Below the pieces are notes generated by a model that saw only the letters and a program-made list of their open reading frames with translations, searched no databases and was not told the origin of the DNA. From Rhizophagus irregularis (Eukaryota > Glomeromycota > Glomeromycetes > Glomerales > Glomeraceae): DNA of 64,000 bases. The translations under genes and the position numbers were made by a program. Within the stretch, counting starts at the first letter, position 1, and each line of letters starts with the position of its first letter. Positions 1 through 64,000 of this stretch are shown in pieces. The stretch is from assembly GCF_026210795.1 (NCBI RefSeq), contig NC_089445.1:3162001-3226000 (forward strand). The letters are read 5' to 3'.

Positions 1-1
1 A

Positions 2-274
2 TCAGAACAAGTGGAAAAGTTGAAAAAGTATTTAATAGGGGTGAAAAGGAAAGAAAATAATAATATTTACAAAAATAATATTTTAGATATTAACAAAAGT
101 GACAAAATGTTCACCAATTTAAAAGTATCTAGAGAACTAACTATAGAGGAAAAACAAATTATTGAAGAGTTACGAAGAAGTACTAAAGTTGAAACTATAA
201 AAGAAACTTCAAAAGGATGGTTCTCATTTCGAAAAATCTTTAAAATCGTTTCATGTATATTTCGGCGAACATAA
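2..274 (+). CDS. 3' end of an unidentified gene entering from the left
   Basis: The reading frame is open from the first bases of the window to a TAA at 272-274, so this is probably the terminal exon of a gene that begins upstream. About 90 residues are visible. They are lysine-rich and mostly hydrophilic, with a charged helix-like stretch (ELTIEEKQIIEELRR) and a basic C-terminus ending FRRT. There is no recognisable domain. The only start inside the window is a GTG at 11, so no start is assigned. A short chance ORF cannot be excluded. Confidence 0.4.
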   Translation, partial: SEQVEKLKKYLIGVKRKENNNIYKNNILDINKSDKMFTNLKVSRELTIEEKQIIEELRRSTKVETIKETSKGWFSFRKIFKIVSCIFRRT

Positions 275-794
275 AATGGTGATATTTTGGGTATATTTTT
301 TTTACATTCTGGATAGTTTTAATAGTGTTATAATAAAATACATTGGGATTAATTAATTACTTTTTATTAGTATGATATACTGTATAATTTGAGGCTAGAG
401 TTAATCGTTAACTGGGTAATCGCGTAGTCACGTTGGAAATGTGTCATGTGACACCTATTTTTCTTCTATGATCGGGTATTTAGGAGATTTTGTAGCAAAA
501 ATTAACCATTGATTGTACAAAAATTTTACTCGTTTTTTAAAATGGAAAACAAGCAAAAGAAAGTAGGATGAGAACGCGATACAAGCTTTACTATTGTGTG
601 AATTATTTTCTCAAATTACAGGCGAGATAAATATTCCGTAGTCATTTCTAACAAAAGCGTCAAAATATTATTCGGAATTTATATTTTTAATATTTGTTGC
701 GAAACCTTTCGGAAAGCATTACGCAGATATATATATTTTTCATAATCGTTACAATAACGAGTTAAACACAATAAGTAAATACTACTGCCCAAAA
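275..794. other. AT-rich intergenic stretch
   Basis: No reading frame, repeat or RNA signal was recognised here. Confidence 0.5.
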
Positions 795-1064
795 GGGTCG
801 CTTCATTTCTCCGACAATCATTTCACCGACAATTATCTCACCGACAGACGTTTCACCGACAGGGTCATTTCGCAGACAAATGTTTCATCTCATCGACAAG
901 GGAATTTAGGATTAAAGTTAGGGTTAGGTAAGAAAATCAGGGTTGTGATTAGGCTAGGTTAGGGTAAGTGTGGATTAGGATTTCAAAACTGTCGGTGAAA
1001 TGATTGTCGGTGAAATGATTGTTGGTGAAATGATTGTTGGTGAAATGAAATGAGCCGGACCTGT
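795..1064. mobile_element. fold-back MITE with telomere-like core
   Basis: The left arm carries repeated TTTCACCGACA-type motifs (about 808-880). The right arm carries the reverse complement, TGTCGGTGAAATGATTG repeated four times (about 990-1050). The outer ends also pair loosely (GGGTCGCTTCATTTC against GGTCCGGCTCATTTC). Both sides are flanked by CCAAAA (789-794 and 1065-1070), a possible target duplication. Between the arms lies a run of TTAGGGTTAGG / AGGTTAGGG motifs (about 915-965). There is no coding capacity, so this is a non-autonomous inverted-repeat element. Class is unassigned. Confidence 0.65.
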
Positions 1065-2787
1065 CCAAAATGGGACAAAAGATACCTCAAATGGAAGGGT
1101 TATTTTGTTTTTTGGATCAATTTGACAGTCATGATAACCAGAGTACATCGACTACTCTGCAACTTGCAGTGGGGACGTCCATCGTGCATGTTTGTGATTA
1201 ACATTCAACAGACTACCTTGGGACCCTTCGTGCTCGCAATGGGAAAGACTGTGCTTGTCCGTGATTGTCCTACGACTATTCGATTAAAGTTTCGATGATT
1301 GGGTATAAACTTATGGTAATATTCAATCTGATCCCCTGACAATTTTGAAGATGTTTAAGAAAATTGTAGCTTGGAACAAATAAATAAAATGGGATCTTTA
1401 ATTAATTAGGAGCATATGTCTATGATATAATGATTCACATTTTATGTAACTATTTACGAATTATATATTTCTATGAAATTACTCGATGAAAACTTTGAAA
1501 AAACTGACATAATATAATTTTAAAGTAAGAGCGATTAATTTATTTGAATCCTAAAAAAATAGTTTCATGAAATAAAATTCAAACAATTTGTTATTAATAC
1601 TACAATTGGCAAAAGACAATCTACATCTAAATCTTTTCCCATCAACGAAAATCATTTTGTTTCCTATTTTTTACAATGTTAATAAAGTATACAGTGTAGT
1701 CCTATTTTAATCAACAATTTACAAATTATTCTTTATGGTTATCGTGATCGTCAGACGTGACGTAACGAGTTTTATAACTTTATGATAAAATATTCTCCAT
1801 TAATATTTGTGTTAAGTATTATGAATAAAATTACTGAAATTTAAATAAACTAAATAAACCACTATCAATAGAATTTACATTAGAATATTCAGAATTAATC
1901 AATTTACTACAATTAATTAATTTAAAAATGGGACAATAAGTTAAGGCCATTTTGGAGTATAAAACCAAAATATATTATAAACAATTTTTTTGTCAGTTTC
2001 TTCACATTAACGGCTACTTTTAAATAGATACAAAAATCGAAATTTAACGCAAATATTCACAAGGTTAGTATGTTATTTTCACAATATGCCACATTTTCTG
2101 TGCCGGTTACAAAGAATTTTCACAAAATTTATCGTATGGGCGATATGACAATGGGGAATCAAACACTATTAAATTATCACATGCAAACGAACATATCCGC
2201 CGATATGTTATTTGTTACCATTCATTTTACAGCGTGATATTTATTTTCTATTCTAATATACAGTATACTACTTTCCGTTTTTGGGAATGATAATTATTAA
2301 TTCACGAATTTTTATAAACAATATTTTGATTGTAAAATAATTCTGTAGACTAACTGCTTTCAACATTCGGAAATTTGTCAATTTCTAATTTGTTAATTTA
2401 GCGACTATTGATTGACAAAAACATTGGGCCAGGTCAAATCATTTACTAAATTTGGTTTAGTCTCATCAGTTATAACGTTATGACATTCTGTAAAATATTA
2501 AACGGTTTTGATTATGATTTCTAGAAAAATGTGACAATTGTTTTTTACTTTGTTAAAATTTCTATATTTCTATTTAATATTTCTTGTGAACTTTATCATG
2601 AAATTATTCTAAGAATGTTTTTACCGAATTCTTGATAATCCGCTTATTTTAAATTTTAATGCATCAAGCTGATCATCATCTTTAAAGGGAAAAGCGTTTA
2701 ATTAATGGGAATTTCTAACAGAATTTCTAGAATTCAAATAAAGAATTCTTCAATAACCTTATAATGTTGTTTTTAATAGATAAAAAA
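1065..2787. other. intergenic region with one unexplained GC-richer patch
   Basis: The patch at about 1065-1300 is less AT-rich than its surroundings and is open on the plus strand (1050-1298). The frame has no recognisable motif and starts inside the preceding MITE. It may be a transposon relic. Nothing was recognised from 1300 to 2787. Confidence 0.4.
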
Positions 2788-2800
2788 GTATATAAATATA
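2788..2800 (+). promoter_or_regulatory. TATA box of kinase A
   Basis: GTATATAAATATA lies 35-47 nt upstream of the ATG at 2835. A TATA element at this distance also precedes kinases F, K and L. Confidence 0.6.
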
Positions 2801-2834
2801 AGGAGATCATATTTTTGAAATTTAGTAATTTATT

Positions 2835-4646
2835 ATGGACCAATCAATCAATTATAAACTAAAAATTGACTTTTTGGTGTCAGATAACACGTCTTCAGTT
2901 AATGTAACACAAAACACATCTAAATCAAAATCCAAATATGAGAAATGTAATGAATGCAATCGATATAAAAAATATTTTAATAAACCCCATAAAATGTGTT
3001 TTTTATGTTATGAAGCAAATAAATTTAATACACCAAGTGGAAATAAAGTTATTGATGATTTTATAAGATACACAATTACCAATAGTTCTAAAAATGGTGG
3101 TAAAATGATATTCGTTCCTTATGATAGATTCAAAAATGTGGAATTTATTGCTGAAGGAGGATTTAGTAAAATATATAAAGCCACTTGTACTGATGGCCTA
3201 ATAATTGATTGGGATGTGAAAATGCACAAGTTCAATTGTAAAAGTGAAATTTTAGTTGCTCTTAAGGAGCTCAACAATTCCAAAAACATCAGTTCTAAAG
3301 AATTAAATGAGGTACAATATCCTATTTGATTTTCGCTTATTAATATATGATAAACAATATTTAATAATTTATTCGTTTTACAGCTCAAAATATATTATAA
3401 TATTAATTTAAAATATACATCTCCTAATGTCAATAAGTATTATGGAATCACTCAACATCCCATTACACAAAATTTCATGATAATCACAGAATATCACGAG
3501 TTAGGAGATCTTACACATTATGTAACTAATGATTTTTTTAATATTAGTTGGAAAGGTAAGTTAGAGATGTTATTTGGTATTGCAGTTGGAATTAACAAAA
3601 TACATGCTGCAAATGTTATTCATAAAGATTATCATACTGGAAATATTTTTGTTAGTAGTAGTTATACTAGGACGACAACAGGTGATTTAGGACTAAGTAA
3701 ATCATCACTAAATGATGATGAGGATAATGAAGTATATGGTATTATTCCCTATGTTGCACCAGAGGTTCTTCAAGGACAAAATTATACTAAAGCTTCAGAT
3801 ATTTATAGTTATGGAATGATCATGTGGGAATTAATGACAGGTAGAAGACCATTTTGGGATCGAAATCATGATACAGATCTTATTATTGAAATATGTGATG
3901 GTTTTCGTCCTCCAATTGTTACAAACGCACCTGAAGATTATATTGAATTAATGCAAAGCTGTTGGCATCCGGATCCAAATAAAAGACCAATTGCTGAAGA
4001 TCTTTTTTTGACTTTTTATAATGGTAAATTAAATAATGTAAATGAAAGAAATAAGCCAACACAAATTATAGAGACATCAGATATTGGACCTATAACAAAT
4101 AAGCCAGGTGCTATCTATAAAAGCAGACCTTTGAGTGCAATGATAAGATCTGCAGAATCCACGAGAAGCTTAAGAAGTCAAAATATTCATAATAATACGT
4201 TATCTATAAATAAAAGAAAATTTAATAATGTTCTTATTAAAAATAATGAAAAAGGTGTAGTATATAATAAACTTTTGTTTTCTAATCTATTGAATAATTT
4301 TGTAATCTTTTAAGATCTTATATATATTTATAGATGAACCAATCAAAAGAATTAAATTATTTGAAAGTGATAATGATGGTAAATATCTTTACTTTTTGAC
4401 TTCTTTGTTTTGTAAATTTTATATTATATAAAATTATGCTTCCATTATTAGATTACCTGACAAAAGAACTTGAATTGGATATTGATGATAATAAACTTGA
4501 CAGTAATGGTAAGTTAAAATAAATAATCTTAAAATGTTTAATTAATTTATTAATTTATGAATTAATTAGTTTTATTTGTTTAATTTATTAAACATTAATT
4601 ATAATTAATAGATTATATTACTGAAGAAATTAATTTTGATATCTAA
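2835..4646 (+). CDS. TKL-like protein kinase A, 5 exons
   Basis: Spliced model: 2835-3311, 3384-4254, 4334-4378, 4452-4508, 4612-4646, giving 494 residues. Every junction is GT-AG and the frame closes on TAA. Exon 1 encodes a CxxC...CxxC putative zinc-binding module (CNEC, CFLC near residues 38-55), a conserved GNKVIDDFIRYT linker and the N-lobe (AEGGFSKIYKAT loop; VALKEL lysine). Exon 2 holds the catalytic loop (IHKDYHTGNI, catalytic Asp), GDLG in place of DFG, the APE motif and SDIYSYGMIMWELMTGRRPFW. All core residues are present, so an active kinase is likely. The tail is built from three micro-exons joined by phase-1 introns, each recreating a GAT codon. The start matches the MDQ start of kinases K and L. 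Substrate unknown; the family is strongly expanded in arbuscular mycorrhizal fungi. Confidence 0.88.
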
Positions 4647-5896
4647 TTTATTTTGAGTTTGTAAATTTTACTTTGTAAAAATATGTTAAGCATTTTTCTT
4701 ATGTTATACAACATTAGGTAAATAAATATGTAATATAAATTACAAATACTCTCGTTATATAACTCGAGATTGATATTTATCACGAGTGCATGAAATAATG
4801 TACGAACTTTTTACTCATTAATATAATATAAAAAAGCAAATATTTAATAAATTTATTTATTTATTTAAAATACTGGAAAGCAACAATATTTAATATAAAT
4901 TATATATATTTAACTTTATTATCGATCATTGATCTGCTGATTCAGTTCATGTGATGTCCGTAAAGGAATGAGCGATATTAAAAAAAAGATAATTATTTAA
5001 ACAATTTTTCATATTATACAGTAGTAATAAAAATTCGTTTTAGAAAAATAATTTTCGATTTTTCGTTAAGTTCTTTTTACAAAAATAAATAAATAAATAA
5101 ATAAATAAAAATCAAACGCGTTTTTCATATTAAAAAATGCTGATTTCGGATTTTATTTTTTTTAAAAAAAATACTAATTGCATTTTTTATATTAAAAAAA
5201 AATGCGTTTTGTTTATTATAATAAAAAAAAAGGTTTCTTTAATATAGAAGACTGATTATCAGTTTTTTTAATGTAAAGAAATTTTATTTAAAAAATTTGT
5301 TATACGTTAATGGATTGTCCAATAAAATTTTTACCGGCCAATCCCTTTTTTTAATAATAGATATAAAAAAAATAAACATTTTTTTTTTAATAATTGTTAA
5401 TAAAATAACACAGTTTTTTTATAATTTTTAATAAAAAAAAATGTTTTATGAAAAATAACTTACAGTTTAACGGATAATCCAATAACCATTAAACTAACCG
5501 GCTTAATTTAGAAAAAAAAAAAATTGAAAAATTTTTTTAATAATAATATAAAAATACTCATATTTATTTTATTTTGAATCCTAAATAATTATTTTCCATT
5601 AAATAAATAAACAATATAAATTTTGTATGTAAATGTTATGAAATTTATTTTAAAACAAAAACGAATTTATAGTTATCTATTGTAGATTTTAAATAAAACA
5701 ATCTTATGTAAATTAATTTTAAAAATTTCTTCATAAACGAAAAAAAAAATTTCTAATCTTATTTCATACTATTGATTTACAGATTTATTTCAGACACGAA
5801 TTATATGAATAATAATATTTTGCTCATTTTGTAAAATTTTGCAAATAAATTATTATTATATTAAATTTTTTACGTCACATTTCATATTGTAATATT
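4647..5896. other. very AT-rich low-complexity spacer
   Basis: Dominated by A and T homopolymer runs, with an (AAAT)n run at about 5085-5108. No coding signal. Two loosely similar segments containing GGATTGTCCAATAAA and GGATAATCCAATAACC (about 5312 and 5474) may be a degraded repeat. Confidence 0.5.
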
Positions 5897-6353
5897 TTAA
5901 GCTTTATAAATCTTTTCGGATCTCTCCATCCTTTTCCGCAAAGCTTCATCAGAGCATTTTATCTCGGGAATCGCCTCCCTAACCCCTTTTTTTAACTAAC
6001 GCTTGAGATCCATCCTTGCCATAACTAGGTTTTACCTCCTTGTATCGTTTAAATACAGCTTTCCAAAATCAAAATAGCTGTAAATAAGACCTCGAGATGC
6101 ATCTTTATTTTTAGATTCGGCACTATCAATCTTGTTAGAGAGTTGCAAAAAAATATTACCAGCTTCATTCATGACATTTGTTTCTTCCAAGCCTTCACCG
6201 GGAACAACTTTTCAATAAGTTTTTTCAGCGTACTCGCCCATCAGTCTTTTTCGCTTTCTTGTTAGAGGATTTTTCGTTTGATGTACTCGATTCCCTAGAA
6301 CGTTTTTTCTGCGCATCATTCGAACCTGAATTTTCCAAATCGCCAATTTCCAT
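5897..6353 (-). pseudogene. decayed hypothetical gene, frameshifted
   Basis: A coding trace begins at ATG 6353 (MEIGDLENSGSND) with a lysine/serine-rich low-complexity stretch (KKRSRESSTSNEKSSNKKAKK). It ends in TGA unless a -1 shift is made. In another frame it resumes as VPGEGLEETNVMNEAGNIF and DASRGLIYSYFDFGKLY. It shifts again to YKEVKPSYGKDGSQALVKK and then GVREAIPEIKCSDEALRKRM, ending at TAA 5897-5899. At least three frameshifts are needed, so it is a pseudogene. The composition (less AT-rich, mixed amino acids) is clearly coding-derived. It resembles lineage-specific hypothetical proteins of Rhizophagus, from recall only. It lies directly beyond the SAM-domain pseudogene on the same strand. 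Confidence 0.7.
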
Positions 6354-6494
6354 ATAATATTTTTATAAAAGGTATAAAATATTCAAAAGTCCGTTAATAT
6401 ACTGTATATACAGTACTTTCTGCTAAGAAATTTGCAAAGAAAAAGTAGGTTATAAAGTCATCAAATTTCCGGGATCGCGCGGTCTCGGAAATTG

Positions 6495-7681
6495 TCAAGA
6501 AAATTTTTTATTATTACATGCAAAAAATAAATACAAAGGTCCGTGATACATGACGTCTATGCTATTACTCCTCTCCTTTTTCGAAATACTCTTGAACCTT
6601 TGCTTTTTCATTACCGGCACTCTCTCTACATCCACTCTATCCTTCAATAACCCAATAATAACTTCCATCACCCGCTTCACGTTTTTACACAACTCGCTTT
6701 TCTTTCTTTGAACCTTCTTTCAAGGCAGAATCGATGAACCGGTTATTGAGTGGATTTTACTCGTGCATGAAATACCATAAAATACCATTCCGTGGCTGTC
6801 GTGACCATAGATTAGTAATAGTCATCCCCAAATGCTTCGCCCGGCTTACGTTTTCTCTTATTTTTATTCACCTGTAACGTACTTTCACACTCTGCGCAAA
6901 TCCCATGACCACTTGATATAGCTTCCCTTCCGTGATGCAAATAAGTTCCTCGAGGGCCTTGATTGCGTAATCAACCCGATCAGTACTTTCTTCACCAACA
7001 ACTTCGAGTTGAGGAGCCAAGGTAAGCTCTTTCTCGATTATTCTTTTGACGATATAGAGTGAAGCATGGAGAATGGCCGAAATATATTCACAGCGCATGG
7101 CTTCGTTGCTATCAGCAAGCATAGTCCCCATATTTCCCAGTCTGCGCTTTATTTCCTTTATACATTGTTGTAACTCCTCGTCTTCGTCTTAAAGTGGATA
7201 AGTTTCTTAGAATGTAGGATAAAAAAAAGTTAGCCCCTTCGATCAGAGATCTTCAGGAAAATAACCAAACATATTTGAAGACGTTGTTCTATAACTTTAA
7301 TCTTTTTTTCGAATGAATATGATAAAAAAGGAAATTTACCCGGCGGAAATTGGTCGAATTGTGCCTATACCATTACCAACAATATCATATTTTTTCAACA
7401 TTTCCTTCAAACTCTTGTACGAGGAGAACGGACGCTTCGGTTTTTCTTTGAGGGTCTTTGGTCTCTTTTGCAAGTCTCATAGCTGGTCCACCTGAAAAAT
7501 TGGAGGAGCTAAAAGCATTTCTTCGGTTATGTCAAGAAAATCCTGACCCGTAACCTTTAATTTTGCTTGCGAAGTATTCTCAAGTCGAGCTTTAGATTCT
7601 GCTCTTTCAAAAATCGATAAGGTTCTCTGTATCCCAGTTCTCAACCAAGTAAGAGTCGTGTTCAGCTGTTGAGGTAGACAT
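6495..7681 (-). pseudogene. decayed SAM-domain protein gene
   Basis: Starts at ATG 7681 (MSTSTAEHDSYLVENWDTEN) and continues, after a -1 shift at about 7612, into FLKEQNLKLD, FLDITEEMLL and GGPAMRLAKET. This is a sterile-alpha-motif-like N-terminus: Trp-Asp start, FLxxxNL, the D-ITEE motif, and GPAMRLAKE. The middle part (6868-7131) reads IKRRLGNMGTMLADSNEAMR and VGEESTDRVDYAIKALEELI. A further segment contains VTTATEWYFMVFHA, and the C-terminus (6495-6692) reads KNVKRVMEVIIGLLKDRV. In-frame stops interrupt the segment between about 6720 and 6800, so several lesions are present. The family (SAM plus a nuclease-like or effector-like C-terminal region) is common in Rhizophagus by recall. Function not assigned. 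Confidence 0.75.
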
Positions 7682-8213
7682 GGCGCTTTTATAGGAATAT
7701 TTGGCTCGTATAAAAAATAATGTTACGTTTCGGAGTGATAAAAATTTATTTCTGGGAAAGGGAGTATAACAGAAGTTTGATTTATCGACAAAGGATTCTG
7801 ATTTGCTAAATCAAATTTCATAAGAAATAAAACTTCGTAACGTCCAATCTTGGGATTTCTCAAAAAGCTTCAAAAGAAATAATCATCTCTTCATATTTCA
7901 ACCTTGCTCACGTAAATATAAAAGGATTTTTTTGTAAGAAAAAGACCCAAGTTTCATTAATATTTTGGTCTTTAAAGGGTATAAAACCAATATACTGACT
8001 TTGTGTAACATGTTTGTAATTCTAAAGTTCTTCCTATTAAAACTTGGCGGAATAAAGAGATCATAGAGATCATAATGCATATAATGGTAGAATAACAGCA
8101 GAAATATATTCTAGTGAAATTTGTGTCAAACGGATAGGTCTTTAATGTAATTAATGATTTACATATAAAATAATTGTGTAACCAAGGATTATTTAAGCAT
8201 TACTTTAAACAAA
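7682..8213. other. intergenic, nothing recognised
   Basis: AT-rich sequence with no supported gene or repeat. Confidence 0.45.
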
Positions 8214-8818
8214 TCATATGAATAAATCTATGAACGCTCATTACTTTATTAATTAACGAATCATTTTAATAAAACTATGAACGCTCATTACTTTATTTAA
8301 TAAATCATTTGAATAAAAATACAAACACTCACTACTTTATTTAATTAACGAATCATTTTAATAAATCTATGAACGCTCATTACTTTTTTTAATGAATCAT
8401 TTGAATAAATCTATGAACTCCCATTACTTTATTTAATTAACGAATCATTTGAATAAATTTATGAACGCTCATTACTTTATTAATTAACGAATCATTTTAA
8501 CAAATCTATGAACGCTCATTACTTTATTTAACGAATCATTTGAATAAATATATGAACGCTCATTACTTTATTTAATGAATTCATTTTAATAAATCTATAA
8601 ACGCCCATTACTTTATTTAATGAATTCATTTGAATAAATCTATCGCTCATTACTTTATTTAATGAATTCATTTTAATAAATCTATGAACGCCCATTACTT
8701 TATTTAATGAATTCATTTGAATGAATCTATCGCTCATTACTTTATTTAATGAATCATTTGAATAAATATACAAACGCCCATTACTTTATTTAACGAATCA
8801 TTTGAATAAATCTATGAC
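8214..8818. repeat. 45-bp minisatellite, about 13 units
   Basis: The motif ACGCTCATTACTTTATTTAA followed by (T/C)GAATCATTTGAATAAATCTATGA recurs about 13 times. Unit lengths vary from 41 to 49 bp. Variants include CGCCCATTAC for CGCTCATTAC and ATTAATTAACG insertions. The open frame on the minus strand across 8528-8773 is a by-product of the periodicity. Confidence 0.9.
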
Positions 8819-8868
8819 TCACATCTTTGCGATGCAAAAAATCAGTGATTGATTAATAATAATTACAG

Positions 8869-8878
8869 TATATATAGG
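8869..8878 (+). promoter_or_regulatory. TATA box of the 65-aa gene
   Basis: GTATATATAG lies about 100 nt upstream of the ATG at 8974, just after the minisatellite ends. Confidence 0.45.
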
Positions 8879-8973
8879 TTTAAAATTTTCCAATCCTATT
8901 TTACAAAACAAAAATAACAAAAATAAACATAAAAACAACGTAAAATAAACATAAACCTTTGTAATTTCGAAAT

Positions 8974-9242
8974 ATGAGTGCTAGAAAGGCAACCGAAAAA
9001 ATTACCGAAGTATTGGCAAATGAAGTTAGGAGGCAAACCCCTAGTCACGGTAATATTCATTGTTTAAATTTTAACATTAAAGTAAGTTGTTCTTTATAAT
9101 TAAAAATGATTCTACAATAGTTGTCGAAGCTGTTGTGAAAAACGCAAGCGAAATTCCGGAAGTAGCTGAGAAAGTAGTTACGGAAATTGCTGAGAATGTG
9201 ACTTCAGGAGCTCCAGATGGAAGACCTATTGTCTATCGTTAA
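8974..9242 (+). CDS. small two-exon gene, 65-aa protein
   Basis: Exon 1 is 8974-9049, the phase-1 intron is 9050-9120 (GTAATA...CAATAG, 71 nt), and exon 2 is 9121-9242. The protein starts MSARKATEKITEVLANEVRR. After a TPSHVVEAVVKNAS linker it continues as repeated amphipathic helix (IPEVAEKVVTEIAENV) and ends DGRPIVYR. There are no cysteines, signal peptide or membrane segment. Regular hydrophobic/charged spacing suggests a small helical, possibly coiled-coil, cytosolic or mitochondrial protein. The exact intron size and frame closure, and codon use far less AT-rich than the surroundings, argue that it is real. Family not recognised. Confidence 0.65.
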
Positions 9243-9475
9243 TTAATAATTATGAATTTTTCGAATTCTTATTCTTCATAACTTATAACTTATTTATGAA
9301 TTATTTTTACTCATACATATAGTATTATCAAATATGTAATAAATTTATCAAATAAATTTTTTGATTGTGTTGCTTGTACTGTATAACAGATGCTTTATTA
9401 TTATGAAATAAACGTCGCCGGAAGCGGACGATAATATATAAAAATTGTACATGATAAAAATAAAAAAAATACTAA

Positions 9476-9800
9476 TTATCTGTGATTAGTACATCTGCTG
9501 GCACCGTTTCGGTATACGCGATAAACATTGATTCCCTTTTCACCGGAAAAGATACGTTGAGGCTGTGTGGGAAAATGACTATAAATTATGTCTTGCGGTT
9601 CCATTCTTATTGCACCATCTACTTCGAATGCACTGTTGTTACTTAAGTTGTGGATTGCAACGCTATCAGATATGAACCCGACTTTATATAAAACCAGCCT
9701 GGTCGAATCTATATCTTGAAATCAATCATTGTAAAAAACATTTGGTATGAAATGAATAAATATACATGCGAAAATTAATATGGTTACACAAAAAATCCAT
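9476..9800 (-). CDS. candidate two-exon gene, 83-aa protein
   Basis: On the minus strand 9476-9714 is open for about 79 codons of good coding composition (RLVLYKVGFISDSVAIHNLS and FEVDGAIRMEPQDIIYSHF), ending TAA at 9476-9478. Unspliced, the frame meets TGA just upstream. A 13-nt first exon (9788-9800, ATGGATTTTTTGT) joined through a 73-nt GT-AG intron (9715-9787) restores an ATG start and keeps phase 1. Intron length matches others in the window. The residue pattern suggests beta strands, but no family was recognised. The tiny first exon is inferred; the large exon is better supported. Confidence 0.45.
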
Positions 9801-10880
9801 ATTAAATTTCACAAAATTTTTTATAGTTTTTTTATTTTTCTCAGCACACATACATAGAAGAGCAGCTAATGTTAAAAGTTAAGGTTGTGTGTGCTAGCTC
9901 TATATAAGCGAAGTTTTTTTATCCAAATAGGACCACTGGTTTCTTTGTTCTTAGTTTTTATATGTTTTTACCGCTTGACACTTTTTTTTTACAAGATCTC
10001 AATAAAAAAATTATAAATATTTTATCTAAAACATTTAAAAATAATGTTTACTTCCTTTATTGTGTATTATTTTCAAGTATATAATAAAATTTTATATAAT
10101 TTTGAAGTATTTTAAGTAGCTGATGCTAAATATCTTAAGAACTAGCGATAAAATTCACATCATGTGTAGTTTCGTAATGTCGTCATGGTGTGATTATATC
10201 ATATCGTAATTATCACTTTTTTATTAAAATACGATCATTGTGATTTTCATACATCTATAGTAAACTATAGTAATTTATATATATGGCTTCAGTGACATAT
10301 TATGCAGGTGACAAATAGCGAAAGTCGCTGAGATAAATATAAACAACGCGAATGAGTCATGAGGCAGTCAGTATCAAATAAACTTTGCATATATAATACA
10401 ATACTGTATATAATTTGTAATAAAACTTTTATTAAATTTACTTATACAAAACGATAATTAAAAGTATTTCTAAGGAAAAAATAATTTATTCTTTATATTT
10501 AATAACTATACGCGATATATCTGATATGGATTTTTTAAAATAGAAAATAATATTAGATGAATAACTAAATAAATTATATTATCCTAGTGTTGAAGAATAG
10601 TGTAAATATTAACCCTAGAAAAATTTTTCAGAAAAATGATCACGTGTCTGAGTTTCTACTAGGAAAATGATCCAGAATTTTTTTATAGGGTAATCAATTT
10701 GTATGTTTATTCATTTGGTTAAATCAGTCAAGAATATCTTAAGAAACCAAGAAAATTAAAACAAATTACACTATAATCATCATTTAAATTTAAATTTATA
10801 ATAATAATAGTAGTAATAAAATAAATAACAGATTATAACTCGAAACAATAAAAAATTGAATTTTATTTGTTAATTAATAG
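9801..10880. other. intergenic, weak inverted repeats only
   Basis: No gene was recognised. A small imperfect inverted repeat lies at about 10612-10693 (ACCCTAGAAAAATTTTTC against ACCCTATAAAAAAATTCTGG read from the other strand). It may be a short MITE remnant. Confidence 0.4.
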
Positions 10881-11017
10881 TTACTCGGCACTTCGTGCCG
10901 AGTAACTGTTGTATTTGCAATAAGCAATATGATTGGTGAGATTTACTGAGCGCAGCTCAGTAAATTTTACTGATCATATTCTTATTGCAAATACATGTAA
11001 GGCACGACAGTGCCGCA
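10881..11017. repeat. compound palindrome (nested hairpins)
   Basis: Three palindromes follow each other. First is 10881-10905, an 11-bp perfect stem TTACTCGGCAC with loop TTC. Second is 10911-10994, whose outer arms are GTATTTGCAATAAG and its exact complement. Inside it lies a 10-bp stem TTTACTGAGC (10942-10951 with 10955-10964, loop GCA). Third is a GGCAC-GACA-GTGCC hairpin at about 11000-11014. This suggests a fold-back element. The plus-strand frame 10933-11259 runs through it and is not considered coding. Confidence 0.7.
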
Positions 11018-11768
11018 GTTATGAGGTCACGTTGTGCGTTTTATCAGGCTTACGTAATAGGTATTTTTTATACAACTTAGTAACTGGTTGTACTAACATA
11101 AATCACCAATTAGTAAATGCCTGTATATTGAAAATGTTTCATCGGTACACGAAATTTTGCATTTTCCATAAATGTTTTATAATCTTTGTTAAACTGCTAA
11201 AAATTTACATTATTGATCTACCATGTCTACCGAATTTTCAGTATTCTATAAAAGGTTAACACATCAAGTTGATCATTTTTAATACTTTTCGGTCGCGAGT
11301 CTGTATTCATCTTGAAATTTCCTACGATATGATAATCTTAAAAAACATATAACTAATAAATAATATTAACGTCCTAGTCAAAGTACTTATTACGTGTTGA
11401 TACTAATGATTATGTTGATGTGGCTGAGAAGTGTAAATAATTAGGAATTATTCTTAGTTACAATATACTGTCTATATATTTTTATTTATTTATTCTTTTT
11501 TTAAATTAGAAATCATCTTCTCTTCAATAAACGTGTCAAAAATACCCTTGTACGTTTTTACTTCGCCCACATTAATAACGCAATTTTACAAATGATTGCG
11601 GCTAAAATAATTATTAACATCAAAAATTTCGTATTTCCTCATATTGCTCTGCTCTTCAATTGTAAATTTTAACATAACTATGGCACAATATAGAAAAACG
11701 TCTTGTACACCTCCTTTACTTCGCCTTCATTGATTCATGAAATAGTGTTATTATAAAAAAAATTTTCT
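11018..11768. other. intergenic; contains a segment shared with 25.4 kb
   Basis: GTTGTACTAACATAAATCA at about 11088 recurs at about 25378 with related flanks (AGTAAATGCCTG against AGTAAATATCTG), indicating an old dispersed repeat. No gene recognised. Confidence 0.4.
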
Positions 11769-11776
11769 TATATAAA
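11769..11776 (+). promoter_or_regulatory. TATA box of the peptide precursor gene
   Basis: TATATAAA lies 57-64 nt upstream of the ATG at 11833. Confidence 0.55.
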
Positions 11777-11832
11777 CACGAGAAAGAGGTGAAAAAATTT
11801 CTTTAAACAAATTAACAAATACAAAATCAATA

Positions 11833-12088
11833 ATGAAATTCAAATGCTCATTGCTGATTTTCGCCTTTACTATTGTTTTAGCGAGTAAATAAATCATCAC
11901 TTTAAAAGAAATTTTTCTTTTTTTATTCATATTAATATTAAGGGTTCTTTTAATGATAATTTAAATTCACAGATGCAGCACCGTCATTTAAACGTAACGC
12001 GGACGCAGAAGCCCAACCCCCATGGAAACGTGACGCGGACGCAGAAGCCCAACCCCTGTGGTGGGGGATTAGTATCCATCGGTTGTAG
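11833..12088 (+). CDS. alpha-pheromone-like, Kex2-type peptide precursor (55 aa)
   Basis: Exon 1 is 11833-11884, the 88-nt phase-1 intron is 11885-11972 (GTAAAT...TTCACAG), and exon 2 is 11973-12088. Residues 1-18 are a signal peptide (MKFKCSLLIFAFTIVLAN), followed by AAPSF and a KR site (24-25). Two 12-residue units then follow: NADAEAQPPW, KR (36-37), DADAEAQPLW, with a tail WGISIHRL. The order signal peptide, dibasic KR, a run of X-Ala dipeptides, then a short peptide is that of yeast alpha-factor precursors. There Kex2 cuts after KR and a Ste13-type dipeptidyl aminopeptidase removes the X-Ala pairs. Predicted products would begin QPPW and QPLW. The two units are 36-bp near-identical DNA repeats (11990-12025, 12026-12061). 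Only two units exist and the last lacks a closing KR, so the array may be short or contracting. Processing is inferred. Confidence 0.72.
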
Positions 12089-12940
12089 CCGGTAGTAGCC
12101 GGATGGTTATACATGATCTGTGCACATGATTATTTTTCGGTAATTAGCTATTTTACCTATGAAAGTATAAATATATAAACAAATATAAGTAAATTGTGTA
12201 ATTAAACCTGAAAAATTTTTGGTCTGTTATTAAACTAAAAAAAATTTTTGTGTTAAATTATTTTTGGTAATTTTAAATTATCATGATGTATTCCTTTATT
12301 GCCAAATAAATGTTATAAAGTTATTTTATGTACTTTTAATTTTATTATTTGTTATAATAAACTAATAAGATACTACATTTTACTTACTTTCGCTATAATA
12401 GATTACGTATTTTATTAGTAAATATAACTAGGTAACGGTGACCGCTAAACTCCGAAGCGGGCGTCACGCTGCTCGTTTTCCCAAAGTGAAATCTTATTAT
12501 TGTTATATTTTGCAACGATTTGTAAACATTATCTTTATTGTAAAACTCAATCGTTAAAGTTTTTTATTGATAAATAGTTTAATAAAATAATTTAACATAA
12601 TTATAAATCAAATACCGAAATTAAATAATATGTAATTTTTGACTATTTGTAATAATAAATAAAATTTCGTTAAGATTTAATTATTGAAATTAATCGCTTT
12701 TCTTCAGAAAATCTCTCTTGTGACCTCTTACATTTTTTAATGCGTTGTAGTCTTTCAAACGAAAATGGCTTAAAAAGTACATCATTAAGAGCACGGTCCC
12801 TGGAAATTGCCACAATTTTGCGTTAAGATTTTAATAACGAAAATAAATTACACAAGATATCATTTATTATGTTTTTTCGTTTATTATTAATGAATCTTAA
12901 ATTACATGAAGAAATAATTTAAAAACAACTAAATTTATTA
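12089..12940. other. intergenic, nothing recognised
   Basis: AT-rich. A GC-richer sentence at about 12432-12485 (GTGACCGCTAAACTCCGAAG) shows no frame or pairing that could be interpreted. Confidence 0.4.
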
Positions 12941-13328
12941 TATGGGGACGCCCGTAGCAAAAAGGGGATGGGATAATTCCGTAATTTTAAAAAAATCGCA
13001 ATTTAAATCACGTGATAAATTTGGCAGATCATCACTTAATTGTAAAATGAATTGACTTTCGGACCTTTTTTTTTTATCTAAAACTAAATTTTACAGGCAA
13101 TTTACTAAGAGTATTGATTTTCTTTTAATAAGTTTATGTTGCTTGTTAATTCTATAAAAGTAAAATGCAAATAATAAGAAAATTTCAGAATTAAACTTTT
13201 TTTACTAATATATTATTAATAAAAAACCATATTTTCTTAATAATTAGACCAATAGACATATAATTATAATAAAATCTCAAATTTGAATTTTTTAGCCTAT
13301 CCCCCCTTTTGCTACGGGCGTCCCCATA
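12941..13328. mobile_element. MITE with TA flanks (Tc1/mariner-like)
   Basis: Terminal inverted repeats begin TATGGGGACGCCCGTAGC at the left. The right end reads identically on the other strand, and the match continues into a G-run (AAAAAGGGG against AAAAGGGGGG). A TA dinucleotide flanks each end (12939-12940, 13329-13330), as expected for the Tc1/mariner superfamily. About 388 bp with no transposase frame. Confidence 0.75.
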
Positions 13329-13456
13329 TACAGTAGAATCGAAGCTAATAGTACATGCATTGTTATATATGGTCACATGTATATAAGTCACGTGTGGGAC
13401 GTCCCGTATATTATGAAATCAGCTGTAAATCAACTGGTTAAATTAACCGGTTTAAA

Positions 13457-13606
13457 ATGCTGAAAATATTTTGTAATTCTGGCCAAATTTACGGTGCCGG
13501 CCAGAATTATAAATCACGGGACTTCAGATAAAAGTTTATAATGTGGAATTTTTTTTTGTTATATAAAATTCATAATGCGGGCCGAAATTCATAGTGCCAG
13601 CCTGAC
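13457..13606. repeat. dispersed repeat, GGCC-rich family, copy 1
   Basis: Contains AATTCTGGCCAAATTTACGG, GTGCCGGCCAGAATTATAAA and a GCGGGCCGAAATTCATAG end. It is closely similar to 20570-20697, and shorter related pieces occur at about 21800-21860, 47930 and 58222. Internal GGCC palindromes suggest a MITE family, but no terminal duplication could be fixed. Confidence 0.65.
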
Positions 13607-14061
13607 AAGACATCTTTTATTGACATTTATATGACACGAACCAGTCGAAACATGTGAGTGAGTTGCCATCTGTTCATGATCACTTTATTCGCGATCATTG
13701 CAAAGACCAGTTTATCGTGCAACATCCAGATTAACGACGATAATTGTTTATGGCAACTCGTATATTGTAATGCTAAGCATAGACCTTCTCTCTGAGCGTC
13801 TTGCCAATCAACCATTAGGACTTAGTTCCTAAAACCTCCAGTCCTAATAACAAATGTATAGCAAAAAATGTAATGGGCATTATAAGAACAGTCTATTCTT
13901 TTCATTATCTCCATTACTATTACTTTTTTATTAATACAGTAATACTTTTACAATACTATAAGCTAGCTATTTTATTTGGAACATGAATGACAATTACTCT
14001 TAATTATATATACAAAACGTAACAATACTTATTATGAAAGTTTAATCTAATTATTTATAGT
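13607..14061. other. GC-richer intergenic patch
   Basis: A minus-strand frame at 13627-13815 has mixed composition (VDWQDAQREGLCLALQYTS) that could be a remnant of an old gene or transposon, but it matches nothing recognised. The rest is AT-rich. Confidence 0.35.
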
Positions 14062-14208
14062 ATGAGCAATTTTAAGAGATTGTGCATTTTTGGAGAGCCG
14101 CGTTCTGAGACTACACCACTTGTTGAGTTCACCATCGTAGGTGAACCAGAAGATATTACCGTTGAAGTTTTAGATTTATTAAGTCAATTTTCAAGAGAGA
14201 TACAGTAA
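14062..14208 (+). CDS. short coding-like ORF, 48 aa
   Basis: ATG 14062 to TAA 14206-14208. The sequence has non-random composition (IFGEPRSETTPLVEFTIVGE and EDITVEVLDLLSQF) with two predicted beta-type strands and a final helix. ATTTATAG directly upstream could be a splice acceptor, so this may be the last exon of a larger gene. It may be related to the coding-like exon at 15190, which also contains a PVEF-type strand. Not recognised. Confidence 0.35.
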   Translation: MSNFKRLCIFGEPRSETTPLVEFTIVGEPEDITVEVLDLLSQFSREIQ

Positions 14209-15189
14209 CAAAAAACCAAATATTTACTCAAATTTACTTAAAAAGATCCCATCTTGATGCGGTTGAACAATTACTTGTACTTGAGTCATAATATCAGCTT
14301 GAAGATCTTTACCCTTCGCACAAAAACCAGATGCAAAATTCTATTTTAAGGATAACATAGTCTTATTTACTGCTACTAAAGTAATTAATATTATTAAGGA
14401 TTGATTTCTTTACCTCTCTACCTTTATTAGTAAGCATGAAGGATGATATCTTTCCCAAAGCTTTGACTTATTTGCATTGAGATTATAGGCATCACATTCG
14501 ATATTGATCTTTCATTAGTGCTATTAGCGCTTTAAGATTAAAAATACATGGTTTATAATTAAGTATAAATATGAATATATTAAAGAATTAAGTGATACTT
14601 CGTCGATAATGTATAGAAAAAATGGAAGCCCACATAACAACATTTTAGATTAAATTATTTTTTTACGTTATTGTACTGGAACTAGTTGAACCAACAAAGA
14701 CCATATTATTTTTGTATACATTTTGTTATTATTTATACACTTTGTAATTTCTCCATTTCGTTCAAAGATTCATCAAGATATTTTCGTGTATGATTTGTGT
14801 ATTAATCATTCATTTTCTAGGATGCAGTTTCTACTCTTTCTGATTCTACTTCATACCCTTCAGATAGATGAATCTAGGCAGGTAGACGCTCAGTTTAAAG
14901 ATTGCATATAGAACGTATAATATAACAAACTAGTCTATGCATGTAAGTTCATTTCCTTCAGACGAGCAAAGGCGAATCCTTGGATCCGATTTTTTCTACA
15001 CATAGTTAACGAATTTTCCCTCAAATGCTAACCTATTATTAATAATGAAAGGAACACCAATATTAGGGATACTTTCAACCGGTATTTCAATAACTATATT
15101 ACCGATTAAGAAAAAAAAGTTAGTTAATATGCAAAGCAATATGTTAATTCATAATTAATTTTTATTATTATTTACTCAAATTTTGATAG
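14209..15189. other. region with scattered coding-like scraps
   Basis: Several short plus-strand segments have mixed composition (for example around 14440 and 15045), but they do not connect by plausible splice sites. It could be the body of a decayed gene ending at 15345. Confidence 0.3.
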
Positions 15190-15345
15190 GTACTAATAAA
15201 TGGTCGAAACTTACAAACACCAGTTACTGGTTACTTCAATAGGAAAATTTCATCATCTGAAGGTTGGGTACCAGTTGAGTTCCAAGTTTCAATCGTTGAG
15301 GAAGGCTGGTTCGGATATCTTTACAATTTAAGACCATCTCATTAA
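15190..15345 (+). CDS. coding-like terminal exon, gene unknown
   Basis: After an acceptor-like TTTTGATAG, 51 codons are open to TAA at 15343-15345. They read VLINGRNLQTPVTGYFNRK, then SSEGWVPVEFQVSIVEEGWF and GYLYNLRPSH. High Trp/Gly/aromatic content and low AT skew are unlike intergenic DNA here. No upstream exon could be joined without stops, so it is either a fragment of a pseudogene or the end of a gene with a distant exon. Confidence 0.4.
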   Translation, partial: VLINGRNLQTPVTGYFNRKISSSEGWVPVEFQVSIVEEGWFGYLYNLRPSH

Positions 15346-16027
15346 AATCAAGTTAAATAATCGTATAATAAATAAAATTCTTTTTATGTATCATACTAAT
15401 TGTAACCAAGTACATGTATATTGAATCGGTAAGTGGGAGAGATTAATAAACTCATAAATGAAAGCCTCGTCTTCGTATTCTGGTGAACATGATGAAACTA
15501 ACACAACAAGAAAGCTAAAAGTTTTGCAGAATAAAAGAAAAGAAAATAAATGCATAGTATGTGCAAAGGAGAAATGTATCAGAAATAAATAGAAATATAA
15601 TTTCAAATTATCTATTTATATTTTTTTCATTGAGGTAAATAAATAAGTTGTACAAGAATAAAGAAGACCGGGCTAGAATTTCCTTAATATGATATAACAA
15701 TAAATTTTTATTAAATGGGTGACGAGTAATATGATGAGTAATTTATTTTGCACGCAAATGATAATCCCTCTTACTCATTAATTTTTTACTCCGTGTGTTG
15801 ATATTTTTTTTCCTTCGGGGTCATGGAATTATACAGTATAGTCCGTATGCAAATAGATTATCTGCAGAATGCTAAAATTATTATATGCAGTTCGGTGGAT
15901 ATGATTCACACGACCACACGTGCGGATATTCGCTATTTGTGACGCATCAAAAAATTAAGTTACTGAGTAATCTCATTTTTTTGTAATGAACATCTGATGA
16001 ATAGCCTGTCCATTTTCGGTCGTGTGT
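15346..16027. other. intergenic, nothing recognised
   Basis: No supported feature. Confidence 0.4.
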
Positions 16028-16035
16028 ATTATGAG

Positions 16036-16512
16036 TAGAGATGATCACAATTCAGTGAACCGGTGGTTCAAACTGAGTCACTTGGTTCGTGGTTCAGTTC
16101 GTTCACACCTTGAACCGAACCAGGTGAATCATAGTTCAGTTCAATCAATTCAGCTTGAACCAAACTGAACTGAATTTAAATGAATTGAACGAATTTATTT
16201 GGTTTGTTGTTTCACATTGTGTAATTAAATAAATTAAATTATACAAATTATAAATTATTCATTTTAACTTGATAAATACATTACAATCAATACAATTAAA
16301 ACACAAAAGAATATTATAAGTTTTAAAAGTTTATTAATTATTTTTATATAAATTCGGATAAATTCTCCTGATTCTTTTCATTTACATCTAATAAAAAGTA
16401 CTTTTAATTGATGTGAAGTGGTTAAACTAGAAAGGGTTTAGTTCAAATCAGTTTGGTTCACTGAACTGAACCTTTGAACTGAATGGTTCGGTTCGAACCA
16501 TAATTATCCCTA
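16036..16512. mobile_element. hAT-type MITE rich in GGTTCA motifs
   Basis: The ends read TAGAGATGATC at the left and, from the other strand, TAGGGATAATT at the right, a hAT-style terminus. Flanking octamers are ATTATGAG (16028-16035) and ATTATAAG (16513-16520), an 8-bp target duplication with one change. Both subterminal regions carry many TGAACC/GGTTCA motifs in both orientations, likely the transposase-binding sites. 477 bp with no coding capacity. Confidence 0.8.
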
Positions 16513-16520
16513 ATTATAAG

Positions 16521-17342
16521 CCATTCTATTTGTGAGACATGTTCGACCTAAGAAACTCAAAAAGTTTATGAGCCAAAAGGTCAGATATTTCATGTGTTGC
16601 ACAAAAATCAGACAAATCAAAATAAACTAAACCTGACCAAAAAATGCAACCGATTGGAAATGAACAGAGCTAATGTGAAAACAAAACAATATTGGCAGTA
16701 AGATCCATAAACCATATTTTATGTTGATATCATATCTTGAGGTAAATTGTCTTGGACACAGTTAAAAGGTTGACACAAGTCTACTACTGCTCACTATCCT
16801 AATGGAAATGCGGCTATGGAGGACTATATATGTTTATGAACATTAATTACATATTAGATCACGTGGTGCTGAAATTTGTACAAACAAAAAAAAATTATAC
16901 AAGATATAATTTATAATACGTAGAAATTAAGAACTAATTAGATGAATACAAAAATAATAGATTTTAAATTAACAATATTATATATGGCATGTATAAAATG
17001 TAAATGATTTAATTACCTATGGGTGAGACTAGTAGCAACTTACTAGTTAGTTGTCAAAATTTGCGATAAAATAGATTTTTTCATAACAGAGATTCACAGC
17101 CGATGATTTACGCCACTCCGATCATGTGGGATCTTTTAGATGGACAAATTTTTATCATAATTGATAGATGATTTTATTGTGTTAAACTAATAAACATTTG
17201 TTAAAAGAGAAAATATAATATTACACTTTAGAGAAGAATAGTATACATAGGAAATCTTCATACAGAGATAATATATAAGATAAATTGAAAAAAGCGAGAA
17301 TATTATACAGATTTTAATATACTAATTATATTATCATTAATC
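16521..17342. other. intergenic, nothing recognised
   Basis: AT-rich sequence downstream of kinase B with no supported feature. Confidence 0.4.
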
Positions 17343-18645
17343 TTAAATATCGAATTCGAATTCTCTAGAAACATAAACTGTGTAATAATAATAATAATAA
17401 TTAGTCTCTAAAAATATTTAATTTTATATACCAGGAAAGAGAATTTTTTAAAACAATAATAATCATAAGTAAATTTTACCTTGAACTTTTAAGCTTCTAG
17501 TAGATTCTACAGATTCTACCATTGCACTTAAAGAACCACTTTTGTATATGCTATGTGTTATTCTAGGTCCAATGTCTGTTGATATAATAGATTTAGTTTT
17601 ATTAAATGGCTCTTGAAAAAGTATATTCTCAACATTTTTTTGCAGTTTAGCTGCAGTTGGTCTTTTATTTGGATCCGAATGCCAACAGCTTTGCATTAAT
17701 TTAATATAATCTTCAGGTGCGTTTGTAACAATTGGAGGATGAAGACCATCACATATTTCAATAATAAGATCGGTATCATGATTTCGATCCCAAAATGGTC
17801 TTCTACCTGTCATTAATTCCCACATAATCATACCGAAACTATAAATATCTGAAGCTTTAGTATATTTTTGTCCTTGAAGAACCTCTGGTGCAACATAGGG
17901 AATAATACCATATACTTCATTATCCTCATCATCATTTAGTGATGATTTACTTAGTCCTAAATCACCTGTTGTCGCTAGTAATAAATTATCATTTTTCATA
18001 TCTATAAAAATGTTACCACTATGATAATCTTTGTGAATTACATTTGCGTCATGTATAGTTTTAAGCCCAAGTATCATATAATACAAGATTTGTAACTTTA
18101 TTCCCCAGTCCATATTGTAAAAATTATTGGTTATATAATTCGATAAGTCACCGTATTCGCAATATTTTGTGATTATCAAAAAATTCTGGGTAGTAGGAAG
18201 TTGGGTAATTCCATAATATGTGTTGATTATAAAATCCAAATGCTTACAACATTCACGACTCGAAACATAATTAAATATCTTGAGCTAAAAAATTAATATT
18301 ATTAAATTGTTTGTTTTTTTATTTGATTAATAATTAAAAAATTATAATAAGATGTTTTACCTCATTTAATTGATTAGAAGTTATATCTTTAGAATTAGAA
18401 AGTTCCTTGAGAGCAACTGTCATTTCTCCTTTACGTTGGTTCACATCATTCCAATTAGTTATTGGACCATTGATCCAAGTCGCTTTATAGATTTTACTAA
18501 ATCCTCCTTCGGCAATATATTCTACATCCTTAAATTTTTCGTAAGGAACAAATTCCATTCTCCCTTCTTTTCTAGTTAAAGTGTGTCTGATAAAATTATC
18601 AATAACATCATTTCCACTTAGAGGGATTGATTTTGTTTGGTTCAT
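17343..18645 (-). CDS. TKL-like protein kinase B, N-terminally short
   Basis: Exons on the minus strand: 18645-18361, 18284-17480, 17407-17343, giving 384 residues. Both introns are GT-AG and the frame closes on TAA. Compared with kinases A, C, F and L it lacks the first ~60 residues, including the CxxC...CxxC module. It starts MNQTKSIPLSGNDVIDNF, directly at the conserved linker. Kinase core motifs are all present: AEGGFSKIYKATW, VALKEL, IHKDYHSGNI, GDLGLSK, VAPEVL. The tail is reduced to one short exon ending SREFEFDI, so the usual chain of micro-exons has been lost or skipped. About 310 nt of exon 2 are nearly identical to kinase A, including synonymous sites. Probably active; loss of the N-terminal module may alter regulation. 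Confidence 0.85.
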
Positions 18646-18706
18646 AATTCTTTATCCTTCTTTTTTTTTGTAAAAAGAAATAATTTTATCCTTCCACGAA
18701 ATCACC

Positions 18707-18716
18707 CATATATATA
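18707..18716 (-). promoter_or_regulatory. TATA box of kinase B
   Basis: TATATATA on the minus strand about 65 nt upstream of the ATG at 18645. Confidence 0.45.
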
Positions 18717-18719
18717 CTC

Positions 18720-19486
18720 TATTAAATTTACATGTAGTAGAAAAAAAAACAATGATTTCTAGAAAGTTATTACTAACTGCAGTAAGTTACTAAAACTAAC
18801 TAAATACAGTAGTAGAACTAACAAAAAATAAAAAATTTTTTTTTTTACGTTACAATACTTTTTTCTTTACGTTACATAGTTGCGATATCTGTAAAAAAAT
18901 TTAACCATTTTGCGTAATTTTTAAAAGTCTGATTGTAAAAAAAAAAAGAATTCATCATAAGAATTCAAAAAAATCCTAAAGAAACAACAAACAGTTCATG
19001 TAACAAACAGTGCATCTTCCTAATAATGGTTTAAAGTTTGATTTTGGTACTTTTTTAAAAATCAAAGATGGGAATTTATTGCATTTATTCTAGGAACTTT
19101 AATTGTATATAAAATGCTTTATAAAAGGCCATAAATTCAAAGTGAAATCTTTTTTATTTTTCAAAAAAGGGAAAAACATTATTACAATAAAGAAAAAAAA
19201 CAATTTCTAAACTAAAATTAGAAATTAATCATTTTTCATTTTTCATTTATTAATAATCATCATATTTCATCATACTTGCAATATAATATTTATAATCCAT
19301 TTTATATAACTAAAAAAAATACACGTGTAATAACCGTATTGTGTAATATTTCCCAAAATTTTTTTTCTTTTTCTTTCGAATTTTTTTTTATTCTTTCTTT
19401 CTTTTTCGGCTAATTTTTTTATTTTTATTTTTTGCCGGTTTCCGACATTCTTTCACTATTTAGGTTTGGATCGTCGATGCTGCAAC
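18720..19486. other. AT-rich intergenic, homopolymer runs
   Basis: No supported feature. Confidence 0.4.
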
Positions 19487-19706
19487 TTCCCTAGCGTAAC
19501 CTGAAAAAAATGTCACAAAATGCAACTTGACTGAAATTAAGTGTGGCGCACGTGTGACGAATAAGGAGTGACGAATAAGTTTTTACCTACTCGAAAAAAC
19601 TATCCCTCAAATACTTATAGAAAATGGAAACGCAGTGGGTGTGACGGTTGTGACAAATCAAAGTCACGTGATTTTTCGTGACATTTTTTTCAGGTTACGC
19701 TGGGAA
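19487..19706. mobile_element. MITE with 24-bp perfect terminal repeats
   Basis: AGCGTAACCTGAAAAA and the following 8 bases (19493-19516) are the exact complement of 19678-19701. The pairing continues outward as TTCCC(T)/GGGAA. About 220 bp, non-coding. The target duplication is not clear, so the superfamily is left open. Confidence 0.75.
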
Positions 19707-20569
19707 ACAGGGAAAGTCCGATGCTGCGGGCTGCGCCACGGCAACTGCCGATTCTTATTAATAATAGTATTATTTTTTAGGTTGTATCAAGCTCAATAGA
19801 CTGACGTAATTTACTTATTTTATTTATTAACAATAGATCGTTATAATTAAATTGTTCTGGAATTTTTTTATTTTTCATATTAATTAATGAGATATTTTTT
19901 TTTCTATAACAATAGATTGCTATAATGAATTTCTTTGTTTTTTGGTAAATGGGCGGCAAGTATAAACGGGTTACACCTTGTAATATAATAAAAATATAAT
20001 CTAGAGGTAAGACATTTGTTAACCGGTTACGTAAAATCAATTTTTAACCGATTACAGCTGATTACAATATACGGGACATACCGAGAGACAACTTGGTACT
20101 GTAATGACGCGCCCTGCTTACGCACGTTTGCCACCACGTCATTGAACATTGTTATCTTTATTCATAATAATAAAATATACAAAATAACTAAAATTATCCC
20201 GAATTCATGCTTGGTTCTTAATAAAATATAATGAGAACTAAAATAAAACTAATAAAAAATTAATATTCTTTAATCCCAAAATCCCTTAACATTATCAAAT
20301 TCTTATTACTCATAATTTACAATTCCAAACTTCGATAGTTTTCCATACTTAACAATATCTCACGTATTGTATCTTTCATAAATTCATTATTAAAATTCCA
20401 AAATCCTAAATATAACTTTCAAACTGCGATAGCTTCCCCTAAGTATCTTTGAATCTCGTATTTCAACTCACGAAAACATATTAACAAAATAATATCAAAA
20501 CGACAAAATCATGCATTACTTAATCTTCCCACTTACTATTATTTATCGTTCACACGTTAGTTCTGTAAA
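19707..20569. other. intergenic, nothing recognised
   Basis: No supported feature. Short AACCGGTTA/TAACCGATTA motifs occur at about 20018-20055. Confidence 0.35.
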
Positions 20570-20697
20570 TGCTGAAAATACTTTGTAATTCTGGCCAAAT
20601 TTAGGTGCCGGCCAGAATTATAAATCACGGGACTTCGGATAAAAGGAATTTTTTGTATAAAATTCATAATGCGGGCCGGAATTCATAGTGTCAGCCT
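20570..20697. repeat. dispersed repeat, GGCC-rich family, copy 2
   Basis: Near-identical to 13457-13606 over AATGCTGAAAATACTTTG through GCGGGCCGGAATTCATAG, with short deletions. GGCC-containing sequence continues to about 20870. The minus-strand frame 20618-20884 arises from this repeat and is not regarded as a gene. Confidence 0.65.
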
Positions 20698-20879
20698 GAA
20701 TTTCGACTTTCGGCCAGAGTTTCGTTTCGAACTGACAGTGGCCTAATTTTGCAGGAATTAAAAATATATCTGCTAATTCTGGCCGAATTTTAATGCTGGC
20801 TAGGATGAGTTTGCCGAAAGTTGCCGACTTGTCGGATTGTCGGCTAATTGAAAAAATAACGAACACAAATATCACGTGA

Positions 20880-21860
20880 CTCAATTTTGGGCTGATTCAA
20901 TCCAACAACCTGACAACTCTCGTCAAAAATTTGCTGTAAAGGGTTGGTTAACCGGTTATTAACTGGTTAAGACTTTTTGGACCGGTTCCAACCTCTAAAT
21001 GGTAAATGATGTATGAATTTTCTTATTTATATTCTCAGGTTAATTATATTAGTACGAAATAAAATTACGCCAGTATAGAAATCACATCAGCACTAGGATT
21101 AAAAATTTTATGGAAGCAAACCTCTTAATTCATTAATCAAAATGTTTGTTATGTCGGTTAAAGAATATAGTATCACTATATTTCCTAAACAGACATATGA
21201 AGTTGCTCAAGCGCTAAGAAGAAAGTTTTAAGAAATTTCTTTAACGTGACATACAATCTTGATGGTAGTTCTCTCTTTGTAATGAGTTCTTGATAATTCA
21301 GAATGCTATAATAGCAAAGGTACAGAACCCTAAGTCTTAAAGGGTAGAGGCGTAGCATAATTATGAACCATAAACAGTGACTGTCCGCGAAAATTTTTAT
21401 CAATTTTAGAAATAAAATGAATAAATTTTGCTATTATTTATTTCAAACTTTTATAGTTTTTGGAATTACAATTTTTTTTTATAGTAAATAAAATCAGTAG
21501 TGATTGTTACCATTGGTGATTTTCACTAGTCCGATTTTTTATAAGATTAATATTAAATTAAATAATCAACTACACATATTAAACAGTTATTCTATATGTA
21601 AATTTACAAGAAGAAGAGATTTGTCTAAGGTCAAAAAGGCTGTTTTCAGATAATTTTTGAGAAAAATGCAAAATTTTGATTTTTAAAATTTTTCACTTTA
21701 CTAAAAGCTTTTTTTAACAAATTTTAAAAATTTGTCATGGTCAATATTTGTTAACATATTTATTATTTAAGTTAAAATTTTGTGATCAGTATTTTTTAAT
21801 TCTGGCCAAAATTATAAACCGGCATTTATAACTCCGGCCAAATTGTAATTTTTGGCCATA
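20880..21860. other. intergenic, old repeat scraps
   Basis: Contains GGTTAACCGGTTATTAACC (about 20943-20962), like the hAT subterminal motifs at 33.4 kb, and GGCC-family fragments near 21805-21850. No gene. Confidence 0.4.
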
Positions 21861-21867
21861 ATTAAGA

Positions 21868-22003
21868 ATCACCGTGGTGATGTTGTGACTGAAATTGAAA
21901 TTTAACTGAATTTAAAATTCAGATATGGGAATTTCTGGAAAAGTTGACTGAATTTTAAATTCAGTTAAATTTCAATTTCAGTTACAACAGTGATAATCAC
22001 TGG
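21868..22003. repeat. near-perfect inverted repeat
   Basis: The left arm from TGACTGAAATTGAAATTTAA through AATTTAAAATTCA pairs with TGAATTTTAAATTCAG through TTTCAATTTCAGTTAC. The outer parts (CACCGTGGTGATGTTGTGAC against CACCAGTGATTATCACTGTT) pair less well. Total about 135 bp, loop about 25 nt. Likely a small MITE. Confidence 0.7.
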
Positions 22004-22009
22004 TGAGAT

Positions 22010-22482
22010 TTAGCAAATACCCAATAAAATAATCATGAATAAAGGCCTAATCACATATAATTTTCAACAATCTATCTGATGGCGACGAAATCGCCACACA
22101 TCAACCTAATCTAGTTGGTAAGTTAAAATTAATAGTGAATAGAAATTATTTTGGATAAAATTATTTGTGTTCTTTCGTGTTCTTTCATTTTCTAGTACAA
22201 TAAGTTAGACAATATAGTAATATTAATATGTTAAAAATTTTAATTTTATACAAATAGATTATTATATTTATAGTAACTAATACAGTATAATCTTTTCTTT
22301 TACTAAATATATGAGAAGGGAAGGGGAAGGGGAAGGGAACTATTTAAAAATATACAGATAAAAAAACTATTCACATAATTTCGATTTTTTACAATAAAAA
22401 AAAAACAATTTGAAACAAATTAAAATTCTGAAAGGTAATTAATTAGTAGATAAATTATATATAGAAATCTATTTTAAAAATT
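22010..22482. other. 3' flank of the secreted repeat protein gene
   Basis: AT-rich, with a purine run GAAGGGAAGGGGAAGGGG at about 22314-22332. No gene. Confidence 0.4.
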
Positions 22483-23615
22483 TTAATAAGAAGATTTCTT
22501 GTCATCTTTTTTATTTTTCTTGTAGTAATCATCTTTCTTGTGGTAATCGTCTTTGTGATCATCTTTCTCGTAGTAGTACTCATTCTTGTAATCATCATCC
22601 TTGTAGTAATCGTCATTGTAGGTATCATCTGGTGAAGCTAAGGCATCACGTCTGTAGTATTTCTTGTCCTTATCTTCGTGGTCATCTTTCTTGTGGTAAT
22701 CGTCTTTGTGATCATCTTTCTCGTAGTAGTACTCATTCTTGTAATCATCATCCTTGTAGTAATCGTCATTGTAGGTATCATCTGGTGAAGCTAAGGCATC
22801 ACGTCTGTAGTATTTCTTGTCCTTATCTTCGTGGTCATCTTTCTTGTGGTAATCGTCTTTGTGATCATCTTTCTCGTAGTAGTACTCATTCTTGTAGTCA
22901 TCTTCCTTGTAATAATCGTCATTGTAGGTATCATCTGGTGAAGCTAAGGCATCACGTCTGTAGTATTTCTTGTCCTTGTCTTCGTGGTCATATTTCTTGT
23001 GGTAATCGTATTTGTGGTCATCTTTCTCGTAGTAGTACTCATTCTTGTAGTCATCATCCTTATAATAATCGTCATTGTATGTATCATCTGGTGAAGCTAA
23101 GGCATTACGTCTGTAGTATTTCTTGTCCTTGTCTTTGTGGTCATCTTTCTTGTGGTAATCGTATTTGTGGTCATCTTTCTCGTAGTAGTACTCATTCTTG
23201 TAGTCATCACCCTTGTAGTAATCGTCATTGTAGGAATCATCTGGTGAAGCTAAGGCATCACGTCTGTAATACTTCTTGTCTTTGTCTTTGTGATCATCTT
23301 TCTTGTAGTAGTCGTCTTTATCATTTTTGTAGGAATGTTCTTTTTTCCCTTTTTTATGATCGTAGTAGTAATAATAATAATCATCTTTGTCTTCCTTCTT
23401 CTTATCATCATAATAATATGAAGAAGGTGACTCGTCACGTTTATTATTCAATTCAATCCCGGTATTAGGAGTAGGAGCAGCAGTAACTACATATATATAA
23501 AATGAATTAGAAAAAAACATTTTACTTATATTCTTTACAGACAAGTTTTATACTCACCTTCATTAAGGGTTGAAACTCCCAAAATTGCCAAACAAATAGC
23601 TATTGTTAACTTCAT
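22483..23615 (-). CDS. secreted Kex2-type repeat protein (353 aa)
   Basis: Exon 1 is 23615-23558, the phase-1 intron is 23557-23487 (GTGAGT...TATGTAG, 71 nt), and exon 2 is 23486-22483. The N-terminus MKLTIAICLAILGVSTLNE is a signal peptide, followed by VTAAPTP and a KR site at 35-36. After a Tyr/Asp/Lys-rich spacer come five 51-residue repeats. Each starts DALASPDD(T/S)YNDDYY and is preceded by KKYYRR, so a dibasic RR opens every unit; the last unit diverges near the stop. Residues are mostly Asp, Tyr, Lys, His. After RR cleavage, DA-LA-SP are three X-Ala/X-Pro dipeptides, suitable for a dipeptidyl aminopeptidase. The layout therefore matches fungal Kex2-processed repeat precursors. Alternatives are a Tyr/His-rich wall or metal-binding protein that is not cleaved. 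The true start is 23615; an unspliced start inside the intron would lose the signal peptide. Confidence 0.82.
22495..23259. repeat. 153-bp in-frame tandem repeat, 5 units
   Basis: The GGTATCATCTGGTGAAGC marker sits at 22621, 22774, 22927, 23080 and 23233, exactly 153 bp apart. Units differ at only a few positions, indicating recent or concerted expansion within the coding exon. Confidence 0.92.
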
Positions 23616-23713
23616 AATTGAATTTTAGACCTTTTATTTTTATTTTTGATTTCGAACTTTTTAATTTATTTCAGATCGAACTGGAGAGTTTTTTGAAGGG
23701 AGAAGAGTGAGGG

Positions 23714-23722
23714 TTTATATAG
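23714..23722 (-). promoter_or_regulatory. TATA box of the secreted repeat protein gene
   Basis: CTATATAAA on the minus strand about 100 nt upstream of the ATG at 23615. Confidence 0.5.
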
Positions 23723-25675
23723 TTTTGGAATTCGAAATTTTCTATTTTTAGTTTACATTATTTTGACTTACCAAATTCCCTTGAATAGAAATTTTCATTG
23801 TTATCATCAATGATGCTAAATTTTAATTAAATAATCTCTTTTCATTTCTTTTAAAGATCTTCAATCTATTCTTTCAATTGTTACCTGTCGTCCGGCTATT
23901 CTTCTCATTCTCAATCCATTCTTTTGAAAAATTGTCATTACGAGAATCAGATCTTCCTTTTAAAAAGGAAATTCATAGTTACCATACTGAGTAATAATCC
24001 TTTAATAGGTTAAATAATTTTCTCTACAATACGTAAGCCACCAACAAATTTTATTAGGGCTTGCATAATAAGTAGTTCCGTCCAATTAACTTACATTATT
24101 TAAATTTGAATATTCATTCTAATGCAGATCATTCTGGGTCAGTAGTAGCAATTGTAAAACAAGGTTTTTAAAGAACTCGAGGCGAAATGAAAATTTTATT
24201 TGTATTACATTGTCATCATAATATACATGTACGGTTATTATATTTTTTTATATAAAGAAATGGTAATACCATAAACGTAATATTTTTTTTTTTTATTATT
24301 GTTATTGTCATTAATTTCATGAATATGAATGAATTAACTTTCATAGTCATACTCGATTAAAAAAATTTTTGATTGATATGGCTCATATTAAAGAAGAAAA
24401 AATGATAGTCATGCAGTTGTGCATAATATGAAAACTTTAAAGCCTTAGCCGTTTTCAAAAATGGTTGATCTCGATGTTGATCATGAAACACAAAATTTCT
24501 AAGCCACGCCGATCACAACTTTTTTTTACATAAAAAACATTTTTTCTTTTTTTTGGTGCATTCTAATAAACAATCCTTTTAGTAGAAATTTCCAATCTAT
24601 TTGCTGCTTGACCTTGAATCACACTTTGGATCATACTTTAGAACACAGAACGAACACGCTTAGATTACACTTTCATAGAATAGTGCTAGAATGATATCGT
24701 GAGTATTAATAAAATATATTTTTAACTTGTTGCGAGACAACGAAATAAAAATCTTGTTAACATAATACATAAAATATGTGAAATTAATATTATATAAAAT
24801 TTTCCCTAACTAATGATCAAAATTTTTGTATATATATATATATATATTATTTTTTTTTTAATTTTATAGACGAGAAGTAATGTTAGATATCGTTTTCGGT
24901 AGGCGGTAGTTTTGTAAGTTTCAGTATGAATTTTTCATTTACTTGTTATTTTATAATAATTTTGTAATTTTTTTTTTTACAGGAAAAATTTTCTAATTAA
25001 CTAACTCATTTTTTAAAACGCTATACTCTATATAATTGTTTTTTGACCGTTATTTGAAATTTTGACGAAGAATCTGGCGTGAAAACAAGGCATTATATTA
25101 TTTTGTAAGTTAAAATAGTGTTGAAATTTATAATTAGAAATTTTAGCATCTTCAAACAGTTATTTAATTTTATAATAGATTTCTTTTGTTTATTTTTTTT
25201 AAAAAAATTATTTTAATCAATTGTTTTTAATTATTTCATTTATTTAATGACTTTGAAATATTTAAACAAATAAACTCAATAATTAATGATTAATACAATA
25301 AAATTTGACCCTTTATTGGCTTCTGATAATATATCTATGTTCAAATTTTTTTTATGAAAAAAACAAGAACGCGGCTCGTTGTACTAACATAAATCAGTAA
25401 ATATCTGTAAAATAAAGTTATAAGACTAAAAAAGTATAAATTCTGGGTTATATTCAATTTAAACACTGCTTTCACCGTAAATTATAATTACCATTTACAG
25501 GGTCTTTACATTAGAAATTTCCAAGTCGACTAATTGAGAATCATGAATTATTAAAACATCAAAATTAGTTAAATTATTTGTGACTATTAAAATTTTAATT
25601 TAATATAAATTTTGAAAATAAAATTAATATCTTCATTACTTTCCTCATTAATATGTATATGAATCAATAATAATA
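23723..25675. other. long AT-rich spacer
   Basis: No gene recognised. Contains a (TA)n run at about 24829-24847 and the short segment shared with 11.1 kb at about 25370-25410. Confidence 0.4.
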
Positions 25676-25679
25676 AATT

Positions 25680-26760
25680 ACTGGAATTTCTTGATCAGTT
25701 TCACAAAATACTGCTTTAATTTCTTTTTCTTCATAACCGAATTTTTATTTTTCATCATTATTACCTTTAATAGAATACCAAAACCTAAATATATTTTTTA
25801 ATTCTTCAGCTCTTGGTCTTTCATTTAAATTCTGTCTGAGTCCATATGATTCACCGAATAAGATTTCTTGAAGCAATATATTGCATTACTTCATATACTT
25901 TATCATTTGATTTTTGTTCATTTGCTGGTCCAGATAATCCAAATTCTAAAATATATGAGCTAACACTAGATTGTATGATATTTCCACTATGTAAATCTTT
26001 ATGTAAATATCCTAATTCATGTAAATTTTGTAAGTCAATTAATGACTCAAACAATAAATGAATTTTATCTTTCCATATAATATTGATATTGTTAAAATTA
26101 TTTAAAAGATTACTTCTCAAATTTCCTTAAGTTTTGTAATCATTATAAAATCTTTAGTTTCTAGACCATTAGTTAATTCATAAAACATTAATCCGCTCTC
26201 TTTAGATAAATTCAATGTATCTTAAGCTATGGTTACAATAAATTTTTCAAATAAAAATATTATTAACAAATTCTTTAATATTAAACAATCTATAAAAATT
26301 TTACCCATTATTTCTATAAAAACTCTATAAAAATGAGCCTTTCATGGATCCATTCACGGAAAATGAAAATATTCCGTGATATGAGGTTATTAATTCCGGA
26401 AATATAAGCCTTTTACGGAATATAAAAAACTGATCTGCTTTTTTTACAGGGATTAAATTAAATTAGAAATAACAACGTACTTCTTTTAAATATTTGTCTG
26501 ACGTATTTCGTGATCCATTTAACCTTTTCAAAAGACTTTCATCTCAATCCAAGTTGCAGAATATACTTTTGCAAAATCACCTTCACCAATTTCTTTTATA
26601 TTTGTAAATCTATCATATGGCCATTCAAGAAAGTCGTAACTAGTAAACTAGTACTTTATATCTGCTATATCCTGCTGGTTTACGCATTGTATTTTTAATA
26701 AATTTAGCAATATTAGAATTTCTACTGATTCATCCTTGCTTCAATTATTTTAAATGGGTC
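25680..26760 (-). pseudogene. decayed TKL-like kinase gene
   Basis: Pieces in order on the minus strand: IAKFIKNTMRKPAGYSRYKV; then FLEWPYDRFTNIKEIGEGDF and AKVYSATWIEM (N-lobe, about 26560-26635); KRLNGSRNTSDKYLKEV (about 26480-26530). A MITE follows. Then come KDFIMITK and the open segment 25851-26120, with HELGYLHKDLHSGNI (catalytic loop) and FGLSGPANE for the DFG region. A C-terminal scrap with NERPRAEELKNIFRFWYS and KFGYEEKEIKAVF follows. Stops and frameshifts separate the pieces, and most of the C-lobe (APE to helix H) is deleted. It belongs to a different kinase subfamily (EWxPYDRF...IGEGxFAKVYSATW) from kinases A-L. Confidence 0.8.
26288..26451. mobile_element. MITE, CCCTGTAAAAA family, copy 1
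   Basis: The left end TCTATAAAAATTTTACCC pairs with the right end read as CCCTGTAAAAAAAGCAGATC. The interior (TTCACGGAAAATGAAAATAT, ATTCCGGAAATATAAGCC) matches the copy at 56491-56671. It sits between exon traces of the kinase pseudogene. Confidence 0.7.
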
Positions 26761-26770
26761 ACATTCTATC

Positions 26771-27589
26771 TTTACACTATAGAGTATAGAACTTTAGTAA
26801 AAGTATATACGAACAATATTTGTGATTGGAATCTTTATCTGAGATATTTAATTTGCTAAATTTGTTTCCATTAGATTATTTACAAAATTTACTTTATTTA
26901 GCGTAATTTTTATATTTATGTCTTTAAACAATGAGTTCCTAAGAAGCTAAGGAATATTTTAATCAAAATAGAAGTTAAACCAACTATTGAAAATTCTTGT
27001 TGAATACTTTTTCCCATGCAATGATATTGCATCAACATCAGGAAGCTGGGAGAATGTGAAACTGCACATTAATTTATACTAGCACAGATCAATGCCAAAT
27101 CATATTGTTCTATGAAAGCAACACAAAACAGTGCAATGAAAAAATAGCATCAATCATCACAAAACAATGCACAGAACATTGCGTTTATAAAATATACTGT
27201 TTATTAAATTTTTTATTATGAAATATAATTGTTTATATCGCTATTGTTTGATTAAAAGTTAATTATAATTTACAACTAATCCTTTGTTCCTTTATCCGTT
27301 ATTTATGATGTGCAGCAGTTGGTTCAACTTCAACAAATAATTCTATTACCTAATTACTGTCATTTAAAAAAATACTTCAAAAATTAACAGTTCATTATCA
27401 TTTTTTAGCTGAGGGACAGCGATCTAAAGCTTCAATAAATAATATCAGATATAGGAAAAAAATATATATTTTAGAATACAAACAAAGATATTTATTCTTG
27501 GTGACTTGGTTGCTATGAATAACATCAGGAGATTATATGAGGCGAATATTAGCGTAAAGTTGTCAAATATGTATAATCCCTGGAAACTT
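26771..27589. other. intergenic, nothing recognised
   Basis: No supported feature. Confidence 0.4.
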
Positions 27590-28130
27590 ACGCTCCGTAA
27601 AAATCTATAAATATATGGTTTTGTATAAATTACACTTAAACATGGTTATTTAAAAAGGCATATCTTGAAAAGTGCCATAAATTATTGATGAATGGGTTGT
27701 TTCAAAGTTTTACATCTTGAAATAATTTCTTAAATATATGATTTTAAGTAATCTACACATAAAATCAATTTAAAAAATACTTCATTTATTTTGCATCTTA
27801 AAAAGTTTCATAAATTCTACATGAATAGGTAGTTCCGAAGTTTTACATCTTGAAAAAATTTCTTAAATATACGATTTTAAGTAATCTACACATAAAAATG
27901 ATTTAAGAAATACTTCATCGATTTTGTATCTTAAAAAGTTTCATAAATTCTACACAAGTAGGTAGTTTCAGTAATCTACACTTTAGAAATTGGCATAAAT
28001 ACATGATATTGCATAACCCACGCATGAAAATGTAAAAATATTTTGAATAAATTTGAAGTTATGTAAAATTTACACAAATAGGTAACTTTGGTAATATATT
28101 TTCGTAATCTACACTCTAAAAGAATTATAT
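27590..28130. repeat. about 130-bp tandem repeat, 3-4 diverged units
   Basis: Units contain TTTTACATCTTGAAA, GATTTTAAGTAATCTACACA, AAATACTTCAT, AAAAAGTTTCATAAATTCTA and GTAGGTAGTTTC. The clearest pair is 27708-27840 and 27841-27975; the units on either side are more diverged. Non-coding. Confidence 0.75.
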
Positions 28131-28220
28131 AAATACATAAATACAAAGGTAAAAGGTTTAGGCATGTCTTTATTCTAAGATAAATATGAAATATAATATT
28201 AATAATTAAAAAAAAAGAAT

Positions 28221-28375
28221 AAATAGCGTAGTGGTTAGATAATGAGACTTAATATATTAATAATTTATCTTGAGGTATTCAGTTCGACTCTTAGTGTAGG
28301 TAAAAAAAAAAATAAATAAAATCTAATTAATAGTTCGACTCTTAGTGTAAGTAAAAAAAAAATAGCAAAATGTAG
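28221..28375 (+). mobile_element. tRNA-derived SINE candidate
   Basis: TAGCGTAGTGG (28224-28234) fits the RNA polymerase III box A consensus. AGTTCGACTCT (28281-28291) resembles box B at a tRNA-like distance. An A-rich tail follows, then a second copy of AGTTCGACTCTTAGTGTA with its own A-run (about 28331-28365). No convincing cloverleaf was folded, so it is read as a tRNA-derived retroposon rather than a tRNA gene. Confidence 0.5.
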
Positions 28376-29678
28376 AAAAATATTGGAAAAATACACAAGT
28401 AAAGAAAAGTTAGAAAAAGAATTATAAAGAAGAAAATTTATTATTTTTACTGTTTAAAAACTATATTGTTTTTTACTATTAAAAAACTACGTCATTTTTA
28501 AGAATACACTATTTTATACCATTGAAAATTTCTCTAAAATTTTCACACTCGTATATCATCGCGAGTGGTGTAGATTTGCGTAGTTTTTCACATATGTATT
28601 ATTTTGTAGATCTACGCTTATTTTATTCTCCTGATGAAGTGCTTGATTAATATTCAACTTAATCAATTACATTTAGCCTTTCAAATATATTTTTGCAATT
28701 TATTTTTTATTATTTTGTGTTAATTTCTTTTGCATACTGAAATATAGGCGATATTGTATTTTACTTAATGGATTGTTCTAACGGATTACGACTACTACCA
28801 TTTAATTATTTACGCAATCTATATTAACTTAATTTAATTAAACATACAAGAATGCCAAGTCGTCTATAACTTATAATTGAAACAAACAACTATAACTTAA
28901 TAATTTTAAATAAAAAAGAAATAAAGTTTCCACCTTATTGCACCAAAGTGTGAACATTTCTAACTAGTATTAGGTACCTTGTTTCCTGACATATATAAAT
29001 AAATTAATCAAGCTTTACAATCTTTCATTAAATTTTTTAATCATGCTTCATGATATACATTGATATCACAACTAAATACTTAAAAAAACATAATCCTTAT
29101 AATATTTGGTTATATATAACATGTTATAAAATATTTTATCTTATTATTATTATATTAATGAACTGATAAGTAACTACTGAATCAACTCTTTTATGATAGA
29201 TGAGTGCCTTGTCTCGTATCATGTGGAGAAATCCAATAAATAGTATGCTTTTGAATACAAATTGCTGCTTAATTATACAAAAGTTGATTACTGAAAATTT
29301 AGTTATTCTTATTCAATTTCTTAATTAAACTTTTGAGTGTGATAATGCCATAGATTGAATTTGCTTATTTATTGTAAGTAATACTTGAATAATTCTTAAG
29401 AATGTTTATTAGCTAAGGTATGATTGAAAGTTGAAAAGATACAAAAGATAAAATTGATACTGTAATCTACTGATAATTTGCTGTTTGATACCACTTGTTC
29501 AATTAATATCTTCAGTAAGCATAATGGTATATAATTCTGTATTATTAGTTATTCATATTAATTGTTGGATTTAATATTAAACATTTAATTCAAGTACTTC
29601 TGCTGAATAATCAATGACTTTCTAATAAATAATATATAAATATAAAAATGTTTCTTAAATCCTAATATCTTAATATCT
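28376..29678. other. AT-rich spacer downstream of kinase C
   Basis: No supported feature. Confidence 0.4.
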
Positions 29679-31314
29679 TTATTCCAATAATTTTATTTTT
29701 TTGACATTTTTATCTAAATGATAATAAAGAAAAAAAATATTAGTTAATTAATTAATAAAAAAAAATCATGAAAAAAAAGTAAATTATTATGCCTTTGCTA
29801 TTATCATCTCCAAGCAGATTATCAATAAACCTTCTTTTATCTTATTTAATGAAATACAAAAAGATTGTTAGCTATTTAAAATTACAATAAAATCAATAAT
29901 TAAATTACTTACTAAATTTTGAAATAATATTTTGGCCTCTTAAAGTTCTTGTAGATTCTGCAGATTTTATCATCATACTTAAAGATCTACTTTTATATAT
30001 AGTGCCAGGGTTATTTGTTATTATAGGCCCAACATGTGAAGAATTTACAATTTCAGTTGGATTTTTATACTCATTTTGACGCATTTTACCAAAAATCCAA
30101 AAAATATTAAGAATATCGTTAGCTTTTGGTCTTTTGTTTGGATCAGGATGCCAACACTTTTGCATTAATTCAATATAACCTTCAGGTGCATTTGTAACAA
30201 TTGGAGGACGAAGACCATCACATATTTCAATAATTAGATCACTATCATGACATTTATCCCAAAATGGTTTTCTACCTGTCATCAACTCCCACATAACCAT
30301 ACCGAAACTATAAATATCTGATGCTTTAGTATATTTTTGTCCTTGAAGTATTTCAGGAGCAACATATGGAATAATTCCATATATTTCATTATCATTATCA
30401 CCATTTAATGTTTCAATTGCAGATTTGTTTATTCCTAAATCACCTGTTATTGCTTCATGATAATAAATAAAAATATTCCCACTATGAAAATCCTTATGAA
30501 TAATATTTGCTTCATGTATATTTTTAAGTCCAGTTATAATGTAATACAATTTGCCCAACTTATCATGCCAGCTAACCTTAGTAAAATCTTTTGTTATATA
30601 ATTTGTAATATCTCCAGATTCATAATATCTTGTAATTATCATAAAATTTGAGGTAACAGGATTTTGAGTAATACCAAAATATTTATTAATATATCCTAAT
30701 CCTACATCTCCATTATTATGTGATTTTTGGTTAAGGGCAAAATTATAAAATAATTTGAGCTAAATAAAATAAGATAAAAATCAATTAAATTAAATCTTAA
30801 TTATCAGTATAAACATTATATATAAGCCAAATAAATAAATATTATAAGATACCTCATGTAATTCTTTAGAAACAATATTTTTAGAATTATTAAGTTCCTT
30901 AAGAGCAACTGTCATCTTACCACTTCGACAATACTTTTGTTTTTCATTATTCCACCTAGATATTGGACCATCCAACCAAGTAGCTTTATAAATTTTACTA
31001 AATCCACCTTCAGCAATGAATGTTATGTCACTAAATTTATCATAAGAAACAAATTCCATTTTTATGGGTATATTACTACTATTGGTTAATGTATATCTTA
31101 TAAAATCATCAATCACTTTATTTCCACTTTGTATAATTGTTTTTGCTCTATAACATATCTCACAAATCTGATTATTTCCATCAAAATGTTTTCTTCTTAA
31201 ATTGCATTCAATACATTTCTTTAATTTCGGTTTAAGTGTAATTGATGGTGTGTTGTTATTCGATATCAAAAAATCAATTTTTAATTTATAATTAATTGAA
31301 TCACTCATACTCAT
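29679..31314 (-). CDS. TKL-like protein kinase C, with a GC-AG intron
   Basis: Exons on the minus strand: 31314-30853, 30759-29913, 29840-29793, 29713-29679, giving 463 residues ending at TAA 29679-29681. Exon 1 carries CIEC...CEIC (zinc-module cysteines), the GNKVIDDFIRYT linker and the N-lobe (AEGGFSKIYKATW, VALKEL). Exon 2 has IHKDFHSGNI, GDLGINK, VAPEIL and the C-lobe. Exon 3 (48 nt, NKRRFIDN) is followed by a GC donor (AAAG/GCATAA) rather than GT. Exon lengths and phase 1 are kept exactly only with this GC-AG intron, which supports it. The last exon (DKNVKKIKLLE) corresponds to the fourth exon of kinase L but ends in a stop, so the two final micro-exons are missing. Met 31308 is an alternative start matching the family better. 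Confidence 0.83.
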
Positions 31315-31397
31315 ATTTAATAAAAAATGTAAAAAAATGATTTATTATAAAACGAATTAATATTCAATATTTGAGAGCATGATAAATAATTTAATAC

Positions 31398-31404
31398 TTA
31401 TATA
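31398..31404 (-). promoter_or_regulatory. TATA box of kinase C
   Basis: TATATAA on the minus strand, about 85 nt upstream of the first ATG. Confidence 0.4.
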
Positions 31405-31409
31405 ATTTT

Positions 31410-33349
31410 TTTTTCCATAGAAAAAAAAATTATATAATAAATAAAGTTACTTCGACCGAATTCTGAAATTCTGTAGGGGATTTCTATGATCAGCTTAATA
31501 CATCAAAATTTTTTAGCCATTACTTTTTATGGAATTATTGAGAATAATGAGAATAATTGGTTTTATTAAATTTGTAATCATTAACATGCAATTTAAAGTT
31601 CCGAGATAGAATTCTTAGAAGTATTGTTCAACATAAAGTTCATAAAGTACTATCATCAATAAAAAAAAAAGATCCGGATCAAGATATGTGAACTTCATAT
31701 TTGGATCATGCATAAAAAATTTTCACTGTTAATTGTCACACCTATATTGTATAATTTGTATTATGCATTGGTGTGATGTGTAAATCATATCTCGCATAAA
31801 ATTTTTTTTTTTTAAGTAAAGTTCAACTAGAATCAATTTGGTTAGTAATTATTAAAAGAATTACTAAGTTTTCTTGATTCTTGATTATGATAATCTATTA
31901 TTAAACAATTAAAATCTGCATTCTATTACGGAATTATCATTCATGCCTGATAAGATAACCATTATAGTAACATTATATAATTACGGAACAATGTTTCATT
32001 TCCGATAGGTCAAGGGAAATTTTTTTTTTGCCTTTTATTTAATTATTAATTATTTATGCAAAATGCATCTGAATCTATGCACTTTTTATTTACTTATGGT
32101 TAAAATTATTAGGATATTTGTAGCACAATATTTTAAAGTTTCTTTACGCCCGATACGATAAAGCGAATTTTGATTTAATTGTAATATTTCAAAACATATG
32201 CACGATTCAATGCATCATTACTTAATAGTTATTTTTTACGTTACGCAGATTGTAATACTGTATGCGGCAATTAAAAATTAAACAAAATTATCGGATGTTG
32301 AATACTACTAACTTTGAATTTAATATTAAAAAGAGTTAAGTTTCTTTAAATCTATATTTTTTTTTTGTTCAATACCAGTAAGTCACAAAATCATTAATCC
32401 AATTATATACTACTAAATTCGTCATAACCTTCATAGGGTAATGAATTACATAGTGGACTTCACGATAATTTGACTGAAAATTTCATACGTATTCGACATT
32501 AGATTGTTGATAAGTTTTTAATATGAATATTATTACCTATACAAATTAAATTTTTTAACGTAGGATAGGAGACATTCGTAACTTTAGGGGATCGATGAAA
32601 CAATTGAAGATTTCGATGTTTTATTATAAATTTTAGCCAGGAAATTTTAGCAATATATTTTCTTTAATTTACGTTAAATACCTATTAGCTATTTATTAAA
32701 TTTTTTATGTATTATTTAACAATAAATAAAAATAAACTCGTTAATTATATAAAAATATATTTTTTCCATATAATAAAATAATTAAACTTGATAATCGAAA
32801 GAGAAGAGAATTAAATATCAAAATCAATTTTCCAGTAGTATACCCTATAATGTAAATCAAAATTATTAATCCCTGTCGCATTAAGTGTCACTCATGATTA
32901 CCTTCATACTAATTTTTGAAAATTGTGAGTGATTAGCTGAGTTTATACTTATTTCCCGGTCTTATATATAGATAGCCTGGAAATTTCTAATTTTAGTTTA
33001 AAATTGTTAGTGACACGCTCCTGCGGATTACCCATTTATTTCCAACTCCTCATGAAATAAATAATACTAATTGATTAATTAACGAACTTATTAACTAAAT
33101 AATAACAGATAATGTTACTTGCCATTATTGTATGCATTTTTAGGATTTATTTATTATTGTTAATATCAAATCAAAATTTTGTGTCAAATAATCTAAAGAA
33201 ATTTAATATTTAAATTATGAAGAGCATTATTGTAAAGAAATATTAATAAGTTATTCACCAGTATTTTTTTTTTTCAAATATTTAATTTTCATATTGATGT
33301 TTTCTAAAGTTTGACGGCAAAAAGTTAAATTTATTAAATATACTGAACT
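31410..33349. other. AT-rich spacer
   Basis: No gene or defined repeat recognised. Confidence 0.4.
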
Positions 33350-33357
33350 ATTGTACC

Positions 33358-34644
33358 TAGGGTTGGTAAAATAACCGTTAGTTATGAATTTGGTTAATTA
33401 ACCGGTTAATTAACGGTTAGTTAACGGTTAATTAACCCATAAATAACCTGTATATATAATTTTAAGGAAGTTAAAATAAATTTATAATTTATTAAATATT
33501 ATAAAATTTTAATATATTTTATTTATTCTTCATCATCTAAATTAATAACATTTGCTTCAAATCCAAATATACTATCATTATCAGAACTATTATTATTATC
33601 ATCTTCTTTATTTTCATTATCAGAACTATTATTACTATCTTCTTCATTTTCATTAAAATTACTACCCATTTAGCTGTATGAGATTCTTCACCAGAATAAA
33701 TAGCATCAAAGAATAATGGTTTTGGAGTACAAATAACAAAATTTTGAACTGATTCTCGATTAATATTAGACCAACCATCTGAAACCATTGTAAGAGATTT
33801 AGCTTGTAAAATTTGTTCATTACATTCAGCTTTAACTTCATCAAAAACATCATCAAGTAATTCATCAGCAAGTTTTCTTCGATTAGGTAATTTGAATGCT
33901 GGACGTAATTGTTGAAAAAACTGAATAACATAATTATTTTCAAGAAAAGAAAAAGGAACTCCAGCAGCAAATAATGCTTGAGCTAGTAAAATTTCAAGAG
34001 TATCTTGTTCTTCTTCACTCATACGATCAACAAAATTCTCAATTGTTGTATTTTTTAAATGCTTTTTTGATGTTTTTACTGTAGGAATAAAAGTAGAAGT
34101 AGTAGCATCAGAAGTTTCTAATAGTTCAGGAATTTGTTGTTTCTTTGTTTTTGCACTTTCTGGAGCTCTAGGACAACTATCATTAAGATGAACTTGCATT
34201 CTTTTAGCTGTACCTTGTTCAAAAACTTTAGAACAATAATTACAACGTACAGAAGGATGTGTTTTTTTCTTAGACCTACTACTTTCTTCATTACTTTCTG
34301 CTTCAGTAATTATTGTCCAATGTTTCCAAACAGTTCCCTTTTTTTTTACCATGATAATGAACAATAAATTTGCAAAAAAAAAGTGTTTTTTTAAAAAAAA
34401 TTTATCTTAAAAAAAAGATCATGCAATATGTAGATCATAGATTTAATCAATATTTATATTAATTAATATTTAATTGTGTAACAAAATAATGGATTATCAT
34501 TTAATCACATGATTTAAATTCTGCATTTTGATTGGCTAATTATAAATAACGGTTAATTAACCATTTTAAATCAATCATAACTAACAAAATTAACGGTTAA
34601 TTAACCATGGTTAATTAACCGTGGTTAATTAACCCCCATCCCTA
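33358..34644. mobile_element. hAT transposon, internally deleted
   Basis: Termini TAGGGTTGG (left) and, from the other strand, TAGGGATGG (right) are flanked by a perfect 8-bp duplication ATTGTACC (33350-33357 and 34645-34652). Both subterminal regions hold multiple GGTTAATTAACC/TTAACGGTTA palindromic motifs, likely transposase-binding sites. 1,287 bp long. The minus strand encodes a truncated BED-finger transposase. Too short to be autonomous, but the intact ends suggest recent mobility driven in trans. Confidence 0.92.
33523..34352 (-). pseudogene. truncated hAT transposase (BED finger, DUF659-like)
   Basis: Starts at MVKKKGTVWKHW (34352). A BED-type zinc finger follows (CNYC...HLNDSC). Then comes the start of the RNase-H-like hAT core, with LADELLDDVFDEVKAECNEQ and SLTMVSDGWSN, in which the Asp of SDGW is the expected first catalytic residue, and VQNFVICTPKPLFFDA. 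At about 33665 the protein breaks off after HTAKW. An acidic tail (DNENKEDDNNNSSDN, ending NVINLDDEE at 33523) follows in another frame. This is the C-terminal tail of such proteins, brought next to the N-terminal third by an internal deletion. The remaining catalytic residues and dimerisation region are absent, so it is not active. Confidence 0.85.
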
Positions 34645-34652
34645 ATTGTACC

Positions 34653-34989
34653 TGAAAAAAAAAGAATTCGCCCACTTCCGCTCACTTCGGGTTTATTACT
34701 TTATTTAACATAGTGCAATAAAAAAATATAATCAAGGAACTGATATATCAACTAATATTAACATCATACTTCGGACTTATTAATTTAAGATGCGCTCACA
34801 TAGCTTGTTAATGGTTAAATTTTAAATCGTTTAAGAACCTCTCCAGAAAATAAGTTTTCAGTTTATTTGTTGTATTCTCCCTTCTTTTATATCTATAAAA
34901 ATAGGTTGGACTTTTAAATTTCCTGAATCTACACTGGAATAGTAAGATCTACCTGCACTCGCTTCCTCCTTTTTAGTTAAGTCGCTTTG
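34653..34989. other. intergenic, nothing recognised
   Basis: No supported feature. Confidence 0.4.
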
Positions 34990-35535
34990 CAACCTACAAT
35001 ATAAAGAACCTATTCAATTATTATATACGGATGGTTGCTGTCTTGGAATTCCAAGCGTAAAAAATCTAACAAATTATTAAAGAAGCTTCCAATCTTCCAA
35101 TGCACATCAATGCCTTTAGTTGCATTATGTAACAGTTAGAAAATGGAAGACCGCCACTTATTTCAATAATAAGCATCATGATTTTGAAAGTCTTCTAGCT
35201 ACATGTCCGTCATTAGTTCCACATCATCATACTAAAGCTATATATGTATATATTGTCCTTAAAGACCATTTGGCATATACTTTATTATTTTCATAATAAT
35301 TAAAATTAACTTAGTCCTAAATTACCTGTTATTGTTTGCTAATATAAATGTAATTTCAGTAATAAAAATAAAATCTTTTACAAATAATAGTATTTGTATT
35401 ATGTATAACTAATTTCACTCGCAATGTTTAGTAATTTCTTTAACTTATCTTTTCAGCTAATAAGATCTTCTGACTGTGATTATCATATATTCAGAGTATG
35501 ATGGTGTTGAATAATTCTATATGGTAAACTAACAT
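34990..35535 (-). pseudogene. heavily decayed TKL-like kinase
   Basis: Only short traces remain on the minus strand. They are DKLKKLLNIASEI (helix before the catalytic loop, about 35410-35455), TGNLGLS (the GDLGLS equivalent, about 35305-35330), ENNKVYA, a YSFSMMMW equivalent (about 35220-35245), and ISGGLP and related C-lobe scraps. All frames are interrupted. The order and spacing match exon 2 of kinases A-L, so this is an old member of that subfamily. Confidence 0.6.
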
Positions 35536-36046
35536 TATCTTGATAATTATAGCTCAGTTTTTGCTTTGGCCATTGACTTATAATAAGTAGGCATCAAAAT
35601 TTGGAAGTAAAGAGTGGTAAGTATATTTTAAGTAGGAGTGAAAATTTTTACAAGGATATTTTTTAGAATAAAATGTAAATAAGAGTAACAGGGCATGCTG
35701 CAAAAAGTATGCTTGTTCAACTAAAACAAAATGTAGAAGATGGTGTGGGCCAATGTTCAAACTATGCAAAATTAGATTTCACAATATATAAATAATCAAC
35801 TCCCCACAAGAAGCAGCAAAGGTAGTTCAAACAAACATTCCAAATATTATTTGCTTTTTCTCAAACTTTGAACAAATAAATATTGTGAAATTGTAAATTT
35901 TTGGAATTTGTGTATTTTGATACTGGAAAACAGCTTGCATTAAAATATAGTTATATAAATCTACTAAAAAAACAGACAGATATATAATTTGTACAAGGTG
36001 GCTAAGTTTTTGGACCAACAAAAATTGGATAAAATAATGTACATAT
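35536..36046. other. intergenic, nothing recognised
   Basis: No supported feature. Confidence 0.4.
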
Positions 36047-36054
36047 ATGGTAAC

Positions 36055-36853
36055 TAGGGTTGGATCGGTCCTAGCAAAGACCGGTCCTGCATTGGTCTTG
36101 GGACTGGTCTTCACGGTCTTCAGTCTGAGATCTGAGGACCGGTCCAGACCGGAGACCGATCCATATAATTAATATCCAATAAAAATGACTCATTAAAACT
36201 AGGTAACAGGATTCGTTGCAATGTCCGAAGCACTCATTTAAATTCACGTGTCAGACGCGTCACTGAAATCTGATTACGTGATAATAATCAATAATACATC
36301 TTATTTGTTAATTACGTATGCGGATAGATATACCTTGCATTACAATGTGTCTAACCGTTAATGTCCTCCGCTACGCTTCGGACAATAATTAAAAATGTGA
36401 GAAATCATTTTATTTTATTAAATTACTTAATAAAAAATGTTTTCACAACGTTTTTTGTTAAAATAATTAAAAAAACATCGCGAAACATTTTTTATTTGTT
36501 AAATTATATGTCAAAAAACGTTTCGCAATATTTTTTGACTGTTTTAATAAAAAAACGTTATAAAACGTTTTTTATTGTTAAATTGCATGTTAAAAAACGT
36601 TTTGCAATGCTCTTTAACTGTTTTAATAAAAAATGTTGCGAAACGTTTTTTCATTTGTTAAATTACATGTTAAAAAATGTTCCGCAACATTCTTTAACTG
36701 TTTAATAAAAAACGTTGCATAATTTAGAAGCTTAAAATCATAGGGACAAATTTCTTAAGTTTAAATCGGTCTGGTCCCAATCCAGTCCAGTCCAGGTTGA
36801 AAGACCAGTCTTTTTGGGACCAGGCTAAACCAGACCAGATTAATCCAACCCTA
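36055..36853. mobile_element. hAT-type element with GGTCC subterminal motifs
   Basis: Termini TAGGGTTGGATCGG (left) and TAGGGTTGGATTAATC (right, other strand) are flanked by a perfect 8-bp duplication ATGGTAAC (36047-36054, 36854-36861). Subterminal regions are dense in GGACCGGTCC/ACCAGTCC-like motifs. 799 bp with no transposase. The interior carries a 79-bp repeat. The ends resemble the 33.4-kb element, but the subterminal motifs are unrelated, so it is a separate hAT family. Confidence 0.9.
36440..36720. repeat. 79-bp tandem repeat inside the hAT element
   Basis: TTGTTAAATT(A/G)(C/T)ATGT followed by AAAAAACGTTT and TTTGACTGTTTTAATAAAAA recurs at about 36498, 36577 and 36656. The plus-strand frame 36361-36705 reflects this repeat and is not a gene. 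Confidence 0.75.
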
Positions 36854-38130
36854 ATGGTAACTGGTAATAAAAAATTATATTTAAGAAAATCAACAAATTT
36901 TACCTCTTGTTTTGTTTACTTACGTCACATGAATCACAAAGACACTTAAGAGTTAAGACAGCCACAGTTGTTACACAAAATATGATTTAAAGAAATTTTC
37001 AATGCAAATCAGTGAGTGCATCGGAATTTTTCTTATTAAACTCCTACTTTTAGTTAAAATATTTCTTTAGTATCTATTTATGACATATTGTATAAAAAAA
37101 AAGTATTTCTAAAAAAAAAAATTCCAAAACAGCCAAATGGAAACAGAAAAAGCCTTTTATTGGTATCAAAAAGCAGCAGAAAATGGTTATGAAAAGCAAT
37201 GTTTAATTTAGCTATATGTTATGAAATTGGAAAAGGAACAGAAAAGAATTTAGAAAAAGCCTTTTATTGGTATCAAAAAGCAGTAGAAAATGGTTATGAA
37301 AATGCAATGTTTAGTTTAGCCATATGTTATAAAGATGGAAAAGGAACAGAAAAGAATTTAGAAAAAGCCTTTTATTGGTATCAAAAATCAGCAGAAAATG
37401 GTGATGAAAATGCAATGTTTAATTTAGCTATATGTTATTAAGATGGAGAAGTGACAGAAAAGAATTTAGAAAAAGCCTTTTATTGGTATCAATAAGCAGC
37501 AAAAAATGATGATGAAAATGCAATGTTTAGTTTAGCCATATGTTATGAAGATGGAAAAGGAACAGAAAAGAATTTAGAAAAATCCTTTTATTGGTATCAA
37601 AAAGCAGCAGAAAATGGTTATGAAAATGCAATGTTTATTTTAGCCATATGTTATGAAGTTGGAAAAGGAACAGAAAAGAATTTGGAGAAAGCCTTTTATT
37701 GGTATCAAAAAGCAGCAGAAAATGGTAATGAAAATGCAATATTTTGTTTAGCCATGTGTTATGGAGTTGGAAAAGGAACAGAAAAGAATTTTAAAAAAGC
37801 CTTTTATTGGTTTCAAAAAGCAGCAGAAAATGGTGTTAAAGAAGCAATGTTTGGTTTAGCCGTATGTTATGGAAATGGAGAAGGAATAGAAAAGAATTTA
37901 GAAAAAGCCTTTTATTGGTATCAAAAATCAGCAGAAAATGGTTATGAAAATGCAATGTTTAGTTTAGCCGTATGTTATGAAGATGGAGAAGGAACAGAAA
38001 AGAATTTAGGAAAAGCCTTTTATTGGTATCAAAAAGCAGCAGAAAATAGTAATAAAAAAGCAATGTATTATTTAGCCATATATTATAATAATGGAGAAGG
38101 AACAGAAAATAATTTAAAAAAAGCCTTTTA

Positions 38131-38355
38131 GGCCATACAAACTTGATTTTATGGTTTTCATAATATAAAAATTTCATCAATAACCCGGCAACCCGGCTTT
38201 TAATTTTTTTTTCAAAAATTTTATATGCGAAAATTTTTTTCAATTTTTAAAAAATTCTCACCCGGCATAGTAATAATATAAAAAATTTTTTTTTAAGACT
38301 TAACAAAACTGACCCGGCCGGACCATGAAAACCATTTTTACCACTTTGTGTCGCC
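38131..38355. mobile_element. PIF/Harbinger-like MITE in Sel1 coding DNA, copy 1
   Basis: 225 bp. Ends GGCCATACAAACTTG and, from the other strand, GGCGACACAAAGTGG; inward both share TATGGTTTTCAT or ATGGTTTTCAT. Flanks are TTA on both sides (38128-38130, 38356-38358). The uninterrupted repeats read GCCTTTTATTGG, so TTA is the 3-bp target duplication typical of PIF/Harbinger. The insert plus duplication is 228 bp, so downstream frame is kept, but TAG is created at once. Confidence 0.82.
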
Positions 38356-38682
38356 TTATTGGTTTCAAAAAGCAGCAGAAAATGGTGTTAAAGAAGCAAT
38401 GTTTGGTTTAGCCGTATGTTATGGAAATGGAGAAGGAATAGAAAAGAATTTAGAAAAAGCCTTTTATTGGTATCAAAAATCAGCAGAAAATGGTTATGAA
38501 AATGCAATGTTTAGTTTAGCCGTATGTTATGAAGATGGAGAAGGAACAGAAAAGAATTTAGGAAAAGCCTTTTATTGGTATCAAAAAGCAGCAGAAAATA
38601 GTAATAAAAAAGCAATGTATTATTTAGCCATATATTATAATAATGGAGAAGGAACAGAAAATAATTTAAAAAAAGCCTTTTA

Positions 38683-38907
38683 GGCCATACAAACTTGATT
38701 TTATGGTTTTCATAATATAAAAATTTCATCAATAACCCGGCAACCCGGCTTTTAATTTTTTTTTCAAAAATTTTATATGCGAAAATTTTTTTCAATTTTT
38801 AAAAAATTCTCACCCGGCATAGTAATAATATAAAAAATTTTTTTTTAAGACTTAACAAAACTGACCCGGCCGGACCATGAAAACCATTTTTACCACTTTG
38901 TGTCGCC
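38683..38907. mobile_element. PIF/Harbinger-like MITE in Sel1 coding DNA, copy 2
   Basis: A copy of the 38131 element exactly 552 bp downstream, with the same flanks. It arose by the local duplication rather than a second insertion. Confidence 0.82.
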
Positions 38908-38950
38908 TTATTGGTTTCAAAAAGCAGCAGAAAATGGTGTTAAAGAAGCA

Positions 38951-41667
38951 ATGTTTGGTTTAGCCGTATGTTATGGAAATGGAGAAGGAATAGAAAAGAA
39001 TTTAGAAAAAGCCCTTTATTGGTATCAAAAATCAGCAGAAAATGGTTATGAAAATGCAATGTTTAGTTTAGTCGTATGTTATAAAGATGGAGAAGGAACA
39101 GAAAAGAATTTAGGAAAAGCCTTTTATTGGTATCAAAAATCAGCAGAAAATAGTAATGAAAAAGCAATGTTTTATTTAGCTATATGCTATAAAAATGAAA
39201 AAGGAACAGAAAAGAATTTAGGAAAAGCCTTTTATTGGTATCAAAAAGCAGCAGAAAATGGTAATAAAAAAGCAATGTATTATTTAGGCATATATTATAA
39301 TAATGGAGAAGGAACAGAAAAGAATTTAGAAAAAGCATTTTATTGGTTTCAAAAATCAGCAGAAAATGGTGATGAAAATGCAATGTATTATTTAGGCATA
39401 TGTTACGAAAATGGAGAAGCAACAGAAAAAAACTTAGAAAAAACCTTTTATTGGTATCAAAAAGCAGTAGAAAATGGTGTTAAAGAAGCAATAAATAATT
39501 TAGCCGTATGCTATAAAAATGGAAAAGGAACAGAAAAGAATTTAGAAAAAGCATTTTATTGGTATCAAGAAGCAGCAGAAATTGGTGTTAAAGAAGCAAT
39601 GTTTAATTTAGGTATATGTTATGAAAATGGAGAAGGAACAGAAAAGAATTTAGAAAAAGCATTTTATTGGTATCAAAAAGCAACAGAAGATGATAATGAA
39701 AATGCAATGTTTAATTTAGGCATATGCTATAAAAATGGTGAAGGAACAGAAAAGAATTTAGAAAAAGCTTTTTATTGGTATCAAAAAGCAGCAGAAAATA
39801 GTGTTAAAGAAGCAATGCTTAATTTAGCTGTATGTTATTCTAATGGAGAAGGAACAGAAAAGAACTTAGAAAAAGCTTTTTATTGGTATCAAAAAGCAGC
39901 AGAAAATGGTATTAAAGAAGCAATGTTTAATTTAGGCATATGTTATAAAAATGGAAAAGGAACAGTAAAGAACTTAGAAAAATTCTCTTATTGGTTTCAA
40001 AAAGCAGCAGAAAATGGTTATGAAAATGCAATGTTTAATTTAGCCATACGTTATAATAATGGTGAAGGAACAGAAAAGAATTTAGAAAAATCCTTTTATT
40101 GGTACCAAAAAGCAGCAGAATTTGGTGTTAAAGAAGCAATGTTTGATTTAGCCATATGCTATAAAGATGGACAAGGAACAGAAAAGAATTTAGAAAGAGC
40201 CTTTTATTGGTATCAAAAAGCAGCAGAAAATGGGGATGAAAATGCAATGTTTAGTTTAGCCATATGCTATAAAGATGGACAAGGAACAGGAAATAATTTA
40301 GAAAGAGCCTTTTATTGGCATCAAAAAGCAGTAGAAAGTAACAAAATGAACCCTAAAAATGGTGTTGAATTATGTGATAAATGCAAGCAACCATATACTG
40401 ATTACCAGTGGTGCCAACAATGTAATACTAAACAATTTCAACAAGATTTTTCAAAGTGGTCTAGTGAAAATGAATTTATTGATAAATTTATTCAAGAAGC
40501 ACAAATAAATGCTAAAAACAGCTACGAAATTTTAGAGTGGATACCTTATAATAAATTGTCAAATGTCAATTATTTTGATAAAGGAGGATTTAGCGAAATT
40601 TATAAAGCTATCTGGCTAGATGGACCTATTTATAGTTGGAATTTTGACAAGCAACAATGGAATAGGCAAATAGGTTATGAGGTCATTCTTAAATCACTTA
40701 ATAATTCATCAAGTTTAAATACTAAATTTTTGGATGAGGTATAGTACTTATATTTAATAGTAAATTTTTTTTTTTCAAAAATCTAACGATTTTTTTATCA
40801 TTATATGTATAGTGGAAATATCATTATAATTGTCAGAAAAAATCATTTTCAAAATTTATTCAATTCTTTGGAATTACCCAAGATCCAAATAATTTAAATT
40901 ATATAATAGTAATGAGTTATGCAAAAAAAGGAAGTTTGAGAAAATGTTTATCTGATATAGTTAAATTTAAGTGGCAAGACAAGTTAAAATTATTGAAAAA
41001 AATTATATTAGGACTTAAAGTAATTCATGAATCAAATTTAACTCATGGTGATTTTCATGATGGTAATATTTTAATGTCAGATAATTACAATGAGTTATTT
41101 ATTATTGATTTAGGATTATGTAAACCTATAAGTGATTCACAAGATTCTGATAATATAAAAGTTAATGAAATTTATGGAGTTTTACCTTATATGGCGCCTG
41201 AAATATTAAGAAAAAAACCCTATACTCCAGCAAGTGATATTTATAGTTTTTCAATGATAATATGGGAGTTTACATCGGGTATTCCTCCATTTAATCATGA
41301 AGCACATGATCATCACCTTAGCTTGAGTATTTGTAGAGGGGAACGTCCTGAAATTATAAAAAATACTCCAAAATGTTATATAGATTTAATGAAAAAATGT
41401 TGGGATTCAAATCCTTCCAATAGACCAACCATAATAATGCTTGAAAGTATTATAACTGAATGGATTAGATCTATTAGTGAATATTATAGAATAAATAGGG
41501 ATGGAAATTATAAGTATGAAGTATTTAACATTGATAATCAATTAAAAAATGATATGTTGGAATTTGTAGAAGCGAACAAAGCTTTAGTACAGGAACAAAC
41601 AAAAGCTTATATTACACAAAATCATTCACAAGCATATTATACAAGTCGCAACTTACTGAAATTTTAG
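38951..41667 (+). CDS. Sel1-repeat / TKL-like kinase fusion
   Basis: Exons 38951-40738 and 40813-41667, with a 74-nt GT-AG phase-0 intron; about 880 residues from the first in-frame ATG after the second MITE. Residues 1 to about 465 are 13 Sel1 repeats (TPR-like helical pairs that bind partner proteins). A putative zinc module follows (CDKC...CQQC), then NEFIDKFIQEAQ and the kinase: DKGGFSEIYKAIW loop, VILKSL lysine, THGDFHDGNI catalytic loop, IDLGL for DFG, MAPEIL, SDIYSFSMIIWE. The C-terminal tail is short and lacks the micro-exons of kinases A-L, so it is another subfamily. ATG 40346 (MNPKNGVELC) could be the original start of a stand-alone kinase to which the repeats were joined. The start is uncertain because of upstream damage. 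Confidence 0.8.
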
Positions 41668-43511
41668 TTCGAGAAGATTCTGAATGCTTGGAATGTATAA
41701 TTAAGAATTAATAATTCTGTTAATTTGTTGGATTATCTTTCTGTTATGGAAAAGATTTTTATTAGTATGTACTTTTACAGTTTTTACAATAAAGTAAATA
41801 GAACCAAATATGATTAAATACAAGTATGATATGAAACTAAGTTTCATTTATATTTTTATTTTTCATTTAAACCTATACTTCAAAATTTTATTAATATTAT
41901 TGCCTTGGAGTAATATTATAATCATTATTTCTTATAAATTGTAATAGTTATATTATCATAAAATTCGTTTACTGAAGTTGTATCATTAATGCTTTCCGAA
42001 ACAACTTAGGTTATACTCTCTATGATCCCTTTTCTAATTAAGATTGATGAATTATTTTATATTGTAAGTAAAATATGAATAATGATTATAGGTCAAGGTT
42101 TTATGTGACTTAAATTCTTAGTTTCACTTATAGGATAATTTTTGCTTTAATTATTTATTAAATTCATTGCATTTATTATATGTAAGAATTGGATTAGGCA
42201 TGTTTTGTTTTTGATTAATTAATGATTTATATTATTCGATTGATCCATAATTTTAAAATTTAAATTTATGGATTTGTAAAATCTTATTCCTATATATACT
42301 TTTTTCCTTTACTAATAATATAAGATATTTATTAAAGAATTCTTTATTTGAGCTTAAATACCATTAATACCTAATACTGTAAATACTGCATCTTATGCTA
42401 ACAGTAATATATAAATAGGCAACAAGAGATTTACTATTAGCTCTACGCACCTCTTCAGGGCCGGAATTACATAATGTCGCCTGGAATTATCCAAAGAAGG
42501 AAGGATCTACACATTATTTTACGCTGCTGGGTCCTCTTAAGTTTACTTTTTTTATTTTATTTATTACCTACTATAACTAAATTTCTTTCTCAAAATTGAA
42601 AAAGTAAAACAAATACAAAGGAAAATAAGCTAAAGAAAAATCCTTTCCTTCTAATCTCTTATTGAATAATTCTTTTTTTCTCCTATTCATGAACAAAAAC
42701 AGCTTACTCTCTTAAAACTTTAAAACGTTCGATTAACGAACCAAATTATAACAACGAATTAGTAACAAGTAAAAAAATATAATTTTATCTTGCATTAGAT
42801 TTTTTTCTAAACGTTTCAGAATAATTATAACCTAAAGATTTTCGCCTTATCTTTATAAATAATAACCTAAGAATTTTTTTTTATCTCCACAACATATAAA
42901 AAAAGAGAAATGGTACTAATATAAATTAGTATGTATTACTTTGCAAACTTTAACGCCAAATACGCCAAAGACAACACATACAACAAATACAATTATGTAT
43001 ACAATAAATTATAAATATAATATATACGATGGAACAATAACCTATAAATACATTTTCAACAAAAAGGAAAACTCTCTCTTCGTCATCATATAATTATGAT
43101 GCTATAATCAGGTTGCGTGATGAACTAACTTTTTATAAAATATTTTTAAACGAAATTCCAAAATTTCAAAATTCAAATTACTTCGAAACAAAACAAATTT
43201 GATAGTAGTAACATTCGCAAGAAGTTCCCTAGGCAAAAAAAAAATAAAATTTCGTATATGAAATTGTTCAAGTTGCGCAGTAATTATCAATTGTTACGCA
43301 CTTACGCTTACTGAAGTGTGATGCGTGATTCGTAAACTAAATATTATATTTGTTATATGCAGCCAAATAGGATCATGCTGTTTTTGATATATTGATATCT
43401 TTTAGATTAAGGTACAAATAAATTACTATTGCATAAATATCTTGACGCATTATGTCATTTAGATTAAATATCATATATTGAATTTTACAGGTAAAATATT
43501 ATACGTTAATA
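41668..43511. other. AT-rich spacer
   Basis: No gene. Around 42458-42500 a CAGGGCCGGAATTACATAAT segment hints at a degraded GGCC-family or hAT-like repeat. Confidence 0.4.
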
Positions 43512-43549
43512 GAATATTATCCGAACTGCTTCACAGTTCGGTGATATTT
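43512..43549. repeat. hairpin CCGAACTG-CTTCA-CAGTTCGG
   Basis: 8-bp perfect stem with a 5-nt loop; weaker outer pairing (AATATTAT with GTGATATT). Function unknown. Confidence 0.5.
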
Positions 43550-43745
43550 AACGCAAGTTGTGGGTGGTAATTAATCCACCGTAAGATGAAGAAGGTGAGC
43601 CAAGTAAAAGGCCTGAAACTATAGTAATTAAGTATCATAAACCGAATGTGGAGAGTCCCTACCAAATAATAACTATCATTAATTTTCGCTAAAAAAATCT
43701 TGAAATTCCGACCAAAATTAAACTTGAAAAAAGCCGCGAAAAATT

Positions 43746-43911
43746 ATAATGGTGTAGTTAGCCGAAACGGAGCCGAATTCCTGACTGCCGATCATCCGGA
43801 TCCGGTTTAACCACAGAAAATCCCCTGGAATTCCACGACGCACGATATACACCTGAGCTGGGTCCGGATTACGTTGCGGCTAATTATTTTTCGGCTAACA
43901 CACACCATTAT
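43746..43911. mobile_element. short MITE, GGTGTAGTTAGCCG ends
   Basis: ATAATGGTGTAGTTAGCCGA at the left pairs with the right end read as ATAATGGTGTGTGTTAGCCG. About 166 bp, GC-richer than the surroundings, non-coding. Target duplication not resolved. Confidence 0.65.
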
Positions 43912-44779
43912 CGAAAAAATTTCTAGAATAATGTACAAAATAATAAATCTGCAATCTACAACACTATTGATAATAATATTTATTGTATGTTGTATACGAC
44001 AATGATTAATAATTTACTCTCATACCTAAAAATAAAATCATCAAGATATTACTTATCAAGATATCAACTATAATAATTATGAATGTTTTGGGAAGGTTGT
44101 AATGAGATCTTATTAGTGACAATTTTTTAGACAGGTCATTGAGGTCAATTCATTGGATTGATCTGCATTAAACTGAAAATTAATATTTAAATTTGTGGTT
44201 TGGACCAGATTTTGTCAGGATTCATCTGGAACGTTAAATTTAAAATTATTTTTGAAACTAATAATCAGATTTTAACTATTAACGTCATATTTAATAGTAT
44301 TTAATGTTGATAAGACTAAAATTTTAATATAATGGTTTTATTCAGATTATCATTAAACAAAGTTTCATCCATCCAGATTAAATCATTATTTAACTTACTA
44401 GATGGCAAATTTCACTTGAATCGAAGTACTAATTAAAAGAATGATAGTTATAATGTTAACCATAAACTAGGTTGTGTATTAAAGTGTTAATATTGCTAGA
44501 ATTTATAATTTGAAAGATCTTAACATAGATCGTAAATGAAACCGATCAAATTAAAAGAATTTTGTAACTTGAAGATGATGATGCATGGCAATTATAAATG
44601 ATTCCTTTTATTCTGGTTCATACCTAGTTATTTTAGATTAAAAAATGCTAATTTACACTGATTTATACATATTTAAAGAATTGAAATTTATATCATAATC
44701 TTATTTACAGTATATAATTTTTTATTTTTTTAAAAAAAAAAAAATAATATATTTGAAAAAACTGATTGTTTTAACAATT
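43912..44779. other. spacer downstream of kinase F
   Basis: No supported feature. Confidence 0.4.
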
Positions 44780-46603
44780 TCAACCCGCCGGGATGTCAAT
44801 ATCAAAATTAATTTCTTCAGTAATATAATCTACAAATTATAAAAATTTGATTCATGAAATAATAAATTTAATTATATGTTAATAAGCGATAGTTTAAACA
44901 TACCATTATTGTTAGATTGAATATCAATATCAATATCTATACCTAATTCAAGTTCTGTCGTCGATGGATAACATAATTTATGACAATATATAGTATATCT
45001 CATAAAAACATATATCTAAAATAATTAATATCTTACCATTATTTTCAGGTAATTTGATTTTTTTATTAATTTCATCTGCTTTTTTTTTAATAAAAATAAA
45101 ATTAATTAATTCAAAGATTTAAGTATTTCAGTTATATAATGAAAAAATGTTTATTATACTCTACCTTTAAATAAACTATCATTAAACTTTCTTTTGCCTT
45201 CTAAGGTTATATAATAAAATGTATGTTAAAATTTAATAATTGTACAGTAAATTTAAAGGATAAATTACCTACCGAATTTTAGACGAATATTTTGACTTTC
45301 CAAACTTCTTGTAGATTCAGCAGATTTTATCATTGCACTTAAAGATCTGCTTCTATAGATGGCATCTGGATTATTTGCTGTGGCAGGTCCAATATCTGGT
45401 GACTCGGCAATCTTAGTTGGATTGCTCTCTTCACGTCGATAACCTAATTTACTATTACGTTCAAAAATCTTACAAAGATCATTGGCTGTTGGTCTTCATT
45501 TGGGTCAGAGTGCCAACATTGATGCATTAATTCAATATAACCTTCAGGTACATTTGTAACAATCGGAGGACGAACTCCATCGCATATTTCGATAATAAGT
45601 TCTGCATCGTGATTTTTATCCCGAAAAGGTCTTCTACCTGTCATTAATTCCCACATAATCATGCCAAAACTAAATATATCTGAAGCTTTGGTATATTTTT
45701 GTTCTCGAAGAACCTCAGAAGCAACATATGGAACAATACCATATATATCGTTATCCTCATCATTTCCTAACGATGATTTGCTTAATCCTAGATCACCTGT
45801 TATTGCTGATGGATTAATAAAAATATTTCCGCTATGATAATCTTTGTGAATAATATGTGAATCATGTATAAGTTTAAGTCCAGTAATAATATCAAATAAT
45901 TTACTTAGCTTATCTTTCCAAGTAATATTAAAAAAATTATTGGTTATATAGCGTGTAAGATCTCCTAACTCATAATAATTTGTAATTATCATAAAATTTT
46001 TGGTAGCAGGATTTTGAGTTACTCCATAATATTTATTGATATATGCAGTTCTATATTTACAAGAATAATATATTTTTAACTAAATAAAAAAAAAGTATAG
46101 TTATTTTACATTGAAATTAATGATCAATATAAGTATCATAATATGTAAAATACCTCATTTAATTCTTTGGAATTAAGATTTTTAGAATTATTAAGTTCCT
46201 TGAGAGCAACTGTCATATTTTTCCTACGATTATACTTTTGTTTTTTCTCACTCCAATTAGTTATTGGACCATTAATCCATATGGCCTTATAAATTTTACT
46301 AAAACCTCCTTCAGCAACAAATGATACATCTTTAAAATTATCAAAAGGAACAAATTCCATTCTTCTATCTTTTTCATAATTATTAGTTTGCGTGTACCTT
46401 ATAAAATCATCAATAACTTTATTTCCACTTAATGGAATAGTTTTTGCTTTAATACATAAGTGACATATTTGTTGAGTTTTATCGAATTTTTTTCTATTTT
46501 TATTACATTCATTACATTTCCTATATATAAGAATTGGTGTAAATATGTTTTGTTTTTGATTATTAATTAATGATGTTTTATTCGATTTATTTGATTGATC
46601 CAT
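44780..46603 (-). pseudogene. TKL-like protein kinase F, one frameshift
   Basis: Six exons on the minus strand: 46603-46154, 46079-45273, 45200-45165, 45078-45037, 44954-44904, 44829-44780. All introns are GT-AG. Exon 1 has CNEC...CHLC and the N-lobe. Exon 2 has IHKDYHSGNI, GDLGLSK, VASEVL (Ala-Ser-Glu instead of APE) and the C-lobe. In the RPTA motif one base is missing (CCAAATGAAGACC for CCAAATAAAAGACC, about 45495), so translation leaves frame and stops at 45444. Beyond it the frame continues perfectly through PDIGPATANN, the STRSL motif and four micro-exons ending DYITEEINFDIDIPAG. Exon 2 is 807 nt, exactly one less than the phase requires. This is either a very young pseudogene, a sequencing error, or a truncated but expressed kinase. 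Confidence 0.82.
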
Positions 46604-46640
46604 AATTTTAATTTCAAAAATGATTCGTGAAAATTTGTTT

Positions 46641-46650
46641 CTTTATATAC
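46641..46650 (-). promoter_or_regulatory. TATA box of kinase F
   Basis: GTATATAAAG on the minus strand about 40 nt upstream of the ATG. Confidence 0.55.
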
Positions 46651-49600
46651 TTTTATTAATAGTATATGATAGCTATTAATTATTCGAAAGTTTAAATTCT
46701 ATATATATGGTTTTAGAACCTTTTTATAGAAATATTTTAAATATTTTAAACCGGAAATTTTAATAAAATCTTAATAAATTCCGAAACAAATTTTCCGAGA
46801 ACTCCGTTAACAAACTTAAAAAAGAATTTGATAGTGAAAACATTTTTGTAAACAAAATTAAAATTATAAATACCTATATTTAATCTATTTGCGGAATCTG
46901 CGGAGCGCAACCTTTGATTTTTAATTTCCGCAGATTACTTCCGCAGATTACATTTTTGATGCTTTGATTCCGATCTGCGCATTGCGCAACCCTTAAAATT
47001 TGCGCATATTCTGAAACACATAATTACCCATTGTATTATTAAATTAAACAATATAAATTGAGTTATAATTTGTGAATTTGCAGTACTGCAGTATAATACT
47101 ATAATTATCAAATAAATTTATTATGTTTAATAGTTAATAATATCATTTATTTTGTTTGAAAAAATTTTACGCAAATTGCACGTGACTTTTTGTTGCACAT
47201 TTGCGCATGAAACATTCGACTTAAATTTCGTGCACTGCCTACATTTCAATAGCAGCAGGAACTTCAAGGGATATCTTAATGATATGGGAAGTTCGATTAA
47301 AATGATAGAAAGATTTACTTCAATAATCACAATTTGTGCGACTAATAATTATACGCAAACTATAGTATCATATCGTATACTGTAATTATTTTAGTATTAA
47401 AATATTTTAGTATCTTAAGTTATTCGATATATTTTATAATATATAATGGCTGAACGTATAAATCATTCTTGCTTTTCGTTATTCCACCCTTTATATAAAT
47501 GAAATCGTTTAGGATCACAAAAGTTGACAATATTATTTATTTAATATGTGATAATTTTATATAATTTAAACTAACTAAATTCTTTATTATTAAATTATGA
47601 CACATTTAGAACGAAATCCATATTTACAGTATTTGGATGAGCAACACTTCTTTGGAAATGTCATCAATACTTTTATTAATTACTTCTTGTATTTAGTTAA
47701 AAATCTTGAAGTTCTCTTAGTTACATTATTTTAATATTGTTCACCCTTTAACTTTTTTTATTACGAAAAAATTTTAGGCTTTAATAAAAGATTACGCTGA
47801 TCTATTCATTTTTCTTTTTTATAAATGTACGATCGGGATAACCGTAGATAACCCGATAGCCGGAAAGCCCGTATATTCGATCATGAATATCCGGATATCC
47901 CGAAGTTAATCATAGTGTTGGCAGAACATCAATAGTGCTGGCCGGCATTTAAAATCACATGACTATACCTTCACAATTTTTGAGACTTTTTAAAACTGTT
48001 AAAAAGATGAGTATTGATATTTCCTTATTATATCAACGGATAATAATGGATAACAGATTCATCTGATGGATAAATCCGGATTTACCTACAGAATAACGGA
48101 TGATGCATCGAATTATTCGGATGGACGGATTTTGGATCTCCTTGTAAGTTAGCCTTCAAGGAATAAAATTACTGTAAATATTCACCTATTATTTTACAGA
48201 TACATATATTTCAGTCAGTCATGTTTAATAAATTTCATTTTTAGTAATTGATAGTAAACTTAAGTTTGACCAGAACGGTAAGATAATGTAATGATCAACC
48301 ACCACTATTTACTTAAATATATTTAATTCTTGGCCGAAAATGAAAAGAAAAATAGGAGTTATTCATAATTTCCTAAATTAATATAACAAAAAAAAAAAAC
48401 GTGTACAAATTTCTTATTTTTATTATTCAAAAAAGAATAAAATATATTCCTTATTATATGATTCTAACATAGATATGAATTTTACCTTCGAAGTGACCCC
48501 TGAAATATTCATAAAGAATTTTAAACATAAAATTTCTATTAAAAAACCTAACAGGGTACCATATTTCATTTCCATTTTATTTTTTGATTTTTTATACCTA
48601 AATTTTAGCTTATTTGGGAAAATATAAATTTTACTACTATGATTTTCATGTAACCCTTTCATAATAATTACTAAAAGTCAGTGGAAAATCATAATTTATG
48701 AAGTAATTTAACAATTTTTTCTTTGAACTTTGTATAAAATTGACAATAACTTAATTTATTTAAGAAATAGTTTAAAATCATAATAATAATATCGTAACTA
48801 ATTATGTTTATGGTAAGTTTTAATAAATTACCTAAAAAATGAAATAATAACGTCCTTTTTTTGATCATTATTCATTAATCATTATTCGATTATGGTTACA
48901 CAAATTCTTCTTCAATGACATTTTCAGTACGTCTACATATTTATTTATATTATGTGTATCAGAAGTACATAATAATACTAAATAACGTACTATACTATTT
49001 TTACGAGAAGGTTTCTAGCGGAAAATATACCGTTTGTTGACATTATGCAATTTTGTAATTTTTGTGAAACAAATGTTAGTGCTATTTCTCATTACGTTTT
49101 AAAATTTATTACATTTACTATTACTATAGACTTTGGGTATTACTATTTATATATCTGATATATACAGTATCTCAAATATTTCGAATATTCGACTGTCCTA
49201 GTTTATTTAATTTTAGAAAGTCATTGCAAAGATCAAGATTTTATTTAAATATGAAAAAAAAAATATCCCGATTATCTTGGCGTCAAATTACTCTATTATT
49301 CATATTACAAAAATATTACCTTTTTAAATAATGTCACAAAAATGTTACCTTTTTTGAATAATTTCATAATGAAATAAGTTTATATTGAAAAGATAATTCC
49401 AAAATAAAAACACAATTAATAATATTTAAAACGTGTTTACTATTTATTTTAATAATATTAATGATTTTACTTGGTTTAGATTTATTAAAAAATTTAATTA
49501 AAATTAATTTAATTTTTCATTATACCATTTATATCTTATTATTTATGATATTATTAGTAAAACATTTTTGATTTTCATATCAGCAGATGCAAAATATAAA

Positions 49601-50272
49601 AAATTCCGGGTTACAGAATCGGGCAAATAAAAACAAACAAGGTCACGAAAAATTGTGTATCCCTATTATTATATATATATTTTTTTCTTTAAAAAAAAAG
49701 AAAGAAAACTCTTGTTTTTGTAACCACGAATTTGTTATTATCTGAATTACATTATTGTAATATTTATAGTACCACAATATGATATCATTATTGTAATAAT
49801 CTTTTTTTTTTTTTTTTTTGATTCTAAAAAAATTTTTTTTTTTTTAAAGTTCAAAGTTGACAAAGTTCATCAAATTTATTAATTTAATTAATTTAATTAT
49901 TAATCAAAATCTTTTTTTTTTTATTGTTATAAATACATGTAAAATCCGCAGATTACAAAACTTGTGCTACCTCCCCTACTTTATTCCGAAATCTTAATAT
50001 CATCTATTAATAATAGATATCTTAAAAATGAGGGTCTGTAAATCAAATAAACAAGAACCGGATTTAAATTTATTTGTTCTATTCGGAAAATTTGCCTCCA
50101 AAAAAAAGATCATCGAATCAACACCCGCAAGAATCTTCATTACTCTTATATTTTATACATATAAAATTTTTAGTTCTTTGTAAAATTTATATTATCTTTA
50201 TTTCTTTTGTGCATCTTCAATTGGTTTATTGGTTCATTGTAATAAAATATTAATTATTTTTATGCAATAAAT
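46651..50272. other. long AT-rich spacer with minor traces
   Basis: Around 46890-46995 direct repeats of TCTGCGGAGCGCAACC-like sequence occur. Around 47830-48140 GC-richer GGATAACCCGATAGCCGG / GGATAACGGATGATG motifs suggest a degraded MITE. A 45-codon ORF at 47597-47734 (MTHLERNPYLQYLDEQHFF) has some coding character but no support beyond that. Homopolymers dominate 49660-49930. Confidence 0.4.
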
Positions 50273-50479
50273 TTATTTTTGGAAATGGTGAAATTCAGGA
50301 AAACTTAATTCCTGATGGTCATCATTTATAAATTCTGCTAAGGGGAATCTATAAATAGCACACAACAAATAGGTGCCTTTTTTTTTTTGAAAAAGATTTG
50401 ATTTACCACTTTTGTGCTCACCGGCAAATTCCGTTTCAAGGATTTTAAGCTGGGGTGTGTTGTACAGTTTTGTAATCAT
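50273..50479 (-). CDS. coding-like fragment, 68 aa or a terminal exon
   Basis: ATG 50479 to TAA 50273, containing KLYNTPQLKILETEFAGEHK and then YRFPLAEFINDDHQELSFPE. GCCG/GTGAGC ... AAAAG/GCACC could mark a 55-nt intron inside it. Mixed composition suggests coding origin. No family recognised and no clear upstream exon. Confidence 0.35.
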   Translation of the reverse strand: MITKLYNTPQLKILETEFAGEHKSGKSNLFQKKKGTYLLCAIYRFPLAEFINDDHQELSFPEFHHFQK

Positions 50480-50961
50480 TACATTACTGATAAACAAACA
50501 ATCTAAATTGGTGTAATCGAATCTAGTCGTATATTAATATGGTAAGGTGCTTAATGAGGAGATGCATAATATGCATGTTATTTTTTTTTTTGACACAACT
50601 CTTTTTAGAGCAATTCACTTTTATTTGCTTAATAAAAAAATTTTTTTTCAGTCTCCTCCGTAAACTTAACCTGTCTTCTTTCTTCCTTCGTTCCGTTCTT
50701 GTATGAAAATTATCGTTTATGAAAAACAAGTTTTAAAAAAAAAATTCACGCTTATTTAACTTCTCTTCGTTGAGAAAAAAATAGTTCACAAACTATATTA
50801 AACATATACATGTTCGGAATTAACAAAAGAACTCGAGATTTCAAAAAAACGACGACCTTTACACCTTTTTATTTTATTCTATAAACTAAACTATTTTAAA
50901 TATTTTTTTTATTTGTAAAGTTTTAACAGGTTTTTTTTTTAAAAAAAAAAGAAAGAAAAGT
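50480..50961. other. 5' flank of the membrane protein gene
   Basis: Pyrimidine/purine tracts and a long A-run just before the ATG at 50962; no TATA box stands out. Confidence 0.35.
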
Positions 50962-52171
50962 ATGAACAAATTTTTTGTATTAATTTTACTACTGGTAGTA
51001 AATTCAAAAAATTTTGTTCAAGCACAAGATCCAGAAACTTGTTCGACTCAAGATGGTTCTCCTTGCGTAAAATTAAATGATTTATTGGCTCCTTGTGATA
51101 CGAAATTCGGTCCTCCTCCTAGTAATGTCTCATCATTAGAATATAGTGTTGATAGTAAGAAATATTTTTTTTTTTTATTGTTGTCGTCGTTGTTATTTTT
51201 ATGGATTTAAATTTATTTTGAAAAAAAAATATTAACTTTCTTCTATTTTTTTAGATAGTGCTACTGCGAGTTGTATGTGTAATCAAGAAGCGTATGATAC
51301 GCTATCATCTTGTATATCAACATGTTTTTCAAATGAAAATCCTAATATAAAGACGGCAAACTTTGAAGATTATCAAAGATCTTGTCGAAATTTTGGTTTC
51401 ATATTTGGTCCACCAATAAAAGATCAATCATTATCGGATAAGAATGATACTGCTGGTACAGCGAAAAAAGTCTTAATAGGAATATTTACAAGTATATCAT
51501 TCCTTATAGTTTTAGGTTTATTAATTTGGTATTGGAATTCAAAGAGATCAAGAGCACCTAAACAAAAAGCAAAACCCCAATCATTTGATGATGTTTCAAT
51601 TCACGAACAAATGACTGTTCATCATCCTGCTCCAGGAAGCGGAACTCCTGTTTCATCATTACCAAACGCTGATTATAATCCTACAAGTCATACTGGTTTA
51701 TTCCCTCCTCCTGGTACTGTACAAAATCCACATCAACAACAACATCAACAACAACATCATCATCCACAACAACATCATCCACAACATCACCATCAACAAC
51801 AGCAGCATCAGTATCAACAGCAACAACAACAATATAATCGTCCTCCTCCTCCACCACAACAATATTCTCCTTCATCACAACCATATTCTGGTGGCGCCCC
51901 ATATCATAATGGTCCACGTTATAATAATTCATCTCCTCCACCTGCATCACAGCAAGGTTATTTCCCTCCACAACCACAACAAACTCCTTATCAACAACCA
52001 TTTCAACCACCTTATCCACGTCCACCTCCTAATAGAGTTCCTTATCAACAACCACATCATTCTAGAACAAATTCTCCTGGTATTGATCCTAGTTATCCAA
52101 GAAATTCCCCTTCTCCTCCTCAGAATTATTATAATCCAAATAATTTTTATGGTGGTGGTGGTGGTTATTAG
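50962..52171 (+). CDS. single-pass membrane protein, Cys-rich ectodomain, QHP-rich tail
   Basis: Exon 1 is 50962-51154, the 100-nt phase-1 GT-AG intron is 51155-51254, and exon 2 is 51255-52171; 369 residues. Residues 1-22 are a signal peptide (MNKFFVLILLLVV...QAQ). The ectodomain (about 23-125) has eight cysteines, including CMCNQEAYDTLSSCISTC, a pattern seen in fungal surface proteins and reminiscent of CFEM-type folds (inference). Residues about 142-165 form a transmembrane helix (KVLIGIFTSISFLIVLGLLI) followed by a basic stop-transfer KRSRAPKQK. The cytosolic tail is rich in Gln, His, Pro and Tyr (HQQQ, PQQ, PPPP runs). The layout suits a cell-wall or surface sensor. Codon use is less AT-biased than its flanks, and it is one of the few apparently conserved-type genes here. 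Confidence 0.82.
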
Positions 52172-53409
52172 ACATTTTGTAATTAAAAAAAAAAACATAA
52201 TAATAATGGACAATCTTTTTATTTATATATGTATGTATACGTATATATATATATATGTAGTTTAAAAAAAAAAATTAATTAGAATTTATATATATATATT
52301 GGGCTAATGCGGCTGATTTGGATTATTGTTATATAATTATTTAAATGTAATTTAGGTTTGTATAATTAATCATTTAGGGTTCATCATATTCACTTTGTAC
52401 TTTTATCACTATTTTTTTTATACGTTTTTTTTTTTAAAAAAAATGTTTTAGTAAATAAATCACGTATAATTTATTCGTAGTTCCAAGATGAATTTAATAG
52501 TTTATAATAATGTTCAAGTATAATGTTATATTTATGATGATTAAAGGATATTTAGGATTTTTTTTGATTTCTGATGAAGGTCCCAATCAATTTGTAACGA
52601 AAAATGAAAGAAATTAGTTTATCGTGAGCGAAAAAATTTGAGATGATTATTAGCGATGCGTAGGGGTGGGATTAAGTGAATTATGCGGCATTTCATAAAG
52701 TCGCAATTTGAATAATTATCTATTTGCGACACTTTTTTTCTCGCAAATATATTTTTTTCATCGATGCTGCTAATAAAACAAACAGAAAATATATATATAT
52801 ATGTTAGAAAAGTACTGCATATTCGGTATTTTTTCGTGAACTGTACTCAGATTTTCGTGCCTAGCTGATTATAAACAATTATATTATCGGATTTATAAAC
52901 TTATAATGAGTCATCGTCTCATGTGAGTCATGTGGATAAATTTTTCTCTCAAATCTCAAGTACGCAAAATGATATCACAACAAATTTGAAAGATTTTGCA
53001 TTAAATTTTTTTTTTTTTAGACAATGTAATTTTAAAGAACTTATGATTCATGTATGAGGTGATATCAATTTTTCATTTAAAATTACTTGTTAAAATATGA
53101 AAAAAAAAGCTTTCCAGCCATAGACTTGTAAATATAATATACATTTAACAAATTAAAAAATTAATAAATCAAGATTTTGGTAAAAATTGAAGAAAAAATC
53201 TAAACATTCAACTATATTAGTATGTTTGCTTTTCGAAGTTTGAATTTATTTGAAAAAAAAAAAAAATATCTTTGATTTGATAAATAAGAATTTAATATAT
53301 CAACTCGCTCATTTTGTTCATATTATTATATAAAGTTATAAAAAAAAAGAGATTAAGGGAGTTTTAATATAATTTTGAACAGTGAAAAAAATTTCTAGCA
53401 AAGTTATAT
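52172..53409. other. AT-rich spacer
   Basis: No gene recognised; (TA)n runs at about 52242 and 52290. Confidence 0.4.
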
Positions 53410-53699
53410 TTTTTAACGTTCAATAATCGTGTAATTAAAAAAATACATATGCTCAGCTTATTAAATAACAAAAATAAAAAAAAATGGTAATTTCTTATTG
53501 TATGGTAGAATTTCTCAAAACATTTGCTCATTCGTATATTAGACAAATGACATTTTCTAAATTACATTTATTATAAATTATAAGTTATCAATAAATAATA
53601 TAAGAAAACCTAATATAATTTGTCAACCAAAAATTACGAATGTCACGTGACATTATTTATTGTGGAATGTAACAATGTAAAATGTAAATTTACGTAATT

Positions 53700-53830
53700 T
53701 CGGTATGTATCGAATGGTTCGATGGAATACGTTTTTAAAGTTTCAGTATGCATCGAATTATTCGATGGAATACAATTTCGGAATTCCTGAAACATGTATT
53801 CAAAGCATACTAGAAAAAGTTGAATGTTAA
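53700..53830. promoter_or_regulatory. paired ATCGAA...TTCGAT palindromes upstream of K
   Basis: ATCGAATGGTTCGAT (53709-53723) and CATCGAATTATTCGATG (53751-53767), each followed by GAATAC. They lie about 215-275 nt upstream of the ATG. The same pair exists upstream of kinase L. A binding site or part of an old repeat; no factor named. Confidence 0.45.
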
Positions 53831-53918
53831 AAATCAAGTTTGATTGTTTCTAAAAAAGATATATTCATTTAATCGGAATTTTTTATATTCGAATAAAGAA
53901 TTCTTTTTTAAAAAAAAA

Positions 53919-53930
53919 GTATATATAAAC
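53919..53930 (+). promoter_or_regulatory. TATA box of kinase K
   Basis: GTATATATAAAC, 52-63 nt upstream of ATG 53982, identical to that of kinase L. Confidence 0.55.
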
Positions 53931-53981
53931 ATAGGATTTTTATTTTGGATTCTCTAAATTGATTTTAAAAACGGAAAAATT

Positions 53982-55986
53982 ATGGACCAACAAACTAACT
54001 ATAAATTAAAAATCGACTTTTTAATATCGAGTGATGTACATTTAAATCATCCGACACAAACTACACTTGAACCAATATTTAAGAAGTGTAATGGATGCAA
54101 ACGAAGAAGAAAAGTTTTCAATAAAATTGGTCAGATTTGCTACCAATGTTATAAAGCAAAAAAGATTCCGTTAAGTGGAAATAAAGTTATTGATGATTTT
54201 ATAAAGTTCACGTTAACTAATTACTGTAAAAAAGAGGGGGGAATGGAATTTGTTCCTTATGAAAATTTAAGGATATAGAATTTATTGCCGAAGGAGGATT
54301 CAGCCAAATTTATAAGGCTACTTGGATTGATGGTCCAATAATTGATTGGAATGAAGAAAATCAAAAGTATGATTATTATGGTGAAATGACAGTTGCACTT
54401 AAGGAACTTAATAATTCTGAGAGCATAAATTCTAGGGAGCTAAATGAGGTACAGTATTCCATATAAATCGAAATTATTAATTTTTTTCAATAAATAATTG
54501 AATTATTTTTTTGTTAGCTCAAGGTATATTACGATTTCGTTTCAAAATGGAAACCTAATAAAAATTCCAAAAGTCATCGCATATCTAATAAAGAATATTA
54601 TTATGTGAACATTAATGATCATAATTATATCAACATATGTTATGGAATTACCCAAAATCCTATTACCAAAAATTTTATGATAATTACAAAATATTATGAA
54701 TCTGGAGACCTGGCACATTATATAGCTGATAACTTTTTTAATTATCCTTGGTATAGTAAGCTAGGTAATTTGTTATTTATTTCATCGGGACTTGAGAACA
54801 TCCATGATGCAAATATAATCCACAAAGATTATCATAGTGGAAACATTCTTATAGAATAAAAAGGTCCAACAATAGGTGATTTAGGATTAAGTAAATCAGC
54901 AATTGAATCATCTGATGATGAAAATGAGATATATGGAATTATTCCTTATGTTGCTCCATAGGTTCTTCAAGGACAAAAATATACAAAAGCTTCAGATATA
55001 TATAGTTTTGGTATGATTATGTGGGAATTAATGACAGGTAGAAGACCTTTTTGGGATAAAAATCATGACACAGAACTTATTATCGAAATATGTGATGGAG
55101 TTCGTCCTCCAATTGTTACAAATGCACCTGAAGGTTATGTTGAATTGATGAAAGAATGTTGGCACTCTGATCCAAATAAAAGACCAACAGCCAATGATCT
55201 CTCTAAGATTTTTAACGAAGATGGCGGTAAATTATGTTTTCGGAAACATCTTGGAATCGAAATTATAAAGTCACCAGATATTGGACCTATAACAAATAAT
55301 CCAAATGCCATCTATAAAAGCAGATCATTAAGTGCAATGATAAAATCTGCAGAATCAACCAGGAGTTTAAAGATTCAAAGTAAGAATTAATTTACTAATT
55401 GCACTATTTAAAAAAAATGTGAAGTAACATGTTTATTTTATTTTAGGATATAAACCTTTTAATGGTATCTTTTATTTAAATTTAATAATCAAGTTTGATT
55501 TCTTATTGTTATTATCTAAATACTAATAATCTTACAAATCTCTTTTAAGAGGATAAAAGAAAACGTGATGATAATTTGATTGAAGACACTGGAAATAGTG
55601 GTAAAAAAAAATTATTAAACTATTAATAAGTTAATTGATCATATTATTTATAATTTTTTTTTTTATTATTAAAAATTATTTTAGATAAAATCATTAAAAA
55701 AATTAAATTAAACAAAAACGATGGTAAATTTATTTTTTGCGTGGTTTTATTTGTTTAATATCGTACTAATTTAACCAAATTTTATCTCCTTTAGATTATT
55801 TGTCAAAAGAACTTGAATTTGACATTGATAATAATATTGATATTAGCAAATTTAATAAATTTAACGACAGTGGTAAGTAATAGTATTACGATTAATAACA
55901 ATTACTAGTAATTAAATCGCTAATTTTCATTTAAAATATGTGTAGATTATACTACCAAAGAATCGGTTTTGACATTTAGTTATTGA
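53982..55986 (+). pseudogene. TKL-like kinase K, pseudogene copy of L
   Basis: Exon equivalents: 53982-54448, 54518-55379, 55550-55600, 55685-55723, 55795-55872, 55946 onward, with all splice sites preserved. Lesions: a one-base deletion in an A-run (PYEN for PYEKF, about 54263) shifts exon 1; TAA replaces a codon after NILIE (about 54857); TAG replaces GAG in APEVL (54958-54960); and a one-base loss in the final micro-exon (GAATCGG for GAAATCGG). Exon 1 is 467 nt, exactly one short. The missing APE glutamate and two stops rule out a full kinase. The N-terminal zinc module and linker remain readable up to the first shift. Conserved introns and synonymous similarity to L show the inactivation is recent. 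Confidence 0.9.
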
Positions 55987-56490
55987 TGATGTTTTAGATT
56001 AATTACTTTCACATATAATTATTATTAGTTTTTATTTTACATTTATATTATTTATAAAGGTTATATTTACAATAAATAGACTAAAAAATTTGCCTTTATT
56101 ATAAAAAAAGCGATTTGGGTAATTAATCACGACTATTACGGTAATCGTTTAATTCTTATCAATTGAAATTTGATATATTAACTCAAATATCTTTTGGAAA
56201 TTTCCAATGACTTTTTACTAAAAATTTATCGATAACGAGGTTAGACTGTGATTTTGTCTATTTAATATTAATTATTATTTTTTGTTGGCATTATTTTTGA
56301 AATACTGTAATTTAACCATACATACCATTTCTACCGACACCTACGCCAAAATATTCACAATTAAAGTATGTGTGATATTATTCATACAGACTCCATTAAT
56401 TCATCTTTGATATTATTTCATTCGAATTTAAACGTTATTCTTTACCAAATTCTCGAACCAATGAAATACTAGATTATTAAGTTAAATCAA
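55987..56490. other. 3' flank of K, shared with the flank of L
   Basis: Corresponds to 61828-61998 plus 63052-63370 of the right copy, joined without the solo LTR. It therefore serves as its empty site. Confidence 0.7.
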
Positions 56491-56671
56491 CTCTATAAAA
56501 AAATTTATCCGTTATTTCTGTAAAAACTCCGTAAAATGAGCCTTTCACGGATCCATTCACGGAAAATGTAAATATTTCGATAAATTCCGTGATATAAGGT
56601 TATTCCGGAAATATGAGTCTTTTACGGAAAAAAGATGGAATATAAAAAACGGATTGACTTTTTTTACAGGG
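56491..56671. mobile_element. MITE, CCCTGTAAAAA family, copy 2
   Basis: Left end CTCTATAAAAAAATTTATCC; right end, other strand, CCCTGTAAAAAAAGTCAATC. Flanked by CAA on both sides (56488-56490, 56672-56674). The paralogous site at about 63370 reads AAAATCAAGCCGTTAG without the element, giving the empty site and a 3-bp duplication. 181 bp, non-coding. Confidence 0.88.
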
Positions 56672-57041
56672 CAAGCCGTTAGATCAAAAGATAAATTTCG
56701 TTTTAGATACGTGTCTGGAAAATTAAAAAGATTTTAAACTTTCATTTAATTAATATAAAATAGAAATTAAGTTTTATTTCGATAAAAAAAATATTTTTTT
56801 ACTAAGCTTGCCGAAGTTCAAAGATACAAATATTTAAATAGTACATAGTCATTTATTAACTAAAATACTAAGCAACTCTTTGCAATTCGATTTTCAATGT
56901 TATAGTTTGTACGATTTCAATATATATGGAATGATTTTTAATTTGGTCATAGTGAAATTCTGAAAATATGAAGTTACCATTTAGAGGTAAACTAAATATT
57001 TCGAAACACGAAATTTAGATTCATTCGTTTTCATAACATTA

Positions 57042-57915
57042 TTGATATTATTGACAGGAGTAATTTGGACCAATATTAAAAAAGAATTGAGAATCATTTT
57101 CTATTCCTTTTCAATAGACGATAGTAGGAATTCAAATATCCATTTAACGTCATTAAAATCTCAATTTGCCGTATTAATATATAATTCATTTGACGTTTAT
57201 GAATTATTATATACTGGAAAACCTATATTCATATTATAACACTGAAAAATTGGAATCAACTGGTGTAACTAAATTTAGTTTAAATTGAGCAAAATAAATT
57301 CTTTTTTTACAAGTAAAAATATATGGAGCAGCTAGCTGATTTAGTCGAATGTGTTTGTATCAAACTGCAATAATTTAGAAAAACTAATAATAGCTCACGT
57401 GGAACCTTTTGGCAAAGATCTTATGGAAATTTTGTTAATTCTAAGTTTCGAAAATTATGAACTTCAACTTCAATTAGATTTTCCTTATCTTTATCAGATA
57501 TCAACCTTGATTAAGAATACGGGTGGAAGTTTAACAAGTATATATATTTATATTGGATAACGCCATAAGATACACAAATACAAATAATTTCTCATTATTA
57601 ATCTCCATAATAATCATGTATTGTCCTAATCTTACAGAATACCTTGCATCTGTAGGTATTATTATTTTTTACCTTTATTCTTTCAAAAATGTTCAAAGTT
57701 GGAATATTTATATATATAATAATGGTAATGGTTCACTATGTTATGACATAAGTAACGTAATGAAAGCAATTAGCAAGAATATACCAAAAAATTTGAAAAT
57801 GAAGTGGTTATCCGAAAATTGGTCTTGTAATCATACTGAAGCATTGAATTTATTCTTGAATGGTTGTGAAAAAAGATTAGGTAAACCTTTATTATTTTCT
57901 ATTTGTAAATTGTAA
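57042..57915 (+). pseudogene. decayed F-box/LRR-like protein gene
   Basis: Open pieces on the plus strand are 57042-57239 (SLKSQFAVLIYNSFDVYELL and YTGKPIF), 57351-57560 (CNNLEKLIIAHVEPFG and LIKNTGGSLTSIYIYIG) and 57553-57915 (YCPNLTEYLAS and LNLFLNGCEKRLGKPLLFS, ending at TAA). The leucine/asparagine spacing, CPNL and SLTS-I motifs resemble the leucine-rich C-terminal part of the F-box-like proteins expanded in Rhizophagus (by recall). A frameshift lies at about 57555, and stops separate the first two pieces. No F-box was found upstream, since the segmental duplication ends at about 57025. Confidence 0.65.
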
Positions 57916-58824
57916 TAGAACACGTCAACATGAATTATTGAAAGATGTATTTTTAAAAATGTTTTGGCCAATAATTGAAAAAATTTTTTAATCCTTATTA
58001 TTAATAATAATAATATAATACTTAATTTTAGTATTTATTTTATAATTTATAATTTATCAAATTTTATTACGAGCAATAAAAAAATTTAAAAAAATTTGTT
58101 CTCCAAAGTTGTATATATTAATAATCATATTTTTTTTAATAATTCAGCAATAATTTTTTTCAATAAAATTCAGTCTTTTGATTCGTGAGTTGGACCTTTA
58201 ATTGCTTTTAAAACCTTAATTCCGGCCGGCATTAAAGTACGTTATATGCTAATTCTGCTGGCCAAAATGGAAATTCTATTGGGTAATCAATTATGTATCT
58301 GTCTGTATGTAATTAATTTTTTTTTTAGATAAATTTTTATGAACAGTAATAATAATAAAATTATAATAATGAATTCTTAATTAAATCAATAAGCCAAAAT
58401 ATATAATTCTAGTCTCAAAATAGAATACTACGTCAATAATTGTGTAATTAAGAAAATACATATGCTAACTTATCAAATAACAAGAGTAAAATGTGGGATT
58501 TTAAAGTTTATTTTCATTCAAGTTCAGTAATAATATTATACACAGTTTAATACTGTACAGCTTCAGTTTCAGCAGACCAACACTTAATTATTAGGCCTCT
58601 TCATATTCATCCAGTTCCTCTCCATAAAATATCACGTATCATTCCTTCGATATCAATTAAACCCCTATTAAAATTTAATTGAATTTGGGTGCAATTATAC
58701 CTCTTACAGAATTTTCCAATTTTTAATTCCTTTTTGTCATTTGACTTCAATAATTCAAGCTGACGAAACTTCCATATCAGAACCCTCAGTATTGTTTTTT
58801 TTTCGTAAATCATATACGTATATA
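57916..58824. other. spacer; right segmental copy begins at about 58430
   Basis: GGCC-family scraps occur at about 58222-58275. A minus-strand frame (58607-58813, containing KIGKFCKRYNCTQIQLNFN) has some coding character but is unassigned. It lies in the segment present only in the right copy. Confidence 0.4.
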
Positions 58825-59008
58825 CAGTCTAACCTCGATATACCGATATTCGATATACCGATATACTATTAAAAACTTGATATACCGATAAAATTTTATT
58901 TTCCCACTATATGTGAGGACATATAAATATCGGTATAACTTTGATATAACGATATTTTCTAAAAATTTCATATATGTCCCGACATATCGTTATATAAAGG
59001 TTTGACTG
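58825..59008. mobile_element. pogo/Tc1-like MITE
   Basis: Left end CAGTCTAACCTCGATATACC; right end, other strand, CAGTCAAACCTTTATATAAC. Flanked by TA on both sides (58823-58824, 59009-59010). 184 bp, with many ATATACCGATAT-type internal repeats. Terminal CAGT and TA target are typical of pogo-like Tc1/mariner derivatives. Confidence 0.88.
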
Positions 59009-59010
59009 TA

Positions 59011-59457
59011 CTGTATAATCGTGTGTCGATTGTCAGATTAGTGGACGAAAGATATTTTACTATCATTGTTAGGATTATTTCCGGCTTGGAGTGTGTTTAT
59101 CCAGTTTTTTTCATAGTCGAGTGAACAGATTATTTCCGCACCCCTATAAAAAATGTTTGTCCGATAAATATTCGGAATGGGGTCAATTTCTGGACACTCG
59201 TACGCTATTATACAATATTTGTTACAATTTAATACAAGATGCGGAGATTGAGAATTTTTAACCACATAAAAAATGTACAATATCATGATGAATGTCAAGT
59301 AAATGTCCGGAACAGGGTCGATTTTCCGAACAAAAAACCGAACAGTATTTGGACAATATTTTTTCTAGAGCAGAGATGATCTTTGAATAATTTATAAAAT
59401 TTATATCACCTTGTTAATTTTCTCGAAATTTTTTAGACAAAATTTGCTTAATTTTAT
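59011..59457. other. segment unique to the right copy
   Basis: Nothing assigned. A minus-strand frame (59038-59298) has mixed composition without recognisable motifs. Confidence 0.35.
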
Positions 59458-59514
59458 TTGTCAACCAAAATTTCATCGTGTCACGAATGACACGTGACAT
59501 TGTTTATACGCTGC

Positions 59515-59650
59515 ATGTCAATGCATCGAATGATTCGATGGAATACGTTTTCGGAGTTCCTGAAACATGATATTCGGCAAAACATACTAGAAAAAGTTTT
59601 TGTGTAATTTCAATATGCATCGAATGGTTCAATGGAATACGATTCGGAGT
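59515..59650. promoter_or_regulatory. paired ATCGAA...TTCGAT palindromes upstream of L
   Basis: CATCGAATGATTCGATG (59524-59540) and CATCGAATGGTTCAATG (59618-59634), both followed by GAATACG, in an about 95-bp direct repeat. Same arrangement as upstream of K. Confidence 0.45.
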
Positions 59651-59782
59651 TCTTATTCAAAACATACCAGAAAAAGATATATCAACTTTGATTATTTCTA
59701 AAAAAGATATATTCATTTTAATCGGAATTTTTAATATTCGAATAAAGAATTTTTTAAAGTTTATTATTATATAGAAAAAAAA

Positions 59783-59794
59783 GTATATATAAAC
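59783..59794 (+). promoter_or_regulatory. TATA box of kinase L
   Basis: GTATATATAAAC, 51-62 nt upstream of ATG 59845. Confidence 0.55.
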
Positions 59795-59844
59795 ATAGGA
59801 TATTTATTTTGGATTCTCTAAATTAATTTTAAAACGGAAAAATT

Positions 59845-61827
59845 ATGGACCAACAAACTAACTATAAATTAAAAACTGACTTTTTAATATCGAGCGATGT
59901 ACCCTTAAATCATCAGACACAAACTAGTACACTTAAATCAATATATAAGAAATGTAATGGATGCAAACGAAGAAGAAAAGTTTTCAATGAAATCGATCAG
60001 ATTTGCGTCCAATGTTATAAAGCAAAAAAGATTCCGTTAAGTGGAAATAAAGTTATTGATGATTTTATAAAGTTCACGTTAACTAATTACTGTAAAAAAG
60101 AGGGGGGAATGGAATTTGTTCCTTATGAAAAATTTAAGGATATAAAATTTATTGCCGAAGGAGGATTTAGCAAAATTTATAAGGCTACTTGGATTGATGG
60201 TCCAATAGTCGATTGGAATGAAAAAAAACAAAAGTATAATCGTTATGGTGAAATGACAGTTGCACTTAAGGAACTTGATAGTTCTGAGAACATAAATTCT
60301 AGGAAGCTAAATGAGGTACAGTATTCTATATTACTAATATTTTGATGCAATAAATAGATTATTGAATTTATTATTTTTTAGCTCAAGATATATTACAATT
60401 TCGTCTCAAAATGGAAACCTGATAAAGAAGATGCTAAAGAGGATCGCAAAAGTAGAAAAAATTATTATGTGAATATTAGTGACTATAATAATATCAACAT
60501 ATGTTATGGGATTACCCAAAATCCTATTACCAAAAATTTTATGATAATTACAAAATATTATGATATGGGAGATCTAGCACATTATATAGCTAATGATTTT
60601 TTTAATTATATTTGGTATAATAAGCTAAGTATTTTGCATAATATTGCATCAGGACTTAAAAACATACATGATGCAAATATAATCCACAAAGATTATCATA
60701 GTGGAAATATTTTTGTTGTATATTCTTATTCAGCTACAACAGGTGATTTAGGATTAAGTAAATCAGCAATTGAATCATTGGATGATGAAAATGAGATATA
60801 TGGAATTATTCCTTATGTTGCTCCAGAGGTTCTTCAAGGACAAAAATATACTAAAGCTTCAGATATATATAGTTTTGGTATGATTATGTGGGAATTAATG
60901 ACAGGTAGAAGACCTTTTTGGGATAAAAATCATGATGCAGAACTTATTATCGAAATATGTGACGGAATTCGTCCTCCAGTAGTTACAAATGCACCTAAAG
61001 GTTATGTTGAATTGATGAAAGAATGTTGGCACTCTGATCCAAATAAAAGACCAACAGCCAATGATCTCTCTAAGATTTTTGTCAAAGATGGTAAATTAGA
61101 TTGTGGTCCAGAATTTGAAAACCCAACTAAAATTATAAAGTCACCAGATATCGGACCTATAACAAATAATCCAAACGCCGTCTATAAAAGCAGGCCATTA
61201 AGTGCAATGATAAAATCTGCAGAATCAACCAGGAGTTTAAAGATTCAAAGTAAGAATTAGTTTACTAATTGCATCATTTAAAAAAAAATGTAAAGTAATA
61301 TGTTTATTTTATTTTTAGGATATAAACCTTTTAATGGTATCTTTTATTTAAATTTAATATTTCTTATTGTTAATATTAAATACTAATAATCTTACAAAAC
61401 TCTTTTAAGAGGGTAAAAGAATGATTAATGATAATAATTCGAATGAAGACACTGGAAATATTGGTAAAAAAAATGATTAAACTATTAATAAGTTAATTGA
61501 TCATAATTATTTTTTTTTCATTATTAAAAATTATTTTAGATAAAACCATTAAAAAAATTAAATTAAACAAAAACGATGGTAAATTTATTTGTGCGCAGTT
61601 TTATTTGTTTTAATATCGTAATTTAACCAAATTTTATCTCCTTTAGATTATTTGTCAAAAGAACTTGAATTTGACATTGATAATAATATTAATAATAGCA
61701 AATTTAACAACAGTGGTAAGTAATAGTATTACGGTCAATAACAATTACGGTACTAGTAATTAAATTGCTAATTTTTATTTAAATATGTATAGATTATACT
61801 ACTAAAGAAATCGGGTTTGACATTTAG
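59845..61827 (+). CDS. TKL-like protein kinase L, 6 exons, intact
   Basis: Exons 59845-60315, 60382-61249, 61410-61463, 61540-61578, 61647-61715, 61793-61827; all introns GT-AG; 511 residues to TAG. Residues 37-57 hold CNGC...CVQC, a putative zinc module. GNKVIDDFIKFT (68-79) is a family linker. The kinase domain starts at about 91: EGGFSKIY (105-112), an insert GPIVDWNEKKQKYNRYG before the VALKEL lysine (K142), HKD (259-261, catalytic D261), N266, GDLG (D279), APE (304-306) and D318 of SDIYSFG. The tail ends in four micro-exons with G/AT phase-1 junctions (KGKRM; DKTIKKIKLNKND; DYLSKELEFDID; DYTTKEIGFDI). This is the best-preserved member in the window and the model for the others. It likely phosphorylates Ser/Thr in a signalling role; partners unknown. 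Confidence 0.92.
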
Positions 61828-62003
61828 TTATTGATGATATTTTGGATTACTAATTACTTTCACATTTTTAATTATTATTAGTTTTTATTTTACATTTATA
61901 TTTATAAAAACTGTATTTACAATAAATAAAAACTAAAGAATTTATCTTTATTAAAAAAAAGCGATTGTTACGGTAAAAGTTTAATGAAAATTTGATATAC
62001 TAA

Positions 62004-63047
62004 TGTCACGGGATAATTTTTTTATAGATATATATTTATTTTTTTTATTTTCATCTATTTTTATCTCTTATTTTTATTTGTTAATTTTTAGTATAGTTAT
62101 TTTTAGTTATTTTAGGTATTTAGTGATCCGGAAGCTTAGCGGTGAGAAAGGACCTGGAAAACTTCTAATAGGGGTTACCGCCAAACATGATTCGAGGCTA
62201 TAATTAATTTTCAAAAAGGTCACCGCCAAATTAATTAGTAAAAGTCACGTGTTGGTTCGCAACAATAAGAATTTTTTTGTGAAAATCTTTCCTTTCTTGG
62301 CCCTATTACTATATTTGAAATAGAAACATGTGAGTAAACAGCAAAACAACCAATCATATTATGGTTCGCACTCCTATTTTTTTTTGATTTTTTGGCGGTA
62401 ACCTTTATATATAGTTTTCCAGGTCCTGGTGGGAAGGTGGCTGAATACAAGTGGCTTTATAGACAAATGTGCCAGATCGCCACAATTGGCCGGGTGGCGA
62501 TAATGGCCGGGTGGTCGAAAAGACAGATTTGCACCAAAATCTTAACGTTATAAAAAGGACCGTTGTTGGAGGTGCAGTTAATAGTTCAGTTAGAGTTAAA
62601 CATAAATTAGTTTAGGTTGTATTTTCAACCGATAGATATACGGATATTACAGAGCGCTGAGAGAGGCAGTAATATCGTATTTTGTTTAATTGTTAATAAA
62701 AAACCTGCCAATCTGTTTCCGCATAGCTCATATACGTTTTATCATTTTTTGACACACTGTTTATTTTTGTTTATTATCGTTTATTATTGTTCACTATCAT
62801 TGTCATTTATTACCATTTGTTAATTTTTAGTTGTACATTGTTAATTATTCATATACACCGTATAACTAATCGTTTTTATACACACAACCATCCTCACTTA
62901 TTATCGTCTACAATCATTTATTATCGTTTACGGTTTACCCGCATATACTTTGACCTTATCGTTAGTCATATATCGTTATATTACCCTGCTCTTTATTAAC
63001 TGATCCTTATATTTCTTTCTGTTACTACCTACCGAACGTCAGTAACA
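62004..63047. mobile_element. solo LTR of a retrotransposon
   Basis: Begins TGTCACGGG and ends GTAACA (short inverted ends TGTCAC/GTAACA). Flanked by CTAA, or ACTAA if the shared A is counted (62000-62003, 63048-63051). The paralogous K locus lacks the whole segment. It contains a TATA box TTATAAAAAGG (62548-62558) and an AATAAA at about 62693, fitting a U3-R-U5 layout. No internal retrotransposon genes, hence a solo LTR left by recombination. Length includes a nested MITE; about 765 bp without it. Confidence 0.82.
62149..62427. mobile_element. MITE nested in the solo LTR, 8-bp target site
   Basis: Ends AGGACCTGGAAAACT on both strands, with further inner pairing GGTTACCGCCAAA. Flanking octamers are GGTGAGAA (62141-62148) and GGTGGGAA (62428-62435). 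An 8-bp duplication suggests a hAT-type origin. 279 bp, non-coding. Insertion into the LTR may predate or follow the LTR insertion. Confidence 0.8.
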
Positions 63048-63051
63048 CTAA

Positions 63052-64000
63052 CACAAATATCTTTTTTGGAAATTTCCAATGGCTTTTTATTAAAAATTTA
63101 TCGATGTCGATATTAGACTGTAATTTTAGTCTATTGTCTATTTAATATTAATTATTATTATTTGTTGCCCATTATTTTTAAAATACTGTAATTTAACTAA
63201 TTCCTGCACATACACCTATACCAAAATTTTCACAATTAAGGAATAGTATGTGTGATATTATTCCATCTTTGATATTATTTCATTCGATCTTCAATAATTA
63301 ATCGCCTTTAATTCATTGGAATTTAGTTACCAAATTCTCGAACCATAAAATAGATTTTTAAGATAAAATCAAGCCGTTAGATCAAAAGATAAATTTCGTT
63401 TTAGATACGTGTCTGGAAAATTAAAAAGATCTTGAATTTCATTTAATTAATATAAAATAGAAAATTAAGTTAATTTCTACAAAAAAATATTTTTTTAATT
63501 GACCTTGCCAAAGTTCAAGGATATAAATATTTAAAGACGTAGTATTTATTAACTCTCAGAAAAAAAAATCGTCTCTTTACAAATCGATTTTCAATGTAGT
63601 TTGTACGACTTCAATATGATGATGACTTTTAATTTGGTTAATAGTAAAATTCTGAAAATATAGTTACCATTTAGAGGTAAACTAATAAATATTTCGAAAC
63701 ACGAAATTTGCATTCATTCTTTTTCCAAAGTATGAATTAAATTAGTTGAAATCGGAAATAAAATATTAGAAAAAAAAATAATAATTCTTAACTAAAAAAA
63801 AAATCAAACCTCATTTCTCGATAACGATGAAAGGAACATTTTCATCAAATAAGAGAAACCGGTTACATAAAAGATTCAGAATTTCTTAACATAAAGTCAT
63901 ATTTTAACCCTTTATATAATAGTTTATTATTAAGACTTGAGAATTTCTTAGTTGATCTAGAATTCTTTTTTTTAAAATTAATTTCTATATAATCTCTTAG
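63052..64000. other. 3' flank of L, then unassigned sequence
   Basis: 63052-63720 matches the flank of K and contains the empty site of the 56.5-kb MITE at about 63370. From 63720 to the end the sequence is AT-rich with nothing recognised. Confidence 0.5.

What the first reader, a model, noticed from the sequence alone, without database searches (positions are those of the whole stretch)
11833..12088. Unlisted spliced gene for an alpha-factor-like peptide precursor
Seen directly: a two-exon frame gives a signal peptide, then KR, NADAEA, QPPW, KR, DADAEA, QPLW and a tail. Known: yeast-type alpha pheromone precursors use Kex2 (KR) and Ste13 (X-Ala) trimming in exactly this order. Inferred: a very short secreted peptide signal in a fungal group with no observed sexual cycle. 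The 36-bp units and missing final KR suggest an array that changes copy number.
Basis: partly seen in the sequence, partly recalled or inferred. Interest (0 to 1): 0.88.

Follow-up and report, generated by a model that had tools for sequence, protein, structure and literature searches.

The report
Fungal gene family for tiny peptides
This is one of about fifty related genes in a plant-root fungus that look built to release very short secreted peptides, cut the way yeast cuts its mating pheromone, with a fixed start and a fast-changing payload; the peptides probably carry signals, but none has been seen yet.

Summary
In detail: a two-exon frame at 11833-12088 encodes a 55-residue precursor with two KR-(N/D)ADAEA units. 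It is not alone. The window's genome holds at least 53 places, some partial, with the same signal-peptide exon or intron, on 19 contigs. Of 52 examined, 27 give an intact precursor with KR sites, 25 on stricter grounds. All 27 share upstream DNA and 21 of 27 a 3' flank, but the payload between changes: 6 of 127 close pairs share one. Payloads are mostly 2-4 residues; 30 of 47 end in F, W or Y against 10.8 in shuffles.

Kex2-like and dipeptidyl-peptidase genes are present. Ste2 gave no match, which does not prove absence. Alpha-factor-like processing is well supported; an alpha mating pheromone is not. R. irregularis Kex2 repeat proteins with Ste13 signatures are in print (PMC6339444), with a three-repeat minimum this gene would miss. 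I did not find the shared-leader, hypervariable-payload family in print, in capped searches. Expression and peptides remain unseen.

The parts
11743..11832 (+). 5' flank shared by the family, with a TATA-like TATATAAACAC at 11769-11779
   Evidence: 88-97% identical to the closest paralog in 30-nt steps over the last 90 nt; upstream matches in 27 of 27 intact members; TATA position
11833..11884 (+). Exon 1: signal-peptide exon, 17 codons plus 1 nt (MKFKCSLLIFAFTIVLA)
   Evidence: dN/dS 0.38 (bootstrap 0.32-0.48) over 24 distinct exon 1 sequences of 26 intact members
11885..11972 (+). 88-nt intron, GTAAAT...TTCACAG (predicted)
   Evidence: intron lengths of intact members fall in all three classes modulo 3 and 27 of 27 hit a stop within 40 codons if unspliced
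11973..12088 (+). Exon 2: end of signal peptide, two Kex2/Ste13 units, tail and TAG stop
11978..11989 (+). APSF pro-segment between the supposed signal peptidase site (ANA|AP) and the first KR
   Evidence: Sequence; cut site inferred from the -3/-1 rule (recalled), no predictor run
11990..12025 (+). Unit 1: KR, NADAEA, QPPW
12026..12061 (+). Unit 2: KR, DADAEA, QPLW, no KR after it
   Evidence: exact family 24-mer at G000:C17:3174026
12062..12085 (+). Tail WGISIHRL, joined to QPLW
12105..12319 (+). 3' flank shared with the closest paralog (79% over 215 nt)
   Evidence: profile

Best explanation
The locus is most likely a working gene for a secreted precursor from which the fungus cuts very short peptides. 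A signal peptide sends it into the secretory pathway; a Kex2-type protease cuts after KR; a Ste13-type dipeptidyl peptidase removes the NA-DA-EA or DA-DA-EA dipeptides; a Kex1-type carboxypeptidase removes the KR left on the C-terminus, giving QPPW (possibly trimmed to PW) and a C-terminal QPLWWGISIHRL. It belongs to a birth-and-death gene family in which promoter, signal exon, intron, processing spacers and 3' flank are kept while the payload is replaced, much as in venom-peptide or cyclic-peptide precursor families (recalled comparison). The likely use is diversified extracellular signalling at the root or between hyphae rather than classical alpha-factor mating. Shown: open gene structure, family, shared processing signals, protease genes in the genome, constraint on the signal exon, payload turnover. 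Inferred: splicing, secretion, cleavage, trimming and signalling.
For: Structure. Family: 53 leader places on 19 contigs; reversed-pattern controls 0 against 63 and 39 hits. 27 of 52 leaders examined are intact with KR. Shared 5' flank 27 of 27, 3' flank 21 of 27. Against the closest paralog, 30-nt steps are 90-100% identical from +0 to +180, 43-55% over the payload (+180 to +240), 53-77% to +390, and 83-93% at +390 to +480. 6 of 127 pairs with leader identity of at least 85% share a payload after a KR, all six YGY. 30 of 47 distinct payloads end in F, W or Y, shuffled mean 10.8, 0 of 20,000 reach it. 110 of 140 segments after a KR begin with at least one X-A/X-P dipeptide, 70 with exactly three; leaving out the five big arrays, 44 of 48. 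In four YGY genes 64 of 64 segments ahead of a KR end in YGY while their codons vary, silently. Exon 1 dN/dS 0.38. Kex2 P-domain match E 1.3e-16 with HGTRCAG and GTSAAAP nearby; two DPP IV genes with GWSYGG; S10 carboxypeptidase matches.
Against: No transcript, splicing or peptide evidence was available for this locus. 25 of 52 leaders examined fail the intact criteria (15 modelled without KR, 6 with KR but failing other points, 4 without a model), so any copy, this one included, could be a relic. My models rewarded KR motifs, so KR frequency in the intact set is partly by selection. Payload counts treat related paralogs as independent. Uniform YGY with silent changes could also reflect copying of units; KR constancy there is by construction. 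Some payloads are long (EVKQLHDRHLGR; the single tail IIEPWKPWNSWNLKPNVD), and one array (L032, EDFN) lacks the dipeptides in 26 of 28 segments. The Kex2 match covers 57 of 86 positions with a stop in the frame, probably an intron, and my pattern for its catalytic Asp found nothing. Kex1 was not told apart from other S10 carboxypeptidases. Ste13 might trim QP from QPLW (recalled specificity).
Confidence: 0.75

Rival explanations
1. It is an alpha-type mating pheromone precursor of a cryptically sexual fungus.
For: Same processing order; a Ste3-type receptor gene is present, as Halary et al. 2013 reported (PMC3834313, passages); QPPW/QPLW resembles the end of alpha-factors that end in GQPxW or GQPxY (recalled; the passages show GQ, GQPC and GQGCW endings).
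Against: Payloads mostly of 2-4 residues that differ between close paralogs are not a conserved 9-14-residue ligand. No Pfam match for the window protein. No Ste2 match (control silent, so absence not shown). Dozens of different products do not fit one receptor pair. A text search that included GQPCW showed 0 uses of it in the 12 papers listed of 216.
Confidence: 0.08
2. The peptides act on the plant: short apoplastic effectors or mimics made in the root.
For: Kamel et al. 2017 (PMC5293756, passages) report R. irregularis Kex2-site repeat proteins with very short motifs mostly expressed in planta; a conserved leader with a variable payload fits host-driven turnover.
Against: I could not link those RiSPs to this family: the motif letters are in a figure file I did not see. 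No expression data for this locus.
Confidence: 0.35
3. The peptides are precursors of cross-linked or cyclic products (RiPP-like), the C-terminal aromatic residue being the linkage site.
For: Aromatic end in 30 of 47 payloads; Le Marquer et al. raise cyclisation of the Tyr-rich R. irregularis peptides (PMC6339444, section 18); tyrosinase-domain matches are present.
Against: No UstYa (PF11807) match in the genome (control silent, so absence not shown). Some payloads end in L, N, D or V.
Confidence: 0.15
4. The family is mostly relic: a segmentally duplicating DNA unit whose open frames survive by chance.
For: 25 of 52 leaders fail the intact criteria; similarity extends into flanks.
Against: dN/dS 0.38 in exon 1; frame kept across introns of all three length classes and over arrays of up to 28 KR sites; uniform YGY with silent codon changes.
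Confidence: 0.1

Closest known systems
Kex2-processed repeat proteins (KEPs) with STE13 signatures in Rhizophagus irregularis (Le Marquer et al. 2019, PMC6339444)
   Same: Signal peptide, KR-separated units, XA/XP dipeptides after KR, Tyr-rich payloads; the YGY arrays found here are probably among them (inference; their table was not read)
   Different: Their pipeline asks for at least three repeats, so this two-unit gene and the single-unit members fall below it; the passages and sections I read do not describe a shared leader exon, intron and promoter or payload turnover
Ascomycete alpha-factor precursors
   Same: Order of signal peptide, Kex2 sites, Ste13 dipeptides and repeated payload
   Different: Payload mostly 2-4 residues and hypervariable instead of one conserved 9-14-residue peptide; very short pro-segment; large paralog family
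Dikaritin/ustiloxin-type RiPP precursors
   Same: Kex2-released short cores with aromatic residues (recalled)
   Different: No UstYa match found in this genome (not conclusive); XA-XA-XA spacers
AGL surface proteins of Glomeromycotina (PMC8786786, passages)
   Same: Conserved secretion signals with divergent mature part
   Different: GPI-anchored, glycine/proline/alanine-rich structural proteins, not cut into tiny peptides
Apidaecin precursors (Pfam PF00807)
   Same: Weak match in member L038 (E 0.013, 16.1 bits, cut-off 23.1); an Apidaecin label on a cluster of Rhizophagus, Diversispora and the ascomycete Trichomonascus in Umemura et al. 2020 (PMC7329392, passages)
   Different: Insect antibacterial peptides (recalled); match below the curated cut-off; a spacer resemblance only

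Membership tests
Ascomycete alpha-type mating pheromone precursor | Signal peptide, Kex2 KR sites and Ste13 XA/XP dipeptides in that order | tested here: met
   (signal peptide judged by eye, no predictor run)
Ascomycete alpha-type mating pheromone precursor | Conserved 9-14-residue mature peptide in repeats (definition from PMC10569646, passages) | tested here: not met
   Bracketed payload is 4 residues (2 if QP is trimmed); payloads differ between close paralogs
Ascomycete alpha-type mating pheromone precursor | Match to a Pfam alpha-factor model | tested here: not met
   0 families for the window protein up to E 10 and no alpha-factor model for the 7 relatives scanned, of 26 other intact ones. 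Two YGY arrays pass the Antistasin cut-off by summed scraps with no single stretch passing, taken as a repeat artefact
Ascomycete alpha-type mating pheromone precursor | Ste2-type receptor in the same species | tested here: inconclusive
   PF02116: no match, but the control genomes were silent; Ste3-type found
Ascomycete alpha-type mating pheromone precursor | Mating-type-dependent expression and activity on a partner | not testable with these tools
   No expression or bioassay data
KEP (Le Marquer et al. 2019) | Secreted protein with at least three similar units separated by Kex2 sites | tested here: not met
   Window gene has two KR and two units; 12 of 27 intact members have three or more KR sites
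KEP (Le Marquer et al. 2019) | STE13 signature after KR, as noted for R. irregularis | tested here: met
   NADAEA and DADAEA; 110 of 140 segments after a KR family-wide
Dikaritin-type RiPP | UstYa (DUF3328) enzyme encoded nearby | tested here: inconclusive
   PF11807: no match in the whole genome, control silent
SP7-like repeat effectors of R. irregularis | Sequence similarity to SP7 repeats | not tested

The most novel reading that the evidence does not exclude
An arbuscular mycorrhizal fungus keeps a promoter/signal-exon/intron cassette constant and swaps in a changing repertoire of 2-4-residue, aromatic-ended secreted peptides, giving a genome-encoded set of ultra-short messages, exchanged between hyphae or read by the plant, that could mark strain identity or host; the yeast alpha-factor processing route would then be an ancient delivery system used for something other than mating.
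Probability: 0.25. Interest if true: 0.88.

Novelty: new variant of a known kind. Interest (0 to 1): 0.62.

Why it matters
Peptide signals of arbuscular mycorrhizal fungi are poorly known (recalled), and Halary et al. 2013 found no peptide pheromone gene in R. irregularis (PMC3834313, passages). A gene family that names dozens of exact short peptides makes the question directly testable: each can be synthesised and assayed on roots and hyphae. It would also show that Kex2/Ste13 precursors can evolve like venom or cyclic-peptide families, with a fixed leader and fast payload turnover, and that surveys asking for three or more repeats miss many of them (15 of 27 intact members here have fewer than three KR sites).

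Tried and rejected
Alpha mating pheromone proper: rejected as best reading on payload length, turnover and lack of a Pfam match. Ustiloxin-type RiPP: weakened by no UstYa match, not excluded. RNA structure in exon 2: none (z 1.26). Tandem repeat finder did not report the 36-nt pair; found by direct comparison. Tyrosinase cross-linking: 6 domain matches exist but nothing links them to this family. A sequence-only covariance model of the leader was built but could not be run on this genome and enters no count. Relatives in other Glomeromycotina were not searched: the genome tool reports no relatives here, and I ran no scan of the prokaryotic, viral, metagenome, phage or plasmid collections.

Rows dropped or kept apart: the union of 53 used 40 of 45 rows (five short fragments left out), 37 of 38 (one intron fragment left out) and, of the 39, the one not already covered, chosen by eye; some of the 53 are partial. 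One search worked on fetched loci: 52 leaders, which leave out two of the 53 (L019, L067) and add one (L055 at 646). Four leaders (L021, L025, L026, L053) gave no model. Models L014 and L036 (introns of 172 and 52 nt) were dropped for the strict set of 25; with them the aromatic count is 32 of 49 against 10.4. Leader alignment A1 left out L019, L026, L027 and L033; A2 also L012. Pro-segment payloads were left out of the 6-of-127 count; SF, GSL and TL are shared between genes. The regular expression for intact genes fixes a few signal-peptide residues and so biases dN/dS down slightly. The count of silent changes looked only at YGYKR matches, so by itself it could not show changes of residue; one search was run to mend that.

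Full report
What is there. Exon 1 (11833-11884) encodes MKFKCSLLIFAFTIVLA plus one base; an 88-nt predicted intron (11885-11972) begins GTAAAT and ends TTCACAG; exon 2 (11973-12088) completes a 55-residue protein. Read without splicing the frame stops after 19 codons. After a signal peptide (judged by eye, likely cut at ANA|AP) come APSF, KR, NADAEA, QPPW, KR, DADAEA, QPLW, WGISIHRL. The two 36-nt units are 33 of 36 identical. Because no KR follows QPLW, the last product would be QPLWWGISIHRL.

A large family. A second leader as query listed 38, and a 35-place exon 1/donor pattern 39, with 0 for the reversed control. Merged, these give 53 leader places on 19 contigs, some of them partial; the tool warns that such counts are lower bounds. 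The 24-nt unit sequence occurs 63 times with up to 3 mismatches, control 0.

Gene models. Of 52 leaders in fetched loci, 48 gave a model and 4 none. 27 meet my criteria for an intact precursor with KR, 25 after dropping two with odd introns. Of the other 21 models, 15 have no KR and 6 have KR but fail another point. Intron lengths of the 27 fall in all three classes modulo 3, yet the exons stay in frame, and all 27 hit a stop within 40 codons if unspliced, which argues for splicing. Pooled pairwise dN/dS of exon 1 is 0.38 (bootstrap 0.32-0.48; 24 distinct sequences of 26 members). Many loci look decayed, so birth and death seems to be under way.

Constant frame, changing payload. Between the window gene and its closest paralog (L002/L005), 30-nt steps are 90-100% identical from +0 to +180, fall to 43-55% over the payload (+180 to +240), lie at 53-77% to +390 and reach 83-93% at +390 to +480 in the 3' flank. 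Across the 27, all share 5'-flank similarity with another member and 21 share 3'-flank similarity. Of 127 pairs with leader identity of at least 85% (of 300 pairs among 25 genes), 6 share a payload after a KR, all YGY. Two styles occur: arrays of one payload (YGY up to 24 times after a KR; EDFN/KDFN; QHY) and precursors whose payloads all differ (LVAV, ALAV, WGAF; AVAF, GVGF, VEY).

What the payloads look like. After removing X-A and X-P dipeptides in silico, 36 of 47 distinct payloads ahead of a KR have 4 residues or fewer, and 30 of 47 end in F, W or Y; shuffling residues gives 10.8 on average and 0 of 20,000 shuffles reach 30. Paralogs are not independent, so the figure is descriptive. 110 of 140 segments after a KR carry at least one dipeptide and 70 exactly three; without the four YGY arrays and L032, 44 of 48 carry at least one. 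L032 is the exception: 26 of its 28 segments have none. In the four YGY genes 64 of 64 segments ahead of a KR end in YGY while GGC/GGA and TAT/TAC vary, which fits selection on the payload but could also reflect copying of units.

Machinery. The genome has a partial Kex2-type P-domain match (57 of 86 positions, E 1.3e-16) with HGTRCAG and GTSAAAP nearby in separate frames, though my pattern for the catalytic Asp found nothing; two DPP IV genes with GWSYGG; S10 carboxypeptidase matches in which Kex1 was not singled out; and one Ste3-type receptor gene. Ste2 (PF02116) and UstYa (PF11807) gave no match, but the control genomes were silent for both, so absence is not shown.

Families. Pfam found nothing for the window protein up to E 10. 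Among seven relatives scanned, two YGY arrays pass the Antistasin cut-off by summed scraps with no single stretch passing, and L038 has a sub-threshold Apidaecin match; I take these as repeat and spacer resemblances.

Literature. Le Marquer et al. 2019 (PMC6339444; passages plus sections 9 and 18) report that R. irregularis has a high number of KEPs, most with STE13 signatures, Tyr-rich, with a pipeline minimum of three repeats. Kamel et al. 2017 (PMC5293756; passages) report Kex2-site repeat proteins, one group mostly expressed in planta. Halary et al. 2013 (PMC3834313; passages) found STE3 but no peptide pheromone gene. The co-inoculation study PMC7490403 (passages) found no upregulated pheromone gene. 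Umemura et al. 2020 (PMC7329392; passages) list a Rhizophagus/Diversispora/Trichomonascus cluster labelled Apidaecin. I saw no description of a shared-leader, variable-payload peptide family in this fungus in the listings (25 of 38 shown; 12 of 12; 20 of 150; 20 of 33; 20 of 2,120; 2 of 2; 2 of 2; 5 of 5). The library holds open-licence papers only and I read no supplementary files, so single members may well be listed there.

Reading. The gene most likely makes short secreted peptides by the alpha-factor route. Calling it an alpha pheromone goes beyond the evidence. The closest known kind is the KEP with STE13 signature; what looks new is the family view: one leader cassette, at least 53 loci, very short, mostly aromatic-ended payloads that turn over. 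Function (hypha to hypha, to plant, or a modified product) is open and is directly testable with synthetic peptides and existing RNA-seq.

Noticed in passing
L061 (G000:C3:3197500-3198500, minus strand): A separate Kex2/Ste13-like array with about 33-residue Tyr/Lys/His-rich units (KRDALAEAHDYKEYDDYYNKYDKYHKKHHKSSY and variants); no shared leader was found in the fetched piece.
   Followed up: no
L062 (G000:C20:1899700-1900700): YGY units followed by a long run of KRQEE units in one open frame.
   Followed up: no
L023 and L027 (G000:C7, two places about 0.9 Mb apart): Same leader and intron, same predicted protein in both, but exon 2 has no KR; possible reuse of the leader.
   Followed up: partly
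L001 1197-1288 and several places upstream of L002: A roughly 92-nt block in the 5' flank is repeated several times upstream of the closest paralog.
   Followed up: no
window 17463-18284, minus strand: Open frame that looks like a protein kinase by eye; no family search run.
   Followed up: no
G000:C15:3883445-3900266: Four tyrosinase-domain matches in a cluster of long open frames.
   Followed up: no
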